DNA of 64,000 nt from Verrucomicrobium sp. (GTDB taxonomy: Bacteria > Verrucomicrobiota > Verrucomicrobiia > Methylacidiphilales > UBA1321), in the NCBI GenBank assembly GCA_017849585.1, contig JAFIGT010000013.1:62001-126000 (forward strand), given 5' to 3'. The notes beneath the pieces are model-generated. The model saw nothing but the letters and a program-made list of their open reading frames with translations. It had not been told where the DNA came from and ran no database searches. Numbering within the stretch: position 1 is the first letter of the stretch; each line of letters starts with the position of its first letter. Of the stretch, positions 1 to 64,000 are shown in pieces. The position numbers and the translations under genes are program-made.

Positions 1-2
1 TC

Positions 3-2069
3 GATCTCTCCACTGCCAACGCCTTCACCCATACCTTGTCTCTTCGCAAGGAAATCGCTCCGGAAACATTGACTCTTCGTGTCACCTCGCAGGCTGGCCA
101 CGATCTCATCCATTATTCGCCCAAAGCACTACCGCGAGTCTCCCCCACGGCTCCGGCGACCGAACCTCCCGCCCCGCGCGACATCACCAGTACAGACGAA
201 CTCTTTACCACCGGCCTGCACTTGCGCCAATACAGTCATGCCACGCGCTGTCCGACGCTCTACTGGAAGGAAGCTCTACGACGCGATTCGGGCGACTCGC
301 GCTGCAACAACGCGATGGGCCTCTGGCACCTGCGACGCGGTGAATTCACTCTCGCGGAACCGTACTTCCGCCATGCCATCGAACGGCTCACCCGTCGCAA
401 TCCCAATCCATACGACGGGGAGCCCTACTACAACCTTGGTCTCTGCCTCCGTGCGCTCCAGCGCGACGACGATGCCTACGATGCGATCTACAAATCGGTC
501 TGGAATCATGCGTGGCAACCTGCGGGCTATCATGCCCTCGCGGAAATAGATTGCACTCGCCGCGACTGGCCCCAGGCGCTCGATCATCTGGATCGTGCAC
601 TGCGTGGCAATGCCGACAATCTCCGCGCCCGCAATCTCCGCGCACTTGTCCTCCGCCAAATCAACCGCCTCAATGAAGCCGATGAGTGTCTTGCCGAAAC
701 ACTCGCCCTTGATCCACTCGATATCTGGGCGCGTCATCTGCGGGACAATCACCTACCACACGACACCCAGCTCGCACTCGATCTCGCCCACGACTACACA
801 CGCGCCGGTTTCCATGCGGAAGCGATTACCGTACTCGAATCCAAAACCGAATCGCCCGATCCCGGCACAGCCCCGATCCTTCACTACACCCTCAGCTGGC
901 TCCACGAAAAACTCGGGGAAACTGACCGCGCCCGGTCCGCACGCAATCTCGCCCGCCGCGCTTCAGCCGACTACTGCTTCCCCTCGCGACTAGAAGAAAT
1001 CACCATCCTCGAATCGGCCATCGTCGCCGATCCCCACGATGCGCGCGCACCTTATTATCTCGGCAATCTTTTCTATGATCGGCATCGGCATCACGAAGCC
1101 ATCGCCCTTTGGCAACGCGCCGTCCGGCTCGAACCTGCCAATCCCATCGCGTGGCGCAATCTCGGCATCGGCTTCTACAATATCCTCCACGCTCCCGCCA
1201 AAGCCCGCGTCGCATATGAGAAAGCCATTCGGGCCAACCCTGATGACGCCCGCCTGCTCTACGAGCGCGATCAGCTTTGGAAACGGCTTCGCGTTTCCCC
1301 TTCCAAACGACTCGCCGCGCTGCTCGCCCGACCCGATCTTATCCGCCAACGCGACGATCTCAGTCTCGAACTCGCCGCATTGTATAATCAAACCGGTCGC
1401 TCCGAAGAAGCGCAGACGCTTCTTCAATCCCGTCGATTCCAACCTTGGGAAGGCGGCGAAGGTCTCGCCCTCGGTCAACATCTCCGCACGCAACTTCAAC
1501 TCGGGCGGCAAGCCCTTGCGGCGGGCCAGCTCGTCGCTGCCCGAGCTCATTTCACATCGGCCTTGAACCCACCAGAAAATCTCGGCGAAGCGTGGCACCT
1601 CCTCGTCAACCTGAGTGACATCCACTATCATCTCGGTCTCGCGAGTGCCGCCCTCGGCGACAAAGCGAAAGCGCGTCGCCACTGGACTACCGCCGCCACC
1701 TTCAAGGGGGATTTCCAGAACATGAGCGTCCGCACTCTTTCGGAGATGACCTACTATTCCGCGCTCGCTTTGGAGAAGCTCGGGCAAAAGGCCCGCGCCA
1801 AAAAAAGACTCCGCGATCTACTCGCCTATGCGCGACAGCTCAAGAAGACCAAGGCCACCATCGACTACTTTGCCACCTCGCTACCCACCATGCTCCTCTT
1901 TGACGAAGATCTGCAGGAGCGCCAAACCACCACCGCCCTTTTCCTCGAAGCTCAAGCGTTCTCCGGCCTGGGACGCAAAACCGAGGCCCGCAAGACCCTT
2001 AACCTCGTGCTCCGGCGTGACCCCAACCACGCCCTCGCTCGGGACTTGATGACAATGACGCCTTTTTGA
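3..2069 (+). CDS. TPR-repeat protein, probable DUF5107 family (5' truncated)
   Basis: This is the C-terminal part of a larger protein. The frame is open from base 3 and its real start lies outside the window; the first in-frame TTG (36) has no ribosome-binding site. Almost all of the ~689 residues seen are TPR-like helix pairs, with signatures such as YYNLGLCLRAL, APYYLGNLFYDR and AWRNLGIGFYN. The entry segment (TLYWKEALRRDSGDSR, then NNAMGLWHLRRGEF) resembles the region that follows the DUF5107 beta-domain in long bacterial DUF5107-TPR proteins; that domain would be upstream and cannot be seen. The biochemical role is unknown; the repeats suggest protein-protein or carbohydrate-related scaffolding. 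It ends 59 nt before rlmN, with a heptad repeat between. The TPR assignment is firm, the DUF5107 assignment is from memory of the family. Confidence 0.75.
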   Translation, partial: DLSTANAFTHTLSLRKEIAPETLTLRVTSQAGHDLIHYSPKALPRVSPTAPATEPPAPRDITSTDELFTTGLHLRQYSHATRCPTLYWKEALRRDSGDSRCNNAMGLWHLRRGEFTLAEPYFRHAIERLTRRNPNPYDGEPYYNLGLCLRALQRDDDAYDAIYKSVWNHAWQPAGYHALAEIDCTRRDWPQALDHLDRALRGNADNLRARNLRALVLRQINRLNEADECLAETLALDPLDIWARHLRDNHLPHDTQLALDLAHDYTRAGFHAEAITVLESKTESPDPGTAPILHYTLSWLHEKLGETDRARSARNLARRASADYCFPSRLEEITILESAIVADPHDARAPYYLGNLFYDRHRHHEAIALWQRAVRLEPANPIAWRNLGIGFYNILHAPAKARVAYEKAIRANPDDARLLYERDQLWKRLRVSPSKRLAALLARPDLIRQRDDLSLELAALYNQTGRSEEAQTLLQSRRFQPWEGGEGLALGQHLRTQLQLGRQALAAGQLVAARAHFTSALNPPENLGEAWHLLVNLSDIHYHLGLASAALGDKAKARRHWTTAATFKGDFQNMSVRTLSEMTYYSALALEKLGQKARAKKRLRDLLAYARQLKKTKATIDYFATSLPTMLLFDEDLQERQTTTALFLEAQAFSGLGRKTEARKTLNLVLRRDPNHALARDLMTMTPF

Positions 2070-2091
2070 TCGCATCCGGAGCCTTCACTAC

Positions 2092-2126
2092 CTAGTACTG
2101 AGTACCTAGAACTTTGTACTCGGTAT
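2092..2126. repeat. Heptad repeat, family A (copy 1), directly before rlmN ATG
   Basis: Five consecutive 7-nt units can be read here: CTAGTAC, TGAGTAC, CTAGAAC, TTTGTAC, TCGGTAT, ending 2 nt before the rlmN ATG. The same unit family recurs at 9422-9449 and 36451-36534. No Shine-Dalgarno sequence is left in the space, so the repeat itself forms the rlmN translation initiation region. Confidence 0.8.
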
Positions 2127-2128
2127 TT

Positions 2129-3178
2129 ATGACCTGCCTCCTCGACACACTCCCCGCCGAATGGGATCTCGGCAACGTTCCCATCTATCGTCGTGAACAG
2201 ATCGCCCAGTGGGTTTTCGAGCGCCGCGTCACCTCCTTTGCCGACATGACGAACCTGTCCGCCGCCATGCGGAAGGAACTCGCCGCCCAGTACACCCTGC
2301 AACCGCTCAAATTTGTCCGCCAGCAAGGCAGCGGTGACACCACCCGTAAATATCTCTGGCAACTCGACAAAGGTGACTTTGTGGAAAGTGTTCTTATCCC
2401 CGCTTCGCCCGATCTTTTCGGCGAGCGTGCCGACCGCTTCACCCTCTGCGTCTCGTCACAGGTCGGCTGCGCCTACGGTTGCAAATTTTGCGCCAGTGGC
2501 CTCGAAGGCTGGAAACGAAACCTCACTCCCGGCGAAATCGTCGCGCAGGTGATGGAAGCCGAGCGTGCCGCCAAAGTGAAGATCAACAACCTCGTCTTCA
2601 TGGGCATGGGCGAACCGCTTGCCAATTACGACAACCTCCTGCTGGCCATCGAAATCATCAATGCCCAATCCCCGTGGGGTGTCGGCATCGGAGCACGCCA
2701 CATTACCATCTCCACCAGCGGCCTGGCACCGCAGATCCGCAAGCTCGCCGACGAACCCCGTCAAATCCGCCTTGCCCTCTCACTCCACGGCGCGAGCGAT
2801 GCCGTGCGCGGCCAGATCATGCCCGTGAACAAGAAGTATCCCCTCACAGAGCTCCTCGACGCCTGCAAATATTATCAGGACAAAAAGCGCAAGATGATGA
2901 CGCTTGAGTACATTCTCATCAACGGCGTCAACGATGATCCCTCCGAAGCTGCGCTCCTCGTCCAGCACGCCCGCCGCCTGCACGCCAAGGTGAATCTTAT
3001 TCCCTACAACAAAGTCGATGGACTACCCTGGGAGCGACCGAGTGATGTACGCATCGATGCTTTCGCCGCTGTTTTGGAAAACGCCAACACCCCTGTCACC
3101 GTTCGCCGTGAAAAGGGCCACGACATCGACGCCGCCTGCGGTCAGCTACGACTAAAGGAGCTCAAGGCGTCGACATAG
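2129..3178 (+). CDS. rlmN: 23S rRNA/tRNA adenine-C2 methyltransferase RlmN
   Basis: Radical-SAM enzyme that methylates C2 of A2503 in 23S rRNA (and A37 of some tRNAs), a dual-specificity reaction known for RlmN. The 349 residues show the CAYGCKFC cluster (CxxxCxxC, binding the 4Fe-4S/SAM), the preceding LCVSSQVGC, the GMGEPLANYDN motif and the C-terminal DAACGQLR holding the second catalytic cysteine that forms the methyl-protein intermediate. The N-terminal helical domain (residues 1-90) is also typical. I start at ATG 2129 because an upstream TTG (2114) lies within a heptad repeat and the family begins near here. It is followed after 16 nt by an unrelated membrane gene on the same strand. 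Confidence 0.96.
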   Translation: MTCLLDTLPAEWDLGNVPIYRREQIAQWVFERRVTSFADMTNLSAAMRKELAAQYTLQPLKFVRQQGSGDTTRKYLWQLDKGDFVESVLIPASPDLFGERADRFTLCVSSQVGCAYGCKFCASGLEGWKRNLTPGEIVAQVMEAERAAKVKINNLVFMGMGEPLANYDNLLLAIEIINAQSPWGVGIGARHITISTSGLAPQIRKLADEPRQIRLALSLHGASDAVRGQIMPVNKKYPLTELLDACKYYQDKKRKMMTLEYILINGVNDDPSEAALLVQHARRLHAKVNLIPYNKVDGLPWERPSDVRIDAFAAVLENANTPVTVRREKGHDIDAACGQLRLKELKAST

Positions 3179-3194
3179 AATCCCACCAGATCGC

Positions 3195-4598
3195 ATGACC
3201 AAGTCCGCCACTTCATCAGTCTCGGCTCAAGAAATCCTGATCATTGTCCTTTTCGCCATCGCGGCGTATGGACTCACGGCGATTCACTACCAACCTTTCG
3301 CCGACGATCTCATGGTCACCACCTCCGGACCGGAAAGACTCCTCAATCCCAGTCAGGACGGGATGGGGCTCTGGAGAATTCTCGGCAGTTTCGTCATCGG
3401 AACCGGCCTGCGCCTCTCGCCCAGCGTCGGACTTTTCGGCATCGTCCTCATCCACTCCATCAGCGGCTGCCTCCTCCTGCGCATCCTTCGCCAACTCGGA
3501 GTCGGCACCCGACTCAGCCTCCTCTTCACCGTCGCCTACATTACCCTGCCGTGGTATCACGAAGCCATCGCTTGGGCCGCGGCCAATTGCTACATACTCA
3601 GCACCGCTTTTTTCCTCGTCACCCTGACTCTCGCACTCGACGCGAAACCAGGTGACACTCCCCCTACACGCCTCTGCGGCACGCTCTTTTTTCTCACCTT
3701 CATCGGAAATCTTTTCTGCGAACAACTGGCCTTCGCTTTCATGGCGCTCCCCCTCCTTGTCATTCTCTGGCGCGACGGATTTCCCCGCCACCTTTCCGGC
3801 ATCTTAGGAAACTGGCCGCTACTCGGAGCCACTGCGGGAGCCGCGCTCTATATTCTCCTCTTTCTCCTCACCACCGAGCCCGGCTCAGCCAAAGATGCTC
3901 ACCTCAATCCCGGCACCCTGCTCTCCGCTTTCTATTATCAATATGTTAGCCTTGCCGCCTATCATCCCTGGTGCCACATCGGCCAACTTGGAAATCTTTT
4001 CGTCTCACGCATCAACGTCCCCCTTCTTCTCACCGTCGGTGTCCTGCCTGCGATTATCGCCCTCATTCCACTCTATCGCCAACTCACCATCGAATCACCG
4101 GTCGCTTTAACCAACCGCCACTCTCTTTCCTCCGTCACAGTCGCGGGCCTGATTCTCCTCGTCAGCATCGTCATCGTGTTCGTCGTCGGCGGCGGCTACT
4201 CCCTCGACTCCCGCAAGCGCTATGACATCCTGCTGGGACTTACCATCGCCCTAGCCCCCCTTCTCGCTCGCCTGCAGTGGAAAGCCCCGCGCTGGATAAT
4301 CCTCTTTGCCTTGGCCTTCATCACCCTCAACATCGCCACCACCAACCTCCTAACCGCTATCTACAAAACCGAAGTCATCCGAGCTCAACGACTCGTGCAA
4401 TCACCGGAAATCGCCCAAGCTAACCGCATCTATCATCTCGAACCGTATGTCGGACGGGAAAAACTGTGGCGCAGCATCCGTCCCTACTGGGAAGGCTTCT
4501 ATCTCGACATTCTCCTCCCTCCCGCGCTGAAAGGTCCCGCGACGGCACCACGCGTTTATTTCGATCTCAAACAAGATCGATGGATTTTTGAGGAATAA
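3195..4598 (+). CDS. Polytopic membrane protein, possible GT-C-like fold
   Basis: 467 residues with about ten to twelve hydrophobic segments and a short charged C-terminal tail. I do not recognise the family. After the first membrane segment there is an acidic pair in QPFADDLM, in the position where GT-C glycosyltransferases keep a catalytic Asp, but no other diagnostic motif is visible, so this is only a hint. It lies 16 nt after rlmN and 4 nt before the NlpC/P60-like gene, so the latter two are probably co-transcribed, perhaps for an envelope function. It could equally be a member of one of the many uncharacterised 'hypothetical membrane protein' families of Verrucomicrobiota. Confidence 0.8.
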   Translation: MTKSATSSVSAQEILIIVLFAIAAYGLTAIHYQPFADDLMVTTSGPERLLNPSQDGMGLWRILGSFVIGTGLRLSPSVGLFGIVLIHSISGCLLLRILRQLGVGTRLSLLFTVAYITLPWYHEAIAWAAANCYILSTAFFLVTLTLALDAKPGDTPPTRLCGTLFFLTFIGNLFCEQLAFAFMALPLLVILWRDGFPRHLSGILGNWPLLGATAGAALYILLFLLTTEPGSAKDAHLNPGTLLSAFYYQYVSLAAYHPWCHIGQLGNLFVSRINVPLLLTVGVLPAIIALIPLYRQLTIESPVALTNRHSLSSVTVAGLILLVSIVIVFVVGGGYSLDSRKRYDILLGLTIALAPLLARLQWKAPRWIILFALAFITLNIATTNLLTAIYKTEVIRAQRLVQSPEIAQANRIYHLEPYVGREKLWRSIRPYWEGFYLDILLPPALKGPATAPRVYFDLKQDRWIFEE

Positions 4599-4602
4599 GA
4601 CG

Positions 4603-5358
4603 ATGTCCAACAGTGAAGCTTCTCAATCGTTTATTATGCGAGTAGCTCGACTGTTTCTCTCAGCGAGCCTGTGTCTTTTTCCAATTCTATTCCTGCTTTT
4701 TTGGTATTCTCCCATCGTCAATATCCCCATCCGAGCCGCTACGGTAATCTTTGGGATCCTGACTGTTTTTGGCCTCCTCTTTGCTGTTCGTAAAAAGCAA
4801 TGGATCTTCACCACACTCAGCTCGCTGTGTGTCATCGTCCTAATCTTCCTCGCGCTTCCAACTCGACCACCCCAACATCGCGTCGAACTACGTACAGCGT
4901 ACATCAACGCCATGCGTTCTTATTTGAACTGCCCATACATGTGGGGCGGCGAAGGTCGTTTCGGCATCGACTGCTCAGGCCTGATGAGGCGTGGACTCGA
5001 GGATGCTCTTGTTCGGCAGGGCCTCGTCGGATTCAATCCACTCCTCATTCGTCAAGGACTCTCCCTCTGGTGGCATGATACTACAGCACGGGAAATGGGA
5101 AGAGGTTATAAGGGACGCACACGACTTATTGCGACTTGCCCTTCCCTCAATGAATTCGACCACTCTCAACTCCAACCCGGCGACATGGCTGTCACGACTT
5201 CTGGTGTACATGTCATGGCCTACCTCGGCAATGGCCAATGGATTGCCGCCGATCCCAGCCCCGGTAAGGTTGTTACTTTCACCATCCCTGAAAAGGAAAA
5301 CTCCTACTTCAGCACCCCGATGAATCTCGTGCGCTGGAGAATTCTGGAAGATCCGTAG
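4603..5358 (+). CDS. NlpC/P60-like cysteine peptidase with N-terminal membrane segments
   Basis: 251 residues. Two or three hydrophobic segments (residues ~15-85) anchor it in the membrane; the rest resembles NlpC/P60 cell-wall endopeptidases, with a catalytic Cys in YMWGGEGRFGIDCSG and a His in GVHVMAYLGNGQW, in the usual order and spacing. Members cut peptide stems of peptidoglycan or related amide bonds. The ATG at 4603 is chosen: it follows GAGGAATAAG, a good ribosome-binding site, 4 nt after the previous stop; an in-frame TTG at 4588 would overlap that gene. The exact substrate cannot be told, and an extra loop between Cys and His is longer than in the minimal family. Confidence 0.8.
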   Translation: MSNSEASQSFIMRVARLFLSASLCLFPILFLLFWYSPIVNIPIRAATVIFGILTVFGLLFAVRKKQWIFTTLSSLCVIVLIFLALPTRPPQHRVELRTAYINAMRSYLNCPYMWGGEGRFGIDCSGLMRRGLEDALVRQGLVGFNPLLIRQGLSLWWHDTTAREMGRGYKGRTRLIATCPSLNEFDHSQLQPGDMAVTTSGVHVMAYLGNGQWIAADPSPGKVVTFTIPEKENSYFSTPMNLVRWRILEDP

Positions 5359-5360
5359 AT

Positions 5361-5975
5361 TTACTTTTTCAAATACCGTGCGCGATTGATCACGCGGCCT
5401 TCAGCGAGAAACTCGGTCTGAAACTCCGTTTGCGGATCGACAGAAAAATCCCAAAGCTCGGTCGACCTCAGCAACAACTCCGCATTGATCACCGGCACAG
5501 CCACGGAAAAGTATTCGGCGTGGTCGGTCGTGAAACGAAATTCGCCGCCTGATTTCAGGCTGGTGGCGACTGACTTCACGAATTCCGGCTGCACGATGCG
5601 CCGCTCGTGATGGCGACGTTTCGGCCACGGATCGGGAAACATGAGGTGCACGATGGAAACCGATTCCGCCGGAATCATATAGCGCATGAGGTAGGAGGTC
5701 TCCAATCGCAGCACCCGCAGATTTGGCAGATTCTGGCGAAACGCCTTCTTCACGATCTTTCGCGCGCGCCCAAGCAAACGCTCTACCGCGAGGAAATTCG
5801 TGCCGGGATTTGCCTTCGCGCGATTCGCCACGAAACCGCCATCGCCCGCGCCGAGGTCGATTTCCACCGGGTGATCATTCCCGAACAAAGCCTGCCAGTT
5901 CAGCGGCTCGCAAATATCGGTGATCGTCACCCACGCGGCATCGGGATTTCCCGCCGGAACACTTGCTACGCTCAT
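5361..5975 (-). CDS. trmB: tRNA (guanine-N7-)-methyltransferase TrmB
   Basis: Makes m7G46 in the variable loop of tRNAs using SAM. The 204 residues show the SAM-binding EIDLGAGDGGF loop, the family hallmark FPDPWPKRRHHERR and the C-terminal TDHAEY motif, plus FLAVERLLGRARK that matches the usual 'GvEi...ra' region. Length is near the family norm. It starts 3 nt after the argF stop, so it is the last gene of the arginine operon by spacing, and converges on the NlpC/P60-like gene with only 2 nt between stops. Confidence 0.96.
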   Translation of the reverse strand: MSVASVPAGNPDAAWVTITDICEPLNWQALFGNDHPVEIDLGAGDGGFVANRAKANPGTNFLAVERLLGRARKIVKKAFRQNLPNLRVLRLETSYLMRYMIPAESVSIVHLMFPDPWPKRRHHERRIVQPEFVKSVATSLKSGGEFRFTTDHAEYFSVAVPVINAELLLRSTELWDFSVDPQTEFQTEFLAEGRVINRARYLKK

Positions 5976-5978
5976 GCT

Positions 5979-6884
5979 TCAAGCGTTTCTGGAATGCGCC
6001 AGCCAGTGCAGAATGCCCTTCTGGACATGCAACCGGTTCTCGGCCTGATCAAAAATATCCTCAGCACGAGACGTCATGATTTCTTCCGTGATCTCCTTGC
6101 CGCGATAGGCAGGCAGGCAGTGAAGAACCAACGCATCCTTGTGGGCGAGCGAGAGGAGCTTGGAATTGATCTGGTAACCGTTGAACGCCTTGATGCGCTC
6201 GGCGGCTTCCGCTTCCTTGCCCATGGAAATCCATACATCCGTGTAGAGCAAATCCGCATTGGCGGCCGCTTCCTCGGGTGAACGCACCTGTTTCACGTGC
6301 GCATTCGTCACCGAGCTTTCAAAACCTTCCGGCGCAGCAAGCACAAGATTGAACTTAAAGTATTCCGCTGCGTAAACCCACGAGCGCGCCACATTGCAGG
6401 CGGCGTCTCCAATGAAGGCCACCTTCTTGCCCACGATGGACCCACGCTTCTCTTCATACGTGAAGACGTCGGTTAAAATCTGGCAGGGATGCTCATCATC
6501 GGTCAACGCGTTGACGGTGGGAATCTTGGCATAGTTCGCAAAGTCCACCACGTCCTGCTGCGCGAAGGTACGAATCACCGCACCATGAACCATGCGGCCC
6601 AGTACGCGCGCCGTATCCGCGATCGGCTCGCCGCGACCGAGCTGGATGTCGTTCGCGTTGAGGAAAAGCGATTCACCACCGAGTTCGCGGATGCCGACTT
6701 CGAAGGAAACGCGAGTCCGCGTGGACGACTTGCTGAAAATCATCGCCCAAGTCTGCCCCTTCAGTGGCAGCTGTTCCGGGTTGCGACGATTCTTTTTATA
6801 CAACGCCGCCTCGGCGAAGATAGCCTTGGCTGCCCCCACAGGCAGACCCTGCATTCCCAACAGATGGATAGGACTCGTTTTCAA
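5979..6884 (-). CDS. argF: Ornithine carbamoyltransferase ArgF
   Basis: Carbamoylates ornithine to citrulline, the sixth step of arginine synthesis. The 301 residues carry the carbamoyl-phosphate motif SKSSTRTR near residue 52, the ornithine-binding HCLPAYRG near the C-terminus, and the DDEHPCQILTD segment that corresponds to the conserved HPxQ region. Length and domain order fit anabolic OTCases. An alternative would be an acetylornithine carbamoyltransferase, as in Xanthomonas and Bacteroides, but the presence of ArgJ in the same cluster, which makes free ornithine, supports ordinary OTCase. It lies 9 nt downstream of argD and 3 nt upstream of trmB in one strand-consistent cluster. Confidence 0.95.
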   Translation of the reverse strand: MKTSPIHLLGMQGLPVGAAKAIFAEAALYKKNRRNPEQLPLKGQTWAMIFSKSSTRTRVSFEVGIRELGGESLFLNANDIQLGRGEPIADTARVLGRMVHGAVIRTFAQQDVVDFANYAKIPTVNALTDDEHPCQILTDVFTYEEKRGSIVGKKVAFIGDAACNVARSWVYAAEYFKFNLVLAAPEGFESSVTNAHVKQVRSPEEAAANADLLYTDVWISMGKEAEAAERIKAFNGYQINSKLLSLAHKDALVLHCLPAYRGKEITEEIMTSRAEDIFDQAENRLHVQKGILHWLAHSRNA

Positions 6885-6893
6885 GGGGGTAGC

Positions 6894-8126
6894 CTACAGG
6901 TTTGCGGTCAAAATTCCAAGCGCTTCTTCCACTTCCGCGTCGCTCACATTATAGGGCGGCAGGAGGCGAATGACCTCTTCCCCTGCTGGAACAACGAGCA
7001 ACCCGGCTTCGCGCAACCGCGCCGTCACGTCCGCTGCGAGAGGCTTGACCTGCAATCCGAGCAATCCGCCAAAACCGCGCGCACTAATCAGGGTTTTTGC
7101 CCCCTTGGCTGCATGCGTATTCAATGCCGCCACAATCTTGTCGCCCTGCTTGCGGATATTCGCCACGAGATGTTCTCGCTCAATCACATCGAGCACGGTC
7201 AACGCCACCGCGCAGGCCAGCGGCGTGCCGCCGAAAGTGGTGCCATGCGTGCCGGGCTGGAACAAATCCGCCAGCGGCGTCTTGAGCCACACGGCGCCGA
7301 TGGGGAAACCGCCACCGAGCGATTTGGCAAAGGAAATGGCGTCCGGTTGGAAGCTCGCCGCTTGCGGGTGTCCTTCCAGAATGCGCTGGTAGCTGACAAA
7401 GGTGCCCGTGCGGAAAATGCCACACTGCACCGCGTCGATCACCAACAGGATATTCTTTTCCGTGCACAGCTTGCGCAAGCCTAGGAGATATTCCGGGCTG
7501 GCGATATTCACTCCGCTCTCACCTTGGATACACTCAATGAGCACCGCCGCGGTCGACGGAGTGATCGCCTCTTCGACCGCCTTCAGGTCATTGAATGGTA
7601 CATGCTTGAAACCGGGAATGATTGGCTCGAACCCCTTCTTGATCTTGTCCTGCCCCGTCGCCGCGATACCGCCGAGAGTGCGACCATGAAAAGATTTCAA
7701 TGCCGTGATCACCTCGTAGCGACCCGTATCGTGACCAAATTTGCGCGCAAGCTTATAGAGCATCTCGTTCGCCTCCGCGCCGCTGTTGCAAAAGAACACC
7801 TTGCCCGGCCCCACTTGCGCTGCAATTTTGTGCGCCAGTTCGCCCTGACCACGATGATAGTAGAGATTCGAAACGTGAATCAGTTTCTGCGATTGCTCCG
7901 TGAGCGCTTTCGTAATCGCCGGATGTGCATGACCGAGCGCATTGACCGCGATGCCGCCGCCGAAATCGAGATACCGCTTTCCACCGGCATCCCACACCTC
8001 CGTGCCCTTGCCTCGCTCCAGTACAATCGAACGCGCGTACGACGGCACGACGTACTTTTCGTACTCGCGCATGATCGCCTGCGCGGCGGGTTCCACCATG
8101 ACAACAGGGGCTAACGGGTCACTCAT
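6894..8126 (-). CDS. argD: Acetylornithine aminotransferase ArgD
   Basis: PLP-dependent class III aminotransferase that converts N-acetylglutamate semialdehyde to N-acetylornithine. The 410 residues show the PLP-phosphate region FCNSGAEANE, the Schiff-base lysine in ISFAKSLGGGFPIGA, and a C-terminal small domain ending in LLPPYNVSDAEVEEAL. The ATG at 8126 is preferred over an in-frame TTG at 8147, because GAAAG lies just upstream and the shorter N-terminus matches relatives. argB ends 23 nt before it and argF starts 9 nt after it. Related GABA or succinylornithine transaminases are the main alternative, but the arginine-gene context decides it. Confidence 0.95.
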   Translation of the reverse strand: MSDPLAPVVMVEPAAQAIMREYEKYVVPSYARSIVLERGKGTEVWDAGGKRYLDFGGGIAVNALGHAHPAITKALTEQSQKLIHVSNLYYHRGQGELAHKIAAQVGPGKVFFCNSGAEANEMLYKLARKFGHDTGRYEVITALKSFHGRTLGGIAATGQDKIKKGFEPIIPGFKHVPFNDLKAVEEAITPSTAAVLIECIQGESGVNIASPEYLLGLRKLCTEKNILLVIDAVQCGIFRTGTFVSYQRILEGHPQAASFQPDAISFAKSLGGGFPIGAVWLKTPLADLFQPGTHGTTFGGTPLACAVALTVLDVIEREHLVANIRKQGDKIVAALNTHAAKGAKTLISARGFGGLLGLQVKPLAADVTARLREAGLLVVPAGEEVIRLLPPYNVSDAEVEEALGILTANL

Positions 8127-8149
8127 AGGATACTTTCTATTACGCAAAG

Positions 8150-9019
8150 CTAGGCCGTAATTTCCGTGCCGACGCCAGCATCGGTGAACACTTCCAGTAG
8201 CAACGAATGCGCCATACGGCCATCGAGGAAGTGAACCTTCTTGACCCCGTGACGCAACGCTTCGATGGCAGAATCCACCTTCGGCAACATGCCGCCGTCG
8301 ATGATTCCCTGCTTCTTGAGCTCGTCGATCTCGGCAATGGTCAGCGTGGAAATCGTGGATTGCGGATCTTTGAAATCCCGCAACACACCGTTCACATCAG
8401 AGAGATAAATGATCTTGTCGGCCTTCAGCGCTTGGGCAATCTCGCCCGCTGCCACGTCGGCATTAATATTATACACGCGACCATCGCCGTCCCGAGCCAA
8501 GGGCGAGATGACCGGCATGACTTCCGCACGAACCGCGTCGCGCAAGGGCCCGGTGTCCACGCCGAGGATGTCGCCGACAAAACCGAGATCGACCGCTTCG
8601 CCAGTCTTGGCGAGACGATACTCCATCTTGCGCGCGATCAGCACTTCCTTGCCGGAAAAACCACGCGCCTTGCCGCCGAGCTTCTTGATCGCGTCGACAA
8701 TCCCTGGATTGATTTCACCGGAGAGCGTCTTTTCGATGACGTCCATCGATTCCGCATCGGAGACGCGCAAGCCGTCGATGAACTTCGCAACCACGCCCCG
8801 CTCCTTCATCGCGCGGGTGATCGCCTTGCCGCCACCATGGACGAGCACAGGGTTGATCCCCACCGCCTCGAGAAAGACCACGTCGCGCAGCACGCCTTCG
8901 ACCAACGCCTCGTTCTCCATCGCCGCACCGCCGTACTTGATGACGATGGTCTGCCCGCGAAATTGCTGAATATATGGCAACGCCTCAATGAGCGTTGCAG
9001 CCTTAAGATGTTCGTTCAT
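8150..9019 (-). CDS. argB: Acetylglutamate kinase ArgB
   Basis: Phosphorylates N-acetylglutamate, the second and usually arginine-inhibited step of the pathway. The 289 residues begin with a helix (ATLIEALPYIQQFRGQ) that in arginine-sensitive NAGKs is the extra N-terminal helix allowing hexamers, then show VIKYGGAAM and VLVHGGGKAIT (phosphate-binding glycine loops), and a C-terminal GGMLPK / HGVKKVHFLDG region. The N-terminal helix hints at feedback inhibition by arginine, as an inference. It is separated from upstream argJ by an AT-rich insertion holding a small membrane gene. Confidence 0.96.
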   Translation of the reverse strand: MNEHLKAATLIEALPYIQQFRGQTIVIKYGGAAMENEALVEGVLRDVVFLEAVGINPVLVHGGGKAITRAMKERGVVAKFIDGLRVSDAESMDVIEKTLSGEINPGIVDAIKKLGGKARGFSGKEVLIARKMEYRLAKTGEAVDLGFVGDILGVDTGPLRDAVRAEVMPVISPLARDGDGRVYNINADVAAGEIAQALKADKIIYLSDVNGVLRDFKDPQSTISTLTIAEIDELKKQGIIDGGMLPKVDSAIEALRHGVKKVHFLDGRMAHSLLLEVFTDAGVGTEITA

Positions 9020-9106
9020 GGGAAAGCGAAAAGTGTAAAACGATCTCGAAAATAAACAAGCCAGCGTTCTGTGACGATTAGCAGTGGAATGTAATCGCAG
9101 GCAGGC

Positions 9107-9385
9107 TCAAGCCTTATTGTTTTTTCTTCTTAACTTAAGAAGGTAAATAGCATTGCAAATCACAGGATAGGTCAGCCACGCCGCAGGGAAAATCCAGGAA
9201 ATCGTCCAAAATCGAAAAGTAAGATCCGCTATGAGAATCGTAAAGCCGTAGCCATACAATAAGGTCACCAGCACCGTATTCAGCCATATCCTCCAACGAG
9301 GCTCTGATGGCTTTGATGAATAAGTCCGATAATTGTAATATCCCCACCCCAGAATGCCCCATAGGAGCCAGATGATAATAGCCAT
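9107..9385 (-). CDS. Small AT-rich membrane protein inserted between argJ and argB
   Basis: 92 residues, start ATG 9385 (an in-frame TTG lies at 9397). About three hydrophobic stretches (residues ~3-20, 35-55 and 60-80) and a basic C-terminal tail (LKLRRKNNKA) suggest a small inner-membrane protein. I do not recognise it. Codon and base use are clearly more AT-rich than in the arginine genes on either side, and its upstream side carries a family A heptad repeat and the hairpin at the argJ stop. It looks like an acquired gene that landed inside the arginine operon; whether it is expressed from the operon is unknown. Confidence 0.55.
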   Translation of the reverse strand: MAIIIWLLWGILGWGYYNYRTYSSKPSEPRWRIWLNTVLVTLLYGYGFTILIADLTFRFWTISWIFPAAWLTYPVICNAIYLLKLRRKNNKA

Positions 9386-9421
9386 ACGGCGACTCAACTT
9401 CCAGGTCTGGCGTCAGCCAAC

Positions 9422-9449
9422 TTCGTACTTAGAACTGAATACCTAGAAC
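9422..9449. repeat. Heptad repeat, family A (copy 2)
   Basis: Four 7-nt units, TTCGTAC, TTAGAAC, TGAATAC and CTAGAAC, lie between the argJ-end hairpin and the small membrane gene at 9107-9385. The unit family is the same as before rlmN and after the pseudopilin. Confidence 0.75.
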
Positions 9450-9450
9450 T

Positions 9451-9471
9451 AACACGGCTTTCAGCCGTGTT
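9451..9471 (-). terminator. Hairpin at the argJ stop codon
   Basis: Perfect 9-bp stem AACACGGCT/AGCCGTGTT with a TTC loop, overlapping the TAA of argJ on the minus strand. There is no U tract after it, so it could be a pause site, an mRNA-stabilising hairpin or a Rho-type end rather than a strong intrinsic terminator. Confidence 0.5.
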
Positions 9472-10681
9472 ATTCACCCTTATTGAACGTGACGTACTTT
9501 TCCGTCAGGTCCGTCGTGAGCACGCTGTACTCGCCCGAGCCGAGATGCAGGTGCAGGGTGATCGTAAACGCGGGGCGTCGCACGATCTTGCGCAGCTTTG
9601 CCATCGGCGTGCGGCTCGCTTCGCCGTTGGAAACCGCGACGAGACCGTCGTAGTAAATCTCCACCATCTCCTCTTTCACACGAGCGCCGGAATAACCGAT
9701 CGCATCCATGAGACGGCCCCAATTCGGATCGCCACCGCACCACGAGCACTTCACCAGCGCCGAGTGCGCCACCGCGAGAGCCGCGAGCTTGGCGTCGGCG
9801 TTGCTCGCCGCGCCCTTGACGTTTACTTCCACCACGCGCGAAATGCCTTCGCCGTCCTGCACAATCATGCGGGCGAGTTTGCGCATCACCGTCACCAAGG
9901 CTTTTTGAAAAACACCGAGTTGCGGGTGATAGCTTTTGATCAGCGGGTTTTCCGCCATGCCGTTGGCCAGCACCATCACGGTGTCATTGGTCGATGTATC
10001 GCCATCAATGGTGATGCGATTGAAGGAATGCTCCACAGCCTCGTACGTGCATTTGCGCAGCGTGGCCTTGTCGATATTCGCGTCCGTCGTAATCACGCAC
10101 AACATCGTCGCCATCTGCGGGTGAATCATCCCGGCGCCCTTGGCCATGCCACCGATGGTCACCTTGCGACCGTCGATTTCCACACACACGGCAAATTCCT
10201 TGCGGAAAGTGTCGGACGTCATGATCGCTTTCGCAGCATCCGCGCCACCGTCCACGTTCAGTTTCGAGACAGTCCGCTTGATCCCACGCTCAATCTTCGG
10301 CATCGGCAATTGCACCCCGATACGGCCCGTGGAGCACACGAGAATTTCCTTCGGTCTGCAATCGAGCGCTTTCGCCGTCTTCTCCACCATGCTCTTCGCG
10401 TTCTTGATGCCAAGCACGCCGGTGCACGCATTGGCATTGCCCGAGTTCAACACGACGCCGCGCACGGAACCATTACGCGCGTGTTCAAAGGAGACTTTTA
10501 CCGGGGCGGCCTTGACCAGATTCGTTGTGAAGGTGGCACCGATTTGCGCCGGCACAGCCGAGTAAACAATGGCGAGATCCTTTTTGCCGGCAGGCTTGAT
10601 ACCCGAGGAGATGCCCGCCGCCACAAAACCCTGGGCGCTCGTCACACCGCCGTTTTTAATTACTTTATAGTCGTCTTTCAT
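9470..10681 (-). CDS. argJ: Bifunctional glutamate N-acetyltransferase/ornithine acetyltransferase ArgJ
   Basis: Transfers acetyl from N-acetylornithine to glutamate, and in bifunctional forms also from acetyl-CoA, allowing a cyclic arginine pathway. The 403 residues show GNANACTG, the autoproteolysis region KGAGMIHPQMATML (cleavage between Ala and Thr, Thr becoming the nucleophile of the beta chain) and DGDTSTNDTVM. The start overlaps the argC stop by ATGA, which implies translational coupling. Whether it is mono- or bifunctional cannot be read directly, but no argA is seen in the window. Downstream is a hairpin and then an AT-rich gene that separates it from argB. Confidence 0.95.
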   Translation of the reverse strand: MKDDYKVIKNGGVTSAQGFVAAGISSGIKPAGKKDLAIVYSAVPAQIGATFTTNLVKAAPVKVSFEHARNGSVRGVVLNSGNANACTGVLGIKNAKSMVEKTAKALDCRPKEILVCSTGRIGVQLPMPKIERGIKRTVSKLNVDGGADAAKAIMTSDTFRKEFAVCVEIDGRKVTIGGMAKGAGMIHPQMATMLCVITTDANIDKATLRKCTYEAVEHSFNRITIDGDTSTNDTVMVLANGMAENPLIKSYHPQLGVFQKALVTVMRKLARMIVQDGEGISRVVEVNVKGAASNADAKLAALAVAHSALVKCSWCGGDPNWGRLMDAIGYSGARVKEEMVEIYYDGLVAVSNGEASRTPMAKLRKIVRRPAFTITLHLHLGSGEYSVLTTDLTEKYVTFNKGE

Positions 10682-11712
10682 GCTCCCAACCCCATAGTTT
10701 CTTCGAACCCAAACCGCACGTTCAAGGCTTGGACCGCTTGCGCAGCAGCCCCCTTGCCAAGGTTATCAATCGCGGAAAAGAGAAGGAGCCGCCCGGTCCG
10801 CGCATCGAGCCGGGTGGCGATTTCAATCAGGTTGGAGCGCACGACACGCTTCACTTCAGGTAAGGTGCCATCGGTCTTCAGCGCCACGAACGGCTCGTCC
10901 GCATAATATTTCGCGTAGAGCGATTCCACCTCTTTATCGGCGAGAGAACGGGTGACCTTCGCCGAGATGGTCGTGATCATGCCACGTGTGAGAGGCACCA
11001 GATGCGGAATGAATGTCACCACGACATTCTGCGCGGCAAGGAGTGAAAGCTCCTGTTCGATTTCACTCAGATGCCGGTGCTTCGGCACGCTGTAGGCCTT
11101 CATGCTCTCGTTGAGCTCAGCAAAGAGGAGACTAACGTCCGCCTTCTTGCCCGCACCGGAAACGCCGCTGAGCGAATTAATGACGATGCTCCCCGGATCA
11201 ATCAAACCGTTCTTTAGCGCCGGAGCGAGCGCCAGCAGGATGCTCGTCGGATAGCAACCGGGGCAGGCGACAAGATCGGTTTTCTTGATGGCGTCGCGAT
11301 GCAATTCCGGTAACGCATAGACGGACTCCTTCAGGAGTTCAGGCGCGGGATGATCGTGACCGTAGAATTCTTTATAAATCTCGGGACTCTTCAGCCGGAA
11401 ATCGGCACTGAGGTCAATGACCACCTTGCCTGCTTTGCGCAGAGGCACCGCGTATTCGGCGGCCACACCATGCGGCAGGGCGAGGAAAAAAGCATCCGCA
11501 TGACCCGCCAGATCTGCGGGTGCAATGTCGGCAAAAGTGAGCTTTTCCAGCGAGGCGGGAAGTCCCGGGATGACACTGCCCACCGGTCGCCCCGCTGAAG
11601 AGCGGGACGTGATGGCAGTGAGTTGTAGCTCGGGATGCCGGGAGACAAGGCGGACCAATTCTTCACCGGAGTAGCCCGAGGCACCAACCACGGCAATGCG
11701 TAGTGTTGGCAT
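10678..11712 (-). CDS. argC: N-acetyl-gamma-glutamyl-phosphate reductase ArgC
   Basis: NADPH-dependent reduction of N-acetylglutamyl phosphate to the semialdehyde, the third step. The 344 residues begin with the Rossmann motif VVGASGYSGEEL, and carry the catalytic cysteine in VACPGCYPTS and the conserved SGVSGAGKK region, with HRHLSEIEQEL further on. This is the long (type 1) ArgC. It starts 36 nt after the rpsI stop with no visible terminator between, so read-through from the ribosomal protein genes into the arginine genes is plausible. It overlaps argJ by 4 nt. Confidence 0.96.
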   Translation of the reverse strand: MPTLRIAVVGASGYSGEELVRLVSRHPELQLTAITSRSSAGRPVGSVIPGLPASLEKLTFADIAPADLAGHADAFFLALPHGVAAEYAVPLRKAGKVVIDLSADFRLKSPEIYKEFYGHDHPAPELLKESVYALPELHRDAIKKTDLVACPGCYPTSILLALAPALKNGLIDPGSIVINSLSGVSGAGKKADVSLLFAELNESMKAYSVPKHRHLSEIEQELSLLAAQNVVVTFIPHLVPLTRGMITTISAKVTRSLADKEVESLYAKYYADEPFVALKTDGTLPEVKRVVRSNLIEIATRLDARTGRLLLFSAIDNLGKGAAAQAVQALNVRFGFEETMGLGA

Positions 11713-11748
11713 AGGTCAACCATTCGCAGGCAAACCCTAAGGGCTCGC

Positions 11749-12147
11749 TTAGCGCTTGGAGAACTGGAAGCGCTTGCGGGCACCGGGCTGACCGCTCTTC
11801 TTGCGCTCTTTCATGCGAGGATCGCGCTTGAGGAAGCCGGGCTTCTTCAAAGCTGGACGCAGCGCGGGATCGACCTGAATCAGGGCCCGTGCTACGGCGA
11901 GAGAAATCGCACCCGCCTGACCCATGAGACCGCCACCGTGGGCGCGGGCCTTGACGTCAAACTTCTTGGCGAGATCCGCCGTCACCAAGGGAAGAAGCGC
12001 GCGTGTCTTCATTTCCGAGGTCGTAAAATACTCGTCAATATCGCGACCGTTGATTTCAACGGTACCCTTGCCGGGAATGAGATTGACGGAGGCCACGGCA
12101 GCCTTGCGACGGCCAGTAGCGGTGACGGGAGCAGATGAGGTCGACAT
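11749..12147 (-). CDS. rpsI: 30S ribosomal protein S9
   Basis: 132 residues. TGRRKAAVASV at the N-terminus, IEVNGR-like VEINGRDIDEYF, GQAGAISLAVARAL in the middle and the terminal PGARKRFQFSKR are all diagnostic of uS9; the C-terminal tail reaches the P-site tRNA in the ribosome. The gene follows rplM by 12 nt, the near-universal bacterial order, and is followed closely by argC. The N-terminal extension of about ten residues (MSTSSAPVTA) is a little longer than in Escherichia coli but common in other phyla. Confidence 0.98.
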   Translation of the reverse strand: MSTSSAPVTATGRRKAAVASVNLIPGKGTVEINGRDIDEYFTTSEMKTRALLPLVTADLAKKFDVKARAHGGGLMGQAGAISLAVARALIQVDPALRPALKKPGFLKRDPRMKERKKSGQPGARKRFQFSKR

Positions 12148-12159
12148 GAAACGCCTGGA

Positions 12160-12588
12160 TTATACGGTTAATGCTTTGGGATTCTGCGCGGCATGCGGAT
12201 GTTCCGCACCGGCGTAGACGTGAAGTTTCTTGAGAATCTGACGGCCCAGGCGGTTGTGAGGAACCATGCCCTTGACGGCGGTCTGGATGAGCAACTCGGG
12301 GCGGCGGGCACGGCGATGTTGCACCGTTTCCGAATGATGGCCGCCGACGTAACCGGAGAAGCTCATGTAGCTCTTCTGGACTTCCTTCTTGCCGGTAAAC
12401 ACGGCCTTGGAAGCGTTGATCACAACGACGAAATCGCCGGTGTCAACGTGGGGGGTGAAAATTGGTTTCGTCTTGCCACGAAGGATATTGGCGACACGCT
12501 CCGCAACACGCCCGACCACTTGGTCTTGCGCGTCAACAATATACCATTTGCGGTCAACCGCTTCGGCTTTAGCACTAAAAGTTTTCAT
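12160..12588 (-). CDS. rplM: 50S ribosomal protein L13
   Basis: 142 residues, exactly the usual length when started at ATG 12588; an in-frame upstream start (12630) would add residues not found in the family and would lie over the promoter. Motifs: RKWYIVDAQDQVVGR, LRGKTKPIFTPHVDTGD, then VKGMVPHNRLGRQ and LKKLHVYAGAEHPH near the end. No Shine-Dalgarno is visible and the predicted transcript start is only about ten bases upstream, so the mRNA leader may be very short. It heads the rplM-rpsI pair and perhaps the arginine genes beyond. Confidence 0.98.
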   Translation of the reverse strand: MKTFSAKAEAVDRKWYIVDAQDQVVGRVAERVANILRGKTKPIFTPHVDTGDFVVVINASKAVFTGKKEVQKSYMSFSGYVGGHHSETVQHRRARRPELLIQTAVKGMVPHNRLGRQILKKLHVYAGAEHPHAAQNPKALTV

Positions 12589-12603
12589 CACAGGAGGGGC
12601 GAA

Positions 12604-12630
12604 AGTATAACCTTCGCTGCAAAGTGTCAA
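12604..12630 (-). promoter_or_regulatory. Sigma-70-type promoter of rplM
   Basis: On the minus strand TTGACA (12630-12625) is followed after 15 nt by TATACT (12609-12604), about 16 nt upstream of the rplM ATG. Both hexamers are near perfect; the spacer is 2 nt shorter than the optimum, which is the main doubt. Confidence 0.6.
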
Positions 12631-12682
12631 TGGATTTTTATCAGAAGCGGCCGCATTTTATTTTCACCGCATCTTCCCACCC

Positions 12683-13942
12683 TCACATCACCACCAAAAG
12701 CGCCACCCCAATTAACAATGTCGCCCCGAGGCTCAGCGCCATTTCGCGACGCAAGGCACTCGATCCTGCCGCTAGGGCAAATCCCAACTTCAACAGCGTA
12801 TTACTCACCGCCGCCAGGATGATCGCCTTCGCCAAAACGTCCTCCGCCATCGTCTCCTTGCCCCCCATCTGCGCCAGCGACAGCGTGATCGCGTCCATAT
12901 CCGTCAGGCCCGAAATAAAAGTTACCCAGTAAAGCCCCGCGCCATCGCCGCCGTACGTCGTCACCGCTTTCACCAACAGCACAACCACGGCATAGATCGC
13001 AGCGAATTTCAGCGCCATGGAGAGACTCAGCGGATTCGAAATGTCAGGTGTCTCGATTTTTTGCGCACCGCTCCGATCCCGAAACCACCAAGCCCAGCCG
13101 GCGTAAAATAATCCCGGTAAAGCTAGAATCAGGAATGGCCCCCACAGCTTCAGGAAGAGCTGGAGATCAATCATCGCCACCACCACCGCCACCCGCACCA
13201 ACATCACGGTGCAGGCCAATACAATCGCCAGCGCGAAGTTGGAAGACAACCCTGGCTCCTCGCGACTCCGCCGACTGAAGGCAATCGTCGCCGCCGTGCT
13301 GGAAGCCAGCCCACCCGCCAATCCCGTCACCGTGATGCCCGCCCGCGCGCCAAGCAACCGCATCAACACGTATCCAGCAAAGCCCAACCCCGAAATCAGC
13401 ACCACCATCAACCACGTGGCGAAGGGATTGAATGCCTCCAGCGGACCATAGCCCTTGTTCGGCACGATCGGCAGTACAATCCCCGTGATCGCCGCAAAGA
13501 CAAGCGCGCTCCGCAGATCCTTCGGCGTGAAATGAGTCGTCCAGCTATGGATCTCCCGCTTGCTGGCGATCAGGATGATCATCACCACCGCCAGCACCAC
13601 CGCCACCCGCATCTGCCCGAGGTAGACCAAGCCGCCGAGCACATAGGTGAGGAGCGCCAAAGTAAAAGTCGTAAAGCCCGGAGTCTGCCCGGTGCGAATG
13701 ACCGCCAGCTGCGCCACCGTCAGGTACAACGCCACCATGCCAAATGCGACCGGAAAAAAGAGCGGGAAGAAATTCTGACTGAGATACGCCGCGCTCGCAC
13801 CCAATATTCCCCACAACGTAAACGTCCTCACTCCGGCCAAGCCGGGGTCCTTGGTCTGTTGATCCTCCCACTGCCGCACCAGACCGATCAAAGCCCCCAA
13901 CGAAGCACTGATGATCAGCGATTGTAAGAGCACATCCATCAT
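12683..13942 (-). CDS. MgtC/SapB-DUF4010 family membrane protein
   Basis: 419 residues with about twelve membrane segments. The N-terminal part has the MgtC/SapB signature (LGALIGLVRQWED, then AGVRTFTLWGILG), and the C-terminal half corresponds to DUF4010, with GLTDMDAITLSLAQM near residue 345, a repeated internal fold, and GLAGGLASSTAATIAFSRRS around 210. These two-domain proteins are common but uncharacterised; a transport role for a small solute or ion is guessed from their topology. It stands alone, downstream of an unusual 500-base intergenic region and convergent with nothing, ending 94 nt before rplM's start on the same strand. Confidence 0.88.
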   Translation of the reverse strand: MMDVLLQSLIISASLGALIGLVRQWEDQQTKDPGLAGVRTFTLWGILGASAAYLSQNFFPLFFPVAFGMVALYLTVAQLAVIRTGQTPGFTTFTLALLTYVLGGLVYLGQMRVAVVLAVVMIILIASKREIHSWTTHFTPKDLRSALVFAAITGIVLPIVPNKGYGPLEAFNPFATWLMVVLISGLGFAGYVLMRLLGARAGITVTGLAGGLASSTAATIAFSRRSREEPGLSSNFALAIVLACTVMLVRVAVVVAMIDLQLFLKLWGPFLILALPGLFYAGWAWWFRDRSGAQKIETPDISNPLSLSMALKFAAIYAVVVLLVKAVTTYGGDGAGLYWVTFISGLTDMDAITLSLAQMGGKETMAEDVLAKAIILAAVSNTLLKLGFALAAGSSALRREMALSLGATLLIGVALLVVM

Positions 13943-14450
13943 CCTATTTCATCATCGGACGGAATCAACCTTCAGGCAAGAGGGGAATACACGCTCCACC
14001 CGTTTCGAAAAATCAAACAAGGCGAGGAGCAAAACTAAAAATGCAGGGGCGGAATCACAGCGCCCAACGAATATAAGCCCAGCTTCGATGATGGCGGCAA
14101 CAAAGATGATTTCTTCGGATACACTCCCTTCGCCCGCGGACGCAATGGATATTGCAGTTCCACCGAAGCAGCGGGAGGAAGAGCTTGATCTAGCAAGTTT
14201 TGATTTTCAGTCGCAGGAGTCACGGAACCCTCGTGGTTAACATTCGCTATCACATATCGTCCACGACCTTAGGTTATTATACAAGTTTAAAATTCACACC
14301 TATTTAGCATTCTCTGCCTACCGGAAAGTAAGCGGCAATATTTACCCATTTCTCCAGCAGAAGCGACTCCTTGTGTCTCCTTGCAAATGGGGACTCTCCA
14401 AAATTGACTTCCCTTCCCCCGCTCCTGCTTCCATAGTTTTCGCACACGCC
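13943..14450. other. 508-base intergenic region, AT-richer than surroundings
   Basis: Divergent genes (DUF4010 protein to the left, AAA ATPase to the right) leave room for two promoters. On the minus strand a perfect TATAAT lies at 14281-14276, followed by a possible GTG-started reading frame of 72 codons (14253-14035) whose Pro-rich product I do not recognise and which lacks a ribosome-binding site. TTGACT occurs at about 14405 on the plus strand but without a -10 at proper distance. Nothing else is recognisable. Confidence 0.4.
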
Positions 14451-15767
14451 ATGGCCCAGGAACTCTTCGCCAACGCCTCGCTTTTCACCCCTTCGGAACC
14501 CGAGAATCTCGAGACCATCGACATTAACCCCACGATTATCGAGGGGCTCATCCTGCGCCTCATGCACATCAACACGACGATGGTGGCGCATGAAATCGCC
14601 GCGGAGTTGTGCGTTCCCTACTACGGGGTGGCCGAGCCCATCCTCATCCAGTTGCGCGACAGTCGTCTCATTGAAGTGACTCGCGGCGACATGGCCGCCA
14701 TGTCCTATGTCTACACTATCAGCGACGCTGGCCGCGCTCGTGCCATGCAGTACTTCGAGCAAACCACCTACATCGGACCCGCTCCGGTTTCGCTCGAGAC
14801 TTACAATCGCGTCGTCGCCGCACAAAGCCTCAAGAACATCACCGTCAATAGCGACCGCCTGCGCGAAGCGTTCGACGGGCTCGTCTTCGACGAAGGCATT
14901 CTCGAAAAAATTGGCCCCGCCGTAAACTCCGGTCGCTCCATCTTTCTCTACGGCCCCCCCGGCAACGGCAAGACCTCCATCTGCGAACGCATCGTCCAAT
15001 CCTTTGGCGGTGCCATCTTCACCCCTTACGCCATCGAGGTCAAAGGACAGATCATCAAAGTCTTTGACGAATTCAATCACGTCCAGATTCCTCCCGAAGA
15101 AGACATGCGCCTGCAAGGCAAGTACGACCGCCGCTTCCGCCTTATCCGCCGTCCCATCATCATCGTCGGTGGTGAACTCACCATGGAAACGCTCGACCTC
15201 ATCTGGAACAACGAAGCCCGCTTCTATGAAGCCCCCTTCCAGATGAAAGCCAATGGCGGTGCCTTCATGGTGGACGACTTTGGCCGACAACGCGTCGAGC
15301 CAAAAACCCTGCTCAACCGCTGGATTGTCCCGCTCGAAAAACGAGTCGACTTCCTCACCCTCCACACCGGCACCAAGGTGGAAGTCCCCTTCGACGAACT
15401 CATCGTCTTCTCCACGAATTTGAATCCTAAAGACCTCGTCGACGACGCCTTCCTGCGCCGTATCCGCTACAAAATTCCCATCAACGATCCCTCGCACGAA
15501 CACTTCCGCGCCATCTGGAAAATCGTCAGCGAAGCCAAGGGAGTCCCCTACGCCGATGAAATCGTCGACTACTTCGTGGAAAAACACATGCGCAGCCATG
15601 GTCGCCCCCTGCGTGGTTGCCAACCTCGCGACATCCTCGAAAACATCATTGATGTCTGCCGCTACAAAGGAGTGGAACCAACCGTCACCGCCGAAATGCT
15701 CGACGATGCCGCTCAAGCCTACTTCGTCAAATTCGACGACATGAACTACAAGATGCTCGGTACGTAG
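14451..15767 (+). CDS. AAA family ATPase with N-terminal winged-helix-like region
   Basis: 438 residues. Residues ~30-95 (IIEGLILRLMHINTTMVAHEIA, ending in an RDSRLIEVT wing) look like a winged-helix domain. A AAA module follows with Walker A GPPGNGKTS near residue 170, Walker B-like GGAFMVDDFGRQ, a sensor-1 region VFSTNLNPKDLVDDAFLRR and an arginine-rich end with a lid domain. This arrangement is known from uncharacterised 'AAA ATPase with chaperone activity' proteins often found beside pilus or secretion genes, so a remodelling or assembly role is likely but unproven. ATG 14451 gives a start typical of the family; upstream in-frame codons code for low-quality sequence. Confidence 0.85.
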   Translation: MAQELFANASLFTPSEPENLETIDINPTIIEGLILRLMHINTTMVAHEIAAELCVPYYGVAEPILIQLRDSRLIEVTRGDMAAMSYVYTISDAGRARAMQYFEQTTYIGPAPVSLETYNRVVAAQSLKNITVNSDRLREAFDGLVFDEGILEKIGPAVNSGRSIFLYGPPGNGKTSICERIVQSFGGAIFTPYAIEVKGQIIKVFDEFNHVQIPPEEDMRLQGKYDRRFRLIRRPIIIVGGELTMETLDLIWNNEARFYEAPFQMKANGGAFMVDDFGRQRVEPKTLLNRWIVPLEKRVDFLTLHTGTKVEVPFDELIVFSTNLNPKDLVDDAFLRRIRYKIPINDPSHEHFRAIWKIVSEAKGVPYADEIVDYFVEKHMRSHGRPLRGCQPRDILENIIDVCRYKGVEPTVTAEMLDDAAQAYFVKFDDMNYKMLGT

Positions 15768-15791
15768 CGCCTTTTCGATTCATCGATTCCG

Positions 15792-15884
15792 GAGAGACAC
15801 ACTCAACCCGTCCGTCTCTTTCCCGAATTTGATTGAGCAATCAACAGCTCATGTCAGCCGTAGCCGGGCTCGTTGAGCCCGGAC
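15792..15884. repeat. Intergenic hairpin with TAGCCGG-type stem
   Basis: Perfect 8-bp stem CCGGGCTC/GAGCCCGG with a GTT loop at 15864-15882, preceded by GTAG and 60 nt earlier by GGAGAGACAC. A second region at 43305-43350 has the same GGAGAGACAC start and a GTAGCCGGCC/GGCCGG stem, so this may be a dispersed repeat family. Here it separates the convergent AAA ATPase and wza-like genes and may act as a terminator. Confidence 0.5.
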
Positions 15885-15911
15885 GAAAGCCGCCTCAGCG
15901 CACAACACCAA

Positions 15912-16538
15912 CTAAAAGATCGTGCGCGGCACCTGAATCTGATCACCCGCCTGCAAAGGAATATCCTTGCTCGGGTCTCTCAATGCTTCGACCGCATTAA
16001 AGATGTACACCTTGCTGCCGCGAGAAAGTTTTACTTCACGCTTTTGCGCGTAGTCCGTGAATCCACCGCAGGCGCTGATGGCCTTCAGGATTGTCATATC
16101 CGGCGTATAAACCACACGCTGTGGCGCGCGCACCTCGCCCAGCACGTTGATAAAGCGCTGCGACTGGCTCACGGTCACGTTCGGCGTAGCATAGATTTTC
16201 TTCTCGCGATAGGCCGCCTCAATATCCGACTTCAGCTGGCCCAACGTCTTCCCGGCCGCCTTGAAACTGCCGAGCAGCGGCATGGAAATTGTTCCCTCGT
16301 CGATGACGGTCTCCTCATACACACCACCCTCATTGTCCGGCACCCCCGTCAGACGAATCAGGAGCACGTCACCCCGGCGAATAATATCCGGATTACTTGC
16401 GTCGCCCGTCGTGGGAGGAGGTGTCATGGAACCACCGGAACCGCCACCCATGCAGCCGGTGAAAATAAAACACAGCATCCAAGCCAGGGCTAGGACGCGG
16501 CAGAAAGACGCGCGCAGATTAAAAGTCTTCGCTGCCAT
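15912..16538 (-). CDS. Wza-like polysaccharide export outer-membrane lipoprotein
   Basis: 208 residues. A lipoprotein signal peptide (hydrophobic run, then FTGC lipobox at about residue 27) precedes a Gly/Pro/Thr linker and a Poly_export domain (IIRRGDVLLIRLTGV), then a SLBB-like domain (VNVLGEV-type INVLGEVRAPQRV, TILKAISACGGF) and a final IPLQAGDQIQVP. It is small for the family, with one SLBB-like unit instead of two or more. ATG 16538 is chosen because it yields a proper signal peptide; it overlaps the upstream tyrosine-kinase gene by 20 nt. It should form the outer-membrane exit for an exopolysaccharide with the adjacent kinase. Confidence 0.9.
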   Translation of the reverse strand: MAAKTFNLRASFCRVLALAWMLCFIFTGCMGGGSGGSMTPPPTTGDASNPDIIRRGDVLLIRLTGVPDNEGGVYEETVIDEGTISMPLLGSFKAAGKTLGQLKSDIEAAYREKKIYATPNVTVSQSQRFINVLGEVRAPQRVVYTPDMTILKAISACGGFTDYAQKREVKLSRGSKVYIFNAVEALRDPSKDIPLQAGDQIQVPRTIF

Positions 16539-18687
16539 GAGACTGCTCGTCGTTTTTGGCGAGAGTGGCGCGCTGGGGAGTCGCGGCGCCGGATCGAGGT
16601 TTCTTTTCGCCATTACGATTGTAGTAATAATTGCCATAGCTGCTGTAATAGTAGTACGCCTCGTCGCTCTTGACGGCCACAGCGTTCAGGACGACTCCGA
16701 GGAGATTGCCCTTCACTTCCTCCACCGCCCGCTTGGCTCGCATCGAGATGTCGCGAGGATAGCGGCGGTGCTGGATGACCAGCAAGGTAAAATCAACCTC
16801 GTGCGCGAGCACTGCGCCATCGCTGATGCCGAGGACGGGAGGCGCATCGAGCAGGACGATGTCGTACCGCAATTTCAAATCATTCAGAATCTCACGCAGC
16901 TTCAATCCGCTAAAGGCACCCATCTCCGAGGCTGGCATATCCCCCGCCGTGATCACGTGCATGTTCGGCACGCTGGTCGCGCGAATGTACTGGTGCGCTT
17001 CGCCCAGACCACGCATGGCTTCCGAAATGCCCGCCTCGTTCTCAATACCCAGAATGGTGTGCACCGTGGGCCGTCGCAAATCCGCGTCCACGAGCAGGAC
17101 TGACTGCCCCGATTGCGCACAGACATAGGCCAGATTGAACAACGTGGTCGACTTCCCCTCGCCCGGACCGCCGCTAACGACCGTCAACGTATTGCCTGCG
17201 CCGCTCTTGGGATTCAAATCGATCTTCGCTCGCAAAATTCGATAACCTTCCGCATGCGGGGAATCCGCTCCTTCGCGAATCAGCGGCCCCACGCCATCTG
17301 GAATAACGGCCAGCACCGGCAGATCGAGCAATTTCTCCACATCGTCCATCGTCTTCACGCTGGTATCGAGATATTCGATGAAGAACGCCAGCACGATACC
17401 CAGCACCAAGCCCGCCACACCGGAAGCAATCAGGTTGATCGTCAGATTGGGACGGAACGGCATATCGTTGGGCTCCGCCTTGGAAATAATCGTCGCGGGA
17501 TCATTAATGATCTGTTTATCGACCACCGACTGCTTTTTGCGAATCACGAATTGATCGTAGAGCAATTGCTGACGCTCTTGCTCTTTCTTCGCTTCGCGGA
17601 ACTTGGCCAGTTCCGTCGTCTTCTGCATCCGAACCTGATCGGTCAGCGTCCCAACTTCCTTTTCCAATTGGGTAACGCGAGCCTTGGTGACCTGCACATC
17701 AATTTCCAATGCCCGACGCTTACCAGCGGCATTCGCATTGATTTGCTCATCGATCTTCGCCAACTCCGCTTCACGCGACTTGATGCGCGGGTGATTCCCT
17801 TCCAGACCGCTCTTACGCATCTGCTCCAAATCCGATTCTGCGGCGTACTTCTTCGCCCGCAAGCTCGTCAAATTCGCATCTTCGATGCCCATCGCCACGA
17901 TCGCATCAAGAAATTCATTGGTGGACAACCGATTCAACCGATCATAGCGCACCTGCCGCCCCAAGTATTCCGCCCGAACATCATCGAGTAGAGCCGATTT
18001 GCGCTTCCACTCCTCTTCGAGCATCTGTGTTTCATTCTCGCCACCACCCACCATGTTCAGGTTCAGGCTTTTTCGCAGCTCTTCGACATAGTCTTTGGCG
18101 CGCTGCACCACTTCGCCCTGCTTGGCAATTTCATCATCCAGAGTCTTAAACCCACGGCTTTCGCGAGTCTGCAAATCGGTGCGACGCATCTCGATGTAGA
18201 CGTCCATGATCGCGTTCGCAATGTCGGACGCTTCCTTGGGCAGGTCGCTCTTGACCCGAATCTCGAGAATATCGGAGTTGCGCTGAACATTGACATCCAC
18301 CCGGTTGTTTAATAGGACGAAAGCCTTGTCCATCGGCAGATTCGAACCGCCGAACAGCCGGGTCCCCCATTCCTTTTGCAACCCGAGTTTCTCAATGACG
18401 GGATTGAGAATTTTTTTACTCTGAATGGTGCTGATTTCACTCGTGAAGAAAACCAGGTCGAAGGGAGTGTCGGTGCGGCTGTTGCCCATGAACTCGAGGT
18501 CCGACTTTTCTTTGTACACGCGTAGCTGCGCCTTCGCATCGTACATCTTCTGCATGACGTACACCGTGACGACGTAACCCGTCATCAAGGTCAGCAGTAG
18601 GACCGTGACAATGATTGCGGCACGGTTACGAATGACTCGCCAGTAGTCTAGAAAGTGCAGGGATACTTCTGAAGCTGGAGCCGCCAT
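16519..18687 (-). CDS. Wzc-like polysaccharide co-polymerase with BY-kinase domain
   Basis: 722 residues: cytoplasmic start, a membrane segment (~20-40), a periplasmic Wzz domain, a long coiled coil (residues ~200-400), a second membrane segment (~430) and a P-loop tyrosine autokinase. Walker A is GGPGEGKSTT (about residue 505), Walker A' LLVDADLRRPT and Walker B IVLLDAPPV. The C-terminus holds a tyrosine cluster (EAYYYYSSYGNYYY), the usual autophosphorylation tail. Such proteins control export and chain length of exopolysaccharides together with Wza. No cognate phosphatase (Wzb) is seen nearby. It follows the beta-barrel gene by 50 nt and overlaps wza by 20 nt, so the three are one transcript in all likelihood. 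Confidence 0.95.
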   Translation of the reverse strand: MAAPASEVSLHFLDYWRVIRNRAAIIVTVLLLTLMTGYVVTVYVMQKMYDAKAQLRVYKEKSDLEFMGNSRTDTPFDLVFFTSEISTIQSKKILNPVIEKLGLQKEWGTRLFGGSNLPMDKAFVLLNNRVDVNVQRNSDILEIRVKSDLPKEASDIANAIMDVYIEMRRTDLQTRESRGFKTLDDEIAKQGEVVQRAKDYVEELRKSLNLNMVGGGENETQMLEEEWKRKSALLDDVRAEYLGRQVRYDRLNRLSTNEFLDAIVAMGIEDANLTSLRAKKYAAESDLEQMRKSGLEGNHPRIKSREAELAKIDEQINANAAGKRRALEIDVQVTKARVTQLEKEVGTLTDQVRMQKTTELAKFREAKKEQERQQLLYDQFVIRKKQSVVDKQIINDPATIISKAEPNDMPFRPNLTINLIASGVAGLVLGIVLAFFIEYLDTSVKTMDDVEKLLDLPVLAVIPDGVGPLIREGADSPHAEGYRILRAKIDLNPKSGAGNTLTVVSGGPGEGKSTTLFNLAYVCAQSGQSVLLVDADLRRPTVHTILGIENEAGISEAMRGLGEAHQYIRATSVPNMHVITAGDMPASEMGAFSGLKLREILNDLKLRYDIVLLDAPPVLGISDGAVLAHEVDFTLLVIQHRRYPRDISMRAKRAVEEVKGNLLGVVLNAVAVKSDEAYYYYSSYGNYYYNRNGEKKPRSGAATPQRATLAKNDEQSHGSEDF

Positions 18688-18737
18688 ATTGGTGTATCTA
18701 CGTCCTTAAGCTACCCCGAAGCCCTGAAAATTCAATG

Positions 18738-19961
18738 TCAATAGGTACCCCGGAGACCGAGGCTGATTTGATTGCGAGTATATTCGCGATCCCGGATAGT
18801 ATCATTCGAGACGTTGGTGAATGTATAAGAAGCGTCCAAATCAAGCCACTCGTTTAACTTGTACGTCGCTCCCAGAGTCAAAGTCGCCACGTTTTCTTCG
18901 TAATCTCCCATTCCGGAATTGGGAATATCGGTCTCCGTGGTGTAGGAACCAAACGTATACAACCCCTGCAGGCTGGTGGAAAACCGTGGCGTCCATTGGT
19001 ACTTGAAGGTCGAGGTAATTGTATCCGATTCCTGGGCGTAGGCCGTCGCAATATCCGTCTGGCTCAGGCTGTGCGAATAATTCAGGCTCAGGCTGCTGCG
19101 CGCTCCCAGAACCCAGTTCATCCCCAGCGAGCCGTAGGGCGATGTCGAGCCGGAACCACCGTCGCCTGGATCAAAATACTGACCGCCTACCCGGCCCGAT
19201 ATCGTCACCTGTGGACTCAATGTCCAATCGGCGCCGACATTGCCAGTATAAACGTTAAAACTACGATCCGCATACTCGTAACTTACATCCTGAAAAATGC
19301 CGCCCGTGACAATCGTCACCGTCGGATCGATCAGGAACCGCAAATCCTGATTCACCGTCTGCGACATATTGTTATTGGTCTGCTTGGTAATCTCGTCCTC
19401 GTAATCGTACAAATCGTTCGTGTAGGTCGTCACCGTGCTGAACTTTGGCGTCCACTGAAAGGAGCCCTGCAGCGAAGCCGTATTATTAATGTAATTACCA
19501 TTACGCTGCAACGCACTGGCGCTATCCAAAATCTCCGGATTCTGCGCGTAACGGAAACGCTCACGCAAATCGAGATTGAACCGTTCCGAAACAGAATGAT
19601 TAATGCGTCCAACCAATTCGTGGCTCAAATCCCACCCATCCCCTTCACGATCCCAGTAGTAAAGCGAATCAAAAGTATAGCGACCGGAAAGAAGCGTCTG
19701 ATCCAACGGGTAGTTAATCAAAAAAGAGGGTTGAATACCGGTCGTAAAACTCCCCTTTTCATTGGTTGAGGAAGTGTAAATGTTATCATCGTATCCCTGA
19801 CGGATACCGACCGAAACCGAGTAAGGCTTTTTCTGCTGAAGTACCTGTTGACTCGTCTCTTGCCCTTTTACCAGATTTAACGATAAAAGGCATAAAAAGA
19901 GTCCGAAAACAACATGGCGCCTTTTTTGCAACATAAGCTCCAAATAGCAAATCTCCTTCAT
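18738..19961 (-). CDS. Outer-membrane beta-barrel protein of the exopolysaccharide operon
   Basis: 407 residues with a cleavable signal peptide (LLSLNLVKG), then repeated amphipathic strands with many Tyr, Thr and Asn, ending in an aromatic residue (GLRGTY), a BAM-type C-terminal signal. Phrases such as RQGYDDNIYTSSTNEKG and SYTFTNVSNDT match the 'outer membrane beta-barrel' proteins often found beside polysaccharide export genes in Verrucomicrobiota and in exosortase loci. Probably a secretion porin or a polymer-binding barrel. ATG 19961 is used; an internal ATG ten codons later also gives a good signal peptide. The upstream 61 nt are AT-rich. Confidence 0.85.
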   Translation of the reverse strand: MKEICYLELMLQKRRHVVFGLFLCLLSLNLVKGQETSQQVLQQKKPYSVSVGIRQGYDDNIYTSSTNEKGSFTTGIQPSFLINYPLDQTLLSGRYTFDSLYYWDREGDGWDLSHELVGRINHSVSERFNLDLRERFRYAQNPEILDSASALQRNGNYINNTASLQGSFQWTPKFSTVTTYTNDLYDYEDEITKQTNNNMSQTVNQDLRFLIDPTVTIVTGGIFQDVSYEYADRSFNVYTGNVGADWTLSPQVTISGRVGGQYFDPGDGGSGSTSPYGSLGMNWVLGARSSLSLNYSHSLSQTDIATAYAQESDTITSTFKYQWTPRFSTSLQGLYTFGSYTTETDIPNSGMGDYEENVATLTLGATYKLNEWLDLDASYTFTNVSNDTIRDREYTRNQISLGLRGTY

Positions 19962-20022
19962 GTGGCAAGTACCAATTTTTTTAAATGTTATTGAGTAAAT
20001 ATCGTTAATCTATTTAGATCGT

Positions 20023-21759
20023 TTACCATCTACGCCGATCCGAGAAGAATAAGTATTCATTATCGAGAGGTGGCATTGGCGTATAAGACGTTAATGGGAA
20101 TCCCGACGGCAGTCCCTGTCGGCGCAGGATCGGCGCCCAATCCTGGGATGTACCCTTGTCGATCTTGTAGAGCGAATTATCCCACGATTCGGGTGTAATC
20201 AACATTCCGCTGGCCCACTGAATGGTATCGTTGATTTGGTAAAACTCCTTCAACGTCGTCGGCATCCATAAGGACACCCGCCCCCCATACCATGCCGTCG
20301 CGGCAGGAATGTCCGAGACCATCAATTCTTTGGGCCCGAGCAATTGACTGATGTAGCGAATCATCGGCGGGAAGTATGGCGGATAGCGATATTGGGCCGG
20401 GCCAGGTGGCAAAAGCGCGATTACCAACGGCACGGTGCAAATGATCAGAAAGAACGTCACCACAATGTACCGCACAATTTGCAAACCAATATCCAGCCGG
20501 TCCAGAAGCACGTAGAAAAAGGCTGTGCCGATCGCTGCCAATCCGGGAAAAATCAAAATCAGATTATTCTCCTCGTCCACCGCTCCAGGCTCGGCCCGCA
20601 ATAGGGAAGCACCCAAAACCACCGCCAGCCCGCTCCCGAGCAGGAACCAACGCATGAACTGCACACGATGCCGCTTGAAGCGATGCATGAATGCCGCCAA
20701 CGCCAGCAAGATCACCGCGCTGGAACCCATCAACGAAAAGAAATTTCCCAAGGCATGACCGTAACCCTCGTAGACCTTGTGCAACGCCCGCTTCACCGGC
20801 CAACCATTACCTTGCAGAAAGGTACGATCCCCCCCGGCTTCCTTCACCGTGCCAAACTCCGCCACCTTCGCAATGCCGGTCCCAAAGGGATTGCCACATA
20901 CCTGGTAGTTCCGCACAAACCAGGGCGTGATGCCCAGTAGCACGATCAGCAGCGCAACCAACGGCGGAAACACCATCCGGCGCAGAGCGATCAATAACAG
21001 TGCGGCGTAGGGAAAGATCAACCATGCCAGCGACAACTTCGACAAAATGATTACCACCACCAGCACGGCGCTCCCCAGTGTCCAACCCCAGACCGCCAGC
21101 CTCCGGTCCTCTTCTTCCGCGATCAGCGATTCGTGCAGAACGAATCCCAGCATCGTCATCAATAACAAAATCCAGCTCGTCGATAACCCCGACAAAGCGA
21201 ACTGCCAGATCAAATCACATCCCACGAACGCCAGCGTCGAGACAAATGCTACCCGGTCGTCAAACATTCGCCATGCCCAGAAATAAAGCACCACGGCCGT
21301 GAGAAAAATGCAGAACTGATTGAAGAAAACGATCAACCGTTCCGGCGCGTAAATCTGCGCCTTCCCCAATTCCGTCGCCGTTGGTTCAAAGTTCACTTTG
21401 AAAACCCGGAATACCACGCTCAGCACGGCGGGATACACCGGCGCATTCGTGATATCCGGCAAGGCAAACACATCGATCTTCGGTTGCGGGGTGCGCGCCA
21501 TCATTGCCGGGGTGCTATAAAAATCCGAATAGACTTTCAGCGCCGACGGCCGGATCACCATCGTGTTGAAACCATTTCCCGTGGCCAATTGCCGCGCCAG
21601 TTGCGCCTGATCCATCGCCGTCGGACGATCCAGTCCGCGGAACAACATCACAAAATAAAGCAGCGCGAGAAAAACAAACCCCACCAAAATGGCCGCCAGT
21701 TGAACCCAACGACGGCCCTTGCCAACCTCCAGCGTGTAGAGTGCATCCTGAAATGACAT
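20023..21759 (-). CDS. Polytopic membrane protein, GT-C (GT39-like) glycosyltransferase candidate
   Basis: 578 residues with about eleven membrane segments. After the first segment the sequence RPTAMDQAQLARQLATGNGF contains the acidic residue and 'D-x-A-x-x-A-R' pattern seen in the first periplasmic loop of GT39/ArnT-type glycosyltransferases, which use lipid-linked sugars. The C-terminal 130 residues are soluble and probably periplasmic (WYGGRVSLWMP). It would add sugars to the polymer or to a protein. Its ATG directly follows the stop of the sigma-54 regulator (TAAATG), indicating translational coupling, and the beta-barrel gene follows 61 nt later. The GT-C assignment is a moderately supported inference. 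Confidence 0.75.
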   Translation of the reverse strand: MSFQDALYTLEVGKGRRWVQLAAILVGFVFLALLYFVMLFRGLDRPTAMDQAQLARQLATGNGFNTMVIRPSALKVYSDFYSTPAMMARTPQPKIDVFALPDITNAPVYPAVLSVVFRVFKVNFEPTATELGKAQIYAPERLIVFFNQFCIFLTAVVLYFWAWRMFDDRVAFVSTLAFVGCDLIWQFALSGLSTSWILLLMTMLGFVLHESLIAEEEDRRLAVWGWTLGSAVLVVVIILSKLSLAWLIFPYAALLLIALRRMVFPPLVALLIVLLGITPWFVRNYQVCGNPFGTGIAKVAEFGTVKEAGGDRTFLQGNGWPVKRALHKVYEGYGHALGNFFSLMGSSAVILLALAAFMHRFKRHRVQFMRWFLLGSGLAVVLGASLLRAEPGAVDEENNLILIFPGLAAIGTAFFYVLLDRLDIGLQIVRYIVVTFFLIICTVPLVIALLPPGPAQYRYPPYFPPMIRYISQLLGPKELMVSDIPAATAWYGGRVSLWMPTTLKEFYQINDTIQWASGMLITPESWDNSLYKIDKGTSQDWAPILRRQGLPSGFPLTSYTPMPPLDNEYLFFSDRRRW

Positions 21760-23142
21760 TTAGGCTTCCTCCATCCGGTATTGCAGCAGCTTGCGGTGCA
21801 AGGTACGACGGCTGATTCCCAGCTTTTGCGCCGCTTCCGTGCGATTTCCCCCACACACCTTCAAAGCCTGCTCGATAAAAAGTTTTTCCATCTTTTCCAA
21901 ATTTAAATCCGAACGCGAAGAAAGTGATGCTGGTGAAAGATCTGATTTAGAGCCCAAAACGCGTTCGGGCAAATCTTTTAATCCAATTCGTTCACCGCGC
22001 GCCAGAGTCACACCGTATTCCATTGCTGTCCGCAACTCGCGGACGTTCCCCGGCCAGCCATAACGCAACAGCACTTCCTGCGCGTCCGCCGTCAGTCCCG
22101 TCACCTTCTTGTGATTCTGCCGGCTGAACTCCTTGATGAACGCGTCTGCCAGCAGCGGCACATCCTCCGTCCGTTCACGCAATGGTGGCAAATGAATCGG
22201 CACCACATTCAGGCGGAAGAACAAATCCTCGCGGAATTTTCCCTCCTTCACCAAATTCTCCAGATTCTTGTTCGTCGCCGTGATCACCCGCACATCGACC
22301 GGAATCGTCTGATTGTTCCCCACGCGTTGAATCGTTCGCTCGCCCAGCACACGCAACAATTTCACCTGCGTCGCGGCATCGATCTCACCAATCTCATCGA
22401 GAAATATCGTTCCATGGTTGGCCTCTTCGAACCTGCCGATGCGCCGGGTATTCGCCCCGGTGAATGCGCCCTTTTCGTGGCCGAATAATTCGCTCTCCAG
22501 CAACTGCGGTGACAGCGCGGCGCAATGCACGATCACGAAGGGATTCGCCTTGCGGCTGCTTAAATTATGCAACGCCTGCGCGACCAGTTCCTTGCCCGTG
22601 CCGCTCTCGCCCTCGATCATGATCGTAGCGGTGGAATTGGCGACCTGCTGCACGAGATCGAACACCTTCTGCATCGGCTCCGAATTGCCGATCAATTTCT
22701 CCATCCCGTACTTCTTGTCCAACTCCTGGCGTAACTGGACATTCTCCGCTTCGACCTGGCGAGAACGCCACGCCCGCAAGAGCAGCAGCTCCAGCTTGTC
22801 GAGATTCAGCGGCTTCGTGACGTAATCATACGCCCCGCGCTTCATCGCCTCGACCGCCACATCGACCGAGCCATAAGCCGTCATCAACACACACACCGGT
22901 TGATGCGGCAGGCTCTGCACCTTCGCCAGCAACTCCATGCCGTCCGCCCCGCCCGACAGGCGCAGATCGGTCAGCAGCACGTCGATTTGCTCCGACTCCA
23001 AAACGTTCAGCGCCGAATTGAAATCCGACGCCACATAGATCTCGAATTTATCCTCCAGCGCGCGACGCAATCCATCGCGGGTATTTTTCTCGTCCTCCAC
23101 CACCAGCAGGTTGGGGAGATTGCCGTGCAACGGTTCAGTCAT
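21760..23142 (-). CDS. NtrC-type sigma-54-dependent response regulator
   Basis: 460 residues in the classical three-domain order. Receiver (1-120) with VVEDEK, phospho-acceptor Asp59 in VLLTDL and Lys110 in YVTKP; AAA+ domain with Walker A GESGTGKE (178-185), the sigma-54-contacting loop GAFTGA (225-230) and IFLDEIGEID Walker B; and a C-terminal Fis-type helix-turn-helix (NRTEAAQKLGISRRTLHRKL). It should activate RpoN promoters when phosphorylated by the adjacent kinase. The ATG at 23142 gives the usual N-terminus; an upstream frame extension has no counterpart in the family. It is fused by a TAAATG junction to a membrane gene of the exopolysaccharide group, so it may regulate that group. Confidence 0.96.
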   Translation of the reverse strand: MTEPLHGNLPNLLVVEDEKNTRDGLRRALEDKFEIYVASDFNSALNVLESEQIDVLLTDLRLSGGADGMELLAKVQSLPHQPVCVLMTAYGSVDVAVEAMKRGAYDYVTKPLNLDKLELLLLRAWRSRQVEAENVQLRQELDKKYGMEKLIGNSEPMQKVFDLVQQVANSTATIMIEGESGTGKELVAQALHNLSSRKANPFVIVHCAALSPQLLESELFGHEKGAFTGANTRRIGRFEEANHGTIFLDEIGEIDAATQVKLLRVLGERTIQRVGNNQTIPVDVRVITATNKNLENLVKEGKFREDLFFRLNVVPIHLPPLRERTEDVPLLADAFIKEFSRQNHKKVTGLTADAQEVLLRYGWPGNVRELRTAMEYGVTLARGERIGLKDLPERVLGSKSDLSPASLSSRSDLNLEKMEKLFIEQALKVCGGNRTEAAQKLGISRRTLHRKLLQYRMEEA

Positions 23143-23201
23143 GGGAAATCTGGGGCTCGTATTGGTCCGAAATGAGAATGCCGTAGATAGTGCAGGATTG
23201 A

Positions 23202-23287
23202 AGTCAAAACTCAAAGATCAAAAGTCAAAGCCCACATCTCACCGCACAACCACTCCATGCCGAATGCCAAAGCTTTGATCTTTGACT
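23202..23287. repeat. Heptad repeat, family B (copy 1), inverted pair between kinase and regulator genes
   Basis: Left run AGTCAAA, ACTCAAA, GATCAAA, AGTCAAA (23202-23229) and right run CTTTGAT, CTTTGAC (23273-23286) are in opposite orientation, so the RNA can fold into a stem around a 43-nt loop. It fills the gap between the histidine kinase stop and the regulator start and may uncouple their expression. Confidence 0.7.
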
Positions 23288-23291
23288 TCAC

Positions 23292-24440
23292 CTATGGCGT
23301 TCCCGCCGGCAGCATCCGCACGCGACGCTCCGCCAGCGGCAACACAATCCGCGCCGTCGTCCCGCGACCGGGATCGCTCTCCAGAATCAAATCGCCTCCA
23401 TGCTCGCGCACGATCCGGCGGATGATGAAAAGCCCCAGCCCGCTCCCACCGTCCTTGGTCGTAAAGTACGGCTCAAAAATTCGACTCACGTTTTCCGGCG
23501 CGATCCCGCAGCCATTATCGATGAACGAAATCAGCAGGTGCGTATCATTGCGTTCCGTGCGCACCCGCAGAATGCCCCCCACCGACATCGCCTGAATGGA
23601 ATTCTTGATCAGGTTATAAATCGCCTGCTTCATCTGCCCGGCATCCAGCGGCACCAATGGCAGATCCTTGGCCAACTCCGTCTCGACCAGAATATCGCGA
23701 TCGGCAATCTCCGGCCGCAGAAAGTCGATCGACTCCCGCACCAGATCATTCACCTGCACCGGCTTTCGATCCGGCTGTCCCGGCCGCACCGCGCGCAAAA
23801 ATTGATTGATGATATTATCCAGCCGCGTGATCTCCGCCTGCGCCACGCGCACCGAATCCACCAGCCGACCACCCTTCGCGCCCTCGATCTTTTTCAGATC
23901 ACGTTCCAACAATTGCAAATGAATGTGCAGCGAATTCAGGGGATTGCCCAACTCATGAGCCACACCCGCCGCCAGCAATGTCAACGCATTCACCTTCTCC
24001 GATTCGATCACCTCGCGCGTGCGCTGGCGTGTCGCCGTGATATCGTGAAAAATCAGCGCGTAACCCATGAACTCCTGCCCCGGCTCCTCCAACGGCACGA
24101 GATAGAAATTCAGAAAGCGCATGTCCGGGTAATAGACCTCCAGATCGCGGCTCACCACCCGCCGCTCGCGCAAAATCTTCTTCCAATCCAGCTCCTTCAA
24201 ATATTCCGCGATCCCATGCCCGAGCGCATTGTCCGGCAACCCGATCAACCGCTGGATGCTCGGATTGAAGTAGAGCACCTTGCCCGTCGCATCGATGACC
24301 AGCACGCCTTCTTGCAGCGTGTTGAAAATCACTTCAAGAAAACCCTTCTCCCGTGCCAACTGTTGCAAATACGTCTGCAGTTCGTCCGGCGAGACATGCT
24401 CGATCCGGTCGAGAAGCTTGGCGAGGAAAGACGGTTTCAT
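23292..24440 (-). CDS. Cytoplasmic PAS-domain histidine kinase
   Basis: 382 residues, no membrane segment. A PAS domain (residues ~30-135, LQEGVLVIDATGKVLYFN), the HisKA box LAAGVAHELGNPLNS with His162, and a HATPase domain with the N box (MKQAIYNLIKNSIQAM), DNGCGIAPEN and GLGLFIIRR. Closest in style to NtrB-like kinases that partner NtrC-type regulators, and the next gene downstream is such a regulator, 149 nt away across a heptad-repeat hairpin. The PAS domain suggests it senses a cytoplasmic cue. ATG 24440 chosen; the preceding codons in frame lack family character. Confidence 0.95.
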   Translation of the reverse strand: MKPSFLAKLLDRIEHVSPDELQTYLQQLAREKGFLEVIFNTLQEGVLVIDATGKVLYFNPSIQRLIGLPDNALGHGIAEYLKELDWKKILRERRVVSRDLEVYYPDMRFLNFYLVPLEEPGQEFMGYALIFHDITATRQRTREVIESEKVNALTLLAAGVAHELGNPLNSLHIHLQLLERDLKKIEGAKGGRLVDSVRVAQAEITRLDNIINQFLRAVRPGQPDRKPVQVNDLVRESIDFLRPEIADRDILVETELAKDLPLVPLDAGQMKQAIYNLIKNSIQAMSVGGILRVRTERNDTHLLISFIDNGCGIAPENVSRIFEPYFTTKDGGSGLGLFIIRRIVREHGGDLILESDPGRGTTARIVLPLAERRVRMLPAGTP

Positions 24441-24495
24441 GCGGGGCTCAGAGGACAGAATATTTACCAATCCCCTGCGCACCTAGCAAGAGCCG

Positions 24496-26250
24496 TCATG
24501 AACGAACGTGCGTGGGCCGGGGCGAGCCGTCGAGGGACAGCCGCCAGAGCGAAGCCCCGGCTTCGTCGGCCAGGAAAGAGAATCCCAGGCGTTCATACAA
24601 TTTTGCCACGAGATTGTTTTTGGGAAGAGGAACGTAGCGACCGAGGACGGAGACGCATCCGAGACGCTGGCCAAGGACCATGATGTCGTTGAGGATGAAT
24701 TCTTCCATGGTTCGCGCGAGGACACGACAGCTCATGGCCCAAGTATCAATGCGGAGATCTCCACCGGGATTACCATTCAGGACAAGCGCAGCGATAAGAC
24801 CGTTATCCCCGAAGCGATCACGTAGCTTGAAGTGGCGGATGTGATAGTTGGGCCGAGCCACGATTTCCTGTAGTTCCGCTTCCGAATAGCGGGTACCGGT
24901 GAGATGGAATTGGTTGCTTTTGTTGATGAGCTGCGCGACACGGGGAAGATGAAAAGCATCGAGGCTGCCGGCTTCGCCGATCATCGCGAGCGATTCCAAA
25001 TACGCATTGATGTCGGTAAAGCCGCTCTGGAGATCCGCACGGGCGGCGTTTTCGCGGTAGTAGCGGGCGCGTTGACGGTCTTCATCGGAGAACGCCACGG
25101 TTTCGAAATAGCATCCCTCAGCCACAGCCGTTTTATATTCGGCGGGGTCGGCGGGCAATTCCGGCACGGCGACCATGGGCAGGAGTTCGCGAACGAGATT
25201 CCGTTCGACCGGATTGTCATCGACAAAGACGATCGAATCGAGGCCAATATTGAGAGTCGCGGCAATGGCGCGGAGGTTGTCGGCTTTATTCCCCCAATTC
25301 GCCCGGAAGACGCTGATGTCTTCGAGCTTCAAGACGCAATCCGGATGTTGGAGAAAGGGCTCCTTTGCGTTGGCCTCGTCATTCTTCGAACAGACAGCGA
25401 GAAGAATGCCGCGTTCTTTCAGCGAGCGGAGATACCGCTGAAAATCGACAAAAGACTCACCCTCGGCATCGCCACCGAGCTTGATGCCGGAGAGACCGTC
25501 GTCGCCTATGACGCCGCCCCAGAGTGTATTGTCGAGATCGAGGACAAGACATTTCCGGGCACCACCTCTCGATGCCACCATGACACGCGCCGCCTGAAAG
25601 GCGACAAGGCCGTAGGCGTCAAAATGAAACGGGTTTTTCGAGTGGTGCCAGGAGCGGTTGTCCATCCAACGTTTTTTGCCGAAGAGAGCGGAAAGGTGGT
25701 CGAGGTCGAAGATCAGAACGCCGGCGGGAGCTGCGAGAGCGAGTTCAAGGTTGTATCGGCGCAAAAAATTTCGCTCGCTCCCGGAGAGTTGCCCCCCGAA
25801 ATTGCCGAACGAATCGACCGGAGGAATATCGGCGTTATTGTGGAGGATGGTACAATTCAGCTCGGATTGGAGCACTTTCCAGAGTGCTGTTTTTTCCTGA
25901 ATGATCCCGGCGATTGCGTCCGGGGCTTCACCCTCCGCTCGAGTGCTCCATCGCGCATCGCGATGGGAGGTAAAGAGCCAGACGAGATCGGGCTTAAAGG
26001 TGTAAAGGACGCTGCCGCGATCGAGGATTGTGGAGGAAATTGTGTCGAAGGGCGCGATCCAAATTTTCGCGGCGTAACCTTCTTGCGCGAGCCAATACGT
26101 CAGAATTTCAGCGAAGGAATCAACAGTACTGGAGGCGAGAAGGGCGATCTTGATCGGCTTGAGGGATGGATCGGGATTTGTTTTGAGGGCGCGCGCACAA
26201 GCCTTTGCGGCTTTGAGCTGCAGGGTAAAATCGTCGTATGGAGTCAACAT
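24496..26250 (-). CDS. FkbH-like HAD-IIIC / GNAT fusion protein
   Basis: 584 residues. An SGNH-like N-terminal region (IKIALLASSTVDSF; residues 30-220), a HAD-IIIC phosphatase domain with LVLDLDNTLWGGVIGDD (DxDxT at 238-242) and FVDDNPVERN, then a GNAT-like acyltransferase domain (~430-584). In FkbH and relatives this type takes 1,3-bisphosphoglycerate, removes phosphate and loads a glyceryl unit on an acyl carrier protein. The gene upstream encodes exactly such a carrier domain at its N-terminus and overlaps this one by 7 nt, so the two probably work together. The final product is not predictable; related proteins serve polyketide starter units, methoxymalonyl-ACP, and cell-surface glycan modification. 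Confidence 0.9.
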   Translation of the reverse strand: MLTPYDDFTLQLKAAKACARALKTNPDPSLKPIKIALLASSTVDSFAEILTYWLAQEGYAAKIWIAPFDTISSTILDRGSVLYTFKPDLVWLFTSHRDARWSTRAEGEAPDAIAGIIQEKTALWKVLQSELNCTILHNNADIPPVDSFGNFGGQLSGSERNFLRRYNLELALAAPAGVLIFDLDHLSALFGKKRWMDNRSWHHSKNPFHFDAYGLVAFQAARVMVASRGGARKCLVLDLDNTLWGGVIGDDGLSGIKLGGDAEGESFVDFQRYLRSLKERGILLAVCSKNDEANAKEPFLQHPDCVLKLEDISVFRANWGNKADNLRAIAATLNIGLDSIVFVDDNPVERNLVRELLPMVAVPELPADPAEYKTAVAEGCYFETVAFSDEDRQRARYYRENAARADLQSGFTDINAYLESLAMIGEAGSLDAFHLPRVAQLINKSNQFHLTGTRYSEAELQEIVARPNYHIRHFKLRDRFGDNGLIAALVLNGNPGGDLRIDTWAMSCRVLARTMEEFILNDIMVLGQRLGCVSVLGRYVPLPKNNLVAKLYERLGFSFLADEAGASLWRLSLDGSPRPTHVRS

Positions 26251-27413
26251 GATCGATTTTTCGCGCGTTCCGTGAGGAGAAACGAAAAGAGTTTATCGGC
26301 ATTATGCGGGCCAATGTGAGCTCCATTTTTAAAATCCTCAGGATCACCCCGGAAACCTTCAACAAGCGTGCAGTCATGGAAAGTAACCGTTTCGGATTCG
26401 CAACGGCGCAGCAGCGTGACAAGCTCGTTGCGCCGTTGTTCGTAGACGGTGTTTTCAATGAGGAACCGATGCAGTTGGTGATGAATCGTGCCCAGAAAAA
26501 GGACAACCTCGATTTTGCGTTCACCACACAGGGCCAGAAACCGCTTTAAATAGTCAAAGCGTTGCGCACTGAGCCGGGTATAATTCTGCATCCGCATTCC
26601 ATACTGACTATTCCGGTCCGATCCGTCCGCAATGCGCAGGACATCGGTCCAGCGGTCGGCGTCATGGTAAAGAATGTCTCCAAATTCAGGAGCAAAGGTA
26701 TAGTTGAGAGTTTCGTTCAAGCCCCGGCGGAAAATGACGTCAAGTTGATGGCTTCGTTCCTCCCAAACGATCGTATTTTGCGGCGCGGGTGGGGAGTCCG
26801 ACGGCATATCAAGGAAAGGGCCAAGATCGGGCGACTCGAGCAGACTGGAAGATGGCGCCCAAGCCTTGGAGAAAGTCACAATATCGATTCCGAGAACAAC
26901 CGTACGGAGCGGGACATGATTATTTTCCAAGACGAAATTCAGGGCGCAAAAGGCATCCTCCGGCAAACCGGAATCAACGGAAAAATTGAACGAGCGATAA
27001 CCAAATCGCGTTGCCGTCCGCGAATGCAGATCGAAACATCCGCTCGGCCCCAGAACGAGAAGATCACAAGATCGGGAGGATGTCTTATAAAGATGCGCCT
27101 TGAGACTCCGGATTTCTTCCATCTGACGCAGGTCGAACGCTTGGGGTGAACTGACGGCGCCCCGGCGATTGTCGACCAGTCGGACGACGGAAGCTATCGT
27201 ATCGAAAACCTGGATATCCTTGATTTCATTCAACGCGAAGGATTGCCCCATTTCCTTTTCGAGAAAAACGATCCATTGCACGACCTGGAGCGAGTCGATC
27301 CAGCCATCGCGAAGAAGGTGCAAGTCATCAAGCCGTTGCCCCTCCAGATCGGGCAGCAGATCAAGAAGGGTTTGCGAGACAATCTGATGCGAGGAATACT
27401 GGGAGACGCTCAT
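26244..27413 (-). CDS. Acyl carrier protein domain fused to SGNH-like hydrolase/transferase domain
   Basis: 389 residues. Residues 1-85 form an acyl-carrier-like helical domain with RDGWIDSLQVVQW, where Ser41 is the likely phosphopantetheine site. The rest looks like an SGNH-type esterase/acyltransferase: a beta strand then LLVLGPSGCFD (Ser124 as block I nucleophile, with GPS instead of GDS), a central region with VVLGIDIVTFS, and a C-terminal D360...H366/H370 pair in DFKNGAHIGPH. Such a fusion is unusual and I do not know a named family with this architecture. Overlap with the FkbH-like gene by 7 nt indicates translational coupling. A role as carrier plus transferase putting an acyl or glyceryl group on an envelope polymer is an inference. 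Confidence 0.75.
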   Translation of the reverse strand: MSVSQYSSHQIVSQTLLDLLPDLEGQRLDDLHLLRDGWIDSLQVVQWIVFLEKEMGQSFALNEIKDIQVFDTIASVVRLVDNRRGAVSSPQAFDLRQMEEIRSLKAHLYKTSSRSCDLLVLGPSGCFDLHSRTATRFGYRSFNFSVDSGLPEDAFCALNFVLENNHVPLRTVVLGIDIVTFSKAWAPSSSLLESPDLGPFLDMPSDSPPAPQNTIVWEERSHQLDVIFRRGLNETLNYTFAPEFGDILYHDADRWTDVLRIADGSDRNSQYGMRMQNYTRLSAQRFDYLKRFLALCGERKIEVVLFLGTIHHQLHRFLIENTVYEQRRNELVTLLRRCESETVTFHDCTLVEGFRGDPEDFKNGAHIGPHNADKLFSFLLTERAKNRSC

Positions 27414-27533
27414 GGCAAAGCGGCTCAGGCCGGAGCGCGATACGGGCGGGTTGTGGAAAAAATGGTCATTTAAAGGCCATCGGAAGAATCGATGCGCCTC
27501 TTGACCCCTAAGTTTTGACGACAGGAGACGATG

Positions 27534-28508
27534 TCACAACCACCGTCTCACCTTCAGCCACCAGATCAACCCCAGCGTACTCGTCAACGTCACGATCCCG
27601 GCGATTAAATACCCATGCGGATAACTTAATTCCGGGATATCCTGAAAATTCATTCCGTACCACGTTCCCACCAGAATCGTCGGCGTGGTGATGGCCGTCA
27701 GCAACGTCAGCAGCTTGATGATATCGTTCGTCTCGTTCGCCGCCTTGTTCAGGTACACATCCATGGACAGGAAAAGCTGGTCGTTGTATCCATGCGCCAT
27801 TTCATCAATGCGCGTCAGGTTATCGTGAATATCGCGGTAATACGGCAGCAACAGGGGACGGATAATCTTGAACTCCCCGCGCGACATCCGGTAGATCACG
27901 TCGCGCTGCGGTCGCACAATCTGGCGCAACAATGCCACATCGCCCTTCACATGCCGGAAATCCGCGATCAGGCTGCCCGAGGTCCGGCGATCGGTGAACA
28001 CCTCATCTTCCAGTTCCTGCAATTCCTGGCCCAGCTCCGTCAACACGGGCTGATAATTATCCACCAGCGCGTCCAATAGCAGGTGCAGCAAGCGGTCCAT
28101 CAACTTGAATGTCGCGAACGTTCCCTTGTGCAACCGTTCCTGCGCCGCTTGAATTGTACGCATCGGCGTCATGTGATAGGTGACGAGAAATTCCTTTCCG
28201 AGGAAGAAATCGATTTCCTTGGTCTGAAATTTATCCGCGCGCGTAAAGTCGACGGCGTGCATGACGAGGAAGAGATAATCCTCGTAATCCTCCACCTTCG
28301 GCAATTGACTCACCGTCAAACAGTCCTCGATGGCCAACGGGTGAAAGTTAAAGAGCTCCTCCAGGATCAACTTCGATTCCTCCGGAGTCGGCTCCATCAA
28401 ATCCACCCAGATGTGCAATCCCTTGTCCGCCCGCACAAGCTTGAGCGCGTCGATGTCGAGATCTTCACCGACTACCTTCCCTTCGCTGAAAACATAAGAG
28501 CGTATCAT
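27534..28508 (-). CDS. corA: CorA family magnesium/cobalt transporter
   Basis: 324 residues: a long cytoplasmic domain, then two membrane helices at the C-terminus with the pore signature YGMNFQDIPEL between them and the short tail KVRRWL. This is the CorA/MIT ion channel forming pentamers that import Mg2+. The loop has IPEL after GMN where many CorAs have MPE(L), as in the cytoplasmic loop of typical members. It is a single gene, with 83 nt to murI upstream; no magnesium riboswitch can be recognised in front of it. Confidence 0.95.
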   Translation of the reverse strand: MIRSYVFSEGKVVGEDLDIDALKLVRADKGLHIWVDLMEPTPEESKLILEELFNFHPLAIEDCLTVSQLPKVEDYEDYLFLVMHAVDFTRADKFQTKEIDFFLGKEFLVTYHMTPMRTIQAAQERLHKGTFATFKLMDRLLHLLLDALVDNYQPVLTELGQELQELEDEVFTDRRTSGSLIADFRHVKGDVALLRQIVRPQRDVIYRMSRGEFKIIRPLLLPYYRDIHDNLTRIDEMAHGYNDQLFLSMDVYLNKAANETNDIIKLLTLLTAITTPTILVGTWYGMNFQDIPELSYPHGYLIAGIVTLTSTLGLIWWLKVRRWL

Positions 28509-28591
28509 AGGTGTCCCTTTTCTTTTACACGCTTTTGACCGCGTAACACCACAGGAAATTCTTTTTCGGACGAAAACAGTTTTTGACGAAA

Positions 28592-29446
28592 TCAGCTCTC
28601 CAGCCGCACGCGATCAATCGCCCCGACACGACCGCCGAGAAACCGCTTCGCCAGTGGCGCGAAATGCGGTGACAAATCGCTCACATGAATCCGTGTCCGG
28701 CCCGCGTGCTGTCCGCCCTCGCGCAGCAGGCTGTCCTGCTTAAGGCGCGATTGCAATGCCAGCGCCATGTTCTCCGCCGAGTCGACCAGCTTCACCTCAT
28801 CGCCGAGGATCGAACGGATGATTCCCTTCAACAACGGGTAATGTGTGCAGGCCAATACCAGCGTATCGATCCGCGCCGCCTGCAGTGGCGCTAGGTACTC
28901 CGCCAAAATCAAATGCGTCGCCGCATGGGTCAGCCAATCCTCCTCCACCAGCGAGACCAGCAGCGGCGTCGCCTGTGCCGTGAGCTGCAGATCCGGCCGC
29001 CGAGTCAGCAATGCCTTTTGATATGCCCCACTCTGGATCGTCCCAGTCGTGCCAATGATGCCGATGCGACCGTTCACCGTCGCCGCCAACGCGGCCTCAA
29101 CGCCCGGTTCGACCACGCCGAGAATCGGGAATGCGTACGACTGACGCACCGCCTCGAGCGCGTGGGCGGTGGCCGTGTTGCAAGCCACCACGGCAGCCTT
29201 GATGTTCTGGCTTTGCAGAAATTGCACATCCTGCTGCGCGTAACGGATGATCGTCTCGGGAGATTTGTTGCCATACGGCACGCGCGCCGTGTCGCCGAGA
29301 TACACGATGTCCTCGTGCGGCAACAATCGCTGAATCGCGCTTACCACTGTCAGGCCACCCACTCCGGAATCGAACACGCCGATGGGGCGTTCGCTCACTG
29401 GAGTTGTCACTGTGGGGGCCGTGGACGATTCAGATAAAGTACTCAT
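28592..29446 (-). CDS. murI: Glutamate racemase
   Basis: Makes D-glutamate for peptidoglycan. The 284 residues show IGVFDSGVGGLTV at the N-terminus, both catalytic cysteines (VVACNTATA and LVLACTHYPLL) and VYLGDTARVPYGNKS. About 18 residues (STLSESSTAPTVTTPVSE) precede the family start and are probably disordered; a start at the M of this run is kept since its ATG overlaps the amidase stop (ATGA), implying translational coupling to a cell-wall enzyme. Length otherwise normal. Confidence 0.96.
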   Translation of the reverse strand: MSTLSESSTAPTVTTPVSERPIGVFDSGVGGLTVVSAIQRLLPHEDIVYLGDTARVPYGNKSPETIIRYAQQDVQFLQSQNIKAAVVACNTATAHALEAVRQSYAFPILGVVEPGVEAALAATVNGRIGIIGTTGTIQSGAYQKALLTRRPDLQLTAQATPLLVSLVEEDWLTHAATHLILAEYLAPLQAARIDTLVLACTHYPLLKGIIRSILGDEVKLVDSAENMALALQSRLKQDSLLREGGQHAGRTRIHVSDLSPHFAPLAKRFLGGRVGAIDRVRLES

Positions 29447-30930
29447 GGTTGATCGGGTTCCGGCGCAGCATGAGTCTTCGGCGCGGCCTCGTCGTGGTAA
29501 ATTGTCGTCGACGGCTCGGGTTCGGGAGCAGTCACGCGCGGTTTTTCCTCCACCGGAGTCGCTGGCGTCGTGGGATAAATCGTCGTCGACGGCGTCCCGC
29601 TATGGGGCTCCGATGTCTTCACTTCCGTCTCAGCTTCCGTAGCAACGGTCGGCGCTGGGTTCGACGAACTATAGGAAGGCTTTTCTGGATTCGGCTCGGT
29701 GGCCACGGGGGCCGCAGGAGGCGGTTCCGGTGCGACCGGAATCCCGGGATTCGAGGAACTTGTCGCCGTCGTCGGTGCCGGAACCGGAGTGGGAGCCGGC
29801 GTGGGAACCGTCACCTGAACCGGCTTGGCGACAGGAGCGGAGGACGTCGGAGTCGCAGGCTTGGGTACGATGGCTGTGGCAGGGGTCACCGGCTTCGGTG
29901 TTTCCGTCGGACGCACCTGCGGCGGGGTCACCCGCTTTTCCGGCGGAGCCATGATGGCCGCGTAATTCAGCACGCCGCGAGCGATGGACTCCGCCAGCTT
30001 TTGCCGATAAGCCGCCGTGGCCAGCACGGAGGATTCCATGCGGTTGGAAAGAAACCCTCCCTCCACCAAAACGCTGGGCACCGTGTTTTGCCGCAGCACC
30101 ACAAACCGCGCCCGTTTCACCCCGCGGTCGGCTTCAATGTCGTTCGGATTGAGCGCGGCTGCCGCGACCTTGTGCACTTCGCTCGCCAGCAGGACGTTCA
30201 AGCTGTCGGTTTCATTGCCCGGAGTCTTCTGGTAATCGGCCCGCGTCACCTGCCCCCCTGCCTGCGTCGAACCTGCCCCGCGCGGCGAACTGCAATAAGT
30301 CTCCAACCCACGCGCTTCTGCCCCGGCGGAATTGAAATGGATACTGACAAAGATATACCCCGGATATGCCGCCGCGCGCTGTGCCCGCTCGTAGAGGTCC
30401 ACATACACATCCGAACGCCGCGTCATCACCGTCTTGACGCCTGCCGCGCGCAACGCCTTCTCCAACCGCAGCGCCGTGTCGAGCGTCAGATCCTTCTCCA
30501 TCACCCGGCGCGAACTGATCGCCCCATTGTCCGATCCGCCATGACCGGGATCGATAATGACCCCCTGCACGGGCCGCTTGATATCGATCAGGTAGGGACG
30601 GAGCACCGGCTCAAAGAGTTTCACCAGATCCACCCGTGACAACAGCCAGTCATCCTTCGTCGAGCGCACCCCGAAACTTAACCAATACCGCACCCCGTTG
30701 ATGAAGCATTCCCGGCTATCGAGCTTCAGCAAGATCGACGCTCGATCATTTCGCAACCGCATGCTGTCAGTTTGCGGGACTCCTGGATACTGAAAATTGT
30801 AAAAACTACAAAAGGATTTGAGCGTGACATATTCCCGTCCCTCGCGAGTCACGAGTTCCCAATCTGCCGCATACGCTTGGGCCGAAAGGCATAAAGCCGC
30901 CACAAGGCCGAAAATCCAGCCCAACTTCAT
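29443..30930 (-). CDS. N-acetylmuramoyl-L-alanine amidase (Amidase_3) with Pro/Thr-rich tail
   Basis: 495 residues. ATG 30930 gives a clean signal peptide (MKLGWIFGLVAALCLSAQAYA), whereas upstream in-frame codons do not. Residues ~25-135 resemble the copper-amine-oxidase-N-like domain found in amidases; residues ~140-350 are Amidase_3 (PF01520), with zinc ligands in VIIDPGHGGSDNG, the E of MEKDLTLDTALRLEKAL, SIHFNSAGAE and VLVEGGFLSN. The final ~130 residues are rich in Pro, Thr and Ala (a flexible, wall-spanning tail). It cuts the bond between MurNAc and the stem peptide during division or wall turnover. Overlaps murI by 4 nt. Its promoter region shares a 47-nt element with two intergenic repeats. 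Confidence 0.93.
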   Translation of the reverse strand: MKLGWIFGLVAALCLSAQAYAADWELVTREGREYVTLKSFCSFYNFQYPGVPQTDSMRLRNDRASILLKLDSRECFINGVRYWLSFGVRSTKDDWLLSRVDLVKLFEPVLRPYLIDIKRPVQGVIIDPGHGGSDNGAISSRRVMEKDLTLDTALRLEKALRAAGVKTVMTRRSDVYVDLYERAQRAAAYPGYIFVSIHFNSAGAEARGLETYCSSPRGAGSTQAGGQVTRADYQKTPGNETDSLNVLLASEVHKVAAAALNPNDIEADRGVKRARFVVLRQNTVPSVLVEGGFLSNRMESSVLATAAYRQKLAESIARGVLNYAAIMAPPEKRVTPPQVRPTETPKPVTPATAIVPKPATPTSSAPVAKPVQVTVPTPAPTPVPAPTTATSSSNPGIPVAPEPPPAAPVATEPNPEKPSYSSSNPAPTVATEAETEVKTSEPHSGTPSTTIYPTTPATPVEEKPRVTAPEPEPSTTIYHDEAAPKTHAAPEPDQP

Positions 30931-31068
30931 CGTGCGGTCATGCCAAACCATTGCTCCCCCCGCAAGCAAAATGCACCACCCGCGCGTGCGCTTCCTCCGC
31001 GAGTCTTCACCCTGTGCGGCTTGCATCGCCACCGAAATGAACGGGGGAGGAGCAGAGTGGCGACACAT

Positions 31069-31117
31069 GGCGAAAACTATCGCACACCTGGTTTCACCTT
31101 GCACCTTCAAGACAAAC
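31069..31117. repeat. Copy 3 of a 47-nt element upstream of the amidase
   Basis: From GCGAAAACTATCGCACAC to AAGACAAAC this aligns base for base, with few gaps, to the beginning of the long elements at 43425 and 63436, sharing TCGCACAC and the terminal CAAAC. The downstream promoter-like TGCTA and the T8 end are absent here. On the minus strand it lies ~140 nt before the amidase ATG and might be part of its promoter. Confidence 0.5.
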
Positions 31118-31166
31118 CTTCCGGTTCGTCCCCACCTTTTCCGCGCCATCGGATGAAGTCACGCCG

Positions 31167-31182
31167 TGGCACATAGGTTGCA
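31167..31182 (+). promoter_or_regulatory. Sigma-54 promoter of the OmpA-like gene
   Basis: TGGCAC-ATAGG-TTGCA: invariant GG at -24 and GC at -12 separated by the canonical 10 nt. It sits 32 nt upstream of the ATG at 31214, giving a predicted transcript start near 31194. This is the only clear match to the RpoN consensus I found in an intergenic region of this window. Confidence 0.8.
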
Positions 31183-31213
31183 TGATAATGATTCATCTGC
31201 TAAAGCAGTAGGT

Positions 31214-32056
31214 ATGTCGAACGCTCACGAAGGGTTACATCATCCGAGACGCGGTCAGGGCAGTCATATCTTTTGGGGCGCGCTTTCGCTCATCTTCGCG
31301 GCGGCGGCCTGCTATTTCTTCTGGCAGAATCGCGAAAACGAACTCACCGCCCGCACGCTGAAGGATCAGGAAACCCTGCTCCAGCTGGAAAACCAGCAGC
31401 TCAAAGCCCAGGTCGACAAACTCCAGTCCGGCATCGCCCAATTCGATTCGCTCCTGAAAAACCGCGAGGAAAAGCTCAAGGAGCAAGCCACCAGCCTTGC
31501 CCAAGTGACCGAAAAAACCCAGCAACTCGACGCGGAAAAACAGGAGGCCGAACGCCAAAAGAAAGCCCGTGCTGAGGCCACCGAAAAATTCCGCCAGTCC
31601 CTCGCCAGCCTCGCCAACGGCAAGGACATCACCCTCGTCTTGCGCAAGGACACTCCCACCCTCCGCATTCAAAACACCGCGCTCTTCGCCACCGGCACCA
31701 TGAATCTCAAGCCCGAGATCCAGGACCTTCTCAAAAAGCTGGCCTCCATCGCCCAACCGCAACTCAAGGACCATGCCTTGCGCCTCGAAAGCTTCACCGA
31801 CAACGACCCCATCACGGGCTCACTCAAATCCAAATACCCCAGCAATCTCGAACTCTCCTCCGCCCGCGCCGCCGCCGTCGCCCGCTACTTCACCAATGAA
31901 CTTAAGGTCCCCGTCGACCGCGTTGTCGCCGTCGGCCGTGGCGAACAATACCCGGTCGTCTCCAACGACGCCAAGGATGGTCGCGCGCAGAATCGCCGGC
32001 TGGAAATTCTTCTGGAACCACTCGACCTCTCCGCCACGGGAAGCGCGAATCCCTAA
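31214..32056 (+). CDS. Membrane-anchored OmpA/MotB-like peptidoglycan-binding protein
   Basis: 280 residues: short N-terminus, one membrane segment (GALSLIFAAAACYFFW), a coiled coil of about 100 residues rich in Glu, Lys and Gln, and a C-terminal OmpA-like domain (residues ~140-270) with RLESFTDND, NLELSSARAAAVARYFTNEL and GRAQNRRLEI, the usual peptidoglycan-binding loops. It probably links the inner membrane to peptidoglycan, like MotB- or TolR/YiaD-type proteins. The ATG at 31214 is preferred over an upstream GTG at 31166, which would lie on the promoter. Expression is probably RpoN-dependent (see the promoter at 31167). Confidence 0.9.
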   Translation: MSNAHEGLHHPRRGQGSHIFWGALSLIFAAAACYFFWQNRENELTARTLKDQETLLQLENQQLKAQVDKLQSGIAQFDSLLKNREEKLKEQATSLAQVTEKTQQLDAEKQEAERQKKARAEATEKFRQSLASLANGKDITLVLRKDTPTLRIQNTALFATGTMNLKPEIQDLLKKLASIAQPQLKDHALRLESFTDNDPITGSLKSKYPSNLELSSARAAAVARYFTNELKVPVDRVVAVGRGEQYPVVSNDAKDGRAQNRRLEILLEPLDLSATGSANP

Positions 32057-32095
32057 GCGTAGGACCCAACCCAAAACTCACCCCAATAGCCACAC

Positions 32096-32116
32096 TTTTG
32101 ATCTTTGAGTTTTGAC
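32096..32116. repeat. Heptad repeat, family B (copy 2), before the AI-2E gene
   Basis: Three 7-nt units TTTTGAT, CTTTGAG, TTTTGAC end 10 nt before the ATG at 32127. Same family as the repeat at 23202-23287. Confidence 0.75.
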
Positions 32117-32126
32117 TTCCCACCCC

Positions 32127-33251
32127 ATGCCCTACCCCACTACCCAGCAGAAGCGCATCATCTGGACCGCCGTCACCGGCCTTGCCCTCGCCGCCCTCGG
32201 CGCAGTCATCGTTCTCGCCGCATGGCTCGCCGGGCAAATCATTAAGACCATCTATCCGGTTCTCCTTCCCCTCGGCGTTGCCGCCATCATCGCCTATATT
32301 CTCGACCCCGTCCTTGAATGGCTCGAAGTCCGCTTTCATCTCAGCCGCCGCATTTCCCTCCTCGTCCTCTTCGTCGGCGTCGTCGTGGCCGCTGCACTCT
32401 TTATCCTCCTCCTCGCCCCGCCGCTCCTGCAGGACCTCTACCAATTCGTCACCAACCTGCCCCAACATATCGAACGCTCCCGTGACGGCGTCCTCTCCTA
32501 CCTCGACACCCACCAGCAACTCAAAAGCTGGAGCGACGCCCATCTCACGCCGCTCCTCAACAGCCTCCCCAGCCACCTTAATAAATTCCTCGTCCATCTC
32601 GCCGGACCCGCGCAACGCTTCTTCGATTGGATTGGCTTCGTCATCGGCTTCCTTTTCGTCCCGATCTACGTATTCTATTTCCTCCTCGAAAAACGTCAGA
32701 TCGCTGACAACTGGAAAAGCTACCTCCCCCTGCACCGCTCCTGGTGGCGCGACGAAGTAGTCCTCGTCCTCTCCGAGATCAACAACTACCTGATTCTCTT
32801 CTTCCGCGGGCAAATCATCGTCGGCCTCTGCATCGGCGTGCTCACCGCCATCGGCCTCTTCTGCATTGGACTGCCCTACTGGCTACTCATCGGCTTCCTC
32901 GCCGGAGCGCTCAGCCTCATCCCTTACCTCGGCATCATCAGCACCCTCGTCCCCGCCATGCTCATCGGCTATTCCTACGCCCAGACCCCGACCGACATGT
33001 GGCTCAAGCCCCTCCTCGTTCTCGGCGTCTTCGGCCTCGTGCAACTCTGCGAAGGCTTCTTCATCTCCCCCCGCATCATGGGCGACCGCACCGGCCTCCA
33101 CCCCCTCACCGTCATCATCAGCATCCTCGTCTGGAGCCTCCTCCTCCCCGGACTCCTCGGCCCCATCCTCGCCGTCCCCCTCACCGCCACGCTCCGCGTA
33201 CTCATGTACCGCTACGTCTGGAAGAACGTTGTCTCCGACCAACAGGCCTAG
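32127..33251 (+). CDS. AI-2E family transporter (permease)
   Basis: 374 residues with seven to eight membrane helices and the PF01594 features: PVLLPLGVAAIIAYILDPV near the N-terminus, a soluble region with LPQHIERSRDGVL, IGFVIGFLFVPIYVFYFL, and the C-terminal LPYWLLIGFLAGALSLIPYLG and FISPRIMGDRTGLHPLTVII. Members of this family have been linked to AI-2 export (TqsA), Na+/H+ exchange and other efflux; the substrate cannot be predicted here. ATG 32127 follows a family B heptad repeat; an in-frame TTG (32112) inside that repeat is rejected. Confidence 0.93.
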   Translation: MPYPTTQQKRIIWTAVTGLALAALGAVIVLAAWLAGQIIKTIYPVLLPLGVAAIIAYILDPVLEWLEVRFHLSRRISLLVLFVGVVVAAALFILLLAPPLLQDLYQFVTNLPQHIERSRDGVLSYLDTHQQLKSWSDAHLTPLLNSLPSHLNKFLVHLAGPAQRFFDWIGFVIGFLFVPIYVFYFLLEKRQIADNWKSYLPLHRSWWRDEVVLVLSEINNYLILFFRGQIIVGLCIGVLTAIGLFCIGLPYWLLIGFLAGALSLIPYLGIISTLVPAMLIGYSYAQTPTDMWLKPLLVLGVFGLVQLCEGFFISPRIMGDRTGLHPLTVIISILVWSLLLPGLLGPILAVPLTATLRVLMYRYVWKNVVSDQQA

Positions 33252-33355
33252 CAGGTTGCTGAAAAAATCGCGCGAGCGGCGTTGCGATGTGATTTGGGAT
33301 CGGGAGCCAGGCGTGAGGAGGGAGCGTATTGGAAGCCACTACGTGACTGACGTTC
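33248..33355. repeat. Probable half of a dispersed GTTGCTGAAAAA-type repeat
   Basis: Begins CAGGTTGCTGAAAAAATCGCGCG and contains AGCCAGGCGTGAGGAGGGAGCG and TACGTGACTGACG. From memory, sequences starting with GTTGCTGAAAAA and holding 'GCCAGGCGTGAGGAG' followed by 'CTACGTGA' are widespread in intergenic DNA of several phyla and end in the inverted form TTTTTCAGCAAC. The inverted end is not found here, so this would be a truncated copy. It lies between the AI-2E gene and the DUF1015 gene and includes the last codon of the former. Confidence 0.4.
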
Positions 33356-33394
33356 CAAGCTTGAAAAGAGCCCGCACCCCGGCAAAGTACCACG

Positions 33395-34615
33395 ATGCCT
33401 ATCGTACGTCCCTTTCGTGGTTTGATTCCCCCGGCCAATCTCGTGCCCCAAGTGGCCTGCGTTCCCTACGACGTCGTCAACGCCGAGGAAGCCGCCGCCC
33501 TGGCCCAGGGCAATCCCCTGAGCCTGCTCCATGTCGACCGCGCGGAAATCGATCTCCCGCCCGACACCGATCACTACTCCCCCGCGGTCTACAATAAAGC
33601 CGCCGAAGCGTTCGCCGCCCTCCAGCAAAAAGGCGCTCTCGTTCGCGAAGCCAAGCCCGTCTACTACCTCTACCGCCAGACCATGGGCACACACGTCCAG
33701 CGCGGCCTGACCGCCGTTTGCGCCGTCACCGACTACGAACACGACATCATCAAGAAACACGAGAAGACCCGCCCCGAAAAGGAAGACGACCGCACCCGGC
33801 TCATCGATCGCATCAGCGCCCAGACCGGCCCCATCTTCCTCGCCTATCGCGACAGCGCGGAAATCGACGCCCTCCTCGCCAAGGTCGAAGCGGGAACCCC
33901 CTACGTGGACTTCGTCGCCCCCGACGGGATCAAGCACGCCCTCTGGCGCATTGAAGACACCGCCCCCATCGAGGCCGCCTTTGCCAAGCTCCCCTGCACC
34001 TACATTGCCGACGGTCACCACCGCGCCGCCAGCGGAGCGCGCGTCGCCCAGAAGCGCCGCAACGGCCAACCCGCCGATCCATCGAAATCGCACGAGTACA
34101 TTCTCTCGGTACTCTTCCCCGCCAGCCAGTTGATGATCCTGTCGTACAACCGACTCGTGCACGACCTGAACGGACTCAGCGTCGATGATTTCGTCGCGAA
34201 AGTGAAAACCCTTTTCACCGTCACGCCGATCACCGATCCCGTGCCCAAAGCCCCCAACCACGTCGCCATGTACGTCGGCGGCAAATGGTACGGCCTGAGC
34301 TGGACCACCGATCCGAAAGCCGATCCCGCCGCACAGCTCGACGTGAGCGTCCTGCAGGATCGACTCCTCGCCCCCGTGCTCGGCATTGATAATCCCCGCA
34401 CCAATCCCCGCATTGAATTCATCGGCGGCATCCGCGGCACGGCGGAACTTGTGCAGCGTGTGGACAAAGGCGACGGCGCCGTGGCCTTCTCAATGTACCC
34501 GACCACCGTGGATCAAGTCATGGCCATCGCCGATGCCGGCCAGATCATGCCTCCCAAGAGCACCTGGTTCGAACCGAAACTCCGCTCCGGCCTTTTCGTC
34601 CACGTTCTGGATTAG
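33395..34615 (+). CDS. DUF1015 family protein
   Basis: 406 residues with the typical features of this widespread, largely uncharacterised family: MPIVRPFRGL start, VPYDVVNAEEA, SLLHVDRAEIDLP, the charged motif KKHEKTRPEKEDDRTRL near residue 125, ADGHHRAASGARVA and the ending MPPKSTWFEPKLRSGLFVHVLD. A cytosolic enzyme, apparently nucleotide- or phosphate-related, is suggested by the conserved charged motifs, without firm evidence. It is a single-gene unit followed by two hairpins; there is no partner gene to indicate its pathway. The first ATG directly precedes the family motif, so the start is secure. Confidence 0.92.
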   Translation: MPIVRPFRGLIPPANLVPQVACVPYDVVNAEEAAALAQGNPLSLLHVDRAEIDLPPDTDHYSPAVYNKAAEAFAALQQKGALVREAKPVYYLYRQTMGTHVQRGLTAVCAVTDYEHDIIKKHEKTRPEKEDDRTRLIDRISAQTGPIFLAYRDSAEIDALLAKVEAGTPYVDFVAPDGIKHALWRIEDTAPIEAAFAKLPCTYIADGHHRAASGARVAQKRRNGQPADPSKSHEYILSVLFPASQLMILSYNRLVHDLNGLSVDDFVAKVKTLFTVTPITDPVPKAPNHVAMYVGGKWYGLSWTTDPKADPAAQLDVSVLQDRLLAPVLGIDNPRTNPRIEFIGGIRGTAELVQRVDKGDGAVAFSMYPTTVDQVMAIADAGQIMPPKSTWFEPKLRSGLFVHVLD

Positions 34616-34692
34616 AGCCATTTCCAATTAATCGGAAAAGGCTCTGACAGGCTACCGAAAAAAAAGGCGGCAGATTTCTCTGCCGCCTTTTT
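34614..34692. terminator. Bidirectional terminators between DUF1015 gene and aldolase
   Basis: First hairpin AGAGCC...GGCTCT (34614-34645). Second, stronger: GGCGGCAGA/TCTGCCGCC with TTTC loop (34666-34687) flanked by A8 (34658-34665) and T5 (34688-34692), so it works for both convergent genes. Confidence 0.9.
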
Positions 34693-34740
34693 GCTGGAAG
34701 ACATCGCCGCATCCGCCGCGATGTCTCTTTGGCTAAAGAA

Positions 34741-35694
34741 CTATTTCTTGAGCGCCGCGCGAACCGCTTCGAGCTGTCCGGCCGAGCCGAGCTTGACGTT
34801 CTTCGCCGCGATGAACTTGGCGTACTCGTCAATGAAGGTCTTGCCCGGAGGGCGGAAGTCGAATTCCGACGGATGATCGCGGAAGAATTCACGGTGGACA
34901 CGGGTCCAGACCAGACGACCATCGGTGTCGATGTTGATCTTGGTCACACCCAGCTTCGCCGCCGGGAGGTACTCGTTTTCATCCACGCCGCAGGCGCTCG
35001 GATCGAGCTTGCCGCCGGCCGCATTGATGCGCAGCACTTCGTCCTTCGGGACGCTCGAGCTGCCGTGCATGACGATCGGGGTGCCGGGGATGGCCTTGCC
35101 GATCTTTTCGATCACATCAAAATGGAGGCTCTGGTGACCCTTGAACTTGTACGCACCGTGGCTCGTGCCAATCGCCGCCGCGAGGGCGTCGCAACCGGTC
35201 TGCTTGACGAATTCCACCGCTTCGACCGGATCGGTCAGGCAGGCGTGACCTTCGTCCACCTTGACGTCTTCTTCGACACCGCCGAGCTTGCCGATTTCGG
35301 CTTCCACGCTGATGCCCTTGGCATGCGCGCGATCCACGACCCGCTTGGTGATCGCCACGTTGTTGGCGAAGTCTTCGTGCGAGGCGTCGATCATCACCGA
35401 GCTGTAGAACCCGGAGTCGATACAGTCATAGCAGGTTTCCTCGTCACCGTGATCGAGATGCACCGCGAAGATGGCGTCCGGGAAGATCTCTTCCGCCGAG
35501 CGGATGATGGCTTCGAGCATGCGCTTGTCGGTAAACTTGCGCGCGCCTTTGCTGATCTGGATGATGAAGGGGGCTTTGGATTCCATGCAGCCCTTGAAAA
35601 GGCCCATGGTTTGTTCGGCGTTATTGATATTGTAAGCGCCGATGGCGAACTTTCCGTAAGCGACACGGAAGAGGTCCAGGGTTGTAACGATCAT
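34741..35694 (-). CDS. fba: Class II fructose-bisphosphate aldolase
   Basis: 317 residues. Zinc-dependent aldol cleavage of fructose-1,6-bisphosphate in glycolysis/gluconeogenesis. Motifs: AYNINNAEQ, the zinc ligand region VHLDHGDEE, SVMIDASH, a second zinc His in GTSHGAYK and HGSSSVPKDE with a third His, and KINIDTDGR. Length fits the short class IIB enzymes, and tagatose-bisphosphate aldolase of the same superfamily is the main alternative. The ATG at 35694 matches the family's MIVTTLDLF-like start; the in-frame codons upstream are not conserved-looking. It ends next to a strong bidirectional terminator, so it is monocistronic. Confidence 0.93.
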   Translation of the reverse strand: MIVTTLDLFRVAYGKFAIGAYNINNAEQTMGLFKGCMESKAPFIIQISKGARKFTDKRMLEAIIRSAEEIFPDAIFAVHLDHGDEETCYDCIDSGFYSSVMIDASHEDFANNVAITKRVVDRAHAKGISVEAEIGKLGGVEEDVKVDEGHACLTDPVEAVEFVKQTGCDALAAAIGTSHGAYKFKGHQSLHFDVIEKIGKAIPGTPIVMHGSSSVPKDEVLRINAAGGKLDPSACGVDENEYLPAAKLGVTKINIDTDGRLVWTRVHREFFRDHPSEFDFRPPGKTFIDEYAKFIAAKNVKLGSAGQLEAVRAALKK

Positions 35695-35725
35695 AGAAAT
35701 TCCTATAGTTGAAGGTTGAACCCAA

Positions 35726-35754
35726 GGTTTACCGGAATGTCCGGGGCAGGTCAA
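35726..35754 (-). promoter_or_regulatory. Candidate promoter of the aldolase gene
   Basis: On the minus strand TTGACC (35754-35749), a 17-nt spacer and TAAACC (35731-35726), 31 nt upstream of the ATG. The -35 matches well, the -10 only moderately. Confidence 0.4.
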
Positions 35755-35810
35755 TCAATCGGACTTGCAAAGCAAAGATAACCGCACAAAAATCCACTCA
35801 TTAAATAGCA

Positions 35811-36446
35811 ATGAAAGCAATCACCCCTCCCTACTCTGCTTCAGCCCGCGGCTTCTCCTTGATGGAACTTCTTGTCGTCGTCGGAATTATGGCCATCCTC
35901 GCCGCCGTCGCTATTCCTGCCATGACCAGCAACAATAACGCCGCGAACCTCACCTCCGCCGCGCAACGCCTTGCTGACGAAATGCGCCTGGCCCAACAAA
36001 CCGCCACCACGCGCAACCTCCCGGTCGAAGTCCGCTTCTACCTGCTCCCCGACCCCACCAATACCTCCGCGAAAATCTACCGCGGCTTCCAATCCTTCCT
36101 CGTCAACGACGACTCCACCTACCAGCCCCTCACCAAAGCCAGCTTCCTGCCCACTGGCATCACCACGAACACCTCGGCGGCCTACTCCACCCTGATCACC
36201 GAATTCACCCCACTCACCAGCACCTTCTCCGTGCCCACCGCCGGCACGACCTATCAGTACGTGGCATTTCAGTTTAGGTCGGACGGCTCCACCAATCTCG
36301 CCAGTGCGCCAAATGCGGGCGGCTCGTGGTGCGTCACGCTGGAACCGCAGCGCGAAAAAGAAGGCTCCACGCCCGGTCTGAAGGCGAACTTCGCCACCTT
36401 GCAAATCGACCCGCTCATCGGCCGGGTGAAGGTCATTCGCCCCTGA
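35811..36446 (+). CDS. Verru_Chthon cassette protein D-like type IV pilin-like protein
   Basis: 211 residues. A short leader ending in Gly is followed by the prepilin methylation motif GFSLMELLVVVG and a hydrophobic helix, so it should be cleaved and assembled by a type IV pilus/type II secretion-like machine. The body (residues ~45-110: ANLTSAAQRLADEMRLAQQT, LPVEVRFYLLPDPT) recalls the Verru_Chthon cassette protein D family, known from Verrucomicrobium and Chthoniobacter where A, B, C and D genes form cassettes. Here no A, B or C gene is near, so it is an orphan. It starts 116 nt from the divergent aldolase and is followed by heptad repeats. Confidence 0.8.
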   Translation: MKAITPPYSASARGFSLMELLVVVGIMAILAAVAIPAMTSNNNAANLTSAAQRLADEMRLAQQTATTRNLPVEVRFYLLPDPTNTSAKIYRGFQSFLVNDDSTYQPLTKASFLPTGITTNTSAAYSTLITEFTPLTSTFSVPTAGTTYQYVAFQFRSDGSTNLASAPNAGGSWCVTLEPQREKEGSTPGLKANFATLQIDPLIGRVKVIRP

Positions 36447-36450
36447 TGGG

Positions 36451-36534
36451 GAAGTACTAAGTACGAGGTTCTAAGTACGAAGTAAAAAGGCAGGAACTCG
36501 CCCTACTTAATACCTAGAACTTAGTACCTAGTAC
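36451..36534. repeat. Heptad repeat, family A (copy 3), large inverted pair between convergent genes
   Basis: Left arm GAAGTAC, TAAGTAC, GAGGTTC, TAAGTAC, GAAGTAA (36451-36485) and right arm TTAATAC, CTAGAAC, TTAGTAC, CTAGTAC (36507-36534). The arms are complementary, so a long imperfect stem with a ~21-nt loop forms between the convergent pseudopilin and ABC exporter genes; it may act as a two-way transcription end. Confidence 0.8.
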
Positions 36535-36542
36535 TTTCTGCC

Positions 36543-38267
36543 TCACAGCGTCCTCTCCGCCTTGGCGAGCACATCGTACTCGCGCTGGTGCAGATCCCGC
36601 AGGCTCGCGCGGTGCGCGATGCTGACCACGGTCAATCCCGGTAGGCGCAGCTTCAAAGCCTCGTAAACTTGCTTCTGCATCCCCTCATCCAGCGCGGAAG
36701 TCGCCTCATCGAGGAACAGCCAGTCCGGCTTGTGCAGGAACACCCGCACGAACGCCACCCGCTGCTGTTCGCCCGGCGACAGCACCTGCGCCCAGTTCTC
36801 GATGTCATCCAGCCGCTTCGCCAAATGCTCCAGCTTGCACAGCGTCATCAACCCGAGCACCTCTTCCTCCGTGTACTCCGTCGGCACCTCCGGATACGTC
36901 AACGCCGCGCGCAGCGTATCCACTGGCATGTAAGGCTTCTGCGGCAGCACCATGCCGCGCATTCCGGCGGGCACCTCGATCTTGCCATTCCAATACGGCC
37001 AGATGCCCGAGATGGCACGAAAAAGCGTGCTCTTGCCAATGCCGGACGGACCGGACACCAGCAACGATTCGCCCGGCTTCACGTGGAAATTGATTCCGTC
37101 GAGCAGCGGCTGCTGATTCGGCAACGCGAGCGATACATTTTTCAGCGTCAACCCGGCTGCCGCGAAGTCATTGTGATGAATGTTGTCCGTCGTGCGCGGC
37201 GCCCGCTCCTGCGCGGCCTGCACGCTGTCGAGGAAACCGTCGAGACGAAGGATGACCGCCGCAAATTCCGCGATCACCAAATACGCATCGACGAAGAACG
37301 AGAACGAATCCTTTACCTTGTCAAAGGCATTGGAGATTTGCATCAAACCGCCCAGCTTGATTTCCTTGGCAAAAAAACGCGGCGCCGCCACGAGGAACGG
37401 GAAGATCACCGCGAACTGGTTGTAAAAAGCGCGTGTGAAAACGAGCTGCTTCTGCCGGTCCATGATCTCGCGGAAATTCAGATAGATCTCCTGGAACCGC
37501 GCGAGGAGATTGCGGTTCTCCGCCTTCTCACCGCGACTCAGCGCCACGCTCTCGCTATTCTCACGCAAACGCACCAGATGGAAACGGAAGTCCGCCTCGA
37601 ACCGCTGCTGGGTGTAGGTCAGCCCGATCAACGGCTTACCAATCTTGTGAATCACCCACGTTCCCACAATCGAATAGACCAGTGCCGCCCAAACCATGTA
37701 ACCCGGAATCGTCACCCCCCAAAGCGTGATCGGCCCCGACACCTGCCAGAGAATCGCGACAAACGAGGTCAACATCACCACTTCACGCAGCAAGCCGAGC
37801 GTCAACGACAAGGTCGTCGCCACAAACATATTAATGTCCTGACTGATACGTTGATCCGGATTATCGGTGATCTGCTGCTCCAACTGCCAGAGATAATAGG
37901 TCCGGTTCGCCAGCCAACGATCCACCAGGTGCGCCGTCATCCACCGCCGCCACATGATCTGCAGCAACTGCTGCAGGTATTGCTGATACACCACCACGAA
38001 AATGTAAATCACCGCCAGAACGCCGAACTTCTTGATCAAACGCCAGAATGCAGGTTGATCCAGATTCTGCATCGCGTCATAAAATTCGCGATACCACGTA
38101 TTGAACTGCACGTTCAAATACACCACACCGAGAGTCAACGCGATGATGGTCACCAAGAGACCGATACCCGGCCACTTCTCGTCCGACACCCAAAACGGCT
38201 TCGCCAACGACCAAAAACGCTTGAACCAACTCTTCTTGCTGACAGGAACGGAAGTAGGGTCTGACAT
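36543..38267 (-). CDS. ABC transporter with fused permease and ATPase, SbmA/BacA-YddA type
   Basis: 574 residues. The N-terminal ~330 residues form a six-helix membrane domain of the ABC_membrane_2 / SbmA-BacA kind (FNTWYREFYDAMQNLD and WRRWMTAHLVDRWL are the family signature, followed by NPDQRISQDI). The C-terminal domain has Walker A GPSGIGKST, signature LSPGEQQR, Walker B DWLFLDEATSALD and a His switch SIAHR. Family members export or import peptides, cobalamin or fatty acyl compounds; E. coli YddA is the nearest-looking type. It is a homodimeric half-transporter standing alone, so the substrate is unknown. Confidence 0.93.
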   Translation of the reverse strand: MSDPTSVPVSKKSWFKRFWSLAKPFWVSDEKWPGIGLLVTIIALTLGVVYLNVQFNTWYREFYDAMQNLDQPAFWRLIKKFGVLAVIYIFVVVYQQYLQQLLQIMWRRWMTAHLVDRWLANRTYYLWQLEQQITDNPDQRISQDINMFVATTLSLTLGLLREVVMLTSFVAILWQVSGPITLWGVTIPGYMVWAALVYSIVGTWVIHKIGKPLIGLTYTQQRFEADFRFHLVRLRENSESVALSRGEKAENRNLLARFQEIYLNFREIMDRQKQLVFTRAFYNQFAVIFPFLVAAPRFFAKEIKLGGLMQISNAFDKVKDSFSFFVDAYLVIAEFAAVILRLDGFLDSVQAAQERAPRTTDNIHHNDFAAAGLTLKNVSLALPNQQPLLDGINFHVKPGESLLVSGPSGIGKSTLFRAISGIWPYWNGKIEVPAGMRGMVLPQKPYMPVDTLRAALTYPEVPTEYTEEEVLGLMTLCKLEHLAKRLDDIENWAQVLSPGEQQRVAFVRVFLHKPDWLFLDEATSALDEGMQKQVYEALKLRLPGLTVVSIAHRASLRDLHQREYDVLAKAERTL

Positions 38268-38357
38268 AATGCGGTGCTCCTAGATAGCAGACCGCAACCC
38301 GGACGAAACAAAAAAACGCACGCCTCTCCTACACACAGCGGGCTCAATCATGCGGCA

Positions 38358-40883
38358 TCACGCGGACCGCAACATCGCATGCACCGCACGCGCGATATCT
38401 TCGATCGCATACGGCTTCGTCACCATGCCGCAAAAACCATGCTTCTTGAAATCCGCCACGATTTGATCATTCGAATAACCGCTGCACACGAGAGCTTTCA
38501 CCCCCGGATCGATTTGCTGGATATGGTCCAACGTCTCCGCCCCATTGATGCTCCCGGCAAGCGTCAGGTCCAGAATGCATCCCCGGAAGGGCCGCGAGCT
38601 CGTCATCGCCTCCCTGTAAATCTCGATGGCCTGACTGCCCGTGTGCGCCACCGACACTTCGTAGCCAAGGTTTGTCAGCATCAACTTCAACATCCGCGCC
38701 AGCATCTGGTCATCCTCCAGCACCAGCAACCGACCCTGCCCCGTCTCCAATCCATCGTGCACCACATCGGGGGCAGCAGGGCCAACCTTCTCGTCATGGG
38801 CGGGCAACAGGATCGTGAATGTGGTTCCCTGACCCGGAACCGACTCCACGGAAATATCGCCCTCATGCTTTTTGATAATCGAATACGCGCTGGCCAGACC
38901 AAGTCCCGTCCCCGTTGGCTTGGTCGTGAAATAGGGATCGAAAATCTTGATCTGGTGCTCTGGCTTGATACCCGCCCCCGTATCGCTGATGGAAATGCGA
39001 ACCATCCTTCCCGAAGGATGATCCGTCACATTCACCGCCTGCACCTTCACCACACCGCCATCCGGCATCGCCTGCGCGGCATTGAGCACGATGTTATGCA
39101 ACACCTGGCTGATCTGGCTCGCATCCATCATCACCGCGTAAAGATCCGGCGCGATATCCAAAATCACCTGCGCCGACGAACCGTGCAGCGCAAAGCGCGT
39201 CGATTCCGTGACCACCTCCTGCAGGTTCGCCAGCTTTTTGACAGGCACTCCCCCCTTCGCAAAGGTCAGCAACTGCTGCGTCAAATCCTTCGCCCGCAAA
39301 CACGCCTGCCGCGACTCCCTGATGCAATTCAGGCTCCCCTCGCGATCATCGGGAAACCGCTCCAACAGCGAAATATTTCCCAGCACCGTCGCCAGCAAAT
39401 TATTGAAATCGTGCGCAATGCCGCCCGCCAGCACGCCGAGCGATTCCAGCTTGCTCGAACGCAACATCTCCTCCGCCAGCTTTTCTTTCTGCGTCGAATC
39501 CCGGAACACCAGCACCGAACCGATGATCGCCCCACCCGCGTCGCGAATCGGCGCCGCGCTGTCCGCGATGATCCGCTCCTTGCCATCGCGCGAAATCAGC
39601 ACCGTATGATTTGCCAGCTCCACCGTGCGCCCCGTGCGCAACACCTTCTTCACCGGATCCTCGATCGGCAACCGCGTAAACTCGTGCACGATCCGGAAGA
39701 CTTCATTCAACGGCTTGCCCGCCGCATCGACTTGCGACCAACCGGTCAGGTATTCCCCCTCCCGGTTCAGCAGGAAAACGCGGCCCTCCATATCCGTCGT
39801 CACCACCCCATCCCCAATTGAATGCAGGGTGACAGCCAGCTTTTGCTTCTCCGCCAGCAGCGCCTCCTGAATCCGGTGCAATTCCGTGATCTCCACACTC
39901 TGCCCGACAAAACACTCCAGCTTCCCCTCCACACTGAATAGAGGCACGCCATGCCCCATAAACCACCCATAATTTCCCGCCCGCGAGCGAATTCGAAATT
40001 CCCGCTGCCACGGCTGCGCCTCTTTCACACATTGAAGCAAAGTTTCCAGCAACGACGGCCAATCATCCGGATGCACATAACGCCGCCCCCCATCCTGTTC
40101 ATACTCCGCCGCCGTGCAGCCCGTGTAATCGAACCAGGTTCGATTCACAAAACCCGCCTTCCCATCCGGTTGAATCTGCCACAGAATCGACGGCACCTTG
40201 TCCGCGATCAGGCGGAAGCGGGACTCGCTTTTTCGCAACGCATCCGCCTCCCGGCGGCGCGCGGCCAGAGCATGCAATTGCAAATAAAGCGCTCCCACCG
40301 CGATCAGTACGGCCACCAGAATCAGGCTTCCGAAAATCTGCGACTTCTTCGCGACAGCATCCGCCGCTGCCCGGCGATGCTCCAGCAGGCGATCCTCGCG
40401 ATCTATCATCTGCTTGGCCAGCAACCGAAGCTTGTCCATCTCCAGCCGCCCCAGATCAAGCACACTCAGATCACGGCTTATGGCTCTCGTGCGACGCCGG
40501 TTCAGAACAATTTGCGCCAGCAACTCCAACCGATGATCGACCGTTTTTTGAAGATCCAGAAAAGTGCTTTCCTGCTCGGCATTATCCAGAACCAGATCAT
40601 GCAAACGATGCAGGACATCCGGCAGTTGATCCCGGGCCATCTCATAAGGTGCTAAAAAACGCACCTCGCCCGTCAACAGGTACCCTCGCGCCCCCGTCTC
40701 CGCATCCTTCGCCAGCGACAGCGCCTCGACCACCGTGTGACGCACCTCATAACTGTGCCTGACCCACTGCTCGTAATTGCGACTCAGCTGAATCTGATAG
40801 ACACCCACGATCACCAGCACGCCTAGTAATGCGATGGCGGCAATCGACGCCACAAATAACTTATGTTCAGCCTGCAACTTCAT
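38358..40883 (-). CDS. Hybrid histidine kinase: CHASE3, two PAS, HisKA, HATPase, receiver
   Basis: 841 residues. N-terminal membrane helix (~15-35), CHASE3-like periplasmic helical domain with DAETGARGYLLTG, second membrane helix (~200), two PAS domains (IADKVPSILWQIQPDG and LHSIGDGVVTTDMEG), HisKA box GGIAHDFNNLLATVLGN (about residue 490), HATPase (DTGAGIKPEH, TKPTGTGLGL) and a receiver domain with VLEDDQM and CILDLTLAG. The fused receiver suggests a phosphorelay; no Hpt protein is seen nearby. Diverges from ppk1 over 210 nt. The start is ATG 40883, which leads straight into the membrane helix; the frame remains open far upstream, antisense to ppk1, but that part is not coding. Confidence 0.94.
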   Translation of the reverse strand: MKLQAEHKLFVASIAAIALLGVLVIVGVYQIQLSRNYEQWVRHSYEVRHTVVEALSLAKDAETGARGYLLTGEVRFLAPYEMARDQLPDVLHRLHDLVLDNAEQESTFLDLQKTVDHRLELLAQIVLNRRRTRAISRDLSVLDLGRLEMDKLRLLAKQMIDREDRLLEHRRAAADAVAKKSQIFGSLILVAVLIAVGALYLQLHALAARRREADALRKSESRFRLIADKVPSILWQIQPDGKAGFVNRTWFDYTGCTAAEYEQDGGRRYVHPDDWPSLLETLLQCVKEAQPWQREFRIRSRAGNYGWFMGHGVPLFSVEGKLECFVGQSVEITELHRIQEALLAEKQKLAVTLHSIGDGVVTTDMEGRVFLLNREGEYLTGWSQVDAAGKPLNEVFRIVHEFTRLPIEDPVKKVLRTGRTVELANHTVLISRDGKERIIADSAAPIRDAGGAIIGSVLVFRDSTQKEKLAEEMLRSSKLESLGVLAGGIAHDFNNLLATVLGNISLLERFPDDREGSLNCIRESRQACLRAKDLTQQLLTFAKGGVPVKKLANLQEVVTESTRFALHGSSAQVILDIAPDLYAVMMDASQISQVLHNIVLNAAQAMPDGGVVKVQAVNVTDHPSGRMVRISISDTGAGIKPEHQIKIFDPYFTTKPTGTGLGLASAYSIIKKHEGDISVESVPGQGTTFTILLPAHDEKVGPAAPDVVHDGLETGQGRLLVLEDDQMLARMLKLMLTNLGYEVSVAHTGSQAIEIYREAMTSSRPFRGCILDLTLAGSINGAETLDHIQQIDPGVKALVCSGYSNDQIVADFKKHGFCGMVTKPYAIEDIARAVHAMLRSA

Positions 40884-41093
40884 CGGTCTGGATGCGTTTT
40901 GAATTCCCCCGATCCGCGCCTTGAATGATATCCCCAGCGAGCGCTGTATCACAAAGTGTAACATGCGCAAAAATTTAAGGCAAGCCCCACCCACCTGAAC
41001 CCCGAAAATTATCCGCTTTCCCTTTGTCACAGAATCTTGACAATAAGCCCGTTGCCACCGCTTGCCTCCACGCCTAATGTCGGATTTCCTGCC

Positions 41094-43289
41094 ATGACCC
41101 CTGACTTCAATAATCCCTCCTTCTACATCAACCGCGAACTCAGCTGGCTGGAGTTTAACCAGCGCGTCCTCGAAGAAGCCCAGGACGTCCAGCAACCGCT
41201 CCTCGAACGGCTCCGCTTTCTCTGCATCTTCACCTCCAATCTCGATGAATTCTTCGAAATCCGCGTCGCCGGTATCAAGCAACAGATCGAGAATGAAATC
41301 AGCGATGTCGCCGCCGACGGCCTCAGCGCCACCCAGATCTTCCACGCCATCCGGGAAAAAGTCCTCTCTCTCACCAAGACCCAGTACAAACTCTGGCACG
41401 ACGAAATCCGCCCCGACCTCGAGAAATTTGATATCCGCAGCCTCGAGATGAAAGATCTCTCCGCCGAGGACATGGCCTGGGCCACCCACTACTTCCGCGA
41501 GGAAGTCTTCCCCGTGCTCACCCCCCTCGCGGTCGATTCCAGCCATCCCTTTCCCCAACTGCGCAACAAGAGCCACAACCTCATCCTCCTCCTGCGCCGC
41601 CCCGACAACCTGCACGAAGTCTCCTACGGCATTGTGCAAATCCCCCGCGTACTGCCCCGCCTCGTCCGGCTTCCCGACCGCGACGGCAAACCGCGCCACC
41701 ACTACTTCCTCCTCAAGAACCTGATCAAACATCAGGTCGGCGAACTTTATCCCGGACTCGAAGTTCAGGCCGCCTACACCTTCCGCATCACCCGCAACAG
41801 CGACCTCTACTTCGACGAGGAAGAAGCCGAAAACTTGCTCCGCACCATCGAGGAAGAACTCCGCAAACGCAATCGCGGCAATGCCGTCCGCCTCGAGGTC
41901 CAACCCGAATGCCCCGCCGAAGTGCAGAACTTCCTCCTCGACATCCTCAACCTCGGACCCGACGACCTCTACGTCAACGACGGCCCGATGAACTTCCTGC
42001 ACTTCCTCCCGCTCTGCTCGATCGACTCCTTCCCGCAGTTGCGCGACAAGCCCTACGTCCCCATCGCCCCCAAGGCGCTCCCCGTCGATGCCGACATCTT
42101 CGAGGTCATGCGCCGTCAGGACGTCCTGCTCCACCATCCGTACGAGAGCTTCAACAGCATCATCGATTTCGTTCATCGCGCCGCCAACGATAGCCACGTG
42201 CTCGCGATCAAGATGACCCTCTACCGCACCAGCGGCGACTCCCCCGTCGTGCGCGCGCTCATTCAAGCCGCGCAAAACGGCAAGCAAGTCACCGCCCTCG
42301 TGGAACTGCGCGCCCGGTTCGACGAAGCCAACAACATCAACTGGGCCCGCCAGCTCGAAGAAGCCGGCGTCCACGTCGTCTACGGCGTCGTCGGCTTGAA
42401 GACTCACTGCAAGATGCTCATGGTCGTCCGCCGCGACGAAGACCGCATCCGCCACTACGTCCACCTCGGCACCGGCAACTATCACCCCAGCACCGCCCGC
42501 ATCTACACCGACCTCGGCCTGCTCACCACGCAACCCGAGCTCACCCAGGAAGTCGCCAACCTCTTCAACACCCTCACCGGCCTCTCCGACTTCCAGGGCG
42601 TGAAGAAACTCCTCGTCGCTCCCTTCGAACTCCCCGAACGCTTCCGCGCCCTCATCGATCACGAACGCGACCTCGCCCTCTCCGGCAAACCCGGCCGCAT
42701 CGTCGTGAAGGTCAACGCCCTCGTCGACGAAGACATGATCCACGCGCTCTACGAAGCCTCCTGCGCCGGTGTCAAAATCGACCTCATCATCCGCGGCATC
42801 TGCTGCCTGCGTCCCGGCATCAAGGACGTCAGCGAAAACATCCGCGTGATCTCCATCGTGGGCCGCTTCCTCGAACACAGCCGCATTTATTACTTCGGCA
42901 ACGACGGCGACCCCAAAGTCTACCTCGGCAGCGCCGACTGGATGCCCCGCAACCTCTACCGCCGCGTGGAAGTCGTCTTCCCCATCGAAGATCCCCGCCT
43001 GAAAAAGCGCATCGAGGACGAAATCATCCCCGTCTATCTCCACGACTGCGTAAAGACCCGCGAACTCCAGTCCGACGGCACCTATATCCGCCTCACCCCG
43101 ACCGAAGGCCAGAAGAGCAGCCAGGCCCAGCTCACCTTCCGCGAACTCGCCCGCCGCCAAAGCCTCAGCCCCGCCGACACCCAGAAGATCAACATCAAAC
43201 CCCTCCTCGCCCCACCCGAAGGACTTGCCGAAAAATTACCCCCGGCCAAAACCGCCGCCAAATCAGCCTCCAAGAAAAAGTCTGCGTGA
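41094..43289 (+). CDS. ppk1: Polyphosphate kinase 1
   Basis: 731 residues. Builds inorganic polyphosphate from ATP. The family opening FYINRELSWLEFNQRVLEEA, RFLCIFTSNLDEFFEIRVAG, the phospho-histidine region LKTHCKMLMVVRRD, HLGTGNYHPSTARIYTD and the C-terminal NLYRRVEVVFPIED are all present. The last ~60 residues are extra and Lys/Ala-rich (KTAAKSASKKKSA), perhaps polymer-binding. ATG 41094 is used: the family begins at MTPDFNNPSFYINRELSW, and an upstream TTG (41037) would add unrelated residues. Divergent from a hybrid histidine kinase. Confidence 0.97.
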   Translation: MTPDFNNPSFYINRELSWLEFNQRVLEEAQDVQQPLLERLRFLCIFTSNLDEFFEIRVAGIKQQIENEISDVAADGLSATQIFHAIREKVLSLTKTQYKLWHDEIRPDLEKFDIRSLEMKDLSAEDMAWATHYFREEVFPVLTPLAVDSSHPFPQLRNKSHNLILLLRRPDNLHEVSYGIVQIPRVLPRLVRLPDRDGKPRHHYFLLKNLIKHQVGELYPGLEVQAAYTFRITRNSDLYFDEEEAENLLRTIEEELRKRNRGNAVRLEVQPECPAEVQNFLLDILNLGPDDLYVNDGPMNFLHFLPLCSIDSFPQLRDKPYVPIAPKALPVDADIFEVMRRQDVLLHHPYESFNSIIDFVHRAANDSHVLAIKMTLYRTSGDSPVVRALIQAAQNGKQVTALVELRARFDEANNINWARQLEEAGVHVVYGVVGLKTHCKMLMVVRRDEDRIRHYVHLGTGNYHPSTARIYTDLGLLTTQPELTQEVANLFNTLTGLSDFQGVKKLLVAPFELPERFRALIDHERDLALSGKPGRIVVKVNALVDEDMIHALYEASCAGVKIDLIIRGICCLRPGIKDVSENIRVISIVGRFLEHSRIYYFGNDGDPKVYLGSADWMPRNLYRRVEVVFPIEDPRLKKRIEDEIIPVYLHDCVKTRELQSDGTYIRLTPTEGQKSSQAQLTFRELARRQSLSPADTQKINIKPLLAPPEGLAEKLPPAKTAAKSASKKKSA

Positions 43290-43304
43290 CGCGGGACTGG
43301 AGAG

Positions 43305-43350
43305 ACACGGCACACCTTCGTTGTAGCCGGCCACCAAGGCCGGATTCGTT
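43305..43350. repeat. Intergenic hairpin, second copy of the GGAGAGACAC...TAGCCGG type
   Basis: GGAGAGACAC then GTAGCCGGCC-ACCAA-GGCCGG (stem 43327-43343) directly after ppk1. Resembles 15792-15884 in both the leading 10-mer and the GTAGCCGG stem, and could terminate ppk1 transcription. Confidence 0.45.
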
Positions 43351-43424
43351 CGAGATACCTGGAACCAATTTGGAATATCCGGATTAGTGAACAGCGCGAA
43401 GGAAAATGCTGCCAGCCGCTTCCG

Positions 43425-43626
43425 CGCAAAAATATCGCACACCTAGCCAACGTAGCCAACCTAACGCAAACGCCCGGCCCTCTTTCGTGCTAAAAAGAAG
43501 GCATGCATGGGTTCTCCGCTGAAGGCTCCAACCCGAAATTTCAAAGGTTTCGTTTGGGCAACACCGGTCGCGACACCCAACAGAAGCGGTTGCTCCTTGT
43601 AGCGTATTGTCGACGCACTTTTTTTT
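43425..43626 (+). ncRNA. Candidate small RNA element, copy 1 (with upstream 47-nt box)
   Basis: 202-nt non-coding element that recurs at 63436-63634. Order: a 47-nt box (43425-43471); promoter-like CGCAAA (43465-43470), 17-nt spacer, TGCTAA (43488-43493); a variable middle with a short heptad-like run (CCGAAAT, TTCAAAG); a conserved 3' part, CGCGACACCCAACAGA, CGGTTG, TCCTTGTAGCG and TTGTCGACGCAC, ending in T8 (43619-43626). TTGGG (43554-43558) can pair with CCCAA (43576-43580). A transcript of about 125-130 nt is predicted. The stem before the T tract is weak (4 bp), so a mobile or regulatory DNA element is the alternative. It lies between ppk1 and the convergent WD40 gene. Confidence 0.45.
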
Positions 43627-43632
43627 CAGGAA

Positions 43633-44697
43633 CTATAGCCCCTTCACCCGATACATCCGCACCGCACCCTGGCTATCGGCCACGGCCAACAGCTTGTCGT
43701 CCGGCGACCACGCCAATTGCGTCACCTCGCCCGACATCCGCGCCACACCGGTCGGCGGACGCGATGGCACCACGTCTTCCCACACCGCGAGATTCCCATC
43801 CAGCGAACCACTCGCCAGCACGAAGCCATGATGCGAAAACGTCAGCGCACTCACCAGCTCCGCGTGCCATTCCAGCCGCTCCGGCGTGCGACCGGCCGGA
43901 CCCTCGCCCGCGCAATCCCACACCGAAATCACCGACGAACCGCCTGCCGCGAGGAAGGTATTCGTCGCGTCCCACGACAACTCGCGAACCTTCGTTTCGT
44001 ACCCGCGCATATGCATTTCTTCGCCCGTTTTCGTGCGCCACAGATGCACCGACGAATCCTGATTGCCGGTCACGAGCCATTGCCCGTTCCCGCTCCACGA
44101 AAGCTTCAACGTGGCAAACGGCGCATCGTATTTCTTGTGCAGATCCCCGTCCTTCGCGCCCCAGATTTGCACCGCGCCAAAAATGGCCGACGCCAGCAGC
44201 GGACGGTTCGGGTGCCACTGCACATCGAGAATGGTTTTCTCATGCTCCGGAAATTCCCGCACCAGCTTGCCCTCGTAATCCCACAACTTGAGCTTCTTCC
44301 CCGACGAACTCGCCAACCGCGGATAGCGCGGATCGGGATTATCCGGATGACTCCACTCCACATGCTCCACCCACGACGCCCCGCCCGGCGCAGCCACACA
44401 ACGCACATCCGCTCCGTCCAGAAACCAGAATTTCACCTGCCCATCCTGCCCGCCGCTCGCCAATGCCTTGCCGTCCGGCCGCCACGAAAGCGAATCGAGC
44501 CCCTGCTCATGCCCTTCCAGCGACCACAGCTCCTTACCGTCCGCGGCATTGAAAATCTTCAACGCGCCGTCCGCGGAACCCGCTGCGATCCGGTCTCCCT
44601 CCGGGGACCATTCGAGGGCCGTGATATAGTCTTCCAGATAGTGACTCCACATTTCGGGCAAGGAAGACGGATTCGGTCGGGAGGAAATCGTGGTCAT
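43633..44697 (-). CDS. WD40 repeat beta-propeller protein
   Basis: 354 residues with about seven WD40 blades (for example ITALEWSPEGDRIAAGSADGALKIF, SLSWRPDGKALASGGQDGQVKFW, ALTFSHHGFVLASGSLDGNLAVW, shown here only in their key D-G-x-hydrophobic-W/F endings). A single cytoplasmic propeller with no signal peptide or enzyme domain. Bacterial proteins of this kind act as scaffolds; the partner is unknown. ATG 44697 is preferred over upstream in-frame codons that overlap the operator of the divergent Rrf2 gene. It ends 6 nt from the T8 tract of the candidate small RNA. Confidence 0.9.
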   Translation of the reverse strand: MTTISSRPNPSSLPEMWSHYLEDYITALEWSPEGDRIAAGSADGALKIFNAADGKELWSLEGHEQGLDSLSWRPDGKALASGGQDGQVKFWFLDGADVRCVAAPGGASWVEHVEWSHPDNPDPRYPRLASSSGKKLKLWDYEGKLVREFPEHEKTILDVQWHPNRPLLASAIFGAVQIWGAKDGDLHKKYDAPFATLKLSWSGNGQWLVTGNQDSSVHLWRTKTGEEMHMRGYETKVRELSWDATNTFLAAGGSSVISVWDCAGEGPAGRTPERLEWHAELVSALTFSHHGFVLASGSLDGNLAVWEDVVPSRPPTGVARMSGEVTQLAWSPDDKLLAVADSQGAVRMYRVKGL

Positions 44698-44771
44698 GCG
44701 TGGGATAGTGAAGCCATTCCTGCCGCTAAAATCAAGGGGCCTCACATCAAGGGCTTTCGAAAACTCCCCTT

Positions 44772-44800
44772 GCATTGTCGACCATTCTAACAGACAATGC
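44772..44800. promoter_or_regulatory. Palindromic operator upstream of the Rrf2 gene
   Basis: GCATTGTC (44772-44779), 13 nt, GACAATGC (44793-44800): a perfect 8-bp inverted repeat ending 10 nt before the Rrf2-family ATG. Its 29-bp length and place fit an autoregulatory Rrf2/IscR-type binding site, and it also lies in the divergent promoter region of the WD40 gene. Confidence 0.65.
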
Positions 44801-44810
44801 ATTGCATTCT

Positions 44811-45281
44811 ATGCGACTCTCGAAAAAAGGTGAATACGCCATTCGCGCACTGACCGAAATCGGTCTGGAGGCACTCCAACCCGATCCGCAACTCCTGCAG
44901 ATCTCCCTCATCGCTAAGCGGACCAAAATTCCCGAAAAGTTTCTCGAACAAATTTTGCTCACCCTGAAAAACGGCGGCATTCTCAAAAGCAAACGCGGCG
45001 TCGAAGGCGGCTACTCGCTCAACAAGAGCCTCGACGACATCACCCTCGGCGCCGTCATCCGCCTGCTCGACGGCCCCCTCGCCCCGATCTCCTGCGTCAG
45101 CGTCACCGCCTACCGTCCCTGCACCTGTCCCGATCAGGAAACCTGCGGTCTGCACATCGCCATGCTTGAAGTCCGCAATGCGATTGCCGGCATCCTCGAC
45201 GCCTACACCCTGCGCACCGTCATCGGCGAAGTGCAGAAACGCCGCAGCAAAAAACTCAGCGCGTGGCAGTTTGATATTTAA
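44811..45281 (+). CDS. Rrf2 family transcriptional regulator with four cysteines
   Basis: 156 residues. Winged helix at the N-terminus (MRLSKKGEYAIRAL, then IPEKFLEQILLTLKNGG and KRGVEGGYSL), as in IscR, NsrR and CymR. Residues ~100-115 hold four cysteines (SCVSVTAYRPCTCPDQETC), the place of the iron-sulfur cluster in sensing members, though the spacing differs from IscR (C-x5-C-x7-C). Probably senses iron-sulfur status, redox or NO, or is of the CymR kind. ATG 44811 lies 10 nt after a perfect palindrome that is a likely operator. No isc or suf operon is next to it, though a lone iscX lies about 6.7 kb away. Confidence 0.92.
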   Translation: MRLSKKGEYAIRALTEIGLEALQPDPQLLQISLIAKRTKIPEKFLEQILLTLKNGGILKSKRGVEGGYSLNKSLDDITLGAVIRLLDGPLAPISCVSVTAYRPCTCPDQETCGLHIAMLEVRNAIAGILDAYTLRTVIGEVQKRRSKKLSAWQFDI

Positions 45282-45294
45282 TCGAAACGAGGGG

Positions 45295-45401
45295 AGTTTT
45301 CAGTTCGATGTTTTCGGTTTTCAGTTCATTTACACACAGCTCCTGTTAAAATGTGGACCTCTGGCTTTTCCACCGAAAACTGAAAACTTAGAACCGAAAA
45401 C
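45295..45401. repeat. Heptad repeat, family C (copy 1), inverted pair, ends before coaB ATG
   Basis: Left run AGTTTTC, AGTTCGA, TGTTTTC, GGTTTTC, AGTTCAT (45295-45329), right run CGAAAAC, TGAAAAC, TTAGAAC, CGAAAAC (45374-45401). The arms are complementary, giving a stem with a 44-nt loop. The right arm ends 6 nt (TTTCCC) before the ATG at 45408, so it may bury the start of translation. Confidence 0.8.
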
Positions 45402-45407
45402 TTTCCC

Positions 45408-46052
45408 ATGGCCATCCTCGTCACCTGCGGCCCCAGTTTTGAGCCCATCGACCAGGTTCGCCGGCTGACCAATTTCTCCACCGGCGAACTCGGCGTCCTC
45501 CTCGCCGAAGCCCTCTCTGCCGCCGGTCACGACGTGATCTGCCTCAAGGGCACCGGCGCGACCTTCCGCGATCCCGCCCAGTCCGTCCGCAAAATCGCCT
45601 TCGCCACCAACGACGATCTCCAGCGCGAACTCGAGACACTCTCCCGGCAGGAAAAGATCGGCGCCGTTTTCCACACCGCCGCGCTCTGCGATTTCAAGGT
45701 CGTCTCCGCCACCAGCAACTCCGGCGCGCGACTCGATGCGGCAAAAATCCCCAGCCGCATTGACTCCATCACCCTCGTCCTCGAGCCCGCGCTGAAAGTC
45801 ATCAGCGGCCTGCGCCCCCTCTTCCCCGGTGCCCGCATCGTCGGCTGGAAATACGAACTCGTCGGCAAACAATCCGACGCCGTGGAAAAAGCCCAGCGCC
45901 AGATCAAGGAAAACCACATCAAGGCGTGCGTCGTCAACGGAGATGCCTACGGCGACGGCTATGGTTTCTGCACCGCACAAGGCGTGCAACATCACAGCAC
46001 GACCAAGACCGAACTCTGCGCGTTCCTCGTTGAATGGTTGAAGAAGGCTTAG
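45408..46052 (+). CDS. coaB: CoaB-like phosphopantothenoylcysteine synthetase domain protein
   Basis: 214 residues, a stand-alone version of the C-terminal half of CoaBC, the ligase step of coenzyme A synthesis. Motifs: VTCGPSFEPIDQVRRLTNFSTGELG (the T..EPIDPVR..TN.SSG consensus), FHTAALCDF, IVGWKYELV and NGDAYGDGYG in place of the usual N(D/E)..G region. Most bacteria have a CoaBC fusion; separate CoaB-like genes are known in some phyla and may serve other flavin or pterin roles. No CoaC homologue is seen here, so function as a true CoaB is probable but not proven. Confidence 0.85.
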   Translation: MAILVTCGPSFEPIDQVRRLTNFSTGELGVLLAEALSAAGHDVICLKGTGATFRDPAQSVRKIAFATNDDLQRELETLSRQEKIGAVFHTAALCDFKVVSATSNSGARLDAAKIPSRIDSITLVLEPALKVISGLRPLFPGARIVGWKYELVGKQSDAVEKAQRQIKENHIKACVVNGDAYGDGYGFCTAQGVQHHSTTKTELCAFLVEWLKKA

Positions 46053-46074
46053 TCTCTGCTACGCTTGACGCTCC

Positions 46075-48612
46075 ATGAATCGCCGGGAGCTCCCCATCTT
46101 TGCTGTTGAATCCGAGATCGTCGCCGCGTTGCGCGCGCCCGATCAGAATCGCCTCATTCTCGAAGCCCCCACCGGTTCCGGAAAATCCACGCAAACACCG
46201 CAAATTCTCCTCGACCACGGCATCGCGGGCAACGGCCAGATCATCGTGCTACAGCCGCGCCGTCTCGCCACCCGCCTGCTCGCCAAGCGCGTCGCGGAAG
46301 AGCGCAATGTCCAGCTCGGGCAGGAAGTCGGTTACCAAATCCGGCTCGACCGCGTCTGCACCAATTCCACCCGCATCAAGTTCGTCACCGAGGGCGTGCT
46401 CCTGCGCCAGATCCTCGACGATGAAAAACTCCCCGGCGTCAGCATTTTAATCTTTGACGAATTCCACGAACGTCATCTCTACGGCGACATCAGCCTCGGC
46501 CGCGCAATGCAGATTCAGCAGACACTGCGCCCCGATCTGAAAATCGTCGTCATGTCCGCCACGCTCGACACCGGCGCGCTCGAGAAGTATCTCGCCCCGG
46601 CCCGCACCGTCAGCAGCGCAGGCCGCACCTATCCGGTCGAGATCGAGTACATCAAGAAAAACACCGATGATTCCCCATGGGATCTCGCCACGACCGAATT
46701 CGAGCGCATCGTCGCCTCAGGCCAGGAAGGAGACTTCCTCATCTTCATGCCCGGTGCGTACGAGATCAACCGCACCATTCAAGCCGTGCGCAATTCCCAC
46801 GCCGCGCGCGGTTTCACCATCATGCCCCTGCATGGTGAACTGCCCCCCGCCGAGCAGGACCGCGCGGTCGGCCCGTGCGACCAGCGCAAGGTCATCGTCT
46901 CGACCAACGTCGCCGAAACCTCGCTCACCATTCAGGGCATCCGCACCGTCATCGACAGCGGTCTCGCCCGCATGGCGCGATTCGATCCCTACCGCGGCAT
47001 CAACACGCTCCTCATCGAGAAAATCAGCCGCGCCTCCTCGGACCAACGCGCCGGTCGCGCGGGCCGCACCGCGCCCGGTCGTTGTGTGCGACTCTGGAGC
47101 CAGCTCGATCACGAACGCCGCCCCGCGCATGAACTCCCCGAGGTAAAACGTCTCGACCTCAGCGAAGTCGTGCTCACGCTCAAGGCCAGCCAGATCACCG
47201 ACCTGCGCGCCTTCCCCTGGCTCGAGATGCCGGAAGAGCGCGCCCTACTTCGCGCGGAAACGTTGCTCTCCGATCTCGGCGCTCTCGATCACCAGACCCA
47301 CATCACGCCGATTGGCCGCCGCATGCTTTCATTCCCGGTCCACCCACGCTACGCCCGCATGCTCCTCGCCGCCGACAAGGCCGGTTGCGTGCGACCAATT
47401 GCGCTCATGGCGGCGCTCACACAAGGGCGTTCTCTCTTACTCCGCAGCGAAGGCAAGAAGATGGACGAAATGCGGGAGATTCTCACCGATGGCGAGTCGG
47501 TCTCCGACTTCTTCGTGCTCGTGCGCGCGTGGCGTTACGCAGACAAGAATAATTACGCGCCCGATGCCTGCCGCCGTCTCGGCATTCACGGCATCACCGC
47601 GCGCGAAGTGGGCCGCCTCTACGCGCAATTTCTCGACATCGCGAAACAGGAACGACTCGACCTCACGGAAAAACCGGCGAGCGAAGAAACCATCGCCCGC
47701 TGCATTGTTCAGGGCTTCAGCGATCAACTCGCCGTGCGCCATGACCAAGGCACGCTCCGTTGCGCGCTCCTGCACAACCGCAGCGGCGAACTCGTCCGCG
47801 ACAGCGTGGTGCGCGATGCTCGCATGTTCGTCGCCGCCGAAGTCCGCGAGATCGACGGCAAAGGCGACCAGCTCCGCGTCTTGCTTAGCCTCGCCACCGA
47901 GGTGCAGGAACCGTGGCTCTCGGAATTATATCCGGACGATTTCGTGGAAAGAACCGCCACCGTTTTTGATCCCACCACGCGCCGCATTGTTTCGACGAAA
48001 CAAGTCCTCTTCCGGGATCTCGTTCTCCGTCAGGAAATCGGCGGTCAACCCAATCTCGACGAAGCCGCCCGCCTGCTCGCCCGCGAAGTGATCGAGGGCC
48101 GCTGTCCGCTCAAAAACTGGGACGATGCGGTCGACCAATGGATTCTCCGCGTGAACTGCCTGCGCCAATGGATGCCGGAACTCGGCCTGCCGGAAATCAC
48201 CACCGCCGATCGTCACGCCATCATCGAACAAATCTGCCACGGCGCGCTTGGCTACAAGGACATCAAGGAAAAGCCGGTCTGGGATGTGGTCAAGGACTGG
48301 CTCTCGCACGAACAACAATCGTGGGTGGACAAATACGCCCCCGAGCGTTACCCGCTGCCCAACGCGCGCAAAGCCAAGATCACCTATCGCATGGACGGCG
48401 CCCCGTTCATTGGCGCCAAGATTCAAGACCTCTACGGGGTCGATGGCAGCCTCGTCATTGCCTCGGGCCGCACCACGCTCGTCATCAATGTGCTCGCCCC
48501 GAACATGCGGCCCATCCAGGTCACGCAAAACCTCAGCGCGTTCTGGAAAGACTCCTACCCCAAGGTGAAGCAGGAACTCCAACGCCGTTACCCGCGCCAT
48601 AACTGGCAGTAG
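46075..48612 (+). CDS. hrpB: ATP-dependent helicase HrpB
   Basis: 845 residues. DEAH/RHA family RNA helicase core: Walker A EAPTGSGKSTQTP, motif II as DEFHERH (a DEFH variant, usual in HrpB), SAT motif MSATLDTG, motif V VSTNVAETSLT and motif VI QRAGRAGRT. The HA2-like middle follows, and the C-terminus ends with the HrpB_C signature RPIQVTQNLSAFWKDSYPKVK plus ELQRRYPRHNW. Function in bacteria is poorly known. It starts 22 nt after coaB, so both may be one transcript; downstream lies a set of palindromic repeats. Confidence 0.95.
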   Translation: MNRRELPIFAVESEIVAALRAPDQNRLILEAPTGSGKSTQTPQILLDHGIAGNGQIIVLQPRRLATRLLAKRVAEERNVQLGQEVGYQIRLDRVCTNSTRIKFVTEGVLLRQILDDEKLPGVSILIFDEFHERHLYGDISLGRAMQIQQTLRPDLKIVVMSATLDTGALEKYLAPARTVSSAGRTYPVEIEYIKKNTDDSPWDLATTEFERIVASGQEGDFLIFMPGAYEINRTIQAVRNSHAARGFTIMPLHGELPPAEQDRAVGPCDQRKVIVSTNVAETSLTIQGIRTVIDSGLARMARFDPYRGINTLLIEKISRASSDQRAGRAGRTAPGRCVRLWSQLDHERRPAHELPEVKRLDLSEVVLTLKASQITDLRAFPWLEMPEERALLRAETLLSDLGALDHQTHITPIGRRMLSFPVHPRYARMLLAADKAGCVRPIALMAALTQGRSLLLRSEGKKMDEMREILTDGESVSDFFVLVRAWRYADKNNYAPDACRRLGIHGITAREVGRLYAQFLDIAKQERLDLTEKPASEETIARCIVQGFSDQLAVRHDQGTLRCALLHNRSGELVRDSVVRDARMFVAAEVREIDGKGDQLRVLLSLATEVQEPWLSELYPDDFVERTATVFDPTTRRIVSTKQVLFRDLVLRQEIGGQPNLDEAARLLAREVIEGRCPLKNWDDAVDQWILRVNCLRQWMPELGLPEITTADRHAIIEQICHGALGYKDIKEKPVWDVVKDWLSHEQQSWVDKYAPERYPLPNARKAKITYRMDGAPFIGAKIQDLYGVDGSLVIASGRTTLVINVLAPNMRPIQVTQNLSAFWKDSYPKVKQELQRRYPRHNWQ

Positions 48613-48730
48613 CCAGCGTGACGCTGGACCCAGTAGGTTACCGAGAGAACATCCAGATGCCGCGATAGCGTAATGGATGCAACGTCACGTTGCCCAGCGT
48701 GACGCTGGACCCAATAGGTTGCCGGGAGAA
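48613..48730. repeat. Pair of 37-nt repeats with palindromic cores, plus a third palindrome
   Basis: Two near-identical 37-nt copies (48613-48649 and 48694-48730) each start with the odd palindrome CCAGCGTGACGCTGG; between them lies GCAACGTCACGTTGC (48679-48693). Each palindrome forms a 7-bp stem with a single-base centre. They lie just after hrpB, with no U tract, so they look like small dispersed repeats rather than simple terminators. Confidence 0.7.
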
Positions 48731-48848
48731 GAGTCTTCACCGTCCACTTGCAGATACCTCTGCACATCCTCCACTGAAATTCAGTAGCTCCTGTTAATCT
48801 GGCTGTTACGTAACATCATAAAAACTACTAACTTTTCCTTTATTATAC

Positions 48849-50291
48849 ATGCCGCAATCGCTAGCGTTAGCCATGCTCGCGGCTACTCCTAACTCCTCTT
48901 CCACGTCGTCTCCGGAAGCCACTCCCGGTATTTACACTGTAGGGACACTCAAATATACCAAACGATCGATGGCCGTGTTGTTTGGATGGTTGCTCTGGGG
49001 CGACTTCGCCTTCAACTTTTTCGAGTCCATTTTCGGTCGTTTCATGCCCCTTTACCTCAATGACCTGAAGGCCTCCAACACCCTCATCGGCATCACCACC
49101 GGTAGCATCGCGGGCGTGGTGAATATCCTCTTCCTTCCCAACATCAGCCAATGGAGCGATCGCCTCCGCACGCGCTGGGGTCGCCGCATCCCGCTTCTGA
49201 CCGTCGTCGCGCCGCTGACCACGCTCTCGCTGCTCGGCGTCGGGTTCGCCCCGGAAATCAGCGCCTGGATTAGCAATCACGTGCCCGCCAGTCTCGCCCC
49301 TTGGCTCAGCGGCACAACGCTGCTCCTCTCGCTCATCTGCGCCTTCACCATTTCCTTCCACTTTTTCAACATGGTGCTGGTCAATGCCTACAACTGGCTG
49401 CTGCGCGACGTTGTCCCGCAAGTCTTCATGGCCCGCTTTCTCTCCTGGTTCCGTATCGTCGGCAACGTGGCCGGAGCACTGTTCCTCTGGTACGTGTTTC
49501 CGACCATGCTCAGCCACCGTAAGGAGACTTTCCTCGGAGTTGGCCTCTTCTACTTCATTGCCTTCATGCTGATGTGCTGGAATGTGAAGGAAGGCGAGTA
49601 CATCGCGCCCGAGCCACACGCCAAAGGCAGCAATCTCTTCACCCGGTTCGGCGCCTATTTCCGCGACTGTCTTGCCCTGCCCATCTATCGGAACTTCTTC
49701 ATCGGCTACGTGCTCGTAGTCGTCGCGGGCGGCTGCGCCGGTTCCTTTGTCACCCTTTACACCCGCAATACGCTCCACCTGACCATGGACGAGATGGGCC
49801 ACTGGGGCACCTACACCATCATCGTCGGATCGCTGGCCTTGATTCCCGCCGGCTGGATCTGTGACCGGTTTTCCTCCATGAAAGTCGCTCTCATCTCTCT
49901 GTTCTTCCTGGCGGTGGCGCCCCTCACGGCGTTTCTGTTCGTAAGCACGAAAATGCATTGGCTCACCTACTCCCTGATTGCCACCATCCCCGGCGTCTTC
50001 TGGGGCTTGGCCGTGGCCGCCTTGAGCATGACCCTTTTCCCCGACCGGGTGTTCGGCCAATTCTCCGCGGGCATGAATGTCTTCGGCTGCGGTGGTCTGA
50101 TCTTCGGCAACTACCTCGCGGGCCTGTTCATGGATCTCGTCGATAGTAATTTCCGGCTGATCTTCCTCTGGAGCGTTCTGTTCTACGCCTTGGCGCTCAT
50201 CCCCTTGCTTCTCGTATACCGCGACTGGAAGAAGAATGGCGGCCAAAACAATTACGTCGCCCCCATTCCCGAGCACATGCTCGAAGATTAA
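48849..50291 (+). CDS. Major facilitator superfamily transporter
   Basis: 480 residues with twelve membrane helices. The motif-A-like segment QWSDRLRTRWGRRIPLL between helices 2 and 3 is the MFS hallmark. The N-terminal tail (~40 residues: SSSTSSPEATPG) is polar, and NSSSTS could be flexible. Its make-up is closest to the glycoside-pentoside-hexuronide-like or sugar-permease MFS lines, but the substrate cannot be named. It starts 236 nt after hrpB with a short palindrome GTTACGTAAC (48805-48814) in between, a possible regulator site, and ends at a strong terminator. Confidence 0.85.
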   Translation: MPQSLALAMLAATPNSSSTSSPEATPGIYTVGTLKYTKRSMAVLFGWLLWGDFAFNFFESIFGRFMPLYLNDLKASNTLIGITTGSIAGVVNILFLPNISQWSDRLRTRWGRRIPLLTVVAPLTTLSLLGVGFAPEISAWISNHVPASLAPWLSGTTLLLSLICAFTISFHFFNMVLVNAYNWLLRDVVPQVFMARFLSWFRIVGNVAGALFLWYVFPTMLSHRKETFLGVGLFYFIAFMLMCWNVKEGEYIAPEPHAKGSNLFTRFGAYFRDCLALPIYRNFFIGYVLVVVAGGCAGSFVTLYTRNTLHLTMDEMGHWGTYTIIVGSLALIPAGWICDRFSSMKVALISLFFLAVAPLTAFLFVSTKMHWLTYSLIATIPGVFWGLAVAALSMTLFPDRVFGQFSAGMNVFGCGGLIFGNYLAGLFMDLVDSNFRLIFLWSVLFYALALIPLLLVYRDWKKNGGQNNYVAPIPEHMLED

Positions 50292-50307
50292 GAGACCACT
50301 ACGGCAC

Positions 50308-50339
50308 AAAAAAGGCGACTCCTGCGAGTCGCCTTTTTT
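50308..50339. terminator. Bidirectional intrinsic terminator between MFS and pyrE genes
   Basis: GGCGACTC-CTGC-GAGTCGCC stem (50314-50333), with A6 before it and T6 after, serving both convergent genes. Confidence 0.95.
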
Positions 50340-50404
50340 ATTACGATCCGTCCCCAAAACGTTCACCTGTGGCGAAGCGTCACTGGGTCGAGTGTCACGC
50401 TTGG

Positions 50405-50962
50405 TTAAGTCGAACCGGGCTTCACCGCAGGAGTCGCCGCCAGATCTTCCGGCAGCCCGTCCGCCGGGAATGTCTCGACGTGAAGCTTCAATAGGCTGTA
50501 GAGGGGCAGCCCGAAATCCACACCCGGCTCCGCACTGCGATCAACGATCACCGCCACCGCCACGGGAATACCACCCGCCGCCTTCACGATCTCAATCGTC
50601 TCGCGCACCGCGCTGCCGGTCGTCACGACATCTTCCGCCACAATGAACCGTTCACCCGGCTTGATGGCAAAGCGGCGCATCTTGAGCTTGCCATTTTCCT
50701 TCTCCGTAAAGATGTGGCGTGTTTCCAGATGACGCGCCAGCTCCTGCCCAACGAGGATGCCACCCATTGCAGGAGAAATAACCGCATCGAAATCGAGATT
50801 GCGCACCTGCACGGCCAGCTTGCCGATCAGTTCGCTCGCCAGCTTGGCGTGCTGCAGCAACAAGGCACATTGAAAATACTGGCGGCTATGCAAACCCGAG
50901 CGCAGTAGAAAGTGTCCGTCTAGCAAAGCGCCCGTGGCGCGGAAAGAGTCGATGACATCCAT
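50405..50962 (-). CDS. pyrE: Orotate phosphoribosyltransferase
   Basis: Forms OMP from orotate and PRPP in pyrimidine synthesis. The 185 residues show the PRPP-binding motif VAEDVVTTGSAVRETIE, the flexible lysine-rich segment FTEKENGKLKMRRFAIKPG and an N-terminal helix with ALLDGHFLLRSGLHSRQYFQ. The last 20 residues (AATPAVKPGST) are a small non-conserved tail. It is the final gene of a minus-strand run (coiled-coil protein, unknown, iscX, ridA, pyrE), with 96 nt from ridA containing a GC-rich hairpin, so it may have its own promoter. Confidence 0.95.
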   Translation of the reverse strand: MDVIDSFRATGALLDGHFLLRSGLHSRQYFQCALLLQHAKLASELIGKLAVQVRNLDFDAVISPAMGGILVGQELARHLETRHIFTEKENGKLKMRRFAIKPGERFIVAEDVVTTGSAVRETIEIVKAAGGIPVAVAVIVDRSAEPGVDFGLPLYSLLKLHVETFPADGLPEDLAATPAVKPGST

Positions 50963-51058
50963 GATGTGTTTCCTTTTTATCCCTTGAGGTTGCCCCGGCC
51001 TCGCGCCGCCCGTCTGCAGGGCGGCGGTGCGCGATCCGGGGGATGAACTGGCGCCGCG

Positions 51059-51454
51059 TCAGGCGGCGACAGCGACCACTTCGATTTCCACCAGCGAATC
51101 CTTCGGGATGCGGGCCACCTGAATGGTGGAACGCGCCGGATGCGGAGCGGTGAAGTGTTTGGCGTAGACGGCGTTCATGGCCGCGAAATCATTCATATCG
51201 TACAGGAAGACGGTCGACTTCACCACCGCGCCGAGGTCAAGCCCCTGCGAGGCGAGCAACGCCTTGATGTTGGCGATGACCTGCTCGGTCTGCTCGGTGA
51301 TACCACCGTCGACCAGCTTGCCGGAATCTCCAACCAACGGGATCTGTCCCGCGAGGTAAACGAAATTGCCCGTGCGGATGCCTTGTGAATACGGTCCCAC
51401 CGCCGGAGGGGCGTCCGAAGCGGCGACTACTTTTTTATCGGTTTTTGTGCTCAT
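51059..51454 (-). CDS. ridA: RidA family enamine/imine deaminase
   Basis: 131 residues. Removes reactive enamines made by PLP enzymes such as threonine dehydratase. Shows AVGPYSQGIRTGNFVYLAGQIP, and the signature ARSTIQVARIPKDSLVEIEVVAVA at the C-terminus with the substrate-contacting Arg. Matches the trimeric RidA (YjgF/YER057c/UK114) family in length. It begins 24 nt after iscX on the same strand; a fresh operon connection, since both ridA and iscX protect or help cofactor metabolism, is only an idea. Confidence 0.95.
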   Translation of the reverse strand: MSTKTDKKVVAASDAPPAVGPYSQGIRTGNFVYLAGQIPLVGDSGKLVDGGITEQTEQVIANIKALLASQGLDLGAVVKSTVFLYDMNDFAAMNAVYAKHFTAPHPARSTIQVARIPKDSLVEIEVVAVAA

Positions 51455-51478
51455 GTAACAAAGGGAGAGTGAGGCGGG

Positions 51479-51685
51479 TTATTTGACTTCCTCGTACCAC
51501 GCCATCTGGATGGCTTCGAGAATCGCTTCATTGCTGCCATCGGGCTTATCGCTGAAATCCGGCAGGGCGAGAACCAACTGTTGCAGCTTGGGAAAACTCA
51601 ATTTCAACGGATCCTGATCGGGATGCGTATCAATGAGGGCAAAGGCAATGTCTTCAGTGTCTTTCCAGGTCAATTTATTGGCCAT
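51479..51685 (-). CDS. iscX: IscX-like Fe-S cluster assembly protein (isolated)
   Basis: 68 residues. The pattern LTWKDTEDIAFALIDTHPDQDP...SFPKLQQLVLALPDFSD and SNEAILEAIQMAWYEE matches E. coli IscX in length and in all acidic key regions, so it should bind IscS and iron and modulate cluster assembly. The usual neighbours (iscSUA, hscBA, fdx) are absent; it sits between a gene of unknown function and ridA. The ATG at 51685 is chosen over an in-frame TTG (51691). Identification is firm from sequence, its job without an adjacent isc operon is open. Confidence 0.9.
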   Translation of the reverse strand: MANKLTWKDTEDIAFALIDTHPDQDPLKLSFPKLQQLVLALPDFSDKPDGSNEAILEAIQMAWYEEVK

Positions 51686-51770
51686 GGGCAAAAAGTTAGC
51701 GGGAAAAGCGGGGCTCGTCCACTGATTATGTGAGGCGTCACGCTATTGTGAGGTGGCCGTCCATGACGGT

Positions 51771-52301
51771 CTACTGCCGCCAATCGAGGCGCGGCGTGGC
51801 ATTTTCATTGGGCCGTGCGCCCTCCTGCAAGAGAAGTTCCTTCGGCGTCTGTGCCGGCGCTTCCAGATAAAAGCCCGCCTGCTTTTGGAAGGGCAATAGC
51901 AGCATCGTCAACGCTTCCTTCCACGTGCCGTCCACCCAGTACGGATCGCGGAGGAAATTTCCCTCCATGTCAAACTCCGCCCAGAGCCACGTGTAACTAT
52001 CCACCACGCCCGTCGTGAATCCACCTTGCTGCGCCACGATGAGAGTCGTCTTCTGCTGCGGAATATATTCCACCTGCGCGATGAGTTCGCCCCCGCCCTG
52101 CAACTTCCAGCGCATGTCCCAGTACGTGTTCGGATCGATGATCCAGCTCTGACCGTGATCGATGACGAGCAGAGCCACCCCCTGGCTGAAACGGCGCCAA
52201 TCGCTCTCGGCCCACACCGGGGGCGCGACCACATCGCGGACGCGTTGCCAGCGGATGCGCCACTCGGCCATCAGGCGGCGAAGTTCAACAACAGAGAGCA
52301 T
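51771..52301 (-). CDS. Uncharacterised soluble protein
   Basis: 176 residues, no signal peptide or membrane segment. I do not recognise a family. It is rich in Trp (WRIRWQRV, YWDMRWKLQ, YTWLWAEFD, PYWVDGTWKEAL) and has a predicted alpha/beta make-up with a disordered C-terminal tail (EGARPNENATPRLD). The gene lies 17 nt after a coiled-coil membrane protein and 85 nt before iscX, in the same direction. It probably belongs to the same transcript as the former. The reading frame shows good codon bias throughout, so it is a real gene. Confidence 0.7.
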   Translation of the reverse strand: MLSVVELRRLMAEWRIRWQRVRDVVAPPVWAESDWRRFSQGVALLVIDHGQSWIIDPNTYWDMRWKLQGGGELIAQVEYIPQQKTTLIVAQQGGFTTGVVDSYTWLWAEFDMEGNFLRDPYWVDGTWKEALTMLLLPFQKQAGFYLEAPAQTPKELLLQEGARPNENATPRLDWRQ

Positions 52302-52318
52302 CGGAATAGGAGCGAAGA

Positions 52319-53656
52319 TTAACGCCCGGCGCGGCTACCTTCGAGCCGGCGAACGCGGTCGCGCAGTTCGTTCAACTCGCGCGTGCGCGCTTTAAGTACC
52401 GCCGCGGAATCATCCGCGGAAGCAGCGGTGCGCTTGAGTTGTTCCTGCTGCTTGGCCATCAGGTTGGCCGTGGCAGCGAGTTGATCCGACAGCTTGCCCA
52501 TGTCGGCGCGCAACTGTTCCAGATCGGCCTGATGCTTGGTGAGTTGATCGTTATACTTCGCATCGAGCTGGGCGATGCTCACACTCTGACTGTCAATCAT
52601 CTGCTTGAGCGTGTAACCGCCGAACGCCGCGAGCGCCACGAACAAGATAAAGCCTCCCACCAGAGAGTAACCCACCCATGTCAACACACTGCCCACGGCG
52701 TGTTGTTCTTTTGCCTGCCGTTCCGCATTCTTGCGAAAATCCGATACGCTGGGTTGATTCAAGGCCATAGTGCTGTTCCTGGTTGATGGGTTGGGGGTGG
52801 TTTCTTTGGGTAAGTGAATCGCAGACGACGGAGTCGTCGCGGCGGAAGAAGGTGTCGTGGTCGACGTGGAGACCGGCGACGCGCTCGCGGGACGGTTCGT
52901 GGCTCGATCCGATGACGTGGAATGAATCGATGTCGTCGCCGTCACGGGCGCGGACGTCGACTTGACCGGTTTGCTGGCCGAATGAACGGGTTCGTTCGCT
53001 TTCGATGTTGTCGGGACGGACACCGCAGTCGTCGCCACGACGGGCTCGCTTTTCGCAGAGGTAATCGATGCGGGCATGCCGGCGGATACTGGTGCCGTTT
53101 TAACCGGCGCAGCGGCAGGCGGCGTCACCGTCGTGACGGCTTTCTTTTCCGCCACCGGTTCGGATTTCACCGGAGTCGGAGAGGAAGGCGCTGCGCTCGG
53201 GACGGCAGCGGTTGTCTCGGCCATCGGCGTCACCGGCTTGGTGGACGTCGACGGAGCGGGCATCGGAATGGTCGCGTTCTTTTTGTCCTCATCCAGTTCG
53301 CCGGTCAGATCGGTGATCTTGATCGAATCGATGGAAAACTTGCTCTTCGTATGCAGAGCGGCCGCCATCGGGGGCAGCGGTTTGCTCGGGCCCGCCGAAG
53401 GATCGGGCGTAGTGGTATGGTGAATGCGCAATTTAGCCTCTGAGAAAATAGCGGGGGTTTCTTTTTTTTCCGCCACCGGTTCTGCCGGGGTGGAGATGGG
53501 TGGTGTCGCTGGCGTAGCCGGTGCCGATGGTTTCAACCCGAAATCAAATTCGAGCGTATCGTCCTTCTTGGCCGCTTTAGCTCCCGCCTTGCCTCGGGGC
53601 GCGGGCCCAATTCCTGCCTGCGCAGGAACGGACGTGGATTTCACCGGCTTTATCAT
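52319..53656 (-). CDS. Pro/Thr-rich single-pass membrane protein with C-terminal coiled coil
   Basis: 445 residues. A disordered N-terminal ~300 residues rich in Pro, Thr, Ser and Ala with charged patches; one membrane segment (about residues 325-345, VGYSLVGGFILFVALAAFGG); and a coiled coil of ~100 residues (QLDAKYNDQLTKHQADLEQL to RELNELRDRVRRLEG). No enzyme domain is visible. Likely a membrane scaffold. It diverges from the FHA membrane protein gene over 172 AT-rich bases, and both are single-pass proteins with long low-complexity linkers, so the pair may work together. ATG 53656 is chosen because the sequence is continuous in character from there. Confidence 0.75.
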   Translation of the reverse strand: MIKPVKSTSVPAQAGIGPAPRGKAGAKAAKKDDTLEFDFGLKPSAPATPATPPISTPAEPVAEKKETPAIFSEAKLRIHHTTTPDPSAGPSKPLPPMAAALHTKSKFSIDSIKITDLTGELDEDKKNATIPMPAPSTSTKPVTPMAETTAAVPSAAPSSPTPVKSEPVAEKKAVTTVTPPAAAPVKTAPVSAGMPASITSAKSEPVVATTAVSVPTTSKANEPVHSASKPVKSTSAPVTATTSIHSTSSDRATNRPASASPVSTSTTTPSSAATTPSSAIHLPKETTPNPSTRNSTMALNQPSVSDFRKNAERQAKEQHAVGSVLTWVGYSLVGGFILFVALAAFGGYTLKQMIDSQSVSIAQLDAKYNDQLTKHQADLEQLRADMGKLSDQLAATANLMAKQQEQLKRTAASADDSAAVLKARTRELNELRDRVRRLEGSRAGR

Positions 53657-53768
53657 CGTTAACCGACAAGATTGGAACACTGGCCACGCAATTCAAGATT
53701 TATGCTCACTATTTTTATTTTTACTGCAGTTTATGGAAAAAGAACCGTCTATCAGTTTAGAACGAGAT

Positions 53769-53798
53769 AGATTAGTAATACATGATAGTTAATCTCAA
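53769..53798 (-). promoter_or_regulatory. Candidate promoter for the coiled-coil membrane gene
   Basis: Minus strand TTGAGA (53798-53793), 18-nt spacer, TAATCT (53774-53769), inside the AT-rich divergent region 53657-53828. Moderate match only. Confidence 0.35.
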
Positions 53799-53828
53799 AC
53801 TTGGCCCGATACTTGCCATAGGTTGGGA

Positions 53829-54632
53829 ATGCCCTATCCTCAAGGCGTGATTTACAAATTTCGCGACGTCCAGACTCATCAAGCCGTTCCGCTGCCTCCC
53901 GGGGAATACCTCATTGGCCGCGAGGATGATTGCCCCATCTGCATCGAAAACACTTCGGTGAGCCGCAGGCACGCCAAGATTACTAATGGCGAAGATGGCC
54001 TTTGGATCGAAGATCTTGGCTCCTCCAATGGCACCGCCGTGCGCGGTCAACTCATCACCGAGCGCACCGCCATCAGCGTGGGCGAAGTGATTTATTTCGG
54101 TCCGGTCTGCTATCGACTCGAACCGGAAATCGTCGGGGAAGAAGCTCCCGCCACGGTTCCCCAACCAGGCTTGAAACCGGCAGGTCTGCGCAACCTGATG
54201 CGCAAAACGACCGACCGCGTCCCACTTGGCAGTATTCGTTTTGATCACGTTCCAGCGAGTGAAGCCACCACACTACAGTCAGCGGCCCCGGTAGCAGTAG
54301 CGGAACCGGAACCGGTCCCCGCCCCTTCAGCCGCGCGCCAAAAAATTTCCTCGTACCCCACCATCACGTTGCCAGCCACCCGGGTCGCCTCCTCCGCACC
54401 AGCTTCCACGTTTACCGCGCCGACTCCGGCATCCGTAACGGCCGCAGAAATCCCCCGTGCCTCCGCCCCGGCATCCATCTCGACACCCTCTACAGATGAA
54501 GAAACGGTCACCAGCAAAGGCGTTTCGACCCTCACCATCTGGATGGCCTTTGGTGCTGGCGTGGGCGTGGGACTCCTCCTCGGCATCGGCATTGCTTACA
54601 TGCTTTTCACGCTCGGTCGCGTGAGTTCTTGA
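53829..54632 (+). CDS. FHA-domain protein with C-terminal membrane anchor
   Basis: 267 residues. An FHA domain fills residues ~10-95: YLIGREDDCPICI, SVSRRHAKIT, then DLGSSNGTAVRG, with all the phosphothreonine-binding residues (GR, S/RRHA, SNG). A Pro/Ala/Thr-rich linker of ~130 residues follows, and a single membrane helix lies at the C-terminus (GAGVGVGLLLGIGIAYMLF). So it is a cytosolic phosphopeptide reader tethered to the membrane, implying a Ser/Thr kinase partner elsewhere. ATG 53829 is used; the TTG two codons upstream is less likely. It faces a divergent coiled-coil membrane gene. Confidence 0.93.
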   Translation: MPYPQGVIYKFRDVQTHQAVPLPPGEYLIGREDDCPICIENTSVSRRHAKITNGEDGLWIEDLGSSNGTAVRGQLITERTAISVGEVIYFGPVCYRLEPEIVGEEAPATVPQPGLKPAGLRNLMRKTTDRVPLGSIRFDHVPASEATTLQSAAPVAVAEPEPVPAPSAARQKISSYPTITLPATRVASSAPASTFTAPTPASVTAAEIPRASAPASISTPSTDEETVTSKGVSTLTIWMAFGAGVGVGLLLGIGIAYMLFTLGRVSS

Positions 54633-54783
54633 TCGCATTTGCAGTAGAAAGGTTCGCCCTCCATTCCAGCGAGGGCGAACGTTGTATTGCACCGCACCTC
54701 GGACGTTCCTAGTTCCATGCCTGAGCGACTGCGTAAATCACCTTTGTTAATTCACGCGATTTCGGCTAGAAAGATCTTCTACC

Positions 54784-55539
54784 TTGAAAATCTCCGCTTG
54801 TCTTATCACCCACAACGAACGGGACAACCTCGACCGGTGCCTCTCCAGTCTCCGGCCCGTGGTGGATGAGATCATTGTGGTCGACAGCGGCAGCACCGAC
54901 GGCTCGCAGGAGATTTGCCGCAGCTACGGCGCGCACGTCACCGAACACAAGTGGGAAGGCTACGTGGCGCAAAAAAATCTGGCCATCTCCCTCGCCTCGA
55001 ACAAGTGGGTGCTCAGCATCGATGCCGACGAGGAACTCTCCCCCGGCCTCTCCTCCGCCATCGAAATGCTGCGCGAGAATCCACCTACGGAAGACATCAG
55101 CGGTTACGAAATCTCCCGCGTTGTCTTTTACCGCGGCGAATGGATCTGGCACGGCAACTGGTTCCCGGATCGCCTCGTGCGCGTCTTCCAGAAAGACCGC
55201 GCCCGCTTCGCTGGCGGTTCCGTGCATGAGCGGCTCGAAATCGACGGCACCGTCAAGCGCCTGCCCGGCTACCTGCACCACTACACCTTCGTTTCGATGG
55301 AGGAACGTCGCGGTCGCATCCAGAACTACGCCAATCTCTGGGCCGCCAACGCCATTGCCCACGGACGCCGCGCCTGGCCCTGGTCCGCGCCCCTGCGCGC
55401 CAGCTGGCGATTCCTGCGCGGCTACGTGATTCGCCGCGGCTATCTCGACGGATCGCTCGGATGGGAAATCGCCCTCAGCAACGCCGAGGAAGTTTACATG
55501 AAGTATCAAAGCCTGCGGAGACTCCAGCAACGTGCGTAA
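54784..55539 (+). CDS. GT2 family glycosyltransferase, WaaE/KdtX-like
   Basis: 251 residues. GT-A nucleotide-sugar transferase with the DxD region LSIDADEELSP, an opening ISACLITHNERDNLDRCL, and IIVVDSGSTDGSQEI; the C-terminal part (FPDRLVRVFQKDRARFAGGSVHERL) matches the WaaE group that adds glucose to lipopolysaccharide core heptose, so an LPS or glycolipid acceptor is likely. The start is TTG at 54784 since no ATG lies upstream in frame and the family begins here (MKISACLITHNE). A TTGTTA ... CTAGAA promoter-like pair precedes it. It overlaps murJ by 8 nt. Confidence 0.9.
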   Translation: MKISACLITHNERDNLDRCLSSLRPVVDEIIVVDSGSTDGSQEICRSYGAHVTEHKWEGYVAQKNLAISLASNKWVLSIDADEELSPGLSSAIEMLRENPPTEDISGYEISRVVFYRGEWIWHGNWFPDRLVRVFQKDRARFAGGSVHERLEIDGTVKRLPGYLHHYTFVSMEERRGRIQNYANLWAANAIAHGRRAWPWSAPLRASWRFLRGYVIRRGYLDGSLGWEIALSNAEEVYMKYQSLRRLQQRA

Positions 55540-57151
55540 AAAATCCGCTGCCATCGTGGGTCTGGCCGTCGTCGGCTCCCGCGTCTTCGGACTCGTCCGC
55601 GAGGTCGTCTTCGCCGCCATGTTCGGCGCGGGCATGCTGCTCGATTCCTACCTCGCCGCGTTTCGCATTCCCAATCTCCTGCGCGACCTTTTCGCGGAGG
55701 GCGCGCTCTCGACCGCATTTGTCACCACCTTCACCAAAGTCAACGAAAAGGAAGGCAGCGACAAAGGCTGGCATCTCGCGCGACTGGTCATCTCCGCGCT
55801 CATTCTGGTCCTTGGCATTATTTGCATACTCGGCATTCTCGCCAGCGGTCCGCTCGTCTGGATGATGAATTACGGTTTCGCGGCAGTCCCCGGAAAACTC
55901 GCCCTCACCACCGACCTCACGCGCATTCTCTTTCCCTTCATCCTCTTCGTCTCCCTCGCCGCCGTCGCCATGGGCATGCTCAACGCGAAGAATGTCTTCG
56001 GCCTGCCCGCGTCCGCTTCCACCGCGTTCAATATCGTCTCGGTTTTCTTCGGCGTCGTACTCGCCTACACGTTTGATCCTCAGGAAAACTGGATGCAGCC
56101 GCACTTCTCCGAACGCGCGCTGTACGGCGTCTGTCTCGGCGTGCTCATTGGCGGACTCGCCCAGCTCGGCATTCAATTACCCAAGCTCTGGCAACTCGGC
56201 TTCCGCTATCGCTGGGAGTTGAACTTCAATGATCCCGCGCTGCGCACCGTCCTCCTGCTCATGATCCCCAGCGTCATCGCCGGATCCGCGGTGCAGGTCA
56301 ACGTCGTCGTCAGTAATTTCTTCGCCTCGCAAATCAACGGCGCGCAATCGTGGCTCGGCAGCGCGTTTCGTCTCATGCAATTTCCCATCGGCGTCTTCGG
56401 CGTTGCGATTGCCACGGTCGCGCTTCCCTCCGTTTCGCGTCATCACGCGCAGGACAACCTGCCCGCCTTCGGCAAGACGGTGGAAGAAGCGTTGCGCCTC
56501 GCATTCTATCTCACGCTTCCTGCATCGCTCGGACTCGCCATTCTCGCGGAACCGATCATTCGCCTGATCTACCAACATGGCCGCTTCGATGCGGTCGCCA
56601 CGTATCAAACCTCGCTCGCGCTGCAGGCCTATTCGATTGGACTTGCCGGTTACGCCGGCATCAAGGTTCTCGTCCCCTGCTTCTACGCGCTCAATCTCTC
56701 CAAGACCCCGGTGAAGATCAGCCTCTTCGGCATGGCGATTAATCTCCTCCTCTGCTACGTCCTCGTCAAAGGCTTCGGTCTCGGCCATGTCGGACTCGCC
56801 CTGACAACAGGCCTGATCGCCCTGATCAATTTCCTGCAACTTCTCTTCTTCATGTCGCGCCAGGTGAATTGCGGTCGTCCGCTCCACTGGATCACCTTCT
56901 TCGCCCGCGTGACGGCCGCCTGCTTCGCCATGGGAGCCGTCGCCTGGATCGGACAATTCCTCGCGGAACCGGCCTCCCATCTCGGCATGCTCCCGTACAT
57001 CGCCGCCATCGGCGCAACGATCTTCATGGCGGCCATCACCTATTTCGGCGTCTCGTTTCAGATGGGGCTGCCCGAGTCGGTCGAGATGGCTGACTTCCTC
57101 CGCCGCAAGCTCAACCTGCCCGTTCCCAACCGGATCAAGCCGCCACAATAA
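55532..57151 (+). CDS. murJ: Lipid II flippase MurJ
   Basis: 539 residues with about fourteen membrane helices. MATE-like flippase moving lipid II across the inner membrane for peptidoglycan synthesis. The family motifs are visible: GSRVFGLVREVVFAAMFGAG, a cluster of Arg near the N-terminus, LRDLFAEGALSTAFV and later FNIVSVFFGV and YQHGRFDA. The start is GTG 55532, inside the previous gene by 8 nt, as supported by the typical MRKKSAA beginning. It is followed after 5 nt by moeA on the same strand, an odd functional mixture but by spacing one transcript. Confidence 0.95.
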   Translation: MRKKSAAIVGLAVVGSRVFGLVREVVFAAMFGAGMLLDSYLAAFRIPNLLRDLFAEGALSTAFVTTFTKVNEKEGSDKGWHLARLVISALILVLGIICILGILASGPLVWMMNYGFAAVPGKLALTTDLTRILFPFILFVSLAAVAMGMLNAKNVFGLPASASTAFNIVSVFFGVVLAYTFDPQENWMQPHFSERALYGVCLGVLIGGLAQLGIQLPKLWQLGFRYRWELNFNDPALRTVLLLMIPSVIAGSAVQVNVVVSNFFASQINGAQSWLGSAFRLMQFPIGVFGVAIATVALPSVSRHHAQDNLPAFGKTVEEALRLAFYLTLPASLGLAILAEPIIRLIYQHGRFDAVATYQTSLALQAYSIGLAGYAGIKVLVPCFYALNLSKTPVKISLFGMAINLLLCYVLVKGFGLGHVGLALTTGLIALINFLQLLFFMSRQVNCGRPLHWITFFARVTAACFAMGAVAWIGQFLAEPASHLGMLPYIAAIGATIFMAAITYFGVSFQMGLPESVEMADFLRRKLNLPVPNRIKPPQ

Positions 57152-57156
57152 TCCCA

Positions 57157-58383
57157 ATGAGAGCGGACACCCCCAGCATTCCTCCCCACTCCGATTCCGA
57201 GACGCTCCGGCTTCTCCTCGATCATGTCACTCCCTTGCCCGCCGTAGCGGTGACACTGGATCAGGCGCTCGGCCGCGTCTTGCGCCGTGACGCCCATTGC
57301 GATAGCGACCAGCCCGCCTTTGACCGCTCCGCCATGGACGGCTATGCCATCGCGCCCCATCCTTCAGGTCTCACCGCGACGACCTATACTCTTTCCGGCG
57401 AAGTCCTCACCGGACAAACACCCGCCTTCACCCTGCAACCCGGTCAATGCGCCCGCGTCTTCACCGGCGCGATGATCCCTCCCGGAGCGGTTCGCGTCAT
57501 CAAACAGGAGGACTCCAAAATTCACGGCGTCACCGTGCACGAATTACATCCCGACCCGAACGCACCCACGCACATTCGCTACCGTGGTGAAGACTGCAAG
57601 GCCGGCGACATCATGATTCCCGCCGGACAAATACTACATCCCTCCCACGTCTCCATTCTCGCCAGCATCGGCATCACTGATCCCCTCGTCTCCCGCAAAC
57701 CGCGTGTCGCCCACATCGTTTCCGGCAGCGAGATCGTTCACCCACTGAAGACCCCGGGACCCGGTCAAATCCGCGATTCGAACTCTCACCTCCTCGCCGC
57801 GCTCTGCGCTGAAATCGGTGCCTCCGTGCGCCATCGTGCCCACACCATCGACGACGAAGCCCAGACGCTCGATCTCGTCGCCTCTCTGCCGGATCGCGGG
57901 TATGACATCCTCCTTTTTTCCGGCGGCTCGGGCGCGGGTTCCTATGACTTCTGCCGCGCCGCCTTTGCCAAGCTCGGCTTCACCCTCCGGCTCGAAGGCG
58001 TGGCGCTGCGTCCCGGCAAACCGCTCCTCTTCGCCACGCGCGGTTCGCAACTCGCCTTTGGCCTGCCCGGAAATCCACTCTCGCACTTCGTCCTCTTCCA
58101 ACTTTTTGTTCGGCCCGTCATTCGCGCCCTGCAAAAAGCCGCGCCCGAGAATCGCGAGATGACCGGACTTCTCGCGGTCGATGCGACCGATGTGCATAGT
58201 CCGCTCAAAACGTATCGCCCCGCCTGTTGGTATTCCGGTGAAAGCGGACCTCTCATCGAACCGCTCCCATGGAACGGCTCCGGCCATCTCGCCTCCCTCA
58301 GCCGCGCCAATGCGCTGCTCATCATCCCGCCACACACCGAATCCTTGAAGCGCGGCGACCGCGCGACCTGGTTAGCCATTTAG
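57157..58383 (+). CDS. moeA: Molybdopterin molybdenumtransferase MoeA
   Basis: 408 residues. Inserts molybdate into adenylated molybdopterin. Motifs: AFDRSAMDGYA at residue ~50 (the MoeA entry motif), VIKQEDSKI, a LFSGGSGAGSYDF loop at ~250 (the G-G-S-G-x-G region of the MoaB-like domain) and FGLPGNPLSHFVLFQLFV. Domain III and C-terminal IV follow. It is five bases after murJ and heads a moeA-moaC-mogA group. Key catalytic Asp/Glu residues sit in the expected motifs. No moaA, moaD or moaE gene is in the window. Confidence 0.95.
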   Translation: MRADTPSIPPHSDSETLRLLLDHVTPLPAVAVTLDQALGRVLRRDAHCDSDQPAFDRSAMDGYAIAPHPSGLTATTYTLSGEVLTGQTPAFTLQPGQCARVFTGAMIPPGAVRVIKQEDSKIHGVTVHELHPDPNAPTHIRYRGEDCKAGDIMIPAGQILHPSHVSILASIGITDPLVSRKPRVAHIVSGSEIVHPLKTPGPGQIRDSNSHLLAALCAEIGASVRHRAHTIDDEAQTLDLVASLPDRGYDILLFSGGSGAGSYDFCRAAFAKLGFTLRLEGVALRPGKPLLFATRGSQLAFGLPGNPLSHFVLFQLFVRPVIRALQKAAPENREMTGLLAVDATDVHSPLKTYRPACWYSGESGPLIEPLPWNGSGHLASLSRANALLIIPPHTESLKRGDRATWLAI

Positions 58384-58402
58384 GAAGTTTTTCACTCGGG
58401 AC

Positions 58403-58430
58403 TGAAAACCGAAAACTTCGAACTGAAAAC
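58403..58430. repeat. Heptad repeat, family C (copy 2), between moeA and moaC
   Basis: Four units TGAAAAC, CGAAAAC, TTCGAAC, TGAAAAC, 40 nt before the moaC ATG at 58471. Same family as the coaB leader at 45295-45401. Confidence 0.8.
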
Positions 58431-58470
58431 TCTTCTTTTGGACCGTTGCGATTTGACTTACCTTTCTGCC

Positions 58471-58929
58471 ATGGCCCGCACACTCTCCCATCTCGATGCC
58501 TCCGGCAACGCCCGCATGGTGGGCGTCGGCCACAAACCGGATGTCGCCCGCATCGCGGAAGCCCGCGCATCGATTAAGCTCGCCCCCGCAACGCTCCGTC
58601 TCCTGAAAAAGAATGCGCTCCCGAAAGGCGACGTCCTCACCGTCGCCAAGATCGCCGGCATTCAGGCCGCGAAACAAACCAGCGCCCTCATCCCGCTCTG
58701 TCATCCGCTGCCGCTCCATCACATCGACCTTCGCTTCACCGTGCGCCGCGATGGCATTGAAATCCGCGCCACCGCCGAGACCATCGGCAAAACCGGAGTG
58801 GAAATGGAAGCCCTCACCGCCGCCTCGGTGGCCGCACTCACGCTCTACGATATGTGCAAAGCCGTCGACAAAACCATGCGCTTCGAAGTCGCCCTCGTCA
58901 GCAAAAAGAAAGGTCCGGCCCGCGCATGA
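58471..58929 (+). CDS. moaC: Cyclic pyranopterin monophosphate synthase MoaC
   Basis: 152 residues. Converts the MoaA product to cyclic pyranopterin monophosphate. Motifs: [28 protein letters not shown] (the metal/substrate-binding LIPLCHPL), [25 protein letters not shown] and the C-terminal VDKTMR..V. Length fits. I start at ATG 58471; the in-frame upstream codons (from 58438) are not conserved-looking. The heptad repeat lies in the 87-nt gap after moeA. It overlaps the mogA start by 4 nt. Confidence 0.96.
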
Positions 58930-59420
58930 AAGTAGGCCGTCTCACCCTCAGTGATCGCGCTGCCAGCGGCGTGTACGAAGACGCCAGCGGACCCGAAATC
59001 GAGCGCGTCATTCAGCAACTCTTCGCCGAGCCACTCGAATTCGTTCGCGTCCTGCGGCCCGACGATCGCGCCCAGATCGAAGCAGAACTCATCCGCCTCG
59101 CCGACGATGAAGGCTGTCCGCTCATCGTCACCACCGGTGGCACCGGCCCTTCACCCCGCGATGTCACGCCCGAGGCGACCCGCGCCGTCATCGAAAAAGA
59201 ACTCCCCGGTTTCGGCGAAGTCATGCGCCTCCACTCCTACGTCAAGGTCCGCACCGCCATTCTTTCCCGCGCCCTCGCCGGGGTGCGCGGTCGGTCGCTC
59301 ATCATCAATCTCCCCGGCAAGCCCACCGCCATCGCCGAATGTCTCCCGCTCGTCGCCCCGGCCATCGCGGAATGTCTCGACCATATCGCCGGATTCCGCC
59401 CCCGGCTTGCGAATTCTTGA
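58926..59420 (+). CDS. mogA: Molybdopterin adenylyltransferase MogA
   Basis: 164 residues. Adenylates molybdopterin before metal insertion. Opens with [20 protein letters not shown], has [25 protein letters not shown] and [23 protein letters not shown], which place it with MogA rather than MoaB. ATG 58926 overlaps the moaC stop (ATGA), so translation is coupled. After it, 45 nt with no terminator lead to the polysaccharide exporter genes. Confidence 0.93.
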
Positions 59421-59465
59421 AATCGCCTTTTCCGTCCGCACTACCGATGCTATAGATTCCCCCAC

Positions 59466-60284
59466 ATGCAGCGTATCGTCATCGAAGCCGGCAAAGATTC
59501 CGCCAACTACTGGCTCGACCTCTGGCGTTATCGCGAACTCCTTGGCTTTCTTTCCTGGCGCGATCTTCTGGTACGCTACAAGCAAACCCTGCTCGGCATC
59601 ACCTGGGCGTTGCTACGCCCCATTCTCTTCACCTTCGTTTTCACCCTCGTCTTCAGCAAGATTGGCAAGTTTCCATCAAACGGCATTCCCTACGCGCTCC
59701 TGACGTTGACCGGTGTTCTCGTCTGGCAACTCTTCGCCAGCGCCTTCGGCGGCTGCAGCGCCAGCCTCGTCAACAACGCCCACCTCATCACCAAGGTGTA
59801 CTTCCCCCGCCTGATCCTGCCCTGCGCCGCCATGGCTGTGGGTCTCGTCGATTTTCTCGTCGCACTCGCTCTGCTTTTTGGCCTGATGCCGTTCTTCGGC
59901 GTCTGGCCCGACTGGCGCTGGCTCACCCTGCCGGCCTGGATCACCCTCGCCTTGCTCGCTGCGGCCAGCGCCGGCATCTGGATCGCCGCCCTCAACGTAC
60001 GCTACCGCGATTTCGGCACGCTCGTGCCACTCGTATTGCAGCTTGGCATGTTTATCTCCCCGGTCGGCTACGCCAGCGACATCGTTCCGGAACGCTGGCG
60101 ATTACTCTATTCCCTTAACCCCCTCGTGAGCGTGATCGACGGTTTTCGTTGGGCTCTGTTCGGCGGAAAAGCCTCCCTCTGTCTTTCCGGATTGGCCTTG
60201 TCGATTCTCTTTCTATTAATGCTGCTGTGGTCCGGACTGCGCTATTTCCGCACGACGGAAAAAACTTTCGCCGATATCATCTGA
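59466..60284 (+). CDS. wzm: ABC-2 type polysaccharide export permease, Wzm-like
   Basis: 272 residues with six membrane helices. Matches the O-antigen/teichoic-acid exporter permeases: DLWRYRELLGFLSWRDLLVRYKQTLLG at the start, then LRPILFTFVFTLVFSKIG, a LPALFPFLF-like start of helix 5 and a C-terminal motif LNPLVSVIDGFRWALFG. It makes a transport complex with Wzt. The ATPase gene overlaps the stop by 1 nt (TGATG), confirming the pair. It exports a lipid-linked glycan from the inner membrane; no biosynthetic gene cluster adjoins in this window. Confidence 0.93.
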   Translation: MQRIVIEAGKDSANYWLDLWRYRELLGFLSWRDLLVRYKQTLLGITWALLRPILFTFVFTLVFSKIGKFPSNGIPYALLTLTGVLVWQLFASAFGGCSASLVNNAHLITKVYFPRLILPCAAMAVGLVDFLVALALLFGLMPFFGVWPDWRWLTLPAWITLALLAAASAGIWIAALNVRYRDFGTLVPLVLQLGMFISPVGYASDIVPERWRLLYSLNPLVSVIDGFRWALFGGKASLCLSGLALSILFLLMLLWSGLRYFRTTEKTFADII

Positions 60285-61528
60285 TGTCCACTCCCGCCAT
60301 TCACGTCCAGAATCTCGGCAAGCGCTATCACCTACAAAACAGTGACGTACGCACCTGGACCTTGCGCGAGACGCTGCGCAACGCAGGACTCTCCATCCTC
60401 TCCCGCCTGCGTGGCACCACGCCGAAGCAGAGCCGCACCCAGGAATTCTGGGCCTTGCAGAACGTCAACTTCACCATTCAACCCGGCGAAATCGTCGGCT
60501 TGATCGGTCGCAATGGAGCCGGAAAATCCACCCTACTGAAACTCCTCAGCCGCATTACCGACCCAACCACTGGACGCATTGAAATCAATGGCCGCGTCGC
60601 GAGCCTTCTCGAAGTTGGCACCGGATTCAACGGCGAACTCACCGGCCGCGAAAATATTTTCCTCAATGGCGCCATCCTCGGCATGAGCCACGCCGAGATC
60701 CGCTCGCAATTTGACCAGATTGTCGACTTTGCGGAGATCGGCGCCTTTGTCGACACCCCTGTGAAACGCTACTCCAGCGGCATGTTCGTCCGCCTCGCCT
60801 TCGCCGTAGCAGCCCATCTCCAGAATGAAATCCTGATTGTGGACGAAGTACTCGCCGTGGGTGATTCCAAATTCCAGCGCCGTTGCCTCGACAAGATGCA
60901 GGACGTCGCGCGCAGCGGCCACACGGTCATTCTCGTCAGCCACCAGATGCAGTTGGTCCAGTCCCTCGCCTCGCGCGCGCTCCTCCTCGAAGACGGCAAA
61001 TTGATCAGCGACGGCGAACCCGGTCTCGTCATCGCCCGCTACCTCGGACAAAAAGCCGAACGATACGATTTGAGCCGCTTTGGTGGCGAACCCGATGCCA
61101 TCGGCCGCTTCACCGCGCTCTCCTTTTCCTCGGGCGAGCAAACATGGCCAGCCTCCGTGGCGCAGGGAGAACCGCTCACCGCTCATCTCGAAATCGAACT
61201 TTCCGCCCCACTCCACGAAGGCAATCTCTTCATCGCAGTGCGCAACAGCGAGGGCATCGAAGTCTTCTCCAGCAACTGGTCGGAAACCCAACCCTTGCTC
61301 GAACTCCAACCCGGCACTTATCATTTCAATGTCACCTTACCCACACGCTATCTCCGACCCGATGCCTACTGGATTTCGCTGTGCCTGATCCGCAATCAGG
61401 CAGACTCAATCTCACTCCTGCGCGGGCTGGAAATGCCTCCCATTGTCCCCTCCGCCACATCGGATAAATTAATCGAAAGTCGGCGCTGGGGTCTGGTTAC
61501 ACTCCCATGTGAGTGGTCGCAAAAATAG
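60284..61528 (+). CDS. wzt: Polysaccharide ABC exporter ATPase with Wzt C-terminal domain
   Basis: 414 residues. N-terminal ABC ATPase (1-245): Walker A GRNGAGKST, a signature region YSSGMFVRLAFAVA (the SSGM variant of LSGGQ seen in Wzt/TagH), Walker B ILIVDEVLAVGD and switch VSHQM. Residues ~270-410 match the Wzt carbohydrate-binding domain that reads a chain-end modification (immunoglobulin-like strands, FIAVRNSEGIEVFSSNW). So the exported glycan probably has a modified non-reducing end. Overlaps wzm by 1 nt. Upstream in-frame codons (from 60149) are inside wzm and rejected. 12 nt beyond its end begins a convergent small gene. Confidence 0.95.
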   Translation: MSTPAIHVQNLGKRYHLQNSDVRTWTLRETLRNAGLSILSRLRGTTPKQSRTQEFWALQNVNFTIQPGEIVGLIGRNGAGKSTLLKLLSRITDPTTGRIEINGRVASLLEVGTGFNGELTGRENIFLNGAILGMSHAEIRSQFDQIVDFAEIGAFVDTPVKRYSSGMFVRLAFAVAAHLQNEILIVDEVLAVGDSKFQRRCLDKMQDVARSGHTVILVSHQMQLVQSLASRALLLEDGKLISDGEPGLVIARYLGQKAERYDLSRFGGEPDAIGRFTALSFSSGEQTWPASVAQGEPLTAHLEIELSAPLHEGNLFIAVRNSEGIEVFSSNWSETQPLLELQPGTYHFNVTLPTRYLRPDAYWISLCLIRNQADSISLLRGLEMPPIVPSATSDKLIESRRWGLVTLPCEWSQK

Positions 61529-61540
61529 ACCAAAGATGGG

Positions 61541-61837
61541 TTACCCCTTCCACGGCTGGAAGGGGCGGCGCGGTTCCGCCTCGACCTGATGCGGATGCAC
61601 CGGAGTGGTATCCAATACAAAGACCGGCTTCTTCCCCGCCTCGAACAACTCCGGCTTATGCACACGCCAGTAGGCGATGTGACGGTCGACATCCGGCCCG
61701 ATGAATTCCAGCGAGCCGGGCTCCAGCCGGACAATTTCCTTCATCGTGATCAGCGTCTGCCACGGATGATCATCAATCTGCTTGATCGTGTAACCAAAAT
61801 TCGGACCGGGAGCGAACCACGTCATGACGGTATCCAT
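61541..61837 (-). CDS. Uncharacterised small protein, divergent from Rieske gene
   Basis: 98 residues, taken from ATG 61837; the longer open frame upstream would run through the divergent Rieske gene and is rejected. The sequence MDTVMTWFAPGPNFGYTIKQIDDHPWQTLITMKE... is mixed alpha/beta, soluble, with two short Pro/His segments near the end (HPHQVEAEPRRPF). I do not recognise it. Good amino-acid composition and a proper start support a real gene. It converges on wzt and lies 42 nt from the Rieske start in the opposite direction. Confidence 0.6.
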   Translation of the reverse strand: MDTVMTWFAPGPNFGYTIKQIDDHPWQTLITMKEIVRLEPGSLEFIGPDVDRHIAYWRVHKPELFEAGKKPVFVLDTTPVHPHQVEAEPRRPFQPWKG

Positions 61838-61879
61838 AACCCAACTTGCATCCCGCCGCAACTGACATAAATTGAAGCG

Positions 61880-62188
61880 ATGCCCGAACGAACCAAGCTC
61901 CTCGCCGCAGCCGAACTCCCCCCCGGTTCCAAACGCTGCCTCGCCACGCCCTCCGGAGAGATCGCACTCTTCCACACCGAGGACGGTTTCTTCGCGCTCG
62001 ACAACCGGTGCCCGCACCGGGGCGGACCGCTCAGCGAAGGCCCGGTCAAAGACGGCCACGTCGCCTGCCCCTGGCATCAATGGCGCTTCGATTTGCAAAG
62101 CGGTGCCTGCCCGAACATTCCCGGAGCCAAGGTGAAAAGTCACCCCGTGGAAATCATCGACGGCGAGGTGTGGCTCACGCTTCCCTAA
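61880..62188 (+). CDS. Rieske [2Fe-2S] ferredoxin (NirD-like)
   Basis: 102 residues, a single Rieske domain with the two cluster motifs CPHRGGPLSEG and CPWHQWRFD (C-x-H and C-x2-H). This is the small soluble type found as the small subunit of nitrite reductase or as an electron carrier of oxygenases. No oxygenase or nitrite reductase large subunit is in the window, so its partner is unknown. Immediately after its stop (62188) begins the AT-rich islet with direct repeats. Confidence 0.92.
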   Translation: MPERTKLLAAAELPPGSKRCLATPSGEIALFHTEDGFFALDNRCPHRGGPLSEGPVKDGHVACPWHQWRFDLQSGACPNIPGAKVKSHPVEIIDGEVWLTLP

Positions 62189-62192
62189 TCTG

Positions 62193-62793
62193 CGGACAGT
62201 CCCCTTTATTCGTCTCTCTCTATTTTTCGAAGATACTATTCTCATGAAAAATACCATTCGCAGAATAAGTGCAATAATTTTATCAATGGTAATAACTAAC
62301 GTACGTTTCAACGAAAACAGTATGGAGTTGAGAGTTTTAAACTTACTTTCAATGTTTGTTCTTTACGCTGAAATTAATAAAATAATGATAATAAAAGCCC
62401 CTTATAGAGTGAGCGTATCCAAGAGTTCTGTGAGCGAAGAAAGGAAAAGGGTGTACCTTGCGTTAAAGAGCGGGTTTATTTATATGCTGAATTTAGATAC
62501 TGATTATGAGTTTCTATCTTCGGTAAAAAGATATTGTTCAGAAGTACCACTTGAGCAGAAAGTGGTTAACGAGAGAAATCTCTCTGCATTCAATTAAGAT
62601 TAAAGGGAGGCAGGCATGAATGGCACTAAGCTAAGAGAGATTTAGGATGAAAATTGCAAAAAATCGGCATCGACAGATGTAGTCCACCTCATTCTATCAT
62701 TTTCCCTCTGAAATCACTTATTTAACAGCGATAGACCCAACTCGTTGAATTATAGCAGGAAGCTCCTTAACGCCATTACGGACAGTCCCCTTT
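62193..62793. mobile_element. AT-rich islet between 15-bp direct repeats CGGACAGTCCCCTTT
   Basis: Perfect direct repeats at 62193-62207 and 62779-62793; each begins with the palindrome GGACAGTCC. The ~570 bp between are strikingly AT-rich in a GC-rich genome. Sequences of the AGGGGACTGTCC type are, as I recall, common beside REP-associated Y1 transposase genes, so this may be a small element or the remains of one; no transposase motif (HUH) is seen inside. A nine-codon frame with a good AGGGAGG site (62616) is also present. Confidence 0.55.
62244..62597 (+). CDS. AT-rich open reading frame inside the islet, unknown
   Basis: 117 codons from ATG 62244, coding for a Lys/Ile/Ser-rich product (NLLSMFVLYAEINKIMIIK, a membrane-like stretch at residues ~33-50). 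I do not recognise it. Its base and codon use differ sharply from the neighbours. It could be a real foreign gene, for instance a leftover accessory gene of a mobile element, or only a chance open frame in AT-rich DNA; a ribosome-binding site is not clear. Confidence 0.3.
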   Translation: MKNTIRRISAIILSMVITNVRFNENSMELRVLNLLSMFVLYAEINKIMIIKAPYRVSVSKSSVSEERKRVYLALKSGFIYMLNLDTDYEFLSSVKRYCSEVPLEQKVVNERNLSAFN

Positions 62794-62805
62794 CCCACCC
62801 CACCT

Positions 62806-63081
62806 ATGAAATCCGCTTACGAACTGGCCATGGAACGACTCGAGAAATCGAGCCCTCTCAAGAAACTCTCCCCCGAACAGATCGCGCAGATTCAGGAGCT
62901 GGACTCCGTCTACAAAGCGAAGATCGCCGAGCGCGAAACCATGGCGCAAGCCGCCATTGCCGCCGCTCGAGCCGCCAACAGCCCGGAGAATGTCCAGATG
63001 TTGCAACAAACCCTCGCACAGGAACTCACCAAGATCCGCGCCGAATGGGACGAGAAGAAGGAAAAGCTCCGCTCGGCATAA
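62806..63081 (+). CDS. Small uncharacterised helical protein
   Basis: 91 residues, almost wholly alpha-helical (MKSAYELAMERLEKSSPLKKLSPEQIAQIQELDSVYKAKIAERE...), rich in Ala, Glu, Lys and Gln, with no Cys or membrane segment. From memory, similar short proteins are annotated as hypothetical in Verrucomicrobiota. ATG 62806 lies 12 nt after the right direct repeat of the islet, so before the insertion it would have followed the Rieske gene closely (about 31 nt). This suggests a former two-gene transcript split by the islet. Confidence 0.7.
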   Translation: MKSAYELAMERLEKSSPLKKLSPEQIAQIQELDSVYKAKIAERETMAQAAIAAARAANSPENVQMLQQTLAQELTKIRAEWDEKKEKLRSA

Positions 63082-63101
63082 CACGCGGAACCGAGTCGTT
63101 C

Positions 63102-63129
63102 CGAATCTGAAATCTCAATTTGAAATTTC
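63102..63129. repeat. Heptad repeat, family D (copy 1), before the 63132 start
   Basis: Units CGAATCT, GAAATCT, CAATTTG, AAATTTC end 2 nt before the ATG at 63132. A longer run of the same family lies in copy 2 of the candidate small RNA (63532-63559). Confidence 0.7.
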
Positions 63130-63131
63130 CC

Positions 63132-63380
63132 ATGGCCCTTTCCGAAGAAATCCGCGACACCTTGCGCGACTATCTCGACGCCGTGCCGCGCCAGCGCGAA
63201 CCGAATCCACCCGACCTGCTCGCCCTCTTCGCGAAACTCGACTCCCTGCACGAACGACTCGCCCAAGACCCCGCCGCCTCGCCCCAATTGCTGCACTACC
63301 TGCACGGCAAAAGCTATCGCAAGGCATGGAATTTCCTCAACGACGTTCCCAACGCCAAAGGCTCCTGCGGCGGTCATTAG
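63132..63380 (+). CDS. Small uncharacterised soluble protein
   Basis: 82 residues (MALSEEIRDTLRDYLDAVPRQREPNPPDLLALFAKLDSLHERL... ending GSCGGH), all-helical, with a C-terminal Cys-Gly-Gly-His that might bind metal. Unknown function; possibly conserved in the phylum. ATG 63132 follows a heptad repeat that replaces the usual ribosome-binding site. The gene follows the preceding small helical gene by 50 nt in the same direction, so the two are likely co-expressed. Confidence 0.65.
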   Translation: MALSEEIRDTLRDYLDAVPRQREPNPPDLLALFAKLDSLHERLAQDPAASPQLLHYLHGKSYRKAWNFLNDVPNAKGSCGGH

Positions 63381-63788
63381 ACTCTGCCTCGAAATGAGGA
63401 GCCGTCGCGCGATCAGGAATTTGGCCGCCCCACGACGCAAAATGTCGCACACGCAGCTCACGTAGCAAACCTAAGACAAACACTCCTGCGCCAGCCGTGC
63501 TAGTCTGTCCCCATGCGCGGACTCTTTTCCTTTGAAATCTCAAACCAGAAATTTGAAATTTCTCGACGACACCGCACGCGACACCCAACAGAGTCGGTTG
63601 ATCCTTGTAGCGCTTTGTCGACGCACTTTTTTTTCGCCCCCCTCCACTCTCAGGGGACTCCCCGAAAGGTCGTGAACAGGCTCTAATAAATCGAAAGCCC
63701 CAATATTAGAGTATCAGCCAAATGCGGCTGCCGCTTGCTTTCCTGTTGTCTATCAGTAGATTGGCCACTTATATCGTCAGACTTTCTT
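63381..63788. other. 408-base intergenic region holding copy 2 of the candidate small RNA
   Basis: Between the small gene at 63132 and the ABC ATPase. It contains the ~200-nt repeated element (63436-63634) and, downstream of its T8 tract, a further ~150 nt without recognisable coding sequence, where the promoter of the ABC gene should lie; no clear hexamer pair stands out. Confidence 0.6.
63436..63634 (+). ncRNA. Candidate small RNA element, copy 2
   Basis: 199 nt, paired with copy 1 at 43425-43626. 47-nt box (CGCAAAATGTCGCACAC ... AAGACAAAC), -35-like GACAAA (63475-63480), 17-nt spacer, TGCTAG (63498-63503), a heptad-family-D run (TTGAAAT, CTCAAAC, CAGAAAT, TTGAAAT at 63532-63559), then the shared CGCGACACCCAACAGAG, CGGTTG, TCCTTGTAGCG, TTGTCGACGCAC and T8 (63627-63634). 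The distance from -10 to the end of T8 is 137 nt here and 139 nt in copy 1. Equal promoter spacing and the conserved 3' half support a transcribed RNA; alternatives are a non-autonomous mobile element or a binding-site cluster. Confidence 0.45.
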
Positions 63789-64000
63789 ATGACCACGCCC
63801 GCCTTTCTTTCGATTGAGACCCTGAGCCATCGCTACGGCGAACGGCTCGCGCTGGACCGCCTTTCGTTCTCGCTGCAACAGGGAGAAATCTTCGGCCTGC
63901 TCGGGCCCAATGGCAGCGGCAAGACCACACTCTTTCGCATTCTCTCCACCCTGCTCCCGCTGCAGGACGGCACGATCACCCTCGACGGCATTTCGCTGCG
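63789..64000 (+). CDS. ABC transporter ATP-binding protein (3' truncated by window end)
   Basis: Open from ATG 63789 to the end of the window: 70 codons seen, with no stop. The sequence (SIETLSHRYGERLALDRLSF, then EIFGLLGPNGSGKTTLFRI) contains Walker A GPNGSGKTT and the start of the helical region, typical of DrrA/CcmA-like exporter ATPases with an ABC-2 permease partner expected downstream. The rest of the gene, and so its function, lies outside the window. It is preceded by the intergenic region containing the candidate small RNA. Confidence 0.9.
   Translation, partial: MTTPAFLSIETLSHRYGERLALDRLSFSLQQGEIFGLLGPNGSGKTTLFRILSTLLPLQDGTITLDGISL

Follow-up and report, generated by a model that had tools for sequence, protein, structure and literature searches.

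What reaction is carried out by two overlapping genes, one of which joins an acyl-carrier domain to an SGNH domain in a single polypeptide while the other encodes an FkbH-type enzyme, and where would the product go? The pair lies in a 64-kb stretch of DNA from a Verrucomicrobiota bacterium (the window, to whose whole length all coordinates refer). The gene for the ACP-SGNH fusion (26244-27413, minus strand; an ORF of 389 amino acids without a transmembrane helix) and that for the FkbH protein (24496-26250, minus strand; an ORF of 584 amino acids) share 7 bp (26244-26250) on the same strand, confirming the overlap described in an earlier note on this DNA. The note had assigned carrier, SGNH and FkbH domains to the pair and had suggested transfer of a group to an exported polymer. 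As described below, all three domains were borne out by profile or alignment matches, and the SGNH domain also by a structural model; the polymer did not fare as well.

Enzymes of the FkbH family charge a carrier with glyceryl, which they draw from 1,3-bisphosphoglycerate. The protein encoded at 24496-26250 matched TIGR01686 at 295 bits, well over the cut-off of 147, in line with the FkbH type claimed for it. Specifically, an FkbH_N domain (PF21211, 40.7 bits, cut-off 27) covers residues 34-218 (25597-26151, minus strand), and the catalytic part detected by TIGR01686 covers residues 231-559 (24574-25560, minus strand). The latter holds the HAD DxD aspartates in the motif DLDNTLW (Asp238 and Asp240) and a C-terminal Cys508, and all three residues are invariant in four aligned relatives. 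Judged by its sequence, the protein is a true member of the FkbH family, and it is the only one in the genome. The nearest FkbH proteins among the matches listed, with 50-56% identity, come from Pseudomonadota, Elusimicrobiota and Omnitrophota, and in the FkbH tree the window protein falls within this group (starred sets of 5 and 8 rows). Glyceryl would be the substrate here if the enzyme behaves as its family does.

The carrier domain of the fusion (residues 1-85; 27159-27413, minus strand) is less conspicuous. The fusion ORF was the sole match in the whole window (E = 5.6e-5) to a carrier HMM made from the carriers of other FkbH loci, with the window sequence left out. The domain also matched NCBIfam carrier models with E values of 0.007-0.025, under the NCBIfam cut-offs, and its best solved structure was DltC (E = 0.012), while no Pfam PP-binding match was found in it. 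On these profile matches we regard the carrier assignment as weak but real. The predicted phosphopantetheine site, Ser41 (27291-27293, minus strand), to which the earlier note had drawn attention, lies in WIDSL, within the D-S motif that is invariant in 18 related carriers. A single-sequence AlphaFold model of the full fusion was of low confidence (pLDDT 34) and placed helices in the carrier at residues 8-18, 41-55 and 70-81. Note that the domain shares only 14-23% identity with sampled carriers of FkbH cassettes and thus belongs to another subtype than is usual there, its nearest kin being an unrelated carrier in L014. Given this unusual subtype, loading by the neighbouring FkbH is uncertain; the gene overlap and the known activity of the family suggest that it would occur.

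The C-terminal part of the fusion (residues ~111-389; 26247-27083, minus strand) was aligned by hhalign with a profile of 20 SGNH proteins at a probability of 96.7 (E = 3.5e-10). AlphaFold, run on a 21-row alignment, gave a model with pLDDT 72.8 and pTM 0.74, in which the core was well predicted and a loose insertion spans roughly residues 188-253; because this alignment was made up of SGNH proteins, the model depends in part on the sequence evidence. Foldseek matched the model to DltD, PatB and GDSL enzymes, and VIA-align gave Z scores of 14-15 with OatA, PatB, TesA and PAF acetylhydrolase, so the proposal that this part folds as an SGNH domain is upheld by both alignment and model. A catalytic triad of Ser124, Asp360 and a His had been predicted, of which two members stood. 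Ser124, the block I nucleophile in LGPSG (27042-27044, minus strand), and His366, the block V base in NGAH (26316-26318, minus strand), are invariant in 21 SGNH sequences, as is Gly122. The domain thus combines an SGNH fold with the block I Ser and the block V His expected of the superfamily. Asp360, on the other hand, falls outside the position of the catalytic Asp in the alignment. Block V calls for an Asp three residues before the His, and the alignment places Asn363 there (26325-26327, minus strand), which may lower the activity of the domain. Asn occupies this position also in L138, L140, L044 and L093, and three of these four relatives (L044, L093 and L140) adjoin an MBOAT gene.

By sequence, the kin of the SGNH domain act as partners in MBOAT transfer systems, and the fusion scored 21.4 bits against DUF1574 (PF07611), below the gathering cut-off of 29.1. 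The fusion differs from these relatives in its relation to the membrane. Hydropathy revealed no transmembrane stretch in it (maximum, 1.35), whereas each of seven SGNH relatives has a hydrophobic N-terminal stretch (maxima, 1.7-2.7).

How unusual is the fusion? Among the best 80 FkbH loci of a genome-contig scan, which cover many phyla and some of which end early, a carrier was present in at least 71 and an MBOAT in at least 48, and 65 of 74 carriers were located within 600 bp of FkbH. In none of the 71 carrier-holding loci did more than 15 residues follow the carrier domain. An ortholog of the fusion was likewise not found in genome contigs, plasmids, 62 order-level and 388 phylum-level genomes, where a single carrier-only match appeared. 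The fusion is therefore known from one genome among those searched, and its description as unusual holds for the 80 FkbH loci, the 388 sampled genomes of the phylum and the plasmids alike. We also considered whether the fusion is an artefact in which a stop codon dividing a carrier gene from the gene for an anchored SGNH protein had been missed. This is unlikely because the interval from the carrier to block I is only ~33 residues long and the protein has no transmembrane stretch anywhere.

The ordinary arrangement in the survey was FkbH-ACP-MBOAT, often with a membrane-anchored SGNH protein. In three related genomes (L010:1-4083, L011:1-4558 and L012:7998-12540), for instance, FkbH lies ahead of genes for a standalone ACP, an SGNH protein and an MBOAT. 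Cassettes with an anchored SGNH protein (L010, L011, L012, L044, L085, L093 and L094) share FkbH, carrier and SGNH with the window pair. However, in these cassettes the carrier is standalone, the SGNH protein is anchored by a hydrophobic N-terminus and there is an MBOAT gene, whereas the window has one soluble fusion and no MBOAT was found. In the group with the nearest FkbH proteins, most members have genes for an ACP, an MBOAT, a MaoC and a radical SAM protein in the vicinity; of these, the MaoC, radical SAM and MBOAT genes are missing beside the window pair.

Two further FkbH arrangements were observed. In L015-L022, the nearest FkbH kin from several phyla, a MaoC-like gene, a B12-type radical SAM gene and a DltB-like MBOAT gene adjoin FkbH; the best NCBIfam match of the radical SAM protein was the PhpK methyltransferase family, under the cut-off. 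This arrangement has the look of a cassette that is spreading and that serves an acyl group altered by methylation or in some other way. In L143:7155-11967, L144:7124-11519 and L146:3870-8332, all from the phylum of the window, FkbH occurs with a FabH-like protein, a NeuD-like sugar acyltransferase and either one carrier or two, with no MBOAT. The combination of FkbH, carriers and a FabH-like protein in these loci suggests that the carrier-bound products are used in several ways.

We then compared the locus with those of relatives. In the same-genus genome G039 (L134), whose flanks are ~85-95% identical to those of the window, a gap of ~55 bp between the kinase gene and corA takes the place of a segment of ~3.1 kb (24442-27533) that holds the pair in the window, and no FkbH match was found in that genome. 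The corA and kinase genes are adjacent without the pair in two further genomes of the family as well (L135 and L136). Because these three genomes have corA and the kinase gene side by side, the FkbH/fusion pair is best read, from gene order, as an insertion. Third-position GC is 0.57 in the fusion gene as against 0.59-0.83 in the surrounding genes. The start of the kinase gene (23292-24482) is probably an ATG near 24440, not the GTG at 24482, since similarity to the same-genus genome ends there. Elsewhere in the window, 5979-11712 holds an ordinary arginine biosynthesis run (argC, argJ, argB, argD and argF, by Pfam).

This comparison bears directly on the suggestion of polymer modification. 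The earlier note was right about the position of the export genes, and genes for Wza, Wzc and a membrane glycosyltransferase-like protein do lie downstream on the strand of the pair. The argument drawn from this context was not supported: corA and the kinase gene are adjacent without the pair in all three relatives, so that the pair is no conserved part of the kinase/export locus. By this comparison, the genes for the kinase, the sigma-54 regulator and Wza/Wzc were in place before the pair and form no conserved unit with it. Their link to it is thus one of position, which weakens the polymer-modification reading, and transfer to an exported polymer is weakened further by the fusion having no membrane helix and the genome no MBOAT match.

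Potential partners were sought in the rest of the genome. No MBOAT (PF03062) match was found in the assembly, which is MAG-like and 96% complete and could miss one; the claim that the pair has no MBOAT partner therefore extends from the locus to the whole assembly. A phosphopantetheinyl transferase, for which the earlier note had proposed a search, is represented by two matches. Two AT3 acyltransferases, both unlinked to the pair, were also detected and may provide export by another route. Among the features of a Dlt-type or MBOAT-SGNH system, a DltB-like MBOAT is thus absent from the genome assembly, and a membrane-anchored extracytoplasmic SGNH from the fusion.

Our leading interpretation, held at slightly less than even confidence, is that the pair is a horizontally acquired, MBOAT-free cassette in which the fused carrier is charged with glyceryl by FkbH and discharged by the SGNH domain onto an acceptor in the cytosol. 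In this scheme, one of the phosphopantetheinyl transferases of the genome would first arm Ser41. FkbH would then take glyceryl from 1,3-bisphosphoglycerate, remove the phosphate and form glyceryl-S-ACP. Next, the carrier would swing the glyceryl group over to Ser124 in the SGNH domain of the same polypeptide, where His366 would act as the base. Finally, the SGNH domain would deliver the group to an acceptor in the cytosol, at either a hydroxyl or an amine; candidate acceptors include small metabolites, nucleotide sugars and lipid-linked sugars at the inner face of the membrane. Given that there is neither an MBOAT nor an anchor, cytosolic loading, transfer to Ser124 and delivery make up the simplest reading. 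The reaction is probably cytosolic, and a cytosolic acceptor is more likely than an exported polymer; transfer would then take place in cis. In favour of the cassette we count the FkbH membership, the gene overlap, the ACP in at least 71 of 80 loci, the invariant Ser124 and His366, and the SGNH fold, together with the SGNH proteins of the same kind in FkbH-ACP-MBOAT cassettes, the two phosphopantetheinyl transferases, and the absence of a helix and of an MBOAT. Counted against it are the carrier subtype, the Asn in place of the catalytic Asp, a fusion without ortholog, the two AT3 proteins and a possibly missed MBOAT.

The structural model lends itself to a different use of the SGNH domain, namely as a built-in TesA-like thioesterase that hydrolyses the loaded carrier and so frees glycerate or clears a mis-charged carrier. 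The model is as close to E. coli thioesterase I (TesA) as to PatB and OatA (Z 14.2-14.8), and fused thioesterases are common beside carrier domains in assembly lines. However, the sequence kin of the domain are partners in MBOAT transfer systems and not thioesterases, and there is no evident gain from spending a glycolytic intermediate on free glycerate. We consider hydrolysis unlikely, and it is one of the two main rivals of the cassette.

The other main rival, to which we also assign a low probability, turns on Asn363. If the missing block V Asp has left the SGNH domain weak or dead, the domain could be a scaffold that docks FkbH, and the loaded carrier would be used in trans, for example by an acyltransferase or a FabH-like enzyme; L143, L144 and L146, from the same phylum, do pair FkbH and carriers with FabH-like proteins and without SGNH. 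Yet Gly122, Ser124 and His366 are all retained, other MBOAT-linked SGNH proteins have Asn at the same position, and the inserted segment holds no gene for a partner in trans.

Modification of a surface polymer has become quite improbable. The product would have to reach the glycan exported by Wza/Wzc either through an intracellular precursor or through an unlinked membrane acyltransferase. The two AT3 proteins could serve the latter, the SGNH kin act on surface polymers, and the Wza, Wzc and glycosyltransferase-like genes follow on the same strand; these neighbours are, however, conserved in relatives without the pair, and the fusion has no membrane anchor and the genome no MBOAT match. Finally, the pair could be what is left of a transferred cassette, in decay or no longer functional. 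This would fit a fusion in a single genome without the MaoC, radical SAM and MBOAT genes of the nearest FkbH kin, but is very unlikely, given that both frames are open, that the FkbH motif residues, Ser41, Ser124 and His366 are retained, and that a carrier of a different subtype suggests assembly, not decay.

Returning to the cytosolic cassette, we compared it with known systems. In MBOAT-SGNH systems, a group crosses the membrane through the MBOAT, after which the SGNH Ser places it on the acceptor, and the Dlt system uses a carrier protein as donor (PMC12148441). Dlt D-alanylation (DltA, DltB, DltC, DltD and DltX) shares a carrier and an SGNH transferase with the window pair, and DltD and DltC are among its best structural and sequence matches; the pair, however, has no DltB and no membrane anchor, and the FkbH enzyme replaces the adenylating DltA. 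PatA/PatB and OatA of peptidoglycan O-acetylation share the SGNH fold, the block I Ser and the block V His, but act outside the membrane on acetyl groups with an MBOAT or AT3 partner, whereas the fusion is unanchored and has Asn for Asp. In tetronate and methoxymalonyl-ACP biosynthesis, glyceryl-ACP is formed by Mad7/Mad8 and Mad14/Mad12 (PMC7489565), where an FkbH-like enzyme and a carrier are encoded together as in the window; there, however, the standalone carrier feeds a polyketide pathway (a FabH-like enzyme or dehydrogenases) and no SGNH is involved. The flagellar glycosylation region of C. jejuni contains the FkbH-domain gene cj1302 (PMC7099621), and its flagellin carries a di-O-methylglyceric acid derivative of pseudaminic acid (PMC3958885). 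Like the window gene, cj1302 has no known MBOAT, a likeness drawn from text description only, and it may offer a precedent if it is linked to the glyceric-acid groups on flagellin sugars.

In the open-access literature, which leaves most subscription journals outside its scope, FkbH and MBOAT were named together only in work on cyanobacterial peptides, and the combination of DltD, FkbH, SGNH and a fused carrier returned general SGNH papers only, which is weak evidence of novelty. FkbH-ACP-MBOAT cassettes, including L010, L011 and L012, are apparently not described in the open-access literature searched.

It is possible, although somewhat less likely than not, that the fusion represents a soluble carrier and SGNH transferase in which an SGNH domain of the MBOAT-fed kind has become cytosolic and is supplied by its own carrier, so that glyceryl reaches an acceptor by means of two proteins without crossing a membrane. 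If so, two proteins would suffice to turn a glycolytic intermediate into an ester or amide, a minimal route that needs no membranes, and an SGNH enzyme of the type that partners MBOATs would be able to take a group directly from a carrier protein. Beyond this organism, FkbH-ACP-MBOAT cassettes appear to make up a wide class that extends across many phyla.
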